From NCBI GenBank assembly GCA_025201365.1, contig JAIXMF010000050.1, forward strand, positions 1 through 54,910: DNA of 54,910 bases, given 5' to 3'. The position numbers were made by a program, and so were the translations under genes. Below the pieces are notes generated by a model. It had not been told where the DNA came from. It did not search any database and was given only the letters and a program-made list of their open reading frames with translations. How positions within the stretch are numbered: position 1 is the first letter of the stretch; each line of letters starts with the position of its first letter. This DNA comes from Syncephalis plumigaleata (Eukaryota; Zoopagomycota; Zoopagomycetes; Zoopagales; Piptocephalidaceae). Positions 1 through 54,910 of this stretch are shown piece after piece.

Positions 1-534
1 TAAATACTATTTTACTATTTACCAACTACGTGAAGTGTCTCATTACTCTTGGCTGCCACCCATTTGCCATCGATAAACGCTGACGTACGGAATAGACCGG
101 CATCTTTTAGCTGTACATACAAGTACAGAAATACATACATATATACCAACATGTATATTAGCTATAGTGTTTATTCATAGACTAACTACAACAAATACCT
201 GAGCAATACGTGGATGCGACATGGTAGAATAGAGTGAACTAGAAGAGCGTAGCAAATAGATGTTGCTATAACAAGAGGACAGCTTAACTCGAGGTAGATA
301 ACGCACAGAGAGACGAAATGAAGTAAGCATGTTGGAAGCAAGTAAAAAAGTCTTAAACGAAGGTCTTAAATAGTTATGATCAAGCTATTATCATCCACAC
401 CAGTAGAAACTAAAACAAGTTGGATTTACTACGGCTAACACACGTTCACTCGATGGTCGTTACACGAACGTACACGGACATATACGTATGCATGTACACA
501 CATACACGTACACGTACACGTACACGTACACCTC
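1..534. other. Intergenic, no gene recognised
   Basis: No open frame here looks like a gene. The right end (about 503-531) is a perfect (TACACG)n hexamer microsatellite lying immediately 3' of the SDE2 stop codon on the minus strand, so it probably falls in the SDE2 3' UTR. A gene extending in from the left edge cannot be excluded. Confidence 0.5.
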
Positions 535-1778
535 TTACACGGCTTTTCCTCGTGCCGCCATCGTTCTCTTTCTCGGTGTACGCGGTGTAGTCTTTGTATT
601 CTCCTTTGATGCGTGCAATGTTGATGCTTGTATTTCCTCATTATTACTAGGAGGATCATTTGTGGTTGTTGTGGTTGTTGCAGTGGTTGTAGTGGTTGCA
701 GTTGTAGCTTTGGATGACGTGCCTCTATTCGAACTAAGGCTGGCGTCATCGTCTTCGTCATCGCGTTCGTCATCTGTACCACTGCTACTGCCTAAATCGC
801 CTAAATCAGCATCCCTATACATCATTCGTAATTAATAGGTATTCTTATCATCATTATCATCATTATCTCACTCATACTTACCACATAGCAAATGCAGATG
901 TCGTTGTTGCTGTTTTATTCCCATTTGATGTGCCACTACTCGTAGAGGAGGATGCAGATGGTGATGAGGAAGCAGTCACCGCGGTATCTTCATCATTATC
1001 ACAACCATGATTCGCTGTTGTTGTAGAAGTAATATCCTCCTCCTCTTCCTCCTGTTGAATAGCTATCCATAACAAAGCATTAGCAATTGGCACTCATACA
1101 ACTAATAGTATAGCATTGTTATATGCTTAAATACCTTGTTGTACGGCTAATCGTACATCCTCTTGGATACGTTCATTGGTATCGAAATAGGCTGTATCGT
1201 CGAAACGGTGCTTCTTAGGGGCTGGCTCCTTTGAGTACTTTGCGATCTTTCGTTTGATCTTTTCCTTCTTTTGCTGTTGACGCTCCTCCTCGCCCTCCAT
1301 ATAATCGGCCAATCTGTAAATAATAAATAATAAATAATAAATAAATAAATGCTTAGTATAATCACGCACATCGAGCACTATAATGGCGGGATACTCACGT
1401 CTTGGCTCGTTTCGTCGTCTTTAGTCGACGTCCATTGAGATCGCGACAACTATCAAAGTTGGTGGCTTTTCTCGCTGCTAAGCGTGCACCCATCTTTCGC
1501 AATTCACTACCGAATCCACCTTTACCACCCTGCATACACATACTAAGTGATAGGTAGACTACATGATTGGCACGGTTACTGCTGTTGCACGGTGAGCGTA
1601 GCATCCCATCTAGGGTTGAACAGGGTAGTCCACCCACGGTGGTTAATCGTTGCTCGTCCACTGGAATTCCCGTTACCGTAGCCAATCGTGACTGAACAGC
1701 ATCTAGTGTGAGGCTGTTAGTGTCAACCTCAATGACCACAGAGGGTCGGGATAGTTGTGAGACAATAGCGGTAATCAT
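535..1778 (-). CDS. SDE2: SDE2-type ubiquitin-fold splicing/genome-stability factor
   Basis: Four exons: 1399-1778, 1135-1313, 882-1062 and 535-814 (introns 85, 72 and 67 bp), 339 aa. Residues 1-85 form a ubiquitin-like fold ending in the diagnostic GGKGG processing motif (residues 84-88) followed by FGS. The downstream conserved block contains CRDLNGRRLK and then a Lys/Glu-rich helix. The C-terminal half is low-complexity Asp/Ser/Thr, ending in a basic tail. In known Sde2 proteins a deubiquitinase cuts after the first GG; the Lys-started C-terminal part joins the spliceosome and, in animals, acts at replication forks. The ATG at 1778 was chosen because upstream codons are low-complexity and the ubiquitin-like fold starts there. 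The identification rests on the GGKGG-FGS plus CRDL-GRR pattern, which I regard as family-specific. The exact edges of the Thr-rich last exon are less certain than those of the first two. Confidence 0.88.
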
Positions 1779-1999
1779 AGTGTAGCGAATGCAAGTATAG
1801 ATGAATAAACGAACACAGTGGAAAGAAGAAAAAATGACCTTGGAAGTCACAACACACACACATTTGCATTTGATGGTTAAATAAATGATAGAATTACTAC
1901 ACAACTTTGTTAATTTATTACATTAGAGTAATCATTATTAATATTAATATATATTATTATTAGTATTAGTATGAGCGTTCTACGTATAATCCATAATAA
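1779..1999. other. Short intergenic between two minus-strand genes
   Basis: Holds the SDE2 upstream region and the 3' end of the next gene. It contains AT-rich ATT/TAT runs around 1930-1975. No coding or RNA feature was seen. Confidence 0.5.
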
Positions 2000-3311
2000 T
2001 TACTGCCATCCCCAGTCATCATCATCATCGTCGTCGTTGTCGTCGTCTGCTTCTTCATTATACTTGTTCTTGCCCTTAGTGTTTCTATGATTGTTCTCTT
2101 CAGAATCCGATTTCTTCGCGTTCTTTACCGTTTTACTTGATCGTTTACTCGTTCCTTCCGTTCTGTCGCCACCATCATCGGAACTGCCCAGTTGCCAAAT
2201 GGTACTCTCCATGGGATAGGCTTCTCCTGGCATGTAGCCACGTTCGGCTATTTCCTCATCGGCTGCCTGAACTGCCTGACGCGCCACTCGGAATATATAG
2301 ATTGTCACGCCAATGCCTAGTAGACCGGCCAGTATACCAAGTAGTATTTTGCCCATCGATGGATGTTGAAATAGAGCATCCGTTAAATTCTCCAGATTAG
2401 CACCAATGGCAACATGTGTAATCACTTTGGTCAAAGAGATGGCGGTAGCAATCGAGAACATCTTCAGGGATATGCCCGCTAATGAAAGTAACGCATTCAT
2501 TAAACTATATGGATAGGGAGCCAATCTAATAAGAATCAAAAGCTACCATCTAGTTGATTAGTATTGCGTCGTATTAGACATTCGCGTACCGCACACACAC
2601 ACACATTTCACTATACGAACCTTGATACCTCTACGATCTACCGCTTTTAGTACTGCATCCAGATGAGGTGAGCTATTCACCAGTCGTTGTGCATAGTTAC
2701 GCCCAAAACGACGACATAGAATGAAACAAGCACATGCACCAGATAGTGCACTAACAATGGACACCATAAAGCCTAATGGTACACCGTAGACATAGCCGGC
2801 AAACGTGGCAAGTGTACCGTAACCTGGTACAAATGGAAAACTAGTGGCGAATATAAGACTCATAACAATAAGTGCACCTCTACAATACGATAGATAGATA
2901 GATAGATAGATAGATACAAGAGGGAGAAAGCGTTACTCGTCGTTAATCAATCACAACTATCATAGTGACATACCCTAGACCGTGATCTTTAAGCCACGTA
3001 CTTAATTCTTGTAACAGATGAAGAATCGCCGTATAGTTGAATAAAAATAGAGTACCGATAATCGCGTATACACCGCCAATCAATAGCAGAGGCAGTAGAC
3101 GACGTAGACGTACTGGTAAACAAGCGGCGATTCGATACAGAATACGTGGACCGATACCCGGTCGTAATCGCTTTGTCGTCTTGGCGGTACTTACGAGACC
3201 AACAGTGTCCGCGTCTACGTCCAACACTAGACCACCACCATCTCGTAACCCTGCTGCTGCTGCTGCTGCTGTTTCACTGACTGGTTCATACAGGCTACGT
3301 TGTGCGGCCAT
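2000..3311 (-). CDS. TVP38/TMEM64 family (VTT domain) membrane protein
   Basis: Three exons: 2974-3311, 2621-2879 and 2000-2542 (introns 94 and 78 bp), 379 aa. Residues 1-70 are a variable cytoplasmic segment with Ala/Gly runs. A first membrane helix lies around 79-100. Then comes the VTT/SNARE-associated core: the hydrophobic segment with FPFVPGYG, the glycine-rich re-entrant region, a CRRFG motif, and the RLAPYPYSLMNALLS block that corresponds to the R-L-x-P-x-P-x-x-x-x-N signature. A last helix is followed by a Lys/Glu/Asp-rich tail ending in polyAsp-WGWQ. Family members (Tvp38, TMEM64, TMEM41, VMP1) sit in Golgi/ER membranes; the VTT fold is linked to lipid scrambling. The donor of intron 2 (GTTCGT) is weak but is the only choice that keeps the core spacing. 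It is divergent from the thiolase gene, with 576 bp between starts. Confidence 0.85.
2889..2916. repeat. (GATA)n microsatellite inside an intron
   Basis: About seven perfect GATA units in intron 1 of the TVP38-family gene, between its donor (2973) and acceptor (2880). It makes that intron one of the longer ones in the gene. Confidence 0.9.
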
Positions 3312-3887
3312 GATGAACGTGGAATGCTGTTACGTTTAGTGGGCACAATACAAAATGAAATAGAATAAGAAATTGAATACAAATCAAGGTGATGATGATC
3401 ATGATGATCACAGCCATTAATGATCATGGTCAATCCTACTAAGAAAAAGGACATACATGAATACCTTCATATAGAATGCCTATCTTATAAATCTATCAAA
3501 GTATTAATAATCCATTGATTCAATATACGTTGTAACTGCTCCTCTTTATACTAAACAGATGTAGCATTATTACACTAAACACTTTTATAATCTTGTTCGT
3601 CATTGGTCAGTGTTATTCCACCAGTAATCTCGATTTCACGTGTTCTCTTCCCCCGTTTGTTCTCACATCTATTGCGGTACTAGAGTGCCGTCGGCAAACT
3701 CGGCGCTAATCACATCCGGGATCTAGAGTTGTCCAATAAAAGTAGAACGCCCATATCATTGTTGTTGTTGTTGTTGCTCTATCTCCTTTATATTATTTCT
3801 AACCTCTTCAACTATCTTGTTGTGTTTATCTTTCTTTGACACTTCCATCACTACCACTACTACTACTACTACTTTATCTATACAATC
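3312..3887. promoter_or_regulatory. Divergent promoter region
   Basis: Region between the divergent starts of the TVP38-family gene (minus) and thiolase (plus). It contains a CCAAT element at about 3732, a (GTT)n tract near 3762-3775, and a pyrimidine-rich CTA/ACT repeat leader (about 3850-3873) directly before the thiolase ATG. Such pyrimidine-rich leaders are common before highly expressed fungal genes. No TATA box stands out. Assignment as promoter is from position only. Confidence 0.45.
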
Positions 3888-5153
3888 ATGTCTGCTACTC
3901 AGAACCGTGTTAAGCAAATTGCTCAACATTTAACCGCACAACAAGGCGCCGCATCTCGCGTGCCAACAAAGATTGGTGTTAAATCACCGGATGACGTGGT
4001 TATTGTAGCTGCCCTGCGTACACCCATTACCCGTGCTCGCCGTGGTGGTTTCAAGGATACTCTTCCTGACGAGTTGCTTACCGCCGTCTTCAAGGGCGTA
4101 CTCGCACGTACTAAGATTAGCCCGAATCTAATTGACGATGTCGTAGTGGGCAATGTGTTGCCACTAGGTGGTGGTGCCACGGCCGCACGTATGGCCGCCC
4201 TCGCTGCCGGTCTACCCGACACGACCTCCGTCATGACTTGCAACCGTCAGTGTTCCTCGGGTCTTCAAGCGGTGGCTCAAGTTGCTGCAGCCATTCAAAA
4301 TGGCACCATCAACATTGGTATCGGTGCTGGTGTCGAGTCGATGACCAAGGGCTACGGCCCCACCGCCATGGGCGAGACCTCCGAGAAGACGCAAACGAAC
4401 CAGGAGGCCGCCGACTGTCTACTGCCCATGGGTATCACGTCCGAGAACGTGGCACGCGAATTTAACGTGACCCGCCAGAAGCAAGACGCGCTATCCGCTG
4501 AATCGCATCGTCGTGCAGCCAACGCGCAAAAGCAAGGCTTATTCAACGAGGAGATCGTTCCAGTGACCGTGGATGTCACCGACAAAGAGGGCGCCACCCA
4601 TCAAGTCACCATCAAGGCCGATGACGGTGTTCGTCCCAACACCACCGCGGAAAGTCTTGCCAAGCTGAAGCCCGCCTTCTCGGAGTCCGGCACCACCACC
4701 GCTGGCAATGCCTCGCAAGTCTCGGATGGTGCTGCCGCCGTGCTTATGATGCGTCGTGCTAAGGCACAGGAACTCGGCCTACCAATTCTTGGCAAGTTCG
4801 TCACTTCGGCCACCGTGGGCGTGCCACCCAATGTGATGGGTATCGGTCCAGCTTTCGCTATTCCTCAGGCTGCCAAGCAAGCCGGCATCAAGGTGTCCGA
4901 CCTAGAGATCATTGAATTGAACGAGGCATTCGCCTCTCAAGCGGTCTACTGCATCGAATACTTGAAGCTCAACCCGGCCATTGTCAATCCAAAGGGTGGT
5001 GCCATTGCTATTGGACATCCATTGGGTTGTACGGGCGCTCGTCAAATCGCCACTATTCTACCAGAGTTGAAGCGACAGAACAAGCGTATCGGTGCCATCT
5101 CCATGTGTATCGGTACTGGTATGGGTATGGCCGCCATCGTTGAACGCGAGTAA
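3888..5153 (+). CDS. POT1: Peroxisomal 3-ketoacyl-CoA thiolase
   Basis: Single exon, 421 aa. Catalyses the last step of beta-oxidation, thiolysis of 3-ketoacyl-CoA to acetyl-CoA and a shortened acyl-CoA. The N-terminus carries a textbook PTS2 peroxisome signal, RVKQIAQHL at residues 7-15 (R-V-x5-H-L), so import via Pex7 is expected. The nucleophilic Cys is C122 in NRQCSSG, the GHP histidine is H377, and the second catalytic Cys is C407 in MCIGTGMG. NEAF is also present. Length and motifs match ACAA1/Pot1 rather than the cytosolic or mitochondrial acetoacetyl-CoA thiolases. Codons are strongly C-ending and there is no intron, which fits high expression. The ATG at 3888 is followed at once by the PTS2 and is the first in frame after a pyrimidine-rich leader. 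Confidence 0.96.
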   Translation: MSATQNRVKQIAQHLTAQQGAASRVPTKIGVKSPDDVVIVAALRTPITRARRGGFKDTLPDELLTAVFKGVLARTKISPNLIDDVVVGNVLPLGGGATAARMAALAAGLPDTTSVMTCNRQCSSGLQAVAQVAAAIQNGTINIGIGAGVESMTKGYGPTAMGETSEKTQTNQEAADCLLPMGITSENVAREFNVTRQKQDALSAESHRRAANAQKQGLFNEEIVPVTVDVTDKEGATHQVTIKADDGVRPNTTAESLAKLKPAFSESGTTTAGNASQVSDGAAAVLMMRRAKAQELGLPILGKFVTSATVGVPPNVMGIGPAFAIPQAAKQAGIKVSDLEIIELNEAFASQAVYCIEYLKLNPAIVNPKGGAIAIGHPLGCTGARQIATILPELKRQNKRIGAISMCIGTGMGMAAIVERE

Positions 5154-5492
5154 TAATAACTGGTTAATTTAATGGCACGTTTACTTACTTGAAATGATGC
5201 CACTGCTGCTAACCTACACATGACACTTTCGAGTATTACACTCAATTGTTATTCCTGACTATAACTCTTCTACTCGTATAAATATGTTAATAAAATAAAA
5301 AATAACATTCATTCATTCACTTATACTTGATCTAATTGAATAGAGTAAAATATTTGAGCAGTAATTTATTCTACATTCTCTCACAAGTGTAATTAAGCAA
5401 TAGCAACGCGTAATAATAATAAATGAAGAGATAAGATGTTAGTTATTATTATTATTATTATTAGTTAACAATATAGTTGTGAATATACTCTT
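5154..5492. other. Convergent 3' ends
   Basis: Space between the stop of thiolase (plus) and the stop of the Frizzled-like gene (minus). It contains overlapping AATAAA signals from about 5289 that suit the thiolase poly(A) site, and a (TTA)n tract near 5446-5463. No gene seen. Confidence 0.6.
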
Positions 5493-8400
5493 TTATCGTG
5501 GTGCTTGATATATTCTGGGAGGTGGTACTGGCGGTAATTGTCCATTCGGTTCTACATGACCGAATTGTTGACTAACCGCGCGAGCCAATCCGCCAAATCG
5601 TGGACCACGATAGGATGGTGCCAATGATGGATCATTATCACTATTAGTAGTAGTAGTAGTAGTAGTAGCCATATCATCATGATCATCAGTATATTGCTGC
5701 TGATGTTGATGCTGATGTTGTTGACTATAATCCATATTCATGGTTCTACTATCGTGATGCTGATAATTAGGCGTCAAGTAGGTTTGATGGAATGTTGTAC
5801 TAGTTGGGGAAAAGTTACGCTGTACACCAGTAGTGCCATATCCTGCAGCATTGGACGGTGTAGAATAGGAGGAGGGTACCACCGATGGACTTGGTTCCAT
5901 ACCATTATTACTAATAGTAGATAATGATCCCGAAGAAGGAGCAGATCTTAAATAGGATGATGTGGTGGTGGTGGTGGTAGTGGAATGATTGTTCTGTAGA
6001 TGTGGCATATTGGATAAAGGCATGACATCTGGTCTGGAGTACTCCTCGGCATCATAGACGTAATAGTCACTATCGAGGGTGGCACGCGTTAAACGATCCA
6101 TGCTATCGGGCAATGACTCGGGCACTTCCATGAGATCCGACATTAACGTGGAATTACGTCGTTTGGTCGGTGTCGGCAAGGGAGACTCGAGGGACTTGTC
6201 CTCCCATGGATTGTTACTGGTCATTAGGGTCGTGGTATGGCCGTTGCTTATACTTTTGTTGGCAAATCTCGAATGACGCTGACTAACCGTTTTAATGGCG
6301 GATCTTCTCGCGGATTGTCGTCCTAGATACATGCGCCACTCGGAGAAGAGACGTCGTTGCATGCCGAATATCAAGAAGAATGTGACGCCCTGTATGGACA
6401 CGGCTATCTCTGCCGCGATCATTATCTGATAACTAGGCAGTTCCGGTGCCATGATGGAGGCACACTCGCTCTGTCCACGACCAGCTGCGATACACTTGAA
6501 CCAAGCGGGCAATGCCTCCGTACTGTGACTCTGCGTGGTACGTCTGATTTCCACAAAGTAGAATATCCAGTAGAAGATGAGGGCAGAGGTAAGTGCCACG
6601 GATAGTAGCATGGCACGCCATTGCAAACGGACGGTTTCCATGACGAGCATCTTTTGCGCGCGTATCACAGCGCCATGACTAGATGGATTGGATCCGGGTG
6701 AGGTGTGGCCACGTGCATTCCTTCGTACGCGAATGATGTAGATGAACGTCCACACATGTAGGAATACCGCGGGGAACACGACAGCGCCCAAGGGCCAAAA
6801 GAAAATACCCGATTTCTCCTTGCTAACGAGACACAACTCGGCGTAGTCATACTGGACGATGTTCATGGCGAGGGGCACGGCTGCTCCAGCTGCACAGTAT
6901 ATCCATCCGATGGCGACGATCCACTTGTAGTGCTTGCTCATCCACTGACTATTCCAAACCGTGTGCAGATGTAGATTCAGAATCACCGCCGCTATCCAGA
7001 GACAGGCACCGAACGAGCCAAAGATAAGGATGGCCCCTTGAATACCGCAAGCGATATTGTTGCTCATGGTACTTTGAGTGATTTCATCGGTGCATTGTAT
7101 TTTCTTGGGATCGGTCAACACGAAGAAAGATGGAATACAGAATGCCATGAGACTAATGATTGAGAAGAAGATAAGCGATGTTGGGTATTTTCGCTTATTG
7201 GGCAGAATCAAATAGGATACGAGTAGGAAGAGCATTAGCAGGCCAGATACACCACGTATCAGCGTAGCAATACGGAATCCAATCTCAAGCCTGTTAGGAG
7301 GATAGAACGCATTGGTCATGGGACAGGGAATACAACAGCCATTAATACAATGCGCCACCTTGCTATATCTAGGCCATGCTGGATCTTGAACAAGCGGTGA
7401 TGGACAGATAATATCATCAGTTACATTGCCTGCAAGTTGCCAATTGGGTGTAGTTGTTGCTGCGGCTATTGCTGCGGCCACATCTACCATATCAGTAGCC
7501 TCTGTTTGTGCAAGCATGACTATATACAACAAATAAATGAGCCATTAGTATACCAACTGTGAAAGTGTAATCATTATTACCTGGTTTTAAACATTGTCGA
7601 TACTCGATAGAATCATTCGATGACACGCAGTTCAAGTTATCAAGTACTGCCGTGATTCGATGATTGAATCGTGAGATTGCCTGCAATTTACCTCGACATT
7701 CGACATCATCCACCAATTGACTGCATGTCTGTTGGCAACGATAAGTGATCAAATTATCTAAATAACAAGTATACATTAACTAAATGATCAGTTATTATTA
7801 TTGCTCAAATGTCACTTACTATTCGATGAACTCTTGCATTGTGAATAGCTTTGTTCGCATAGATAGGCTTCGTATTTAGCGGCACATTGATCACCGACCA
7901 CTTGACGATCTTGAGCTGACAACCAACGCTCGCTAAGATAACGTTCTTCATTGTCGATGAGTGTCGAGAAACGACTTGTTGCTCGGTTGAAAGTAGTGAA
8001 TGACGTGGCATCACCATCACCATTATTATTATTATTATTATTATTACTGTTCAGATAGAATGATCTGTCTTGGACAAATGCATGACAGATGCCGTTTTTT
8101 GGATAGGCATTGGCAACATTGCAAGCTATAAAAAGATAGGTGTGAGTCTTTTTGTTCATCAAAATAGCATATATATACACGAGATTCCCATGTTCGCTTT
8201 CGTTTTAATAACATATATTCTCTCCTCAATAATGTGTAGTGACATCCACCTATTGATGTGGGTAAGTCGCCGTGCTAATCGGTCAATAATGATCTCCATA
8301 TTAGGAGAATGTCCCAAAATGAAAGCATTGGGGCACAGGCCTACCACCGATTCCCATCTCTCACACACATTTGCTCTATTGAGGATAGTCGAAAGCGTAA

Positions 8401-8495
8401 CATGTTCACCATTGAGAACTACTCTGCTTACCTGCATTGACAACGATGCTCTGTGCCAGGGTCACGAGAAATAGAAGAGTAAGTTGAAAAGTCAT
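5493..8495 (-). CDS. Frizzled-like seven-helix receptor with cysteine-rich domain
   Basis: Exons 8432-8495, 7820-8125, 7581-7757 and 5493-7519 give 857 aa. Residues 1-21 are a signal peptide. Residues 23-180 contain exactly ten cysteines with Frizzled-CRD-like spacing (C-x8-C-x6-C, later C-x3-C, and last pair x11), interrupted by a polyAsn run. Seven membrane helices lie near 267-288, 295-316, 341-366, 381-403, 420-446, 483-506 and 547-568. A 290-residue cytoplasmic tail rich in Ser, Thr, His and Gln follows. The Lys-Thr-x3-Trp Dishevelled-binding motif of animal Frizzleds is absent after helix 7; only the Trp (SEW) remains. Ligand and pathway are unknown; Frizzled/Smoothened-like receptors are known from amoebae and some early fungi. 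Intron 1 is either 306 bp or hides an extra exon (8179-8340, see findings). Confidence 0.85.
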
Positions 8496-11400
8496 TATGC
8501 CGTTACTGGTATTGTGTTGCTGTTGTTGTGGTGATGGTGGTGGTTAAAAAAGTGATCGGCCAGAAAACAAGTAACGAATACTATGAAACACACACACACA
8601 CAAACACTAATGATCATGAATTGCAATTAGTATTTGTAAATATTAACACAATAAACAATGCATCGCTATATTCCTCAAGAATCAATCGATCATATACATT
8701 GCTGCTCAAATCGCATACTATGACTCTACTAGATACATCAAACACTATCAACCGCACACAAGATAAATACCAACCTGTTCACCTCTCAATGACAGATATC
8801 AAAGCAATATTGATTTGATCGAGTATCCCGTCACAATAATTACAAGACGAGGAAGCACCGATGATGCTAGCAGGAAAGTGTACGAATGTTCGTAAAAGAG
8901 AATTAGGTGGAGGTACACGAATACCGAAATACCATTCGAAAGGGATGAACGAGAGGACAGAAAAAGAAAATATACAGAAAATAGTATATACTAAGCAAAG
9001 GAAGACGTTAGAATATAGACAAAGAAAGGATGGTACGCGCGAAACTTGTTATAAAATAGACGCGCGCGCTACCCTGTCAAGTATCTCGTCCCTAATAAAT
9101 AATCATATAAATAGAAGCGGAGATCGAAGCGATAATAGCGGAGTTGTCGCTTCCCAAGTCGAAAAAGTTATCGGCGCTTGACTAGCTGATTGTCGACGTA
9201 GTACAAGTTCACATTCGTATATCGACGAATATATCGACGAGTATAGAGAGAGAGAGAGAGAGAGAAAGCGTAAAATAACAAGTGAAGGGAATAGAAGAAA
9301 TTCGAAAAGAATCCTTGCTACACGTAAATCTAACGGGTACATCCCATCAAATAAAGGATAGAATAGAACAGAATGCCGAGCTATGCTTGACTGTCATAAG
9401 ATGGCGTACACAACATCGCCTCAGTGGGTATATGATCGTGTTCACACAACTCGCACATATGCATACATACGCACGACAATGACGACAACTACAATGGAAA
9501 GGTGGTAGGGTCATGCGATGTGCACAAAGCGTTACATACACTACAAAAAAGAACAAAAATGCCATCTCGCATTTGCGCAATGATTTGCCGAGTACGCATA
9601 TTTACCATAAAGCTAATAACGGTATGTAATTGCCGAGAACAAATCATCGCTTGGCACATTTGATAAAGAAAAAAGCCGTGCTATCCGGCATATTGCATTG
9701 ATCTATTATTGTCAAATGCACCCATTCATCTACAAAATAAAGAGTGGGTGGGTGACTAAGAAAGCAACTCTCTCTCTCTCTCTGTAACATAGAAAAAGGA
9801 CTTTTTCTGTCATACGCTTCTCTAATCATCAAGTACCAGTACGTCTACGCGGCAATTGTGGCGTGGTGTGGTGTGTGCGGGGTAATCCATAAACGCAAGT
9901 AGATTCAAGCAATTTCTCACGTGTATATATACGCCATAATGGCATCGATTACCGCAAATAGTATATACGAGTGCTCACACAATGGCACAAGGAAACTCAG
10001 GCAGAGATAGGCGCGCACGTACACTCATACACAAATATACATAGCATGCATCATTGATGAGCAGTGATCATTCAGTATATGAAGCATGCAAAGATGTACA
10101 TACATAGATAGATAGATATATACCTGATATTTAATCGTACACGTACACACTTGAGCGTGCAGATTCGCAATAAGTAAATGATCAACTTTGTGGCAGTTAT
10201 ACACCTGGCACTAGAATATTACTACAAGTGTGGTCGTTAAAGCGTTTGAACATGTAGGAGCGAGGTGAAAGAGGCAAAGAGCATCCCATCAGTGGTAGTA
10301 TCAAGAAGTGCACTTTTAAGCGTGACTGTAAAATAGGAAAGAACAATTCATGGGGGCGCAATTCACCGGTGATAAGGCATCCGAATGTAATAGGCTGCCA
10401 AATTAAGCTTCAATAGGAAAAACCTGACGCGAAACATTGATAGCAGAAAATTGTACGGATGAAACGACGACACCATACTTGTATAGGCGTATTAATAAAA
10501 GTATACCAACGACATACACATACGCACAAGCACACAATAGAAAGAGAGGAAAGAAACAAACGGAAACAACTTACCGATATTATGATGGGTGATGGTTTTG
10601 AATTGGTTAAACGAAGGATTGGTTCTTTGGCGTATAATTAACAAATAAAGGTGTATGTATGCTTTTAACGTTTCCGCATATTAATATATCGGCCAAGCAC
10701 TACGGTGCGTTAAGAGGGATCGCTGAAAACGAGGAGGTGAGGAAAAGCTGTAGGAAGACGTTAAGAATGAGATATGTATTCTTGAAACTGGTCAGAATAG
10801 GTTCCAGAATGATATTGAATATGTTATTTCTTTAAAAGCTACTAATATACCACAGTTCAAAGCTGCCCTCACAAAGTTCGGTCAAAGAGACGCTACAGGC
10901 GAGTGGCACGCAAACTAGGAAACTCGTGGCAGAAAATACGGGAGGTGGGAAGTAACACTAAGGCAAGCACAATGAATGGACCATGAAACCGGCGGGTTAC
11001 ATCCACAGACACGCACACAAGTCGGTGTATCACCACAGCAGTATATCCGGTTGATATGATAAAGCAATAAGTGGTAGTTTGGGGTGGTATAGGGATGTGT
11101 GTGTGCGAGAGAGAGAGAGAGAACAAGAAAGAAAACAAGAATTGGATGAGAAGAGTTGGTTGCAAAAATGACTTAGTGCTAGCATTGCAGGTTTTGTACA
11201 AACCATCGCTTATTATTGCTTGCTTGTTCCGTTTCAAGTCAACTCGCTTCTGATATGGCTTCGGTACATTTGCCGTACAATCAATTGTTGTCAAACTGGT
11301 GTAGATCATTCCGTGTGGTTTGTTCTCCTTTATGCTAGATCAGCCAAACACCAGATTGCTGCACCTAGCGTCATCGGAACAAAGAAGAATCAGCGTAGAA

Positions 11401-12474
11401 ACTATGCCAATCATGTAATACAATGGTCGATGATGACGTGAACCATGGCTATACCGCGCAGAATACTTGAGTCATTCATATGCTATGAACAAATAGAAGT
11501 GCACTTCTAGTTGAGTGGCAAAGTTTCGCTCTGCAACACGTGTTGCGCTCAATGAGCAATCCGTGTCATAGCAATTATTCCTATTGGAATGAGGCGACAA
11601 CTGGATATTCTGAATTGACATGTAACACAAGCTGGTATTTTCTTCTTGTTTTTTTTACTGCTTTGACTCTCTATCAATGATCAAGTCTGCTTTATCGTAT
11701 ATTCAGCGTATAAAGAGGATAGAAAAGAACATTCAACTGATTGTTCCATTGTATGATGAGAAATTAAATGTACATCTCTACTAAAAATAACCGTGTCATT
11801 GTTCAAGGCAGGAATAAAAATAAGTAAAAATAAAAAGTCAATATATTGTTCGTCGTATGGCAAATGCAATATCACTAATACAACGCTTATTAATCACAAC
11901 AGTTGTCGTATATTCCCTAGAGCAGTTAAGCAATTGCATACTCACCTGGTATTGAACAAAGCAGACTATCCTCCTCCCACCCTGATACTATCTATGTCCA
12001 TTGGCCTATTGTTCTATGCGAGCCTACTATTTGACTCAATTTCTAGACAAACAAGCACTAAGAAGACAAAGATGATTACTAAAAATAACCCTACATTATT
12101 TTATCATTCTAGCGGTAATCATTATCATTTGCAATAGCATCAATATGTGCGTATATTCAATATGCAATATCATTTCGTGTATACATTTAGTCTAGACTCA
12201 GTAATATCAATTGAGAATGATGAAGTAGATAAGCTATCCTGCAGGAAAATAATAGTACAAGTCCTGTTCGCTGTGACTGCTGATAATTCATTACGTATGG
12301 ATGCGTCATCAGTAATGATCAATCCACTTGCAAATAATCACAATTACAACAATAATAAGAGAAAAACAAGTATAATGCTAAATGATTTGCAAAATAATCT
12401 ATTACATCAAATGACTAATCGCGTAATTTGCCATGGACCTATACACATTTCACCGTCTTACTTGGTAATTATTA
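8496..12474. other. 4 kb stretch with no recognisable gene
   Basis: Lies upstream of the Frizzled-like gene. Open frames in it are short, begin mostly at non-ATG codons, have no family resemblance and overlap microsatellites. Contents seen: CA repeats near 8588, a (GA)n tract at about 9245-9266, (CT)n at 9768-9782, GA at 11107-11122, and scattered GATA/TACA runs near 10098-10120. I found no tRNA, 5S or spliceosomal RNA signature. It may hold regulatory DNA or non-coding transcripts, but the sequence alone does not show it. Confidence 0.5.
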
Positions 12475-13008
12475 CTAGTACGTGACATCATCATCATCGT
12501 CGGCATCGTCGTCATACCCTTCTTCCAATTGTCTATCAAATGTACTACACCAATTGCATAGTAATATTTGGCGTAATCGCCACCACCAGTAATTAGGACG
12601 TAATGCTTGTCGCCAGGCACGATCATGCGTGTATTTACGAAGACTACTCGCGCTACTGGGCAGCTTTCTTGGTCGTTCCGAGTTCACCGACACCGATGAT
12701 AGACTGGGTGGATATCGCGGGAAATACCGTCGATTCCTCCAAGTGTACTTGCTGTCATCACTATCATCATCGTCGTCGTCATAGTCATCGTCATAGTCAT
12801 CATTACTATCGTATATCGTAATATATTCAGCGGGTTCTGGTAGATCGGCAAGTGATGTGTACAATGTGGTATACTTTATCGGTAAGAATCCCATTGATGA
12901 CGCGGCACTATTATTAGTAGTAGTAGTATGTTGCATGGTTAAACGACGAGTGGTCGCCAGCATGCTAGTCATGGGGAATGGCGCCTCATACATGGTTGAT
13001 ATCGTCAT
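12475..13008 (-). CDS. Hypothetical Asp-rich protein
   Basis: Single open frame of 177 aa with ATG at 13008. I do not recognise a family. The N-terminal 60 residues are Thr/Ser-rich, followed by an acidic YDSNDDYDDDYDDDDDD stretch. A basic, aromatic segment then contains repeated Trp and Arg (NYWWWRLRQ) and two Cys (CNWC). A second acidic tail ends the protein. Asp runs from GAT/GAC repeats can arise by chance on repetitive DNA, but the Trp/Arg/Tyr-rich middle and the length argue for a real gene. Nothing in the neighbourhood suggests a job. An intron could be missed. Confidence 0.45.
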   Translation of the reverse strand: MTISTMYEAPFPMTSMLATTRRLTMQHTTTTNNSAASSMGFLPIKYTTLYTSLADLPEPAEYITIYDSNDDYDDDYDDDDDDSDDSKYTWRNRRYFPRYPPSLSSVSVNSERPRKLPSSASSLRKYTHDRAWRQALRPNYWWWRLRQILLCNWCSTFDRQLEEGYDDDADDDDDVTY

Positions 13009-13264
13009 TGTTCAATACGGGATCAAACCAGTGTTCTCTACGTAAATACGACCGATCAAGCAATCAACGAGTTGTATGTGCTGTTGTATACGAGAAGTAG
13101 AGCTTTGTAAATGAATTAGCAACAGATTAATTTGAATTATCTTTTATTGTTTTTTACCAGTTCTTTCCTATAAACTATAATCAACTAAATGGATTACAAA
13201 ATTACGTAGGCAATACGCGTCAACGAATCAATTGAACAGTAATCATCATTTTATTTAATAATAA
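13009..13264. other. Short intergenic
   Basis: Upstream of the Asp-rich gene and downstream of the amidohydrolase, both on the minus strand. AT-rich, no feature seen. Confidence 0.5.
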
Positions 13265-16200
13265 CTAATCCTGCTTTGGATTGCACGCGACACCCAAGCC
13301 CGATGAAGACACCAATGTAATATGACTGCCAAATTGTAGTGGATTACCGTCGAAACCGACGAAATCAGCCGGTTCTCCTGTTACGATACGACCGGAGGTC
13401 GATAGACCAAAAGCATCGGCCACCTGCCAGGTGATCATGCCAATGGCCGTTGCCTCATCGATTAAACTGGTATCACGATGGTGTTGGTAGCCAGCCTCCC
13501 AAAGTAGTTGGCGTGTATCGCCCAAATCGAAACTACTTAGCATCACTTTGACGCCCGCTTTATGAAGGGTTTGCGCTGCGGTATACTGCGTTAATGGTTG
13601 TCCCACTAGGCAGCGACGTGATGACCAACCATCCGGTTGGCAACGAGCCTTGTCAAGTACTACGGGCACGTTGTAGTTGGCCAAATCAGCTGCTAGTAAA
13701 TGTGCCTCAGCACCACCGAATATGATCAAGTTCAAGCCATCGCCCTCTCCATTACGACGTCTATGATGCCATTGCACCTCATTGCGGAGTTTAATCAAGG
13801 CGGCGATGTTGTCCTTTGATTGAGTGTGCGCCACCAATGGAATTACACCACGCGCGACATCAGCAAAGTGGTTTTCCCGATGATCATGCTTGTTCTCGGC
13901 GTCAAGTGCAGATATGAGTAGGTTGCGCAATGCAGCAATCTGCGATGATACAGTAGGCAATGAGGCGTCCAGGTCACCGCTATCGATACTAACGTGTAGT
14001 GCGACACGGCTCTTGACAATGGAAGCGGTGTTAAGCACGGAAGTGCCCGCTGTACGCGCAGCAACACTTAGACCCTTAATCAATGATTTACTCGCGTCTG
14101 ACAACGATATAGTGGTGACAATACCTGTGATCGTATAATATTAGCATTCATGGCATAATCTTATCTAACAAGTTAATTACCTGATGCATGAGCAGCATGC
14201 AAATGTTTACCGCTAAAGGCAAATCCGTCCTCGGCAAGTGGGAGACTGTTCGTATCCGTGATAATCGACTTACGTAAAACACCGTCACCGCTCGTTGGAT
14301 CCTGCTCGATTTCATTCATACCAAGTGCCGATCCGGATGAGATTAATCCTGGAATGAGCGTGCCACCATTAAGATCGTAGACATCGCCATGATTCGTCCT
14401 AATAGCTTCGTCGCAGTCTAGACCGACACAACGAACAACACCGTCGACTACGGCAACGCCGATCTCCTTTCCTTCGTCGTCACCTTCAAGCCTATTGGCA
14501 TCTACAATGTGACCGGAAGATGCAAACAACTTGCCGATATTTCGTATTACAAATGTTTCACTCCTTGGTGAACACGCTGATGGCGTTTTCTTAAAGCTCA
14601 TTTTACGTTGATCCTCACGAGTAAGTGGACGAATAGGCTCGACTACCTTCTTATTCTTCTTTGACTTGGAATGACGTACAGACGAAGTGAATGGTTTTGG
14701 TGTATTGGATAGATCGCGGTTCAGTTTAAGCTGTGGTATACCATCGATGAGCACTTGTAGCGGACGTGCTCCCAAAGCCAATGGATGTGCATCCCAAACC
14801 TATGCATTCTATGTTAGCCAACAATGCTCATATATATGTATAATGTAATAGCTACACTACATACCACAACATCCGCGTCATATCCAAGCGAGATACGACC
14901 AATACGATCACCTAGACCTAGTGCATTGGCGGGCACACTTGTAACACTAGCCAATGCCAACTTGCTTGATAATCCATATTGATATGCTTTGGCTGCTTCG
15001 TGCATCATGTATTGCTAGATAGACAGTACCATTCAATAGTCAATATACATCACAATAGACATGGGGTATACCAAATGATAATTACCGAATTAATGACTGG
15101 ATGATCGGATTTCAATGCTACCGGAATACCATGTTCAGCAAGGATACGCGGCGAGTTGACAGACGCGTCGAATGCCTCGTATTTATAGCCCCATAAATCG
15201 GCGAATGTAGCTATGGTTACATTACTATTGCGAATCACTTCTGGAATGAGATAGGCCTCCAAGGCATGATGGAATGCCGCGATAGGTATGTTGAACTCTT
15301 TAGTGACACGTAGCATCATTTCCAAATCTTGTGGCTAATCATATAGCAATAATAAACATGAGTATAACCATTAGCTTGCTGCCTCCTCATCTTCTCCTCC
15401 CCTCTCCTCTTACCTCGTAGCAATGCACGTTAAGCTTCACTTGACCACGTAGCAATGCCGTCAGACTTTCATCGACCAAGTCATCGGGAAAACGCTCAGA
15501 CATGACCACATTATCCATGTCTTGCATACTCTCCGCGGTGACACACCAATCCTCCTGGAGACGTGCAAGTTTACGAGCCTTCTCGAGTCGCTCGCGGAAT
15601 CCCCATGCCACACCCATACGACTAACGGGGAAGGTTTGCTGCTCGCCAAATACATTCTTGGGGTTCTCGCCGCATGCCATCTTCATCCAACGCCATCCAG
15701 TACCAGATGGTAGGCCATGATTGATTAACATGCCTTCCGCGGTGCCATCGGCAGCTGGTCGTAGCTTGAACGCGTAGGCTTCACCGCCCATAAGCAACGC
15801 CGAACCAGGCAAGGCCAGTATGGTAGTGACACCACCGGATACCGCGGCGGGAATAGCGGGATCACTCTGCTTGAATCCATCGAGTGAACGAATTTGCGAG
15901 AGTGTCGGTACGGTATACTCGTTAACATCATCAAGTGCCGCGGTATTCGGCCACTTGCTTAGACCAATATGGCTATACACATACACATACATTGATAAGC
16001 AACCGCAATAACATGTTCTATTATATCATATTACTAACCTGTGCATATCTACAATACCTGGTGTAATGATACGACCGCTAACATCAATGATTTCCAATTG
16101 TGTCGCATCACCGAATTCAGCGCGAATAGCCTCCAACGACATACCAGCTAGAGTCGAATTGAGTTCCGTAATGACTCCATTCTCCATGAGTACATCGACA

Positions 16201-16790
16201 TGTGTCTCGCTATCGACGGGATCCCATACAATACCACCGTGAAGTAGAATCTTGGACTTTTGACCAGTCTGAGCCTCGTAGTGAGGATTATTACGTAATG
16301 CTACTCGTTGTCGATTGTACTGCGTACCAGTGGTGGTAGCAGTAGTAGTAGTTGCCATCTTACCAGGTGCTGAACGAATACGACGACACTGCTCCAGACC
16401 ATAAGCAAAATCATTGGCACTAATACGAGGTGCAACAACCATGGCTGGTTCGGGAGCACCACCCGAAGCAAATAGGAAATAAATAATCACAAGAAGAACA
16501 AGCAAGCCCGCAGTAAGTTCGATGATATAACGGCGTAGGAACTCGCGTTGAGACTTGAAAGTATCCGGTAGATTGGAGGTAAGCGCTCTTAGTCGGTCGA
16601 TACCGCTACCCGTTGGTCGAGACGTCTCGCCGTGAGCTTGTGGCAAGGCATAGTCATGACGCCCGTTAGGAGAGCCGCCATGAGTCGCCGGATATGAGGT
16701 GTTCATAAGCGGGGAGTCTTCTCCCTCGGACGCAGAGTCATTGTCGTGCGACTGCGATAGTCGAGAGGACCGTTGCCCCTCCTGGTCCAT
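13265..16790 (-). CDS. Membrane-anchored amidohydrolase (fungal CE9-like)
   Basis: Six exons: 16039-16790, 15414-15972, 15086-15334, 14865-15014, 14181-14799 and 13265-14124 (introns 66, 79, 71, 65 and 56 bp), 1062 aa. Residues 1-90 are a polar, presumably cytosolic tail. One membrane helix follows (about 90-110), so the catalytic part should face the lumen or outside. The metallo-dependent hydrolase domain shows the metal-binding DMHSH motif at the exon 1/2 junction, the VHCYE and FHHALEA histidines, and KSDHP with the metal-site Asp. The GYDADVV-W-D-HPLALGARP block closes the first barrel. A second, weaker amidohydrolase-like module fills the last 400 residues. The family is widespread in fungi as large proteins labelled carbohydrate esterase family 9; the true substrate is unknown. 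The start is the ATG at 16790; a GTG one codon upstream is not needed. Confidence 0.85.
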
Positions 16791-17743
16791 CACGCGAGAC
16801 GACGTGGCTATACAAGAATGTGTGTGTGTGTGTGCGTGTGTGTGTACGCGAAGAAGAGGAAGGAGGAAAAGAAGACTCGTTTATCGATAAGCTCTTGTAC
16901 GAGTTGTTATCGTGCTCGTATATTAGCAAACAACAATATACAATAAGAAGTGTAGAAAACAGTAGAGTAGAGTAAATACGAGTATGCTCTCAACTGAACG
17001 AGTAGTAGTTATGCGACTAGTTAGCTGTCGTAGAGAACAAAAAGCGGAAGAGGAAAAGAGAGAAGAAAGGTCGGAAATCAAAGGTGGAGCGAGGAAGCAA
17101 CGTTGACGTACATGGAAATAGTGAAGGATTAGCAACATTTCAATGAGCGATGACGCACTTGTTTGTTCATTCGTTCATTCATCACGCTCTGTGCGTAAAA
17201 GTAATCCATAATTGAAATAGATGAATGCTAGCCATCATTGAATATCCATACTATGTGTCATTAATACTTGTAACAAGACTATGCCATTGTATACTAATAG
17301 AGCATATTATTAAGCAGTATTGTACATACTTGTATATTATAATAAATCAATTGATAAATAGTAGTAGCCGACGTACTAATATAATATAACATATTATATT
17401 GAAGACGTCATTATCAATTATCACTAGTAGAACATTACTACGAATAACAAATGGAAGAGCAACGTGCCAATCCAGTATCCATTGTCAATATCCATTCTGC
17501 CTAAAGAAGCATACTGCTGATATGTCAGACGATAAATCCAGCATTACGTTACACCATAACGCGGCAAAAGCCCATCTCATTCTCCACTTGTTCCAACCTT
17601 CATCTAAAGCGTGGTCCGTTTTCTTTTTGCTCTCTCGGTATTCCGTTGTCTTTCAGTGCTTAGCCTAGCTTACTTTGTGTTTGTGCGTGTGTGCGTGTTC
17701 TACCAGTACTCCATTCTTCCATTGCTCTATTTCTCCTAGCAGT
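16791..17743. promoter_or_regulatory. Divergent promoter region, amidohydrolase and 14-3-3
   Basis: 953 bp between divergent starts. It has a GT-rich microsatellite at about 16819-16842, AT-rich DNA with an imperfect palindrome near 17377-17400, and a pyrimidine-rich segment from about 17590 leading to the 14-3-3 ATG. The open frames inside have no coding character. Promoter role is inferred from position. Confidence 0.4.
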
Positions 17744-18597
17744 ATGCCTTCCGAACGTGAACTAATCATCTATATGGCCAAGGTGGCCGAACACGCCGAG
17801 CGCTACGATGAGATGGCCCAGCGTATGAAGGATGCCATCAATCTAAGCAAGGTGTTGTCGGTCGAGGAGCGTAATCTCTTGTCGTTAGCCTATAAGAATA
17901 TCATTGGTACTCGTCGTGCTAGCTGGCGTATCATCTCTTCCATCAAGACGAAGGAGGAAAGCAAGGGCAACGCGGAACATGTGGCGCAAATCGAGAAATA
18001 CCAAACGAAGATCGAGCAAGAACTGTCCGAAATATCTCAGAATGCCATCCAACTGCTGGACGACGAGCTTATTCCTAATGCAGCGGACGATGAATCAAAG
18101 GTCTTTTACTATAAAATGTAACTAATCAGTGAATGATATCCGTATCAAGTCATTCAACGTATTTACCCTAATTGCCATGATTGTACAATAGGAAAGGTGA
18201 CTACTACCGATACTTGGCCGAGTTCTCCGCGGAAGAGAAGCGCGCTGAAGTTGGCGATAAAGCATACGATGCCTATAAGGCAGCCATGAGTATCGCTGAC
18301 GAAAAACTCGAACCAACGAATCCGATTCGCCTTGGTCTAGTACTCAACTATACGGTATTCCTGTACGAGATTAGAAATATGCCAAAGGAAGCTTGTAGTC
18401 TAGCGGAAAAGGCATTCGATAATGCAATCACCGCATTGGATTCACTTACCGAGGAATCCTACAAGGATAGCACGCTTATCATGCAACTACTCCGTGATAA
18501 CATGTCACTTTGGTCGTCAGATCTTGCAAATGAACAAGAACAACAAGGAGAAGACGCGGCAACACCAGAAAACGACAACACTGAGGATGCACAATAA
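17744..18597 (+). CDS. 14-3-3 protein
   Basis: Two exons, 17744-18117 and 18192-18597 (intron 74 bp), 259 aa. A phosphoserine/phosphothreonine-binding dimeric adaptor of the cytosol and nucleus. Visible landmarks are the dimer-forming N-terminal helices, [10 protein letters not shown] with the phosphate-binding Lys, GTRRASWR with a binding Arg, [16 protein letters not shown] at the exon junction carrying the Arg-Tyr pair, and [12 protein letters not shown] plus [10 protein letters not shown] near the end. The last 25 residues are an acidic Gln/Glu tail, typical of the variable C-terminus. The junction restores KMKGDYYRY exactly, which fixes the splice sites. The ATG at 17744 follows a CT-rich leader. 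Upstream in-frame codons are low-complexity, so the start is secure. C-ending codons suggest strong expression. Confidence 0.96.
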
Positions 18598-18796
18598 GGA
18601 ATGGGTCAATCAATCAATCAGTAAATACATACTATACATCTAGACACCATCTATACCGTAGAACATGTCTAATAAATGGAACTATTCGACGAATTAGCTA
18701 TTTCATTTTAGTATTTGTAACATATGATAAATCACATAGCAATAACCTTCGTTTTATGGTTCGAATGTTTATTATAATTGGTGTAGTGTACTGTGC
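18598..18796. other. 3' flank of 14-3-3
   Basis: Contains the likely 14-3-3 poly(A) region (AATAAA at about 18671) and AT-rich DNA leading into the duplicated unit. No gene seen. Confidence 0.4.
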
Positions 18797-18905
18797 GATG
18801 ACTCATTTACAAGGCTTTTCCTTCTGATGAACGCAGTTGGCCATTTGTTCTTACGAATAAATAATAGTTATGATAATACGTATCTAGATGTGAAAGCAAT
18901 AATCA

Positions 18906-19238
18906 TCACGGATAAGTTGTTTCTTGTTGTCCTTCATTTCTTGAATGTTTAGAAATAATGACACTTTGATGTAGTTGTGTTGGAACACCATTTCCATTGC
19001 AAAGACTGAGAATAATCTGAATAAAATTCAGACATGCTGCCATATCCCGATTCCATACATGATACTCGAATCCTTTACCTTTCATGTCATCTTTACAATT
19101 CTGATGTGTGCATCTAATAGAGTGATGAATTAGTATATTGTTATAGATTGTACTCATTTTAAGAAGGCATGACAAGTGACAGTAGGATATCTCGTCAATT
19201 AGAAAGACTTGAACACCATGCTTCATTATTATCCACAC
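18906..19238 (-). pseudogene. Fanzor/TnpB-type nuclease C-terminal relic, copy 1
   Basis: An open frame of 110 codons, with the first ATG at 19224-19226. It encodes only the end of a TnpB/Fanzor-like RuvC nuclease: a DE-x-S motif with C-x3-C, a second C-x4-C pair (CTHQNC) forming the zinc finger, and WNRDMAACLNF with the last catalytic Asp (codon 19044-19046), then a GVP-type tail. Full-length Fanzors are several hundred residues and also need the RuvC-I and RuvC-II parts, which are missing. The frame upstream is stopped by TAA at 19239-19241, where copy 2 has CAA. The 5' end abuts the F-box promoter. Assignment rests on the zinc-finger plus RD-x-AA-x-N pattern, with no search run. It cannot be an active nuclease as it stands. 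Confidence 0.65.
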
Positions 19239-19325
19239 TTACGTATGCTTTATTTGTGTATCCTTGATTAAAATAACGTCATCGTATTCCTCTACCCCTT
19301 ACTGTCTTTCTTATTCCATTCCACT
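19239..19325. promoter_or_regulatory. Shared 5' region of relic and F-box gene 1
   Basis: 87 bp between the relic frame and the F-box ATG, nearly identical to 36583-36669 in the other unit. It contains a TGACG half-site read as AACGTCATCG and a pyrimidine-rich run ending at the ATG. On the minus strand this DNA continues the relic's reading frame (GAG GAA TAC GAT GAC ...), so the F-box promoter appears built on former nuclease coding sequence. Confidence 0.5.
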
Positions 19326-20960
19326 ATGTCTACTACTACTACTACTGAAGTATCGAGTAATTCCAACTCGTCTTGTAGATTACTAGAGTGTTTGAATAGT
19401 CTTCCATTTCATGACCAGCGTGTCTTCCGTAGTCTACTTGGTCATATCGAATTAGTGCGTTTATCAGCATGTTGTCGCTCGTTAAGAAGCAGTATTCGAA
19501 ATGATACATTATTATGGCAAAAACTATACCATAGGGATTTCCTATCGGGTGCCCATTATGCTAAAGAAATGGAATTCGTATTATGGTGTATACGCACGGA
19601 TGTCAACAATCCATGTACATCGGATAAACGAGCCGATCTACTAGAGAATGTGGACTGGTACAACACATATCGTCGACGAGTGAGCACCGAGAATAATTGG
19701 CGATATGGACGATGCAATATTTCAAATATCAATATGGAGCATGACAAGGATGGAATACATTATCGCAAAGATGATAATAATTGTATATTTATTACGCAAC
19801 AAGATTGTTCAGACGGGACATCAAGGTCGCATCCCTATCATGCTTTAGAATATTTGCCACATTCAAATTTTAAGTCAGGCAACAATACTGTATATAACAG
19901 TACATTACCCACATCGTCAAACGTTCTCCCGCTAGATATTGGTAATGAAACTAAATATTTTTATGTTACGGGTGATCATTACATAGCTGTATCTCCTAGG
20001 GCAATCACAACCAAGCCTAAGTATACTGTAAAAATACTTACTCGCAAACACGGTGGTGTTTTCACTACATTCGATGTTCCAGTACAATATAAAGTGAAGA
20101 CAATCCAGGGGAAATGGGTGTCATTAGTGCGTAAATCATACGAGCCATCCAGGTGTTCGCAACTTTGTACAAGTAATATTAATAATTATACAATGATGCC
20201 ATATAACTAGTGCTAATAATCAATGAATTTAGTCGGTATAATGGTATTTGATATAGAGAATAATACCATGTGTCCAGGAAGCATTGGTGGTATATGGAAT
20301 GCAACTCGTTTCTACAAAACAACCAATAATACAGCAATAGTATACACAACACTACTAGTCGAAAATGATGATACAGATCATATTGAATGGGCATTATACC
20401 AATTCTCAAACAATAATCCTGTTGTACAATTGCGAAGTGGCTGGTTTCAACTACCTGAGAGGATAACCGATGTGTCAGTATTTGCTCATAATTCATACGA
20501 TTTGTATATGGTCATCAATATATATGATCATCCAGATTATGATATATACATAATGCATAGTGTAGCATCTAGTGGTCAAAGCCACATTCCACGTAACTGC
20601 TACACTATGACTAAACAACATATATCTATTCCATTGTTAAGGGCTGGATGCGAATATTTAGATTTTGGTTTTAAATCAACAAAAATATGGACAGACTTAT
20701 CCTACAATAACGATCAAGTATTACAAATACCGAATGCAAAAGACCTCACACATATTATTGGAAATCTTTATGTTTTAATTACAAAAGAGCATAATTATAT
20801 AGGAAATCCAATACTTGTAGATATCAGTACAAACGAAATAATACGTAAATTGGAAGCGCTAAACACACAATGGAGATCGCCTGCTTGTAAAATGTTTGGC
20901 ATAATAGGTAGTTCCTATAACAATCATGCACAAACAATACAAGAATACGGCGAATTATAG
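19326..20960 (+). CDS. F-box protein, copy 1
   Basis: Two exons. Exon 1 is 19326 to 20166 or 20172, depending on which of two GT donors is used; exon 2 is 20233-20960. About 522-524 aa. After a Thr/Ser/Asn-rich start, residues 17-72 form an F-box: LNSLPFHDQRVFRSLLGH, then LVRLSACCRSLR, then LWQKLYHRDF. F-box proteins link substrates to SCF ubiquitin ligases through Skp1. The remaining 450 residues have no motif I recognise; they are rich in Asn, Tyr and beta-type segments and could be a substrate-binding domain. The partner copy lies at 35005-36582, inverted. Residues 1-127 differ at only nine positions from it, but the rest has diverged far more. The intron is supported by both copies keeping the same phase. 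Confidence 0.75.
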
Positions 20961-20992
20961 CAAGTATCAATAAATCATAATATATATTGTTA

Positions 20993-21437
20993 TTGATTAC
21001 ATTAGAGCGAGCAATATGTTTCTATTAACTAGTAATGAGGAATAGCTATTATTAATTATCACTAATTGCAATATATGATATCACAATCATTAACATCTCC
21101 CTCAACTACTAGGGCCATGACAACTACTCAATAATAATAACAATGCGATGATGATGTTAACAATCGTGCAAGATTATTTATTGATAAAGAGCAAAAGTTA
21201 AAGGCTAGCAGCGCTAATCGGTTGGAGGACTCATTTATTTCCTTATCAATTTGCTAATTTAAATTTTTGATGGCAAATAAACCGCTCGTTCATTCTTTGT
21301 TTGAATCCACCCGAATCTTGCCTTAATTCTGACTGTTCCATTTCCCAAGTGGTTCTTCCTAGATCCAGCGCTGTATAGCTGTGTTCACGACCGCTATAGG
21401 CATTGTTGACGTTAAATTATTGGTGACAATAGCAGCT
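20993..21437. other. Intergenic upstream of DnaJ gene
   Basis: AT-rich, with no gene seen. A frame open into the DnaJ gene begins at GTG 21381, but the targeting-peptide-like sequence starts at the ATG at 21438. Confidence 0.5.
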
Positions 21438-23484
21438 ATGGCACTACGATTAAGCAATGCATTCCACGTTCAGTCTACCACTAGTAGAGTGACGTCGTGT
21501 ATACGCCGGATCAGACCGGCGGTGGCATTACCGGTGCGTGTAGCTAGTATTCATACTACCAGTGCTACACGCTTATTTAATGGCTGTAGTCGCGTTACTC
21601 TACTCAATGATTGTCGATTGTCACGTTCAGTAGGGGGCATGTCAACAACGCGTAAATCAAGAGTAAGTAGCAATTAAGAATCTCCTAAGAATGACGTGCA
21701 ATTCTAACTTGTACCATTTATATAATAGTCCTTTCATACTACAGGTAATATAGAAACGAACAAATAAGCAATATGTATATGTATATTTGCTTATCATCAT
21801 CATCATAATCATGTTTAGCAACGAATGCTGCCTTAAAACGCGATGCCTACGAGGTTCTGGGCATTTCAAGAACCGCCAGTCAATCGGAAGTTAAGAAAGC
21901 GTATTACGCGGTAAGTCAACAGCATCTCATTGTAATGATTTTATAGTAATCTTTTCCTTCTTCTTCTATATTCATGACATTTTAGTTGGCAAAGAAATAT
22001 CATCCGGATACGAATAAGGATAAAGGCGCACATGACAAGTTTGTAGAAATTCAAGAAGCCTATGAAGTAAGATGTGAATGATATCATCGTGTAGCTACAT
22101 AGAATTAACAATGAGCAATAGATTCTATCAGACGAGCAGAAACGAGCATCTTATGATCAATTTGGTCATGCTGGTTTTAATGGTAAGTATATATACACTA
22201 AACTAGTGTTATATTCTAATTTGTTATATGTTTATTCATAGGAGAAGCACCACCGGGTGCTGGTGGATTCCCTGGTGCACATCCATTTGGTGGTGGTGGT
22301 GCCGGATTCTCGCCTAATGACATTTTTGAACAATTCTTTGGTGGTGGATTCCGACAGGCGGGTGCTCGAGGTGGTGGTGGCTTCCAAACGGTAGGCGACG
22401 ATCTTCAGGTAAGCCATCATTCATTGTTGCTTGTAGTATAGGACAGCAGAGTTAACTCGCATGACATCTACTCACTAGGTTCGCTTGACCATTTCATTTA
22501 TGGAGGCGGTTAAAGGCACCACTAAAACAATTCGTATCTCGCCCATTGTCACTTGCCGTACGTGTAAGGGCAATGGCACCAAAGATGGTAAGCGACCCGA
22601 GAGTTGCAAGGCTTGCCATGGCACGGGACATCGCGTGATAATGCAGGGACCATTCCAAATGGCTACGCCTTGCAATGTGTGTTCCGGCACCGGTGAATAC
22701 ATCTCCTCCGCCAATCAGTGTACCACATGTAAGGGTGCAAAGCGTATACGTGAAAGCAAGACTGTCTCAGTCGACATACCGCCCGGTGTCGACAACGATG
22801 TCAAAGTACGTCTAGCCGGTGAAGGTGACGCGCCCGAGGAGGGCAATGGACCACGAGGAGATCTATACGTACAACTTGCGGTAAGCATCCCTGTGTATCG
22901 ATATAACAACTAGCAAACTAACTAACTAGCAAACTAATGAATACTAGGTTGAACGATCACCCATCTTCAAACGACAAGGCGCTAATGTTTATCTAGATGT
23001 GAATGTACCACTACAAAAAGCTATACTAGGCGGTGAAATACGTATACCCACGCTAGATGGTGATGTAGAGCTTAAAGTTAGCACGGGTACTCAACCGGAT
23101 GAAGTACGTGTACTACGTCAACGCGGTATCAAGAAGCTAAATAGTAAAGATCGTGGTGATCAATACGTTAAAATGAAGGTGCAAGTTCCTACGTAAGTGA
23201 TGAATCATCTACCTGCATTATACGTAATTAACATTCGATCTACTTGATTCAATAGTAAATTAACAGCACGACAACGAGAATTACTGGAGGCATTTGCTGC
23301 CGAGATGGAGGGACGTTCCACACAAAGTAAACAGGAGGAACAGGATCCATCGGTGGACAATAGCAAATCGTCGAGTTTCTTCAAGTCGGCATTCGATAAG
23401 ATCCGTGGTAAACAGCAGGACGACTCGAATGACAAAGATGATGCCAATCAAGATAAGAAAAATCCTAATTCTGACAAAGAATAA
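21438..23484 (+). CDS. MDJ1: Mitochondrial DnaJ/Hsp40 co-chaperone
   Basis: Eight exons: 21438-21651, 21819-21910, 21986-22066, 22122-22182, 22242-22408, 22479-22880, 22948-23192 and 23256-23484, 496 aa (yeast Mdj1 is 511). Residues 1-60 are Arg/Ser/Thr-rich without acids, a typical mitochondrial presequence. The J domain begins at KRDAYEVLG and has HPD at 108-110. A Gly/Phe-rich linker follows. The zinc-finger domain has four C-x2-C-x-G modules ([32 protein letters not shown]; the last lacks its final Gly). Then come the substrate-binding beta domains and a Lys/Asp-rich tail. It would stimulate mitochondrial Hsp70 ATPase in matrix protein folding. The exon 1 donor is uncertain: GTAAAT at 21652 and a site at about 21667 both keep frame, while the better-looking GTAAGT at 21663 does not. 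Confidence 0.9.
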
Positions 23485-24952
23485 TCGAGTATTTTATAAT
23501 GCAATAAAGAAAAGAAAAGAAACCACATCAATAACATGTAATGCTTACCTAATCTTAAAAATGTTGCAAACTATAAGCAAGTATCGAATGTTTAATTAGT
23601 TTTATCATATATACACATGTACACTGTGGACAATAGAGACTAGAATTGACACGGAATAAACACGTTTATCACAGTTTGGCGTTGCACAAAAGTGAAGAGC
23701 AATACACGCATAGGAGACACTCTACATACACGATAGACTTTAATACAAGGGGAAATGCAAAAGTGTTCGTGTACGAAGAGAGAGAATGAAAGTGAAAGAG
23801 CAACTATGTCGTTCTGCTTAACTATCATAGAAACGGATACTCGCGTGTCATGATGCGTATATGATGAGAGAAAAGTCAACACGCAAACAGAGACGGAAAG
23901 AAAAGAAGAAACGAAAAGAAATAAAGCCGACGATGAATGAATGAATGAATGAATGAACGGGAGAGTGAGTGAGTGAGTGAGATGGGTGCACACACACAAT
24001 ACCATTTGACTAGCAGATGATATTGCACAAGTGATGCCATATACAATCAAGAATGACGTGTAGGCATAACGACGAGAGTGTGATATGCGCACACGGTATA
24101 AGGATACTTGGTCACAAAAGGGAACGAGATTGGTAGATTTGAATTTGAAAAAGGGAATACAATCGATGATGTAATACGTCGACTGTAACGAATAATATGT
24201 TATGATGTATAATAACAGCAACCAGTTAAAAAGAATACATACACACACGATGATAATGAGGATATACTCATACTAGCTATCATCTCATCTTATACTCATA
24301 ACATGAATGGAGATAAATGAGGATTCGATCAAAGGTGAAGAAAAGGTAGTGTGAAAGTGATAGAGGACTCCAACGCGATGGAGTGAACAAGAATAAAACA
24401 AAATAGAAGATATGTATGTGTGACCAAATGGAAAGTAAAGGAGAAGCAGGAGAAGCAGGAAAAGGAACGGGAAGATACACACAACTGCCAGCAATTGTGC
24501 AGCTGGCCGCAGCCAAGAAGGGACCTACGACCAGCGTGGGGCCAGTCCACTAGTCTTAGAAACCATTCGACTATCCTTGTCAGTCATATAAATAATAGAG
24601 GAATGAGTAGAGACTAGTGAACAGTACAACGATGGAGTCTAATAATAATATAATATAATAATAATAATATAATAACGGAAACGGAAATAGTGACATCCAA
24701 AGTTGATTTCCATAATAACAGTAAGACATACTATATATCATTTTTTTCAATGTTAATAATGAAAAGACATGAATACAGATTGTCTTTTGGTAATAGTAAC
24801 TGAATAACTGGAATAATACGATAAATCACTGTTGTATATAACAGAAATAACAACAGCTACATACAGATACGCGATTACTGAATAATCAACCCTTGCACAA
24901 CCATGACGACGATGATGACGATGACAAGAAGAACAGCATTGATTAGTCCGTA
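23485..24952. other. Intergenic with tetranucleotide microsatellites
   Basis: 1.5 kb between the convergent DnaJ and ankyrin-DIL genes. It contains (TGAA)n at about 23934-23957 and (GAGT)n at about 23963-23981, a (GCAGGAGAA)-type purine repeat near 24441-24460, and AT-only runs near 24641-24675. A 202-codon frame across the repeats on the minus strand is a repeat artefact (poly-Ser/Leu/His). No gene or RNA recognised. Confidence 0.5.
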
Positions 24953-27492
24953 TTACGTATGTTTGGGACCATCAAGTAGACTGAAGAACTCGTCGGGTAC
25001 GGACGGTGTAAAGTCCTTGCCGCCGCTGTTCTTGCCCCAGGATAGGCTCATCTCGTTGTTGGAGGGCACGGAGAAGGGCAGCATGTGAGCAGAGTCGACG
25101 AGCTCTTGAACATCATTGGGATCACCGGCTCCTTCACCGCGTGCATCACGATCTAGATCGCGTACACTACGCACGCTATTAACCGTGCATAGATCGGCGT
25201 CATCAGCTGGTGGTTGTTCTCCCGCGGGTAATGCTTGTTGCGCAGTAGCATCCGAGACTGCCTCGATGTAACGACGTACATCGCCGGTAACGCGTTTCTC
25301 GCCAATCTCATAGCGATACATACGTACGGCACGCATTAACTGCAGGGCGTTCAATTGATCTAAAGCCTTGATTGTCTCGACGTAGCCCTCTACATCACGT
25401 AGTTGCGACATACACTGTAGGAATTGTAATAGCTGGGTGACTGGTGCCAAGCGTGACAACAAAGATGTCGGCAGATGGTTGTTGCGAACCCATGCTTCCA
25501 GTTCCGACAGATTCATACGGATCTGCATGGCTTTCGAGCGACTACACAATGCACGATCCGTGAGGATACCGTTAAAGAGTTCGGAATTAATGTAGTAGAG
25601 TAGTTGCGTGGTGGCCTGGTGAATGAGCGATGGGTGAACCTCGTATGTTTGCAACACGAAGAGCGACGAGCTAAGTAGTGCTGTCACTGAACGTGGGGTC
25701 ACCGAGGCTTGCGGTGTAAAAGAACGACGGAACGATATGCGACGATTCATGCTGGCGGACGATGGACGAATGGCGTAGCTGCCGCTAATTGTCTTGGAGC
25801 GATGTAGGAAGCGTGCATTGGCTGCATTCACGCTATCGTTGGCCGATATGTGTGCGAAGGCGCCTTCATTCTTTAGGTTGAACAAGAAGCTGCGACGACT
25901 CTCGCGTTCGAACTTCAAGTCCTCCAAAGGAATTGGATCGTGCAGCAAGATGGCCGCGTGAAGCACGGCAGATAATCGAGCTTGTACGTCGCGTACCAAG
26001 AGGATATACGCCTCCTGGATAAGTTCAGACAATCGACACTGGTGGGTGACCGTGACACCGACAAGGCTGGCATCCTTCCTAAGGTAGTAGAGAAGTTGCG
26101 TGCAATTGGAGAGCCAGAAGGCAAGGAATGGCACCTCGTTCTTGCGTTCCTGGGTCATCTCGCTAATGCTGTCGATAGCGCCACCGAGTAATTCCTCAAG
26201 TAGATCGGACATGCCAAAGCTGTTGGCGTAGCGTGCCGCCAAGAAGAGCACGTTGGCTGGAGTGGCACGCTTCTCACGTGAGCAGAGCGGTTTCATGTCG
26301 CGGACCAGGATATCGATGAGCTTCTGCACGTCATTTGGCGAGAACACGAGCATTTGCGTTGGAAGACAGGTATCCCAGTCGAATTCCATTGGAACGTCGT
26401 CCTCCTCCTCTTCCTCATCGAAACCGAGCGAGTCAAGATCCATGTTTAACTCGCTGGCATTGGCTAGTGCACGTTTCAAGGCTGCTTCAGTCTCCATGAC
26501 CGACATTTCAGGATCGAATCCAATGGGCGTCGCCTCACCCTGCGTGTAATACGAGTTGTCCTCGCGCCAATTGTAGCAGTTGGGGCTGTTACCGCGTAGA
26601 CCTCCGCCGCGAGGTGACGAGAATGCCTCGATTAGCTTCTCGTTAGAGCCGCCCTCATGATTGAAACCATGCTTAACGTATTGCAACACGGTACGGCCGG
26701 TGGCAGATCGCTTATTGGTGGACGCGCCATTATCGAGCAATAGTTTAACGATACGCTCGTGATTGTTGTTAGTGGCCCACATTAGCGCACTCCAACCGAC
26801 TATAGCGTATTATCATCATTATCATCATCATTCAATAAATCAATGTTAGTAATCGTGGTGAATTTGTTACTTATATGATTGCTGAACACAAAATAGCGCA
26901 GAGACTTACATTTATCCTGAGCGTCTACATTAGCACCAGCTCGTAGTAAAGCTTTAGCCACGTCTATATAGCCAAAGCAAGCGGCGTAAATAAGTGGTGT
27001 CGTTCCATCTTCGTCTTGTGCATCTGGATCGATCCATGCTCGAGCATCGGCATTCTCGAGTAATTCGCAAACACGCTTATCGTCGCCGTTAGATGCCGCA
27101 CGCGATAGTAAACGCGACATTCTAGCGTGTTTCATGTCGTCTGACATTTCCTGATCAGCCAAGATATCCTCTTCATTAGCAAATTGATCTGGATCAACCA
27201 CACCCGGTGTACTATAGTCGATGGGCTTGATCTCGAATGTACCGGTGGTGGGACTGGTGATTTCCTCGTCTACAATACCGTCTTCATTTGAAATGGCATC
27301 GTCGCCGGAAGCTGAAGACGATGAACTGTGACCGTCTAATTCGGGCTCAGATAGGGCCAATTCGACACCCGACTCGGAATGATTGTCAGGATGATGTTGT
27401 TCATGATGATCTGCTAACATTTTGTCGCCGAATGAAGTTGCGTCCATACCAGACACAGTAGTAATGACGTCTATGGTGTTGTCAGGTGACAT
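24953..27492 (-). CDS. Ankyrin-repeat and DIL-domain protein
   Basis: Two exons, 26910-27492 and 24953-26799 (intron 110 bp), 809 aa. Residues 1-115 are acidic and Ser-rich. About three ankyrin repeats follow (residues 120-245), e.g. DEDGTTPLIYAACFGYIDVAKALLRAGAN and, across the intron, FGWSALMWATNNNHERIVKLLLDNGAS. An acidic EEEEEDD linker precedes the DIL (dilute) domain, roughly residues 300-720, recognisable from LAFWLSNCTQLLYYL, LLYYINSELFNGIL and QIRMNLSELEAWVRNNHLP. In myosin V the DIL domain is the cargo-binding tail. In fungi DIL occurs with ankyrin repeats in non-motor proteins of poorly known role, probably in vesicle trafficking or polarity. The ATG at 27492 follows a (GAGT)n leader; a longer in-frame extension translates that repeat and is unlikely. 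Confidence 0.88.
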
Positions 27493-30400
27493 ACTAGTGA
27501 GTAAGCGAGTAGGTGAGTGAGTGAGTGAGTGAGATGGTAAAATCACACTAAATCAATGAAAGTGGTAGTAATGGTAATGGTAATAGTAACGAGAGTAATA
27601 ACAGTGGCTATAATGAATGATATGTGCCTTGTGAAATATTCAATAATGGTTGAAGTTGAGACCAGACTAATTGACTGATTGATTGATTGAGTGATTGGTT
27701 GGTTGGTTGGTTGGTTCCGTTGACAAGTGACCGAGGCCGGCGGCACCGAGCTTGAACACCACTATGACTAAATATACAGCAGCTTGGTTAGTATTGGTGT
27801 TTCCAGCTATTATCAGTAGCGAGTGTATCTGCAACACAAACACAAGCAAGCTTGGCTTGGCAGGGGATCATACAACAGCAGTTCAATTGATGGGTGAACA
27901 TCGAACTACAAGTATAGCTTTATCAATAAAAAGAAAAAAGGAGCAATTACGTAAATAGCATTGATGCTGCTCCTATATAAATAGTACGCTCGATATAATT
28001 ATGGTAATAGCAATAATAGCACATATGACAAACACAAAAAGGAAGTTGGCATCTATTTTTGCGCTTGTTCCATCAATAGAAAAACTTTACGAGTGTATGC
28101 TAATGACGATAGAACATAAAATACTACGAGGTCTACTAGTTTAGTTCGTGTTTGCTGCTATTATTAACGAATAATACGAGGGAAAAAACAAAGAAACAAC
28201 AGCCCTTGCTCGTTCAACGTTACATGAAAAAGGATGAAGCAAAAAACTACACTAGTACCATGCATCATATAAGAATACTCATGTACACGATTGAATTACA
28301 ACAACGCAATAAGTAGTTGTAGTAGCCTAGCAAACACAATAAACCAAGTATTCACTCACGCATGCACGCATACACACACAAAACAGAAAACCTACCAATG
28401 CTAATGCAAGTGGCTGCAATAGACGCAAGCGTCGATGCCAGTCAGCAAATGGACGACACAAAAGTAAGAAATAGAGCGAGAGAACGAGAGATGGCGCCCT
28501 ATTCGAGGTAGTAGTAGCCGATAATCAATAGAGGAATCGAGATGATGTGCAGCAGCAAAGGACGTTAGAAGAAAGAAAAGAACTACCGTCTTTCTCTGTT
28601 AAAATATTTCTTAATCGAGAAAGGCGAGGGGCGGGCTAGGGTGGTGATGATGGTGGCAGCAATAATAGTCATTGCATAGGCACACATAGACAAATGTGTG
28701 AGTGTGGTGTGTGTGTGTCATCCATTCAAGTATTAACAGGTAGGGCACAGCCTATTCCCTCTCTCTCTCTTTCTCCCTCATTCAAGCATACATACATACA
28801 CAAGCAAGTATACACGCGCACCATGCATTGACAATGCCTACCTTTTTCTCTTTTTCCCTCTCCACAATCAAAAAGCTAATGGATTATACTAATGGCACAC
28901 TCAGTCGAGATATCATTAAATAGAATTGGCATTGACAAAATGACTTGTTGTCAAAGAGACATAAGCAGTGGAATAGCAGGTTCATCTCATTAAAGTCATT
29001 ACCCAGACTACCTTGTTTACATTGTTTGTACAATATTCCGAATGGTAAAAGTAAACAAATAATGCGTCTATGTAGCTACAGCCTTCATGATCATCACCAT
29101 CATCATTATAGAAAGTGTCATCAATAGCGGTCCATGTGTAATACGAAACAGGTCTGTGTCCCTGTGCCTCTCTCTTTTCTCTCTTCTCTCTCTTTATCCA
29201 TGCCACGAGTAGTGTGTATGCTCATTGATGGCTCAGGGATTTTACACCATTAAAGGAGATTCACTGAATACTCGTACATCCAGCAAAGTCTCCTTTTTAG
29301 CAGAGCAAGCATCTGTACAACAAATGCACACTGATAAATTCACATGTCAACAAAGAGAAGAAGCAACGCTAGCCCATAGCACTATTGCCCCTATCATCAC
29401 ATAGCATGCAATTGAATAATGATAGACGTGCACGCTATGACAGAGAGATATATCAACTCGTATTCTACCAACTATGATTACTCTGAGTAGAGAGAGCGAG
29501 AATTGACTGACCTCTGACGAGTAGTGAAACTATCCGCGTCACATTAGAAAGAAACCACCTCCCAATAGTTGCAATAAATTAATTATGACAACTCGCTTAA
29601 CACTATCATATACGCTCATATAGCATGCATAACCTTCGCTGATAGATTGTACAACTAGCATTATTCATCAATTTACTACTTACTTGAATTTGAGTGTGAT
29701 ATGTATCTGGTGGTGGCGATGTTGTAGTTATATTTGCGTGACCGCAAAAGAATCGGTCACAATAGTAGTAGTAATAGTAGTAGTAGTAGTAGTAATAATA
29801 GCTGAATACGTCTAGTAAGCAGAACTGCGGTGTAATAGCTTCTTATAGCTTGTCGATTAATAGTATTAATAGAAAGGTGAAAACGAGAGTAGCCGACTAT
29901 TCTGAACGTTGTTGTAAGTAAAAAGGCAAAGAAAACTATCGAGAAAGAGGAGCAAAATGACCTCCTTATGCACGTTGGCTGCGAGTGCGTATGGCGATAC
30001 TGTCAGCGTGAGCGTGCACGCAAAAATGAAAGCGTTAATGAAGTGAAAAATAGCAAGCCTTAAACGATGACCTATCACGCATACACACACAATGCAGACA
30101 GGCAGACAGACAGAAAGAGAGAGAGAGAGAGACACTCCTCGTAAAGTGAAAGTGGATTGATGCGCGTGTCGTGTAGAATGCGTGTCAAACCGGTCAATAA
30201 AGTGTGAGCAAATGAGTGGGTGGGTGAGCGAGTGAGTGAGTGAGTTAACACATACACACACTGCTGATAAGCAAGCACAAGTAATAATCAAGAAAAAAAA
30301 GGTCGTAATCAATCAAAGAAAGAAGAATCCTTGCTATTTAGCGTAAACAGCATGATAGTGGTTTATAAATATAGAATTCTCCTCATAACTAAAAACGCTT

Positions 30401-31032
30401 ACCATTGGGGGTAGGGCTGTTCTCTATACGTGTATGTGTATGCGTGTATCAGTTAGGCCAGTTGCTTCTCTCCGCTATGCATGACCCGTAAACGGAAGAC
30501 GGAGTTCAAGGATCGGTGTTGCAAAAACACGTGTAGCACCAACCACATTAAATGTCTCCTTGATTTCATCAATGATTCATGTACAAACATTTCGATAACA
30601 TACTAGAGTGACAACAAAGTAATCTACTAATTTAAAACCTATCATAAACATACAAAACATCAATAAAGCAGGCTTCATCAGTTTCGTTGATTATCTTCTA
30701 GTGCTAGCTTGTTTATCCTGCTGTAGTTGCTACCTGATTGTTGATGTGATATTGAATGGCTATCCTTGTAACAATAGCAACACTCAATTATACATTAGTA
30801 ATGATTCAAATGATTACAATACAACTTGTTGTAATGCAAATAACTTGTTAATGCATGTAAGTCGGTTAGTAAATTATTTGTTCTGATTAAATAGGCAATC
30901 AGCGATAGATGACATTAATATACTCTGTCTATTTTGAATGTACAATCCATTACCTATTGACAAGTTTATTAACTACATCTAATTATTTTAATATGCTAAA
31001 TAGAACATACATGTAATAGTAATGACGAGCAA
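27493..31032. other. 3.5 kb stretch with no recognisable gene
   Basis: Upstream of the ankyrin-DIL gene. (GAGT)n occurs at about 27514-27533, within 45 bp of its ATG, and again at 30226-30245. CA/GT tracts, (CT)n at about 28760-28775, GA runs and (AGT)n at 29767-29794 are also present. A 64-codon frame from the ATG at 27764 starts with a hydrophobic stretch but has no other support. No structural RNA signature was seen. Confidence 0.45.
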
Positions 31033-32379
31033 TTAAACAGCTAGCTTATTTGTTTCAGTGCCAGTGGTTTGCATAAAATTCAATGCTTTCCATCCTACAT
31101 CCATGGGTGGAAGCATTTGGCCAGTACCGCGAAATGAAACGAGCTGACGTTGCACTGTCGATGCTGACAACACTTGTCCCGATGGATTAGACTCTGGAAT
31201 ATTCAATGCTCTCTGAACAAGTGAAATGGGCGCTTGTTTGTCGAGTTCACCGTGGAAGGCAAGCACCGGCACATTTACCGATTGCATTAGTGCATCTTGC
31301 CGTGTTTGATTTATCTGTCGCAGTTCTCGATAATCCCGTAGTAGACCGGCTCGTCGTTCACTACCCCAAGCTATACATGTCTCATAGTGTTTGAACAACT
31401 CGATAGCCGATGGATAATTGGCCAGTTCATCGAATAGCGCAGAGTCCGGCATTGGCAATCGGGATCGTAAACGCGGATCGGTAAGGAATAATTTCGAGAA
31501 ATCCTTAGTGGCCGTCATACCCGCAATAATCCGATGCATCTGATAGGCACGTAGATTGGTCCATAGATCCGTGCCCAATAGCAATAGTTTAGTGAGAATA
31601 CCACCTAGCGAGAGGTTGATTGCCGGTCCCAATAGAGGCGATATCAATGTAACGGAATGAACGCGATCGGGGTAGTGAGCAGCGAAAGCGAGTGCTGCAG
31701 TAGCCGATAAATTACGGGCTACGAGATGGATCGGCTGTCGCACGCCTAAACTATCGAGGAATACCGACATCGCCTCAACTTCCGTGTCGAGTGATGGAAC
31801 CATTGTACTTCGCAGGTATCCCGGTCTACCTATCGACAATAGTGCGAAGTGAGGCAACGCTTCACTTGGTCGCAGTGAATCATCCTGATGAGTGGACGAG
31901 GATGCTTCCACCTCTTGCTGTCCGTATCTCTCAATGAAAAACGACAAATTACGAGCGAGCATAGTATTATCTTCGGATGACGTGGGACAGCAGGGTGTTT
32001 CGTCAACTTCATCGGCAATGCCCACGCTATCACCGCGCGAGTGACGCCACGCCCAAGCGAGCCACGATGCAAGCCAGCGTCCCTCGACGTAGCCACCATC
32101 GAGACATACGATAACCGGGTAGGCCATCACTTTAGCGGGGTCAGGAGCACCTTTGGAGAAATTCGGACCAGGCCGCAGGAAAGGTTGCGGAAATTCATGG
32201 CATGTATCGAATGTATACTGCACCTGGATAGCTTGGTGTCGTTGTTGCGACAACTTACTAGGCAGTGTCATGGTACGCTGATTATACGACATGAGCTGGT
32301 GGGTAAAGGCAGCATGTCGTTGCCGATGTCGAAATGACATGACAAGCTGCCTGTAGACAGAGGGAGCTTGCGTGTTCAT
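31033..32379 (-). CDS. Alpha/beta-hydrolase-fold protein, probable pseudoenzyme
   Basis: Single exon, 448 aa, ATG at 32379. The fold is recognisable. After a variable N-terminus come the first strands (YPVIVCLDGGYVEG). Then the nucleophile-elbow region HLVARNLSATAALAFAAHYPDRV occurs, where active enzymes have a G-x-S-x-G motif; here the Ser position is Asn223 and both Gly positions are changed. LISPLLGP and VPVLAFHGELD (acid Asp380 retained) follow. The position of the catalytic His in GTG-x-MLPP is Gln421. Two of three triad residues are therefore lost, without any stop or frameshift. Likely a non-catalytic relative, perhaps a binding or scaffold protein. An insertion of about 40 residues (116-170, acidic) separates the first strand from the rest. 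No organelle signal is obvious. Confidence 0.75.
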   Translation of the reverse strand: MNTQAPSVYRQLVMSFRHRQRHAAFTHQLMSYNQRTMTLPSKLSQQRHQAIQVQYTFDTCHEFPQPFLRPGPNFSKGAPDPAKVMAYPVIVCLDGGYVEGRWLASWLAWAWRHSRGDSVGIADEVDETPCCPTSSEDNTMLARNLSFFIERYGQQEVEASSSTHQDDSLRPSEALPHFALLSIGRPGYLRSTMVPSLDTEVEAMSVFLDSLGVRQPIHLVARNLSATAALAFAAHYPDRVHSVTLISPLLGPAINLSLGGILTKLLLLGTDLWTNLRAYQMHRIIAGMTATKDFSKLFLTDPRLRSRLPMPDSALFDELANYPSAIELFKHYETCIAWGSERRAGLLRDYRELRQINQTRQDALMQSVNVPVLAFHGELDKQAPISLVQRALNIPESNPSGQVLSASTVQRQLVSFRGTGQMLPPMDVGWKALNFMQTTGTETNKLAV

Positions 32380-32764
32380 ACAAAAAAGTGAAATGCTACG
32401 ACGGAGAAATGAATTGTACGTTCAAACTTGTTTTTCTTCTTTAGAATCGAATAAATTAACACAGGATATTAGTGCGTACAACTAATGTATCAATATCATA
32501 ATGAATAACAATAGTTGTTGTTAATACGTAATATCCATTCATTGTCTTGTGTAATAAATATGTATTGCTACAAGAATACCTGCAGGTTGATTATTACTAA
32601 GATGATAGGCATTCATGTTGCAATCATCGATTATAAACTGGATAAAGGTAACTAATTGTTACAAGGTGATGTTAAAAACAATACGGTTACTTTATTAGTT
32701 CTACGCTGCTTGACAGCATAGCAGATTAGCATGTATGCAGCTACACGCTTAAATAGCTAATCGA
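32380..32764. other. Intergenic between hydrolase-fold gene and enolase
   Basis: AT-rich 5' flank of the hydrolase-fold gene and 3' flank of enolase. No gene or clear element seen. Confidence 0.5.
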
Positions 32765-34155
32765 TTAGAGAGGAGAACGGAAGTGTTCGCCGGCATAGCG
32801 AGCATTGACACCGAGCTCTTCTTCAATGCGCAACAACTGGTTGTACTTGGCCAAACGTTCTGAACGGCAAGGAGCACCAGTCTTGATCTGGCCAACACCG
32901 AGACCGACAACGAGATCGGCGATGAAGGTGTCCTCGGTCTCGCCCGAACGATGGGAAACCATAGTGCCCCAGCCATCTCCACGAGCCTTGATGGTTGCCT
33001 CGATAGATTCGGTTACAGTACCGATCTGGTTCACCTTCAACAAAAGACCGTTACAGGCCTTCTTCTGGATGGCCTCTTGGATACGAGTGGGATTAGATAC
33101 GGTCAAGTCATCGCCGACCACTTGGACCTGTTGGCCAACCTTATTGGTGAAGCTAGACCAGGCGGACCAGTCATCCTGTTCGAATGGATCTTCAATCGAT
33201 ACAATGGGATAGTCGTTGACGAAGGATGCGTACAAATCGCCCAATTGTTCGCCTGTCAACCACTTGGATGGGTCAGAGTTTGAGTTCTTGAAGTCAAGAT
33301 CGTATTTCTCATCGTGGTAGAATTCGGAGGCGGCCGAATCCATACCGATCTTTACTTTATCGGTGTAGCCAGCCTTAAGAATGGCGTCCTTCAACAACTC
33401 GAGACCTTCACGGTTATCCTGGATGTTAGGTGCGAAACCACCCTCATCACCAACATTGGTGGCTAATACGAATGACGTATATATATATATGGGTTAGGGA
33501 TGGTATGAAAAAATAAAAGCAAAATATTATATCACCTACCATCTTGACCATATTTGGACTTGATCACGCTCTTCAAGGCATGGTACACTTCGCTACCGAT
33601 CTTCATGGCTTCGGTGAAGCTGGCGGCACCGGTAGGCAAGATCATGAACTCTTGCATGGCCAACTTGTTACCGGCATGCGAGCCACCGTTGATGACATTG
33701 AAGGCGGGCACTGGCAGTATAATCTTGGCATCATTGCCATAAGCCAAACGAGCAATATGACGATAGAGAGGGATGCCTTGCTGGGCAGCTCCTGCCTTGC
33801 ACACGGCCAATGAAACACCGAGAATGGCGTTAGCACCTAGCTTGCTCTTGTTCTGGGTGCCATCAAGCTTGTTCAAGAAATCGTCGACGGCTTTTTGGTT
33901 GGCCACATCAAGCTTGGCATCGATGAGCGCTGGGGCAATAATGTCCTTGACGTTATTGACCGCTTGAAGGACACCTTTGCCAAGATAGTCGGCCTTGACG
34001 CCATCGCGTAGCTCGTGCGCTTCGTGAATACCGGTGGATGCACCCGATGGCACTGCCGCACGGAATACGCCCAGGTTGGTGGTTACCTCGACTTCAACCG
34101 TAGGGTTGCCGCGCGAGTCGAATATCTGACGAGCGTGTACTTTGGAGATAGTCAT
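32765..34155 (-). CDS. ENO1: Enolase (2-phosphoglycerate dehydratase)
   Basis: Two exons, 33540-34155 and 32765-33462 (intron 77 bp), 437 aa, the normal length. Cytosolic glycolytic enzyme converting 2-phosphoglycerate to phosphoenolpyruvate. Seen are the N-terminal lid [20 protein letters not shown], the GASTG loop, [16 protein letters not shown], the Mg-binding Asp in [10 protein letters not shown], Glu/Asp in [10 protein letters not shown] and GDDLTVSNP, the catalytic Lys in [10 protein letters not shown], and the [11 protein letters not shown] signature. The splice junction at YGQD-A restores [12 protein letters not shown] exactly. The ATG at 34155 is fixed by homology. Strong C-ending codon use and a TATA box about 165 bp upstream fit a very highly expressed gene. 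Confidence 0.97.
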
Positions 34156-34922
34156 AGTGAAGGAGTAGTAGTGGTACTTTTCGTAATATGCGTCTCACCA
34201 ACGATAAACGATAGCAAGTGACCTAGTAGAGAAAGGAAAAAGAAATAGCAACAACAGCAAACGAGCGAGCGAACGAACGATAACGATAAGAAATCGGAAC
34301 CACGCGCTGACGACACCTATTTATACGAGGAGGACGGCAACCCTTCGCTACCATGACCGGATGATGGCGGAAACCCCAATATGTGTCAAACAGAAAATGG
34401 CATTGGGTGACGACACCAGTTACACGAAAAAACTGCCAACTTTTATCTAGTTATGGCAACCAGTCAGCGTTGTTATCCTTTAACTTTTACTGCTTATTAC
34501 TAAATAGATTTGCACAATTGTTAACACCATTATCGCATTGCTATTATTATTGAGTAGTTGTCATGACCCTAGCAGTTGAGGAGATGTTAATGATCGCGAT
34601 ATCATATGTTACAATAGTCTTAACAAGCTATGATGAATTGACAGGAACATTTAGTAAAGGACAATATGGATGCTTGTTTATTCAGTGCATTGTTATAATG
34701 CCATTCGAGAGTATTCAGATAGCAAGCTTCAATCAAGCAGAATGAAATGATGCCGTAGTACATGTGCTACCGAGCAACATCCTCTATGCATTGAGAAGTA
34801 TTCATCAGTTTGTACAGCTTGATGTCTCAATTGCTACTATAGTTGATTTATTCGATTAATCATCCAGTTCATAGAAAGTATTAGCATGTGTTATGGTTTA
34901 ATGATGTATAAACGCTACACTT
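34156..34922. promoter_or_regulatory. Enolase upstream region
   Basis: Includes the enolase leader and core promoter. A (CGAA)n-like run lies near 34262-34280. The distal part (about 34500-34922) is AT-rich with only a chance 60-codon frame. Confidence 0.45.
34317..34325 (-). promoter_or_regulatory. TATA box of enolase
   Basis: TATAAATAG on the minus strand, about 165 bp before the enolase ATG. It matches the eukaryotic TATA consensus, and the spacing implies a 5' leader of roughly 130 nt. Not tested experimentally here. Confidence 0.6.
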
Positions 34923-35004
34923 ATTAACAAACATAGTATGATTTATTGATACTGGTTATAATTCACCGTATTCTTGTATTATTGACACATGATCATCACA
35001 GGAA

Positions 35005-36582
35005 CTACATATTATACCGGCCATTGTATATATAATCATCCACTTGTTCGTCCCTAGCTGGTGCTTTCAATCTGCATATCACCTTCTTTGTATTGATGTC
35101 TATAAGCAATCGCCTTTTCATATAATCACAATACGTAGTAAACATATAGAGATCTCCAATAATATTTTGGATGTATGCCGTATCCGGTATTTGCAATATT
35201 TGGTCATCATTGCAGGATAAGTCTGTCCATATTTTTGTCGGTTTGGAACCGAATGTGAAATAATCGCATCCAGCCCTTAATAATGGTGTAGGTATATGCT
35301 CGTCAGATGCATCGTAGCAGTTACGTGGAGTATGGCTTCGACCACTGGATGCTACGCTATGCATTATGCATATTTTACAAGCAAGATAATCACTTGTTCC
35401 AATTAGCATATGCGAATCGTATAAATTTTGAGCAAAATATATTGTCACGTCCAGCATCCAATCAGGTAGTTCAAACGAGCCACTTCGCAATTGTACAACA
35501 GGATTATTGCTCGAGAACTGGTATAATTCCCATTCAATATATTCTGTTTCATCATCTCTGGTTAGGCTTACTGTGTATACTATTGCTGCATTGTCGGTTG
35601 TTTTATAGAAACATATCGCATGCAATGTATCATCAATGCTTCCTGGACACATGATACTATTATCTATATCGAATACCATTATATCGGCTGAATGCATTGG
35701 TTATTAGTACTGGTTATATTACATCATTCCACAATTACTACACTTACAAAATAGCGTATCACCTAAATCTCGTGATTGAATCACTAATAATACCCATTTC
35801 CCCTCGATTGTATCCACTCGATATTGTGATGGAACATCGAATGTAGTGAAAACACCACCATGTTTGCGAGTAAGTATTTTTACATTATAGTTGGTATCGC
35901 TCTCGATTTTCTTAGGAAAGACGGCTATGTAATGGTCGCCCGTAACATAATCATACTCAGCATCAGTATCACCATCCAGCGAAAGGATATTGGGCGATGT
36001 GGAAAACGTACTGCCATATACAATGTTGTTGCTTGATTTAAGGTTTGAATGTGGCAAATATTCTAAACTATAATAATGACTCGGTGCTTCATCTGAGCAA
36101 GTTTGTTGTATGATAACTAAACTATTATCCACGGCTTCTGTGTTATAATCTAATTTATGCCCGTCCTGTTCCATGGCAATACGTGTGGTCCTGCATCGTT
36201 TATATCGCCAATTATTCTCGGTGCTCACTCGTCGACGATATGTGTTGTACCAGTCCACGTTCTCTAGTAGATTGGCTCGTTTATCCGATGTACATGGATT
36301 GTTGACATCCGTGCGTATACACCACAATACGAATTCCATTTCTTTAACATAATGGGCACCCGATAGAAAATCCCTATGGTATCGTTCTTGCCATAATACT
36401 TTATCATGTCGAATACTGCTTCTTAACGAGTGACAACATGCTGATAAACGCACTAATTCGATATGACCAAGTAGACTACGGAAGACACGCTGGTCATGAA
36501 ATGGAAGACTATTCAGACAGTCTAGTAATCTACAAGACGAGTTGGAATTACTCGATACTTCAGTAGTAGTAGTAGTAGACAT
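35005..36582 (-). CDS. F-box protein, copy 2
   Basis: Two exons, 35748-36582 and 35005-35687 (intron 60 bp with a good GTAAGT donor), 505 aa. The F-box (residues 17-72) and the whole first 127 residues are about 93% identical to copy 1. Beyond that, identity falls to roughly half, with blocks such as LEYLPHSN, VTGDHYIAV, VKILTRKHGGVFTTFDV and MCPGSI kept. The C-terminus is shortened: a TAG at 35005-35007 lies inside the segment that still encodes the copy 1 tail, and the copy 1-like codons (GAATACGG-GAATTATAA) remain readable after it. Probably functional as an SCF substrate receptor; substrate unknown. The start ATG is shared with copy 1. Confidence 0.75.
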
Positions 36583-36609
36583 AGTGGAATGGAATAAGAA
36601 AGACAGTAA

Positions 36610-37002
36610 GGGGTAGAGAAATACGATGACGTTATTTTAATCAAGAATACACAAATAAATCATACGCAAGTGTGGATAACAATGAAGCATGGTGTTCAGA
36701 TCTTTCTAATTGATGAGATATCCAACTGTCACTTGTCATGCCTTCTTAAGATGAGTACAATCTATACCAATATACTAATTCATTATTCTATTAGATGCAC
36801 ACATCAGAATTGTAAAGATGACATGAAAGGTAAAGGATTCGAGTATCGTGTATGGAATCGGGATATGGCAGCATGTCTGAATGTTATTCAGATTATTCTC
36901 AGTCTTCGCAATGGAAATGGTGTTCCAACACAACTTCATCAAAGTGCCATTGCTTCTAATCGTTCAAGAAATGAAGGACAAGGACAACGAGGAACAACTT
37001 AA
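36610..37002 (+). pseudogene. Fanzor/TnpB-type nuclease C-terminal relic, copy 2
   Basis: The frame is open from 36610 (just after TAA at 36607-36609) to the TAA at 37000-37002, with the first ATG at 36682. It encodes the same C-terminal fragment as copy 1, about 91% identical over the first 90 residues: C-x3-C after DEIS, CTHQNC, WNRDMAACLN with the last RuvC Asp (codon 36862-36864), and GVPTQL. Compared with copy 1 it keeps CAA instead of TAA upstream, so more of the old frame can be read (about 20 further codons, into the F-box promoter). RuvC-I and RuvC-II parts are absent. Whether a short protein is made is unknown. The family call is by motif only. Confidence 0.65.
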
Positions 37003-37125
37003 CTGTGATGGTGATCGCTACTCACATCTAAATACGTATTATCATAACTGTTATTTATTCATAATAACGAAAGGCTAACTGTGGTAATTAAGAGGTATAG
37101 CCTTGTAGTTATGACATGATGACGT

Positions 37126-37907
37126 ATTATTGCGCCAAGATTGACCGATATCCAATCAACATTGTCACGTCTCTTTCAACTGGATATGGCATATGGCTCG
37201 TGTGTACATAGATGCGAGAAACATACGCTGGATGACATGTCTACCATTTAATTCATAAAGCGTAGATTACATAGACATCATAACTAAATTGCACAATGTA
37301 TGTAAGCTATAACAGCATTATTAGCGATTTATTGAATATATTAGTATCAAATCTACGTGAACATCATGGCAGCTGTAATTCGAATACACTGCTAAAATGA
37401 ATCAATCAAGTACAAGCTGCATGCAATGGAATGACCACATCAACTGGTCTTTACATGCTCACAAATATACAAAAAGGTAGGTGTGTGACCTCCTTTCCCT
37501 GAATACGCTATTTTTCTTCTTCTTGTTGCCATTGCCATTGCCCTGCGATTAACTTCTACACGGCCAGTTGCCGCATGTACACATCCACGCATATATGCAC
37601 ACTCACACTGTAGCACGTGTGAGCGAATCTGACAAAGACTGTACGATTGTTACTAGGCTGGCTTTAGTGTCGTGCGCATTGTTATCGTAAACTTGTGCGG
37701 ACACAAGTTTGCTCTTGCTTCATCAACTTTTCGCATCTCTTTCCGCTTCACTAGCATAGCCTTCTACCTATCTATCTATCCGTTTGTCTAGCCATCTATC
37801 TGTCTGTCTGTCTATCTATCTATCTATTCGGTTGTCTGTCGGTTTATCCATTCTATTTCTTATTAACTAGCCACGCATTATTCATTCAACTCACGTTTCT
37901 GACCGTC
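37126..37907. other. Intergenic with (CTAT)n/(CTGT)n repeats
   Basis: 5' flank of the FYVE-RING gene. An imperfect CTAT/CTGT tract runs about 37764-37832, within 150 bp of the ATG at 37908, probably in its leader or core promoter. Pyrimidine-rich stretches occur around 37507-37525 and 37720-37750. No gene seen. Confidence 0.5.
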
Positions 37908-40900
37908 ATGTCAGGCAGCATACCCACCTCGCCTATGACTACATCGACAGCGGCTGCCACCGGATTCGCTGCCGGTACGAAACCCTCGCGTATTCCCGAT
38001 TTCGTTCATCCTCCGGTGCCAGGTGAGACGCATCCCTTCTATGGAGCGGACCATAATCGTACAGTACGTCTACCCTCGCTGCTGACGGAACCGGAGCCAA
38101 CCCCAGAACAGTTGGCTGCTCATGCTCGTCTATTTACGGCGGCAGAATGCGGTGCTACTCGAATTGTACGGGATATTCTTACGGGTCCTGAAGACTTAGA
38201 CATTAATGCACCATCCGCTCAATCAGGCATGACTCCCATGCAGTATGCCGCATCTCGAGGCCATTTAGAGGTGGTTCAAATGCTCGCCGATCAATTCAAT
38301 GCATTCGTGGATATAGCAGATAAAGAAGGCGAAGTAAGTGATAGCATATGCCACAATATATATAGCACAATATATATAGCATGATAGTAACAAATATTAT
38401 TAGACGGCTCTATTGAAAGCGGCCTATAATGGGCATTTGCCGGTTGTTCAGTGTCTAGTGCAACGCCGGGCAAACGTACATCATCGTGACCGGGATGGTT
38501 GGACGGCACTTCATAATGCATGCGGACGAGGTCATTTACGTATTGTGCAACATCTAATCGAGCATGGATCAGCTAACATTGATGTTCAAAGTCAACATGG
38601 TCATACGCCATTAAGTATGTATCAAGGAGGAATAGCGAATCTATTCTATTATATGTGATTGTATGATTGTTAACAAACATCTATCTATCTATCTATCTAT
38701 CTATCTACAGTGAATGCTGCCTCTAAAGGTTTCAGCGAAATCGTCGCTTACTTATTGGGACCGGCGAGTGCAAATCCGTTGATCAAGAATCATAATGGCG
38801 AAAATGCTTATGATGCAGCTGCTGCGAATCAACAATCATACGTGTGTGAGATGCTTGAAACGGCCGAACGCGAATGGTGGAGTCGCCTCGATAATCCAGG
38901 TAATATATATATATTGCTGTTATTGCTATTCGATTTACTAATAGTATCATTGTATAGATGGTCGTCTAGCATCGTATGATCTTCTTTCGCAACATGTCAC
39001 GGCTATGATTACAATCCACGAGAATCAACGTGCCGCCACAATGTTCTCTCGCTTACTCTCTATGCAACCGCCCAAGTATTCGTCGACCGCTTTAACTCGT
39101 ATGGATCCAGCACCGTGGACTCGTCCACCCAACAATGAGCCATGTACGCTAGACGATGTTCAATTGCCGGTAGATCCGCGTTATCAACACTTACGCAGTC
39201 CGCGTGAAGACCAACGGGCATGGTTCTGGCTTACTGATTGGCAGCCGGATGTACACCATCCACGTACGGACGATGAAGGTTTCGAGTATGCGCCATCGTT
39301 CATGACACCCGCGCATGAATGGCGTCCTGTTCCCCCGCAAAACACACCAGGAGTGCGTCGTCGTCGTTATGTACGCGTAATGAAACGTGTGGTCGAGATT
39401 GACGGTATGGATGCGGCAAGTATCGCGGCCAATAACGCGACCATCGAATCGCAGATAGCAACAAGTGACGATCCACGCAGGAGATCAGGCTCATTTGCTG
39501 CGGTCCAACCCGATTACATTCAAGAGGCGCGTGCAGCACTTGAAGAAGCCGTTGCAGAAGCGGAAGACTCGCTACGCTTAGCTGCACAATACGAATATGC
39601 TGCCATTGATCTACTGGATAAGGCAAAGAGTAAGTGATCATTGTAAGCATTGTTGCATTTAATTGATTCCCCTAATAATGATTGGTATACACTTAGATGA
39701 TTTGGACTTTGAACGACGTCAACGTGCCGCTCATTGTGCTCGTCTATGGTTGGAGCGTGCCGAGAATGGACTACCCGGTGGACGTCGTCGTGTAGCACTT
39801 GCCAAAGCATTCAATCTGGCCAACACCTTACTTGATGCACCCATCCTATCACCCGGTGTTGAACAAGCGACATTCACCAACGATGCCATATCGCGTATTC
39901 CATTTCTAGGTGCATCTCTTCGCCAAAAGTTCACCGGTACAAATAACTCAAAAGATTTGGACGCGCCAGAACCAATTCGACATGATGACGATGGCTTTGA
40001 ACGTACATTATTAACGACAAGTCTACAGCAATCGGCTCCACCTACATCGGCATTAATGGCTACGGATTACGCCGAGACTAGTGATAGTGTAGCAACACAT
40101 ACAAGTCATAACACTGGCGATAATGATAAAGAAGAGGAAGAAGACACAACCACGGGCATGAACAGCCAGCATGAGCAATTAGCATCAACAGCTAATGCTT
40201 ATCATTCTTGTTGTAAGTAGTGGATTATCTCCTCTGCTTTTTTTGTCTACATGTGTGCGTGTGCGTGTGTGTTGGTGTGTGTGCGTGTGTGTTTATTTAT
40301 AAAGATCTATTATTGATACAGTTGAATAAATATTCCAGATATACAAGACGTTAATGGCGAACAATCTGCCTCGGTAGCGGAGCATCCAATGACCGCCCGT
40401 ATATCCAATGGATCTGACACGAATCTTTCACTTTATGATGGCGATACAAATAATGATACAGAAACATCGACTTATGACACGCAGCCAGTAGTTGATAGTA
40501 ATGAATGCACTAGTTCTAATGCAATATCATCATTGGATATATCAACTGCTGCTGCTACTGATGATGATGATGACAATGCAGTAGTTCATGTATCTAATGA
40601 AACTCAAGTAGAAAACACAGACATGCTAGCAACGAATGAATCCACGAATTACGAATATACTCATCTTCTTGACAATACCTCACCTGCTGAGACAACCACA
40701 TCAACTACAACTGTAAATGACAATGACAATACTACAATCACCTCTACTGTACCTATTACAAATGAACCAGAGATACAACGTCAATCTACACCATTGGTTG
40801 CCTTGTCATTTGATACGCAACCACCCTCAACTGTCATTACAACGACGACAAGACCCGATACAGCCACTGAACAAACACTGGCCTCATCCTCGGTACTGTC

Positions 40901-42008
40901 CTCTTTACTACGTCATGGTCAGTACTCCATGTCAACTAGTAATCAGAATAGTGATGACTACTACTACAACGGCATTCCGATAAATAACATTCCTTCTGCA
41001 TTAAATCCATCAGCATGGGAGTCAGATCATGTAGCGACTACATGTCGAAGCTGTCAACGAGCATTTACACTTTGGGTACGACGACATCATTGCCGGTAAG
41101 TTTAATCGAATATGGCATTGTTAATGTATATACGCTAATAACATAATGATGATTAGTCGATGTGGACTCGTATTTTGTAATCGATGCTCCATGGGACGTG
41201 CCATTATGATGGTGACACCAGGTGGTGGTGGTGGTGGTGGTGTTGATATAGAAGAGGCTCCACAATTTGGACCACTCTTACTCGATCGATTTCCATCATT
41301 GCAACGTGTCTGTAATCAATGTCAACATTGGTTATCGTCACCAAATACCAATCATTATACACATGTTGCAACAGCAAGTACAGTAACTACGACTATGACT
41401 ACTATGACTACAGAAGCAGCAGCAGCAGCAGCAGCACACAATCCACTTCCTCTCTCTTCACCTGCACCATCGATTATCTCGCAACGATCCAATCTACGTC
41501 GTCGTAATAGTCTATCGAGTGTTCAGAGTATCATGATAGACTGTCCAGTATGCGGTATTCATCTTGATACGATAGGTGAGCGTGAACAACAGGAGCGGCA
41601 TTTACGTGATTGCTTCGAACAACCGAATGGTTCTACTCGTGGCCTGTCTACTGTAAGCTATGCAGGTAAGTGTACGATACATTATACATAGATCACTATT
41701 AAGACTAGTTAACGCACTATTGAATACTCTATGCTAATGATGATCGATTAGTACATGTACTGAGCGCTAACTCGCCCTTACTAAGCAAGGAATGTCCTAT
41801 TTGTTTTGAAGAATTCGAATCAGGTAAGTGAATATGAGATTGACCACGATTGAGTATTCAAATGGACCTCTCTCTCTTTATTTTATATATATATATATCA
41901 TATATAGGACATCAAGTGGCACATCTCAACTGTCTCTGTATTTATCATCGTCAATGTATTGATAGCTGGCTAGTTCGTGGACATTTATGTCCAGTTCACG
42001 GACAATAA
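37908..42008 (+). CDS. Ankyrin-DysF-FYVE-RING protein, probable E3 ligase
   Basis: Nine exons: 37908-38333, 38404-38614, 38711-38899, 38958-39629, 39697-40212, 40339-41095, 41157-41665, 41752-41823 and 41908-42008, 1150 aa. Ankyrin repeats occupy about 70-250. A DysF/peroxin-type domain (362-418) shows AWFWLTDW, then EGFEYAPSF, then VRRRRYVR. A Glu/Ala coiled coil (about 465-500) and a long Ser/Thr/Asp-rich linker follow. A FYVE finger begins at C907 (CRSC, then RRHHCRRCG across an intron, CNRC, CNQC). A C2H-type motif (CPVCGIHL) comes next. The C-terminal RING (1108-1148), with CPICFEEF, CLCIYHRQC and CPVH, resembles the ZNRF/Pib1 type. FYVE domains bind phosphatidylinositol-3-phosphate, so an endosomal or vacuolar ubiquitin ligase is likely. 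The combination with DysF and ankyrin is unusual. Confidence 0.87.
38682..38707. repeat. (ATCT)n microsatellite in intron 2
   Basis: About six ATCT units directly before the acceptor CAG of intron 2 in the FYVE-RING gene; it doubles as that intron's polypyrimidine-like tract. Confidence 0.85.
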
Positions 42009-42109
42009 CGCTAATGCTGTATAAATGAAAGTAAAAAAAAAGTAAAGCATTATATATATATGCAGAATAGTTGTTTTCTTTTTAACTATTCCAGTTACAT
42101 ATAACATCA

Positions 42110-42215
42110 TCGTCTTAGTGATGTTATCTGCTTCGTTGAAATCTTGGTAGTCCTTCATTTTCAGTAGAAGGTCTAAAAACATGTCAATAAAATTCAAACA
42201 AGCCATCACATTTAG
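42110..42215 (-). pseudogene. Possible third, decayed Fanzor relic
   Basis: On the minus strand, between the FYVE-RING and RBMX2 genes, a short frame reads MACLNFID. It aligns with MAACLNFIQ of the two relics, including an identical GAATTTTATT core, and is followed by a GAAAATGAAGG stretch like the downstream part of copy 1. The Trp-Asn-Arg-Asp and zinc-finger parts are not recognisable. The match is short and could be chance. Confidence 0.25.
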
Positions 42216-42295
42216 AAATAAATGATTTATAGAAAGTTGGAGTAAAATTGGAATCTATCACAAATCTCACTTGTTTCGTTATTCCATAGTTCATT

Positions 42296-43476
42296 ATGAA
42301 GTAAGTTGACGCAACCCATTCAATAATCTATGTATTCTAACAGTTAACGCTACTTGAACAGTGTTATAAAGGAGATACATCGTATCAATACACTAGAACT
42401 AGATCACGGCATTGAAGGACGCGGTTCCTGGCATGACCAGTACAAGGACAGTGCCTACGTCTATATTGGTGGTCTACCCTTTGAGTTGTCGGAAGGCGAT
42501 GTTATCTGCATATTCTCGCAGTAAGTGTGCCTATCTTTCCTCTTGCTGTATATATATGCATACACGTAGATGTACTTATAGTCATGTAATGAAGATATGG
42601 AGAAGTCATGGATATTAACCTAATGCGCGATCAGAAGACTGGCAAATCACGCGGTTTCTGTTTTCTAAAGTATGACGACCAGCGCAGCACTATACTCGCG
42701 GTGGATAATCTTAATGGTGCTCAAGTAAGTTAACGAGCAATAAGGAAAGTCTATGGAAACTAATCGTGTTAAACGCTCGTGTAGATACTAGGACGAACCA
42801 TACGCGTGGATCATATTGAAAAGTACAAACGACCAAAGACAAAGGAAGGCGAGGCGAATCCTGAAAATGAAGATGAAGCAATGAACTGTGCGCCACAACC
42901 GATAGAAGGTTAGCTTAGCGAACTACTAGCTAGATAGCATTACTCGGGATAGTGATGCTAACTTGTACATGACGTTTATTAGGACCAAGTGACTCGGAGG
43001 ATTCGGATGAAGCGAACAATTCCGAGGCTGAACTAATGGCACAAATTGATCCGGAAGATCCTATGGCCGAGTTCCTCCTAGAGAAGCTACGCAAGAAGCG
43101 AGCCAAAGAGAAAAAGAAGGCGGAAAAGGCGGAACGTAAAGCGAAGAAGAACAAGAAAGACAAGAAGGACAAGAAGGAGAGGAAAGAGAAGCGCGAGACT
43201 GAAGAGGAAGAGAGAGGACGTATAAAGGACGCTAATGACGCAGTAGTAGAACGTCAAAGCAAGAAGGAGCAACAGTATAATAATGATCGTGATAATGTTG
43301 ATCGTCGCCGCTCTCGTTCTAGATCACCAACAGCGGCATCATACGAATCATCTCGAAGATATCGTCGACACTCGCGTTCTCGTTCTAGATCTCCTGCACA
43401 TCGTGATTCACGACGGGATTACAACTATCGATCGAGTTATAGACGTCGTCATAGTCGAGATCGTAATAACTACTAA
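42296..43476 (+). CDS. IST3: RBMX2/Ist3-type spliceosomal RNA-binding protein
   Basis: Five exons: 42296-42300, 42362-42520, 42595-42724, 42785-42908 and 42983-43476, 303 aa. The first coding exon is only five nucleotides (ATGAA) and splices to give [15 protein letters not shown]. One RRM covers about 33-110: RNP2 is VYIGGLP, then [12 protein letters not shown], and RNP1 is SRGFCFLKY, with [14 protein letters not shown] and GRTIRVDH. These match the human RBMX2 and yeast Ist3/Snu17 RRM very closely. These proteins form the RES complex (with Bud13 and Pml1) in the activated spliceosome and pre-mRNA retention. The C-terminal half is Lys/Glu-rich, then an RS-like tail. The tiny exon is supported by the conserved Met-Asn start. 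The exon 3 acceptor is an unusual AAG. Confidence 0.92.
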
Positions 43477-43689
43477 TACTATTTTACATTTATCATACTA
43501 ATCATCATCATGTTTGCTGTTAATAAAAAATACGTAATAATACATTGATATAACAAATACTAATAATACACACTGTAATGGTAGAAATACGTAAATTGAA
43601 TGAGTAGAATGATGAGTTTATTCGTTGTGATGTTAGATGTACGAATGTAAACACGAATACTTGGTGTTATTAATCATAACATACCATAT
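43477..43689. other. Convergent 3' ends
   Basis: Between the RBMX2 stop (plus) and the polyubiquitin stop (minus). AATAAAAAA at about 43522 suits the RBMX2 poly(A) site. Confidence 0.5.
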
Positions 43690-44836
<1,147 letters not shown>

Positions 44837-47800
44837 TTAAACGGTTACTTGCATGTTGCTTGGTTCCTCATCTTCCACCTTGCTTACAATATTCATGAAA
44901 ACATCCTCCAAACTATAAGGTTACAGTTATTTAGTACGAGTCATTATTGTTATCATTGACGTATACAAAGATGGCTCACCTTGTCTGGCTAAGACCCCAG
45001 TCATCAATGCCAAGCGCGTCCTTGTTCTTTTGCATGTTAAGGAATATCTCGGATATCTTGAGTCCTTCCGATCGGAATTCATAGAGTGCCGTCGTGGCAA
45101 ACCGATCAATTCGCTTCCAGCCTCGTGGCAATATGGACTCCACAAATCTAAGCAACAGACAGAAATACACGCACGCACACGCATCATTAGTCATCATGTG
45201 TACCAAATGGTAAATCAAGCTACTAATCCTTACCGACAAGCGGATTCTAGCTTTTGTGGTGTGGCAGCGAGTGATAGACGATATCCACTGCCGTATTCTT
45301 GCTTAAGGTAGACTTGATTCTATATTGTGCAACAAAATAGCAATGTTTGTATAGTCGACGAGCATTAGATTAATAAGCGATCAATGTCAACGCTCCGCCA
45401 TCATATACTTACACCAATGCATCTCAAGGCACCACTAGCCATGATACCAATCTGACTGCATAGCGTATCGGCTTCTTCCATCTAAGAACACAGAACATAC
45501 GACAAGTGATGTCAGTTTCACAATGTCACTACCATTATTACTGCATAAAATACTGACCGAATGTGTAGTAAGAATGACAGTTCGATGACGTTTCGCATTT
45601 AGGATGATACGCCAGATAACACGACGCACTTGTGGATCAAGTCCAGTCTAGAGTAATAAGCATCGTAAAAGATGTCAATACTGGCTGATGGTTGACATGA
45701 TCATGCTTGAATACAACACTTACAGTAGGCTCATCTAGGAATACTACCTTTGCATTGCCCAATAATGCAATACCAATGGATAAACGTCGTTTCTCGCCTC
45801 CACTCAATGACTAATGTAGATACACACGCACATACACACATACATGTTCAATGAACAATAATCAATACGATATACAATCTATCGAATGCAGTAGTGCAAC
45901 TTACATGAGCTGGTTGATGACTTTGACGTTGTAGTTGCACCTCGCCAAGTGCTCGTTTAGCCTCGGTCATCTCGTATTCCTGGGGTATACCACGTAAGCG
46001 AGCATAGAATAGCATATGCTCCATAGGTGTCTATAAAATACGTATGCATGTATCTAGAATTAGTTGACCATCTCTTTAGGGCTATATGATTTAGTAAACA
46101 TACCAAGTCACCCCAGTGAATATCGTGCTGAGGACAAACACCTATGATATGACACCATTCGTAAGTTCATTCTGTCATTTATCGTGTCAATTGTAGAGGC
46201 TCACCAATGTTGCAATGTATCAAATCCATTTGTTTCGTAATATCGTAGCCACTTATTAAAGCAGTACCTAAGCAAACAATAAATCAGTACAACATCCTCG
46301 CTAACACTGGTCATTCATTCATTCCTACCAGATGTAGGAGCAATCAATCCTGTAAGCATGTGAAGCAATGTACTCTTGCCAGCACCATTTGGACCTAATA
46401 ATGCTCATTCATTAGAAGTGTAGTCGATCTACTAGCTTGTATACTACATACCCAGTAAACCGAACACGATATTTGGCTGAGCCATGTCATTGTTATTGTC
46501 ATTGTTAGCTTAATACTCGATTGCGCAGTTAAACGTGTTACACTCACCTGAACTGAAAATGAAACATCATTGACTGCTGTGTTACCGGCAGCGAATGTCT
46601 TCTCGATCGCCTTGACAACGACATTACACTGTGGATCGTAGTTGTCGTTGATGATCTTCTTGCGTTCATTCAAGGCATTGGTATCCGTAATCTACAAAGG
46701 ATACACGATTCTCATTAGAGATATTCTATACATGGATTTACTTCCTATACGCGGACTTACCACTGCTTTAGGTTTGTTAAAACCCTAAGGGAATCAGGAA
46801 TTATAAGATTGATTACTTTTATGTACGGGTATGTAACAGGAGCTATAATGACTTACCGATGATGACGATGATGCTGCCTTTCGACGGCAGAATAGACCTT
46901 TGACCACTTGATGAAGAGCACGATGATTAGCCCTGTTAGAAGAAGAAGAAGCGATTAGTTGAAATCCAATTATGAGATCATTCACTTACAATGTAAGAAG
47001 CACCATAATAATGCTTTCAAATAGCAATACAGCAAAAATGATGGATAATGGATCGCTCATACTCCAATTGCCAAAGGTATACGGCTATCGAATCAAGAAT
47101 GATGAGTATTAAGTATAAATGATATGGTATTCTCGTGTAGTGTACTCACTTGTAAGCGATTGACCAGTGAAGCATGCACGGTAATCAAATGAAGGGCATG
47201 ATACATGGCAAATGATGGATGAATATACCAGGCATACGGTACGGTGTTTTGGAAGATAACGCCTAGTTACATCAATGTTAGAGTCAGTCAGTCGCCTTCT
47301 TTCCTTCCAAGACTTACTTGACATACTGCCCACGATAACTGATAGCGTCACAAATAGATAGGTAAGAACTAGTGGTAATAGCAATCATTAGTTCATGGTT
47401 AATTTGAGTATGTAAATCATAAGCATGATACTTACTCAAAGCACGACGAGATGAACTAAATAATGATGCTATTAAAAAGGCAAAGCAAACTTGTACATGC
47501 GACCAAAGTAGCATCAATAGTATGTAGACTAACGGATTAGTACGCGTGAAAAAGGACATCTACGCAGTCATCGTATAAGTATAGGTGATGAGTAATCATT
47601 ATTATAACTATCGTAACAAGCATTACCTGTAGTGCAGCGCCAACAATCATAAATACAATCGAGGCTACCAATTGTTGGAGTAAGAAGTGTAGGTAGTGAC
47701 TTAGGTAGTATACTTTGGAACTCAATCCGCTCTAAACACGTATATCATATATGGAATTAGCTCGGCATTGCTCTAGATTTACAAGTGAACATACCATATG

Positions 47801-49759
47801 CATCATCATCAGTATACGATCCTCCTTTTCCTTGACCAAGGCATGAACAAATAGCGGCATCAAAAAGGAAACAGCTATTAAGCATAATCAATATATGAGA
47901 TAATATTAGCATGATCGTAAGAAGAAACCTACCGAATGGAAATAGGAACCGTCCGATCATTGCCGAGACGTCACCTTGTTGTGCCGGATTGATGACATGT
48001 GGCATGGCCTACACCATCATCATTCATCGTATATAGTTAGCACAGGCAGTATCATTGATTACTATAGCGATAATTACCTGAATACCTTGTGTGATTGTAT
48101 ATTTGCCTTGATACTTAGTAGATACTACAAAATAAACGATAATATTGAATACACTTGTTCTCGATGTATATTTCTTGTTATCAAATCATCACTCACCATA
48201 GCCACTCATCACTTGTGTATACCCTACGAGTTGACGTAATCCCTGAGATGGATATGCCTTGCTCACTTTAGGATCATTGAGGAATCGACGAACTGATCCC
48301 ATTTGAAGTGTGAAATCTAGTGAATTCTTGCTTGTATCCACTTTATCAAACAAAATGGCTAATTCATGTGAATTAGAATACAACACTATAACATATATAA
48401 ATCTCATACTTACCACCAAAGGGTGGATAAGGGAATTTATCATCCACTGGTGTATTACGATCAAGAAGATCGGTCGCTCTTGAAGAAGAAGAGGAGGAAG
48501 AGGAAAGCAATCAATTATCAGCTTCATTGTTTTCTACGAAATGTATCAACAACTAGATTGCTTACTCGGTAAATCGTTGTACGAGCGCATCATCAATGCT
48601 ACCATCCTCTTGAACAAAATACACAGCATCTTGACTGGTACCATTACCATTACCACCGACAATCGAACGTGATGGTATTGCTCCCAGTAGACCTAATCAT
48701 CGATTCATACATACATCAACATGTATTCATAGGAACACGATCAGTCAATTACCTGATGAACCACTCGAACTTGTCGTTGTCGCATTACCATTACGATCGA
48801 CGTTACCCGAAGGTGGACGTGCACCGACATCTACACCATTGGCCGTCTTGTAGAGTGACCATGGTCGATACTGTGGTATACTCGAGTAGAGTGCACGGAA
48901 ATCACCATTAGCTCCAGATACGGATTTACCATTGGATGACGACGACCAACTCGCCCATCCTCCAATAGGTTTAGGCAAATAAGTTCTACATTGAATAGTA
49001 GCAACTATGGTTAGAATGATAACATTACCACTAGCAATGATGTTCTACTTACGTGTCATGTTCACTGGATCCATTGGTTTGTGGATTACTACGATCAAAC
49101 CATGTCATGTCAATTAGTACAAAGCGGTATTCAATAAGTGGATTACTTACACCGAATAAGGCGATGAGAATGGATAATTCTCGCCAAACCAATGAGCACA
49201 ACCCATACGTGCACCCGATGCCATAAACAAACTACATAATCATGATGAGTATTGCAGGATAGTGTTACATCAAATAACGAAACACTTACTCGGTTGGATA
49301 GAAACCGGCATAATTAAGTGAGGAAGCATTGGGTGGATTACCGGCAAAGTCGAAATCAAGTGGCACATTGGTGGCTGGATGAACGAGAGGAGTATTGGCA
49401 CAGAATAGCGTCTCGGATGGAGCGACACCACTTAGACTGTGTGCTGCCGTCAACGCAATAATACCACCAATACCTACAACCAAGGCTGGACAAGCAATAG
49501 CACAACCAGCCGTGATCATCCATTGATGTTTCTGTGTGGCAACCGTCTTATAAAGCTACGATAACTCATATTAGTAGTATTCATTGAAATAGAATTGATT
49601 ACGTACAAGTGCACGAAATTGATTACGTCTACCGGGTGTATACTCATAAACAGGTGGTTGATCATGATTACTACGAGTATCCGCGGGTTGTACAGCCAAT
49701 TCAACGGTAGAACCAGAGGATGGTTGTTCACGACGTGTAAACAACTTGCCAAACTGCAT
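44837..49759 (-). CDS. ABCA-type half-size ABC transporter
   Basis: Thirty exons, 983 aa, running 49607-49759, 49290-49555, 49151-49231, 49053-49088, 48753-48985, 48566-48692, 48414-48478, 48197-48358, 48078-48124, 47933-48008, 47795-47874, 47627-47731, 47436-47559, 47318-47368, 47150-47262, 46990-47084, 46857-46932, 46761-46784, 46548-46691, 46452-46476, 46329-46394, 46205-46267, 46104-46141, 45905-46030, 45724-45810, 45558-45647, 45413-45481, 45234-45319, 44980-45147, 44837-44912. The N-terminal part has the ABCA-style FRALL-K start, one helix, a large Ser/Gly-rich loop, then five or six helices with the VKEKEDRIL motif. One nucleotide-binding domain follows: Walker [10 protein letters not shown] (695-703), Q-loop CPQHD, signature SLSGGEKRR (793-801), Walker [10 protein letters not shown]-loop His850, and the ABCA-specific [10 protein letters not shown] end. 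ABCA proteins move lipids; substrate here is unknown. Each intron is 50-95 bp. Confidence 0.88.
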
Positions 49760-50330
49760 GGTTAATTAGGATGTGATTCTACAACAGCAATAATAACAAT
49801 AGTAATAACTATGTTGATAATGATAATGATTAAATAATGATGATGTTTTCTGCCTTATTAAGTACTCGCTAATGGTGGTGGTGGTAAGCGATGAAGATGG
49901 ATATAGAATTCGTAACAAATAGAGAGAGAGAGAGAAAGAGATAAATAATGATTAATCGATGGATAGACTGTTAATAAACGGATACTAGTGTTATTAGTTC
50001 CGTGTTAATTTCGTAGGCAAAGAAAATTTGAAATAAAAAAGGACAACAATTAACTTGGGGTTATTCAAGTAGGCCTACGTTTATTCAAGCTAAGACGTGC
50101 AAGTATAAATACGGAAGTGTCTACTCAAAACGAGGAGAGAATTGCTTGCTAAACATGTAATAAATAGAGGATGGATAAAACAATGCACGGCATTCGAGTG
50201 CCGCCCATCTCTAATCAACTCATACATACTACTCAGATGGACGAGTTATCCATTTGTGCCCCACATGTTGTACACCCATAGTAACTGCCTTTTAGAGAAT
50301 GATAACACGTGGCATGCATCAAGTATCCAA
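49760..50330. other. Intergenic between ABCA and haspin genes
   Basis: 5' flank of the ABCA gene and 3' flank of haspin, both minus. It contains a (GA)n tract at about 49920-49935. No gene seen. Confidence 0.5.
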
Positions 50331-52781
50331 TCATCGTGAGTGACCATTAATTACTATCTTACTGAGTCGTCTACTAATATTAGCAGTTTCATCACTACTA
50401 TCTTCATTACTACTATCTGACTGATGACTGGTAGATTGATGAATACACTCTGCAAATATTGAATCGGTAGTAGTCAACCACCATGCACCATTACTCGAAA
50501 CAAGACCATTCTTTAGCTGTTTCTGTAATCGTTCATGAAATGCTCGTAATCGTCTTTGTGCCTCACGTTCTGCTCCTCGCGATGCTATAGCGGGTAGTAT
50601 TCGTCCATTCATGATCTTGTCTATCAAGTAGAATACCCACTAGAGTAGTACATGTTCATTAATGTGCTTATTGATTGCTAATTGTTCATAGTAGCTTACC
50701 TCCACATTTGTAACAGGACAGAAATCAGCCCATTGATTATTTGTATGTTGTCGCATTCTTCTATACACTTCGTATTGATAGTCACCTATAAAATCATATT
50801 AGATAGTATATTAGTATTATAGTATTATTGCTTACCCTCTCCTTCAAATACTTTTTCATCATCAAATTCAGTATAAAACAGTTCATTTCCTATAATCATC
50901 ATCATCAATACTACCACAATGATTATTACTAACAATATCTGTATGCTTACCCATTTCCAGTCGTGATAATGTATAATCAATAATAATACAACGAATACCA
51001 TGATGAGAAAAACGTACATCTGCCATATCAGGCATTACATTGGATAGAATGATACTGGTATCAGCATCATCATCATTAGTAGTAGTAGTAGTAGTAGTAA
51101 TGGGTGCAATAAGTATATTGCCCCAGTGTAAATCTCGATGCTAAATGTACAGTCAATAATGCTTAATAACAAAACATATTAATCAATTCATTATTGACCT
51201 ACTTCAAATCGTAAACTCTATAATACAATGAATACACAATAAGCCTTGTATTCATTCATTCATTTAGTAATATTCACTACTTACTCGTTCAGCAATAGCC
51301 AATGACCATACTACTTGTCTTAGTAGGCTTTCTGCTTGACACCAACTTGTCATTCGGAAATGTTCCATATCCTTACCACCGTAGTCAAGTACAAGTACAG
51401 CGTATAACTGATTGGTATCGTAATAATCTACGTATAACGATGATGAGTAAGTAGCATGGCAGATATGACAATGGATGATCAATTACCTGGTCTTATATTC
51501 TCGCATTCACTATTCTTACGTGACCAACTATCCCATGCATGTAATAGTTCAGCTGGATATACACCTTTACATATACCCACTCTATATACATCAATGTCAG
51601 TATTAGTATTATTGCTACATGTTGGCACACTTCATTCATTATTGACTAACCGATAAACTCGAGTGAAATGTGTACGATTACTACTGGACACTACATGATC
51701 TAAATGTCCATCAGTGGTCAATCGATCCAGCGTACGAGCTATACTGATCTCTTGATAGACCATCGATGCAGATGTTTGATGTGCCCCATTCGTGAATGTG
51801 CTACTCTTTAGTGCAAATGGGATAATCTTGACTGCTGCTAAATGTAAAGCTGAAGAATTGCTCGATATCGATGTATGCATGAAGTACACCTCAGAGAATG
51901 TAGCCTCACCAATTTTGCGACACCTTTGTAAGCATCTATAGGTATGCAGTCAGTCATTTAATTCATTTTGTAATGTATATATATATGCATTACTAATGGC
52001 AACTCACTGTTTATCGAGCAATGCCTCAAATGTTGTAGGTTTCTCTTGTTGACATAGTTGTAATAATTGCTCGATACTATTACTGCCAACATGATGCTAA
52101 TGACAAATAGTTCAGTAAACATATGTAATGAGCAATGTATCATTACCTTATTATTACTGCTAGTATGTGAGTGTACACTCGAGTTAACACAAGCTGTATC
52201 AAGTTGTTTATTGTGATGTACGTTAGATGATGCTACTTTTGATTGCTTCGTATTCCTAGAACTACAAATAACCATTTAATACATACATATTGTATAGCTA
52301 TTGTCTATGAGATAACCTACTAGGAATGATTGGATAATGTTTCTTCATCGGATTGCTGTTTACTTGCTAATAGTCTAGAGTTGTGTTTATCATGGTCATT
52401 GCTGATGCATTTCATATTCTGCTTCTTCAATATAGGCACTAGGACAACTGGTCTAATGTCATGTTTGGGAACCTTCTTTGTTAATAGCGCGTCTACTGAC
52501 TCGGTAACAGGCAAGTCTTTAGTTTCCACACTAGCAGTAGTCGTATTATGATTGTTCGATGTTGACAGTGGTGCAAGTACGCGATTCGTGTCTTTTCTCT
52601 CGTCATTACTAACACTAGACGAAGTGGTGGACGTTACCGTAGTAACAGCGGGTAGTGTGCGACGTTCCTGCTCCAATTGTTCTACTTTATCCCATGAATT
52701 GACAGTGCTTACTACGCGTTGTGTTCGTTTACCGTATGTCTTTACTAGACGACGTGCATTACGTGTATCGCTACCATACAT
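50331..52781 (-). CDS. HRK1: Haspin-type histone H3 Thr3 kinase
   Basis: Eleven exons: 52321-52781, 52147-52261, 52008-52096, 51651-51935, 51487-51581, 51285-51427, 51203-51217, 50951-51140, 50836-50889, 50700-50785 and 50331-50639, 613 aa. Residues 1-190 are disordered. The kinase domain starts around 220: glycine loop KIGEATFSEVY, VAxK-like AAVKIIPF, LVLDYGG hinge, and the catalytic loop HRDLHWGNIL. In place of DFG it has IIIDYTLSRL, and it then has the FEGEGDYQYEVYRRMR block; these last two are haspin hallmarks. Known haspins phosphorylate histone H3 Thr3 and recruit the chromosomal passenger complex in mitosis. Exon 7 is only 15 nt (SLRFE) immediately before HRD. The C-terminal lobe ends in a Ser/Asp-rich tail. 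The N-terminal exon edges are less certain than the kinase ones. Confidence 0.9.
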
Positions 52782-53170
52782 ACTTGCAGTGAATTAGAAT
52801 AGTGTAATAGATCATATGCTGCTTCTTGTTTGAACAAGTCAAGTGATGAGAGTGTAAAACGCGTAAATAATAAATAGATAAATAATAACAAACATAGACA
52901 CATGTAAACACACACATACACACACAGATGATTAATTGGATAATACCAATTTACTAATAATGGTCAGGTGAACAAAAGCAACATAGCACAATTAGTATTG
53001 GACAGAGGTCGCTTTGATAGATAAACGACATGCCAATGGTGATGCTATAATTAAAGGGAGTGGAAGTGAGTATGAGTGTAAGATATAATCATCGCTTGCT
53101 TTGCTAACAACAATTCGAGACTCAAAACAACAACATTGAAGATGATAGGGAAAAAAGTCTATCCATCATC
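52782..53170. other. Intergenic between haspin and beta-tubulin
   Basis: 5' flank of haspin and 3' flank of beta-tubulin. AT-rich with a CA tract around 52908-52926. No gene seen. Confidence 0.5.
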
Positions 53171-54514
53171 TTACATATCGTCCTCGTCTACGCCATCTTC
53201 CTCGTATTCTTCTTCCTCGTCGTCGGCGGTGGCCTCCTGGTATTGCTGGTACTCGGAGACCAAATCGTTCATGTTGGACTCGGCTTCAGTGAACTCCATC
53301 TCGTCCATACCCTCGCCAGTGTACCAATGAAGGAAAGCCTTACGACGGAACATAGCAGTGAATTGCTCGCTGACACGCTTGAACATATCTTGGATGGCGG
53401 TCGAGTTACCGACGAAGGTGGACGACATCTTCAAACCGGTGGGTGGGATGTCGCACACGGCGGTCTTGACGTTGTTGGGGATCCATTCGACAAAGTACGA
53501 GCTGTTCTTGTTCTGGATACCGAGCATTTGCTCGTCGACTTCCTTCATCGACATGCGACCACGGAACATGGTGGCGACGGCGAGGTAGCGACCAACACGT
53601 GGATCGGCGGCGGCCATCATGTTGTTGGCATCGAACATTTGCTGGGTAAGCTCGGGCACGGTGAGTGGACGGTAGTTCTGCGATTTACGTGCAGTCAATG
53701 GTGCGAAACCAACCATGAAGAAGTGAAGACGAGGGAATGGCACCAAGTTGACGGCAGTCTTGCGCAGGTCAGAGTTCAACTGACCGGGGAAACGCAAACT
53801 AGTGGTGACACCGGACATGACCATCGAGACGAGATGGTTCAAGTCGCCGTAGGATGGGTTGTCTAGCTTCAATGTCCTCTGGCAGATATTGTACAAAGCC
53901 TCGTTATCGATACAGAAGGTCATGTCCGAGTTTTCAACGAGTTGATGCACGGACAAGGTGGCGTTGTATGGCTCGACCACCGTGTCGGACACCTTTGGAG
54001 ATGGCAATACAGAGAAGGTGCACATCATACGATCGGGGTATTCTTCACGGATCTTGGAGATAAGGAGCGTACCCATACCGGAACCAGTACCACCGCCCAA
54101 CGAGTGAGTGATCTGGAAACCTTGTAGACTGTCGCAACCGTCGGCTTCCTTGCGAACAATGTCGAGTACGCTGTCTACGAGTTCGGCACCTTCCGTGTAA
54201 TGGCCCTTGGCCCAGTTGTTACCGGCACCGGATTGCGCGTGGACAAAGTTGTCTGGACGGAAGATCTTGCCGTATGTGCTGGCGCGGATGGTATCCATAG
54301 TACCTGGCTCCAAATCGACTAGGACGGCGCGTGGCACGTATTTGCCGCCGTTAGCCTCATTATAGTAGACGTTGATACGTTCTAGCTCTTGACCAGACTC
54401 GCTGATGCTGTAACCTTCCGTGTTGATTTTGTGCTCTTCCGAGATGACCTCCCAGAACTTGGCACCAATTTGGTTACCACATTGACCAGCTTGTAGATGA
54501 ACAATTTCACGCAT
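53171..54514 (-). CDS. TUB2: Beta-tubulin
   Basis: Single exon, 447 aa. It polymerises with alpha-tubulin into microtubules and binds the exchangeable GTP. The start is the autoregulatory MREI. The GTP-binding glycine loop [11 protein letters not shown] is at 140-150. The C-terminal tail is Glu/Asp-rich. Residues linked to benzimidazole sensitivity read His6, Cys165, Phe167, Met198, Phe200 and Leu240. Position 198 is Glu in most fungi and animals; here it is Met (codon 53921-53923). Lack of introns is unusual for a fungal beta-tubulin gene, and codons are strongly C-ending. A pyrimidine-rich leader precedes the ATG and may contain a small 5' UTR intron ending in TTATTATAG at about 54525. Confidence 0.98.
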
Positions 54515-54910
54515 GATGAAGGGCTATAATAAAAACAAGTGGTTGTTTGTATATAGAAAAGACTAGTAAAAGATAAGTGATAGAGAAAATAGAGAGAGAG
54601 GAAAGTAAAGGAAAATGGATGAGAAGCGCAAGTTGTGTATGCGCGGTACGTTTGCGCATGTTATAGGAGAACGCGAGGAGACGCGTGCGGCTGGATACCA
54701 CATTTGGCCACGCTCTCACTTTCACGTACACGCTTCATTCGTGGAACTACCATCGTCCAAGGCCTTCATTGGCTGGCTGCACGTTCCACGCTGTCGTGTA
54801 CATGGGATGTCGTCCACACACGTACACGCACACACACACACACATTCATCCACTACCACTAGCATAACCATTGCTTCTTCTACCATTACTACTAAGGCTA
54901 CGTTGGATAG
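54515..54910. promoter_or_regulatory. Beta-tubulin upstream region
   Basis: Contains the CT-rich leader on the minus strand (about 54540-54620). Further out are a GC-richer block with GGCCTTCATTGGCTG-like CCAAT (ATTGG at about 54767) and a (CA)n tract at 54827-54843. No other gene is recognisable up to the window edge. Confidence 0.4.

Follow-up and report, generated by a model that had tools for sequence, protein, structure and literature searches.

Why does an F-box gene stand head-to-head with a fragment of a Fanzor-like gene, and why does this arrangement occur twice on one contig? The window analyzed here is the whole stretch of 54,910 nt of Syncephalis plumigaleata DNA in contig JAIXMF010000050.1 (GCA_025201365.1), forward strand, positions 1-54,910. 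A sequence-only reading had described an inverted pair of similar 2.2-kb cassettes. The inverted pair is real, with main arms (18927-19771 and 36137-36981) complementary at 93%, and a self-comparison of the window gave four more inverted arm pairs at 76-84% complementarity. In both copies the relic frame lies head-to-head with the F-box open reading frame. The units are longer than 2.2 kb, extending over about 18808-21237 (2.43 kb) in copy 1 and about 34443-37107 in copy 2. As had been stated, the relic frames are free of internal stops in both copies; rather than 110 codons each at about 91% identity, 86% amino acid identity over 106 residues was found. The F-box open reading frame and the next one belong to a single intron-containing gene, whose product has 524 aa (copy 1) or 508 aa (copy 2). 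The idea of a two-copy cassette also had to be given up, as the units are members of a dispersed family of what look like transposons (Table 1). Scanning the window for Rfam families and tRNAs gave no match.

Table 1. Features of the two element copies in the window.
Feature	Position	Strand	Basis or remark
Left TIR, element copy 1, TACAAGGCTTTTCCTTCTGATGA	18808..18830	+	3 mismatches to family TIR pattern
Fanzor1 C-terminal relic frame, copy 1 (exon 1 end, read-through intron, exon 2), 110 aa	18909..19238	-	phmmer
Block with little diversity between copies, spanning relic, promoter region and N-terminal part of the F-box gene	18928..19720	.	ectopic gene conversion
Apparently captured F-box gene segment, copy 1	19311..20984	+	blastn limits of L045 homology (nearer tandem gene)
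F-box gene exon 1, copy 1	19326..20172	+	PF12937, sub-threshold
F-box intron, copy 1, 60 nt	20173..20232	+	GT...AG, CTAAT branch-like motif
F-box gene exon 2, copy 1	20233..20960	+	150 exon-2 matches genome-wide
Right end, copy 1	21147..21237	-	matches Fanzor elements' 5' terminal ~91 bp
Degenerate right TIR, copy 1	21215-21237		
Element copy 2	34443..37107	-	low end approximate, its TIR decayed
F-box gene, copy 2, 508 aa	35005..36582	-	
F-box intron, copy 2	35688-35747 (60 nt) or 35688-35738 (51 nt)	-	51 nt is the script's choice
Fanzor1 C-terminal relic frame, copy 2	36670..36987	+	

The relic frame had been called Fanzor-like, and this was borne out by phmmer matches to the characterized Fanzor1 proteins of Spizellomyces punctatus (E=4.2e-4) and Parasitella parasitica (E=1.4e-3). 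The profile check was divided: these protein sequences matched, whereas Pfam and NCBIfam gave no match to the relic. The frame is identified by similarity as the C-terminal end of a Fanzor1. Its D ... C4 zinc finger ... RD motif is incomplete, with CTHQNC and NRD retained and no counterpart of the CPAC knuckle. RuvC-I, RuvC-II and the intron donor are also missing (the losses of knuckle and donor were read from aligned sequences). A full-length parent had been proposed as worth seeking, and an intact Fanzor1 TIR element of 4085 bp (L036) was found in the same genome. The Fanzor1 predicted from it is open over its full length, with DPGRR and CCPAC in exon 1 and WNRD in exon 2; exon 1 (655 aa) matches PpFz1 at E=7.6e-107. 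Positions 1-425 of copy 1 (18808-19232) match the 3' end of this element in pieces. F-box units and Fanzor elements have both ends in common (outer 425 and 91 bp), and the F-box gene replaces the Fanzor body. TNB-domain matches numbered 25, all under the family cut-off, and 13 of them fall within open frames 614-667 aa long (counted by hand).

Each unit looks like a non-autonomous transposon of the Tc1/mariner type whose ends carry terminal inverted repeats (TIRs) and TA. Genome-wide, 628 and 656 TIR-like sites were found, compared with 1 and 3 for the reversed pattern. Homology among many copies ends at or near the TIRs, some sampled copies have no TIR at one or both ends, and the right TIRs of both window copies are decayed. 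TA is present at both limits in six of seven elements (4/5 F-box, 2/2 Fanzor), a count that is partly built in because the limits were set by a search pattern that itself starts with TA. The right limit of L019 reads ...TGCA and so has no TA. In a single test, none of seven joined-flank queries found an empty insertion site, so no TA duplication was seen and insertion is deduced from the TIRs and the unrelated flanks. Five of seven insertion sites are present twice, with flanks 95-100% identical. The genome also holds an intact DDE transposase of the Tc1/mariner family (PF13358, E=1.5e-28, 383 aa). The TIR of this transposase copy, TACAGGGTTTTTCCAACC, is similar but not identical to the element TIR. 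This similarity (about 71% over 83 bp, measured against the Fanzor element) is the only tie to the elements. A search with the transposase profile PF03184 gave no match, and neither did its control.

How large is the family? Genome-wide match counts are lower bounds, many loci are assembled twice, and stop-free tallies were made by hand. At least 138 matches to F-box exon 1 (122 of 138 stop-free), at least 150 to exon 2 (138 of 150 stop-free) and at least 152 to the relic were counted; among the 77 best-scoring relic matches, each covering at least 95 residues, 28 contain a stop. F-box genes, mostly still readable, are present at over a hundred places in the genome assembly. Of 656 first-look candidates 40 loci were scored, and 30 of these, by a hand count, gave a single-piece match over about 2.0-2.2 kb. 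The unit is present at many sites with flanks unrelated to each other, and relic and F-box gene are found jointly at dozens of dispersed loci. No relatives of the F-box protein were found on plasmids and none of the Fanzor protein on viral contigs.

The F-box domain itself is faint. PF12937 matches the protein of copy 1 at E=2.7e-4 (21.1 bits, under the Pfam cut-off of 24.3) and that of copy 2 at E=0.0044, and four full-length copies score 12.5-20.9 bits, again under the cut-off. Of 17 family members, 16 show the domain again at E<=0.1, with 3.3e-5 as the best value. Family copies were picked by similarity to window copy 1. Introns like that of copy 1 occur in most of 23 sampled copies, in which a script picked the splice sites that gave the longest frame. 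Spliced proteins of at least 500 aa are encoded by 18 of the 23, a count that may be slightly high because, compared with the family, the L012 ends and the L028 join seem misplaced. Across 21 copies, F-box codons 13-142 contain no nonsense variants where 9.7 would be expected (P=5e-5), and the missense/synonymous ratio is 0.71 of neutral (P=0.006). One row of the same count was read a base out of frame and serves as an unplanned control, with 54 stops against 49.2 expected. Pairwise dN/dS of the gene (0.65 pooled, NG86) lies within the off-frame baseline and codon positions 1-3 vary alike, so the case for selection consists of the missing nonsense variants and the kept frame. A site-wise search for positive selection gave no significant 20-codon window after correction; in codons 141-160, 261-280 and 461-480 the missense/synonymous ratio is 1.5-1.7 times that expected under neutrality, with nominal P values of 0.04-0.12. 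The F-box gene is held open; its N-terminal part is constrained, whereas the C-terminal part varies strongly. The best guess from these sequences is that the proteins are SCF-type receptors. An AlphaFold model of an intron-less copy had a mean pLDDT of 33 and was not used.

Related genes also occur outside TIRs. A 4.8-kb locus (L045) holds two tandem related F-box genes that match element positions 504-2177 exclusively (blastn). Its 4.8 kb, outer flanks of about 0.46 kb and 0.71 kb included, contain neither a relic nor a TIR when up to 5 mismatches are allowed. The gene sequence thus lies inside TIRs in the elements and is present elsewhere without them. This appears to be a case of transduplication, a known process, in which a whole F-box gene was captured by a transposon. 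The TIR-less genes of L045 could instead be old element copies with their ends lost.

The copies do not seem to evolve independently. In three pairs with common flanks, sequence outside the element differs by 0-5% per 150-bp window (mostly 0-2%), and differences inside the element reach 6, 15 and 17%. In the block, 62, 88 and 71% of the differences in these pairs are variants known elsewhere in the family, against 14-15% expected for random new mutations. In two of the three pairs, divergence starts to rise at the element's Fanzor end. Distances in the block and in the C-terminal part are hardly correlated (r=0.16 for all pairs, 0.02 for pairs more than 15% apart). These patterns indicate that, in the 0.8-kb block, ectopic gene conversion has passed variants from one non-allelic copy to another.

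Taken together, it is highly probable that the units are non-autonomous transposons of the Tc1/mariner superfamily, derived from a Fanzor1 element, that captured an F-box gene and carry the relic as a passenger. A Fanzor element would have taken up a host F-box gene, and a Tc1/mariner transposase would have moved the F-box element copies in trans. Excision breaks, or homology alone, may have led to the use of other copies as repair templates, by which the genes would be shuffled. The F-box proteins would be substrate receptors of the SCF type, in which the conserved end would bind Skp1 and the fast-changing one would serve recognition. The relic would ride along at the transposon end and inside the conversion block. 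A further step, which we regard as doubtful, is that this is a selfish element whose cargo is a diversified set of ubiquitin-ligase receptors, with breaks made by transposase or Fanzor repaired from other copies and the F-box repertoire shuffled as a result. If so, the conserved F-box end would be joined to ever-changing recognition ends, and the receptors might either target silencing factors of the element for degradation or act in host recognition.

Could the Fanzor end instead be kept as a source of guide RNA in trans, with intact Fanzors cutting insertion-free sites and repair spreading the element? TnpB and Fanzor elements have right-end RNAs according to the available part of one source (PMC10711439), the last ~60 bp are alike in Fanzor and F-box elements, the genome has intact Fanzor genes, and the rise in divergence described above mostly begins at this end. 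However, no consensus pairs were predicted in 15 aligned ends (a gappy alignment), Rfam had no match, conservation is comparatively low in the outermost 120 bp (diversity 0.18-0.25), and a transposase suffices to explain TIR conservation. We judge this explanation unlikely. An ordinary host F-box family grown by segmental or tandem duplication, in which TIRs and Fanzor end are bystanders of an ancestral copy, would agree with the tandem L045 members without detectable TIR, the doubled sites and the failure to find an empty site. It is rendered quite improbable by the many copies with unrelated flanks that lose homology at or near the TIRs, and by the relic accompanying the F-box gene at dozens of dispersed loci.

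That the relic frame persisted in both window copies had been read as a possible sign of function, which the data do not support. In 22 copies its dN/dS (NG86) is 0.81 pooled and 0.83 in the median; the five other frames range over 0.61-1.04, and the relic frame exceeds four of them. Across 21 copies its missense/synonymous ratio, at 0.89 of neutral, does not depart significantly from expectation, and codons 4-103 hold two nonsense variants against 5.6 expected (P=0.075). Diversity at codon positions 1, 2 and 3 is alike (0.060, 0.065 and 0.074). The frame is stop-free in 17 of 20 sampled copies, against 50% in a star-tree simulation in which, unlike the real copies, lineages are independent. 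The relic stays similar because it lies inside the exchanged block, in which non-coding DNA is covered as well. A functional domesticated zinc-finger/RuvC-III protein retained with the F-box gene is the least probable explanation, since the 49 stop-free frames among the 77 best-scoring matches (by hand), the mild nonsense deficit and the simulated excess are outweighed by the even codon positions, the high dN/dS, the lost intron donor and first zinc knuckle, and the conversion. Most probably the relic does not represent a domesticated protein, and the Fanzor fragment resembles a mere leftover, the simple passenger that the sequence-only reading had offered as its other option.

An association of Fanzor with F-box genes was not found in the literature searched, judged by titles and the starts of abstracts. 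Fast-evolving F-box families of high copy number, with a conserved F-box end and a fast-changing recognition end, are known in nematodes and plants. The family described here resembles them in its conserved F-box end, variable other end and many copies. To our knowledge, carriage by TIR transposons is not a feature of those families. The present copies form a natural set suited to measuring how transposon copies convert one another and how receptors diversify.

Fanzor1-only elements such as PUl-4 have Mariner-type TIRs (Bao & Jurka 2013, PMC3627910). From the available text, these elements and the 4.1-kb parents share Mariner TIRs, a TA target, Fanzor1 and the lack of a transposase. PUl-4-type elements differ in having no captured F-box gene, and the term 'F-box' is absent from that portion of the paper. 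Fanzor-bearing mariner-type elements can, it would seem, be emptied and then reloaded with a host gene. Plant Pack-TYPE transposons, like the present units, are non-autonomous DNA transposons with host coding sequence (PMC8903248, in part). They are described there for plants, whereas the units here derive from a Fanzor element and carry a complete, mostly open gene. Transduplication of histone H3 by hAT elements has been reported in Pseudocercospora fijiensis, and a histone H3 case with potentially active copies in another fungus (PMC6710886, available sections). Every transposon copy in P. fijiensis is inactivated by RIP, whereas here the F-box matches are mostly open and copies exchange sequence; the superfamily is also different, and a Fanzor remnant is present.

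The closest meeting of the two gene types comes from Caenorhabditis, where F-box genes captured a Tc1/Mariner HTH domain (Almeida et al. 2025, PMC12062965). A fish Zisupton isoform with an F-box domain is also cited there. In the accessible part of that study, capture of F-box domains by transposable elements is named as an alternative for which no evidence was found, and the apparent capture of a whole F-box gene reported here would be such a scenario. In both systems Tc1/Mariner sequence meets F-box genes; in Caenorhabditis the F-box protein gained a transposon domain, whereas here the transposon carries the whole F-box gene.

Two inverted F-box/relic units had been reported in the window by the sequence-only reading, and self-comparison of the window showed that both are real. 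In each unit (copy 1, ~18808-21237; copy 2, ~34443-37107), a relic frame of ~110 codons containing the motif WNRDMAACLN lies upstream of the F-box gene on the opposite strand. The window belongs to a genome of 32.6 Mb in 383 contigs; its genes are eukaryotic and look fungal. A search of this genome showed the family to be dispersed. A 2.16-kb unit query gave 45 matching pieces in 40 loci scored from 656 first-look candidates, with a one-piece match over ~2.0-2.2 kb in 30 of the 40. The relic protein has at least 152 genome matches, F-box exon 1 at least 138 and exon 2 at least 150. These counts are lower bounds, yet many loci are held twice in the assembly, and the number of distinct loci may therefore be nearer half of them. 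For five of seven insertion sites tested, the flanks occur again elsewhere in the assembly at 95-100% identity. Both window units recur on contig C223, where the 5.7 kb around copy 2 match at 96% and the 4.7 kb around copy 1 at 95%; the assembly seems to contain either two haplotypes or a large duplication.

The F-box unit has the appearance of a transposon. Sampled copies align with the window mostly from ~18800-18860 onwards and, if they have kept the right end, up to ~21224-21230. The unit ends are terminal inverted repeats (TIRs) of the form TACAGG(G/A)TTTTTCCAACCGATTA..., and the flanks beyond them are unrelated between copies, except in a few pairs with common flanks. The TIR pattern (≤3 mismatches) occurs at 628 + 656 sites in the whole genome, compared with 1 + 3 for the reversed pattern. 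TA is present at both limits in six of seven elements (five F-box, two Fanzor), these limits having been located with a TA-starting pattern; the exception, L019, has no TA at its right limit. An empty insertion site was found for none of the seven in a search of the genome. At one locus, ~580 bp (C179:20058-20637) replaces the 4.1-kb Fanzor element of C362:519075-523157 between the same flanks, and represents either an internally deleted or a different copy at that site.

The relic matches two solved Fanzor1 proteins by sequence (E=4.2e-4 and 1.4e-3); Pfam and NCBIfam searches of it gave no match. The Fanzor genes of this genome were reached through 25 weak TNB-domain matches, none above the cut-off; by hand count, 13 of these fall within open frames 614-667 aa long. 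A search with exon 1 of the intact Fanzor element at locus L036 hit Parasitella parasitica Fanzor1 with E=7.6e-107. The 3' 685 bp of this element align piecewise with the leftmost 425 bp of the F-box unit, and its 5' 90 bp align with the right end of the unit. Judging from these alignments, a Fanzor element of the L036 type appears to be the parent of the F-box unit. In the aligned sequences, the relic reads through the intron, whose donor is now AT instead of GT, and nothing in the relic corresponds to the first zinc knuckle. A genome search for a transposase with PF13358 gave 31 matches. Locus L041 encodes an intact 383-aa DDE_3 protein (E=1.5e-28); its right TIR ends in the complement of TACAGGGTTTTTCCAACC, and the fetched piece stops short of the left end. 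A 2566-bp relative at L044 has 281-bp TIRs and a truncated transposase.

Coordinates of elements and associated features (L, fetched loci; C, contigs of the same genome)
Feature	Location	Length	Description
Fanzor element with TIRs	L036:2575-6659	4085 bp	655-aa exon 1, intron, second exon
Open frame adjoining a Fanzor element	L038:1-3459	1152 aa	presumably a retrotransposon polyprotein, by its look
Interval between two inverted TIR-like sites	L032:964-1540	577 bp	124-aa frame with relic motif, without F-box gene
DDE_3 transposase frame inside a Fanzor element	L042, between 1022-1234 and 2465-2677	380 aa	flanked by perfect 213-bp inverted repeats
Elements of only two F-box-unit ends	L039:1791-2383; L040:1190-1782	~590 bp	include part of relic; close to transposase remnants
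Both F-box elements with surroundings	C223 ~151786-174367		95-96% identity to window
Gene we take to be polyubiquitin-like	window 43690-44379 (-)		three tandem 228-nt repeats, mutual identity 93-99%

The two F-box ORFs of copy 1 form a single gene, interrupted by an intron of 60 nt. The spliced protein is at least 500 aa long in 18 of 23 sampled copies, with splice sites chosen by script for the longest frame. Four fetched copies (L046, L047, L048, L049) have lost the intron and carry a single frame of 514-517 aa. The junction in these copies is shortened, not a clean splice. Profile searches of family members gave a weak F-box domain match, and structure prediction failed to give a usable model of the protein. 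On another contig, two tandem genes (L045) match the unit solely inside its positions 504-2177; the 4.8 kb fetched there was scanned for TIRs (≤5 mismatches) and for the relic, and neither was found. The extent of this match would mark about 19311-20984 as the captured segment.

To assess selection, the number of distinct variants was compared with that expected under neutrality, given the observed spectrum. Across 21 copies, F-box codons 13-142 show no nonsense variants against 9.7 expected (P=5e-5) and a missense/synonymous ratio of 0.71 of expected (P=0.006). In the same copies, relic codons 4-103 show two nonsense variants against 5.6 expected (P=0.075) and a ratio of 0.89 of expected, which is not significant. 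Genome-wide and with no choice for intactness, 122 of 138 exon 1 and 138 of 150 exon 2 matches are stop-free, compared with 49 among the 77 relic matches of highest score (all hand counts). Thus, the F-box frame is kept as a gene, and the relic is without measurable constraint. The C-terminal part of the F-box gene changes almost freely: 25 codons show at least 7 residues among 17 copies, and missense/synonymous is 0.95 of expected (P=0.11). Nonsense variants there number 19 against 50.6 expected (P=2e-7), a count conditioned on these copies having been picked as intact. Two results tell against this view of the F-box gene and the relic. The F-box gene has a pairwise dN/dS of 0.65, which does not fall below the off-frame baseline in the region of the relic. 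In a star-tree simulation, half of the relics are expected to lack a stop, and 17 of the 20 sampled copies lack one; this test is unreliable, however, since copies share variants and were sampled by similarity to copy 1. It leaves a small chance that the relic encodes a functional, domesticated protein.

The preserved look of the relic is explained by ectopic gene conversion. Mean diversity among 22 copies is 0.01-0.13 across 18928-19727; it reaches 0.18-0.25 over the outermost 120 bp and ranges from 0.10 to 0.39 over the C-terminal part. Distances in the low-diversity block (18928-19720; relic, promoter region and F-box N-terminus) and in the C-terminal part are nearly uncorrelated (r=0.16 for all pairs, 0.02 for pairs >15% apart). 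Pairs with common flanks were compared in 150-bp windows. Between L026 and L027, differences outside the element are 0-2%; the six windows that follow its border show 17, 3, 5, 3, 7 and 3%, and later ones 0-3%, with one window at 6%. L018 and L020 differ by 0-3% outside, up to 6% in the block and 0-1% after it. For the window and C223, the values are 0-5% (mostly 0-2%) outside and 2-15% over the whole element. For these three pairs, 62, 88 and 71% of block differences are present in other copies, compared with 14-15% for random new mutations, and 77, 79 and 69% of C-terminal differences, compared with 39-40%. Two further close pairs show a like share. Pair differences that are mostly variants of other copies are the mark of ectopic gene conversion between copies, with the relic carried along.

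Related systems are known. Passages of PMC3627910 already describe Fanzor1-only Mariner elements. Fungal transduplication, as outlined in parts of PMC6710886, has multiplied a host gene into hundreds of copies, which are inactivated there by RIP. In worms, F-box genes took in a Tc1/Mariner domain, and the relevant passages of PMC12062965 report no evidence for F-box domain capture by transposable elements. The papers listed by a text search for Fanzor together with F-box concern other subjects, judged by title.
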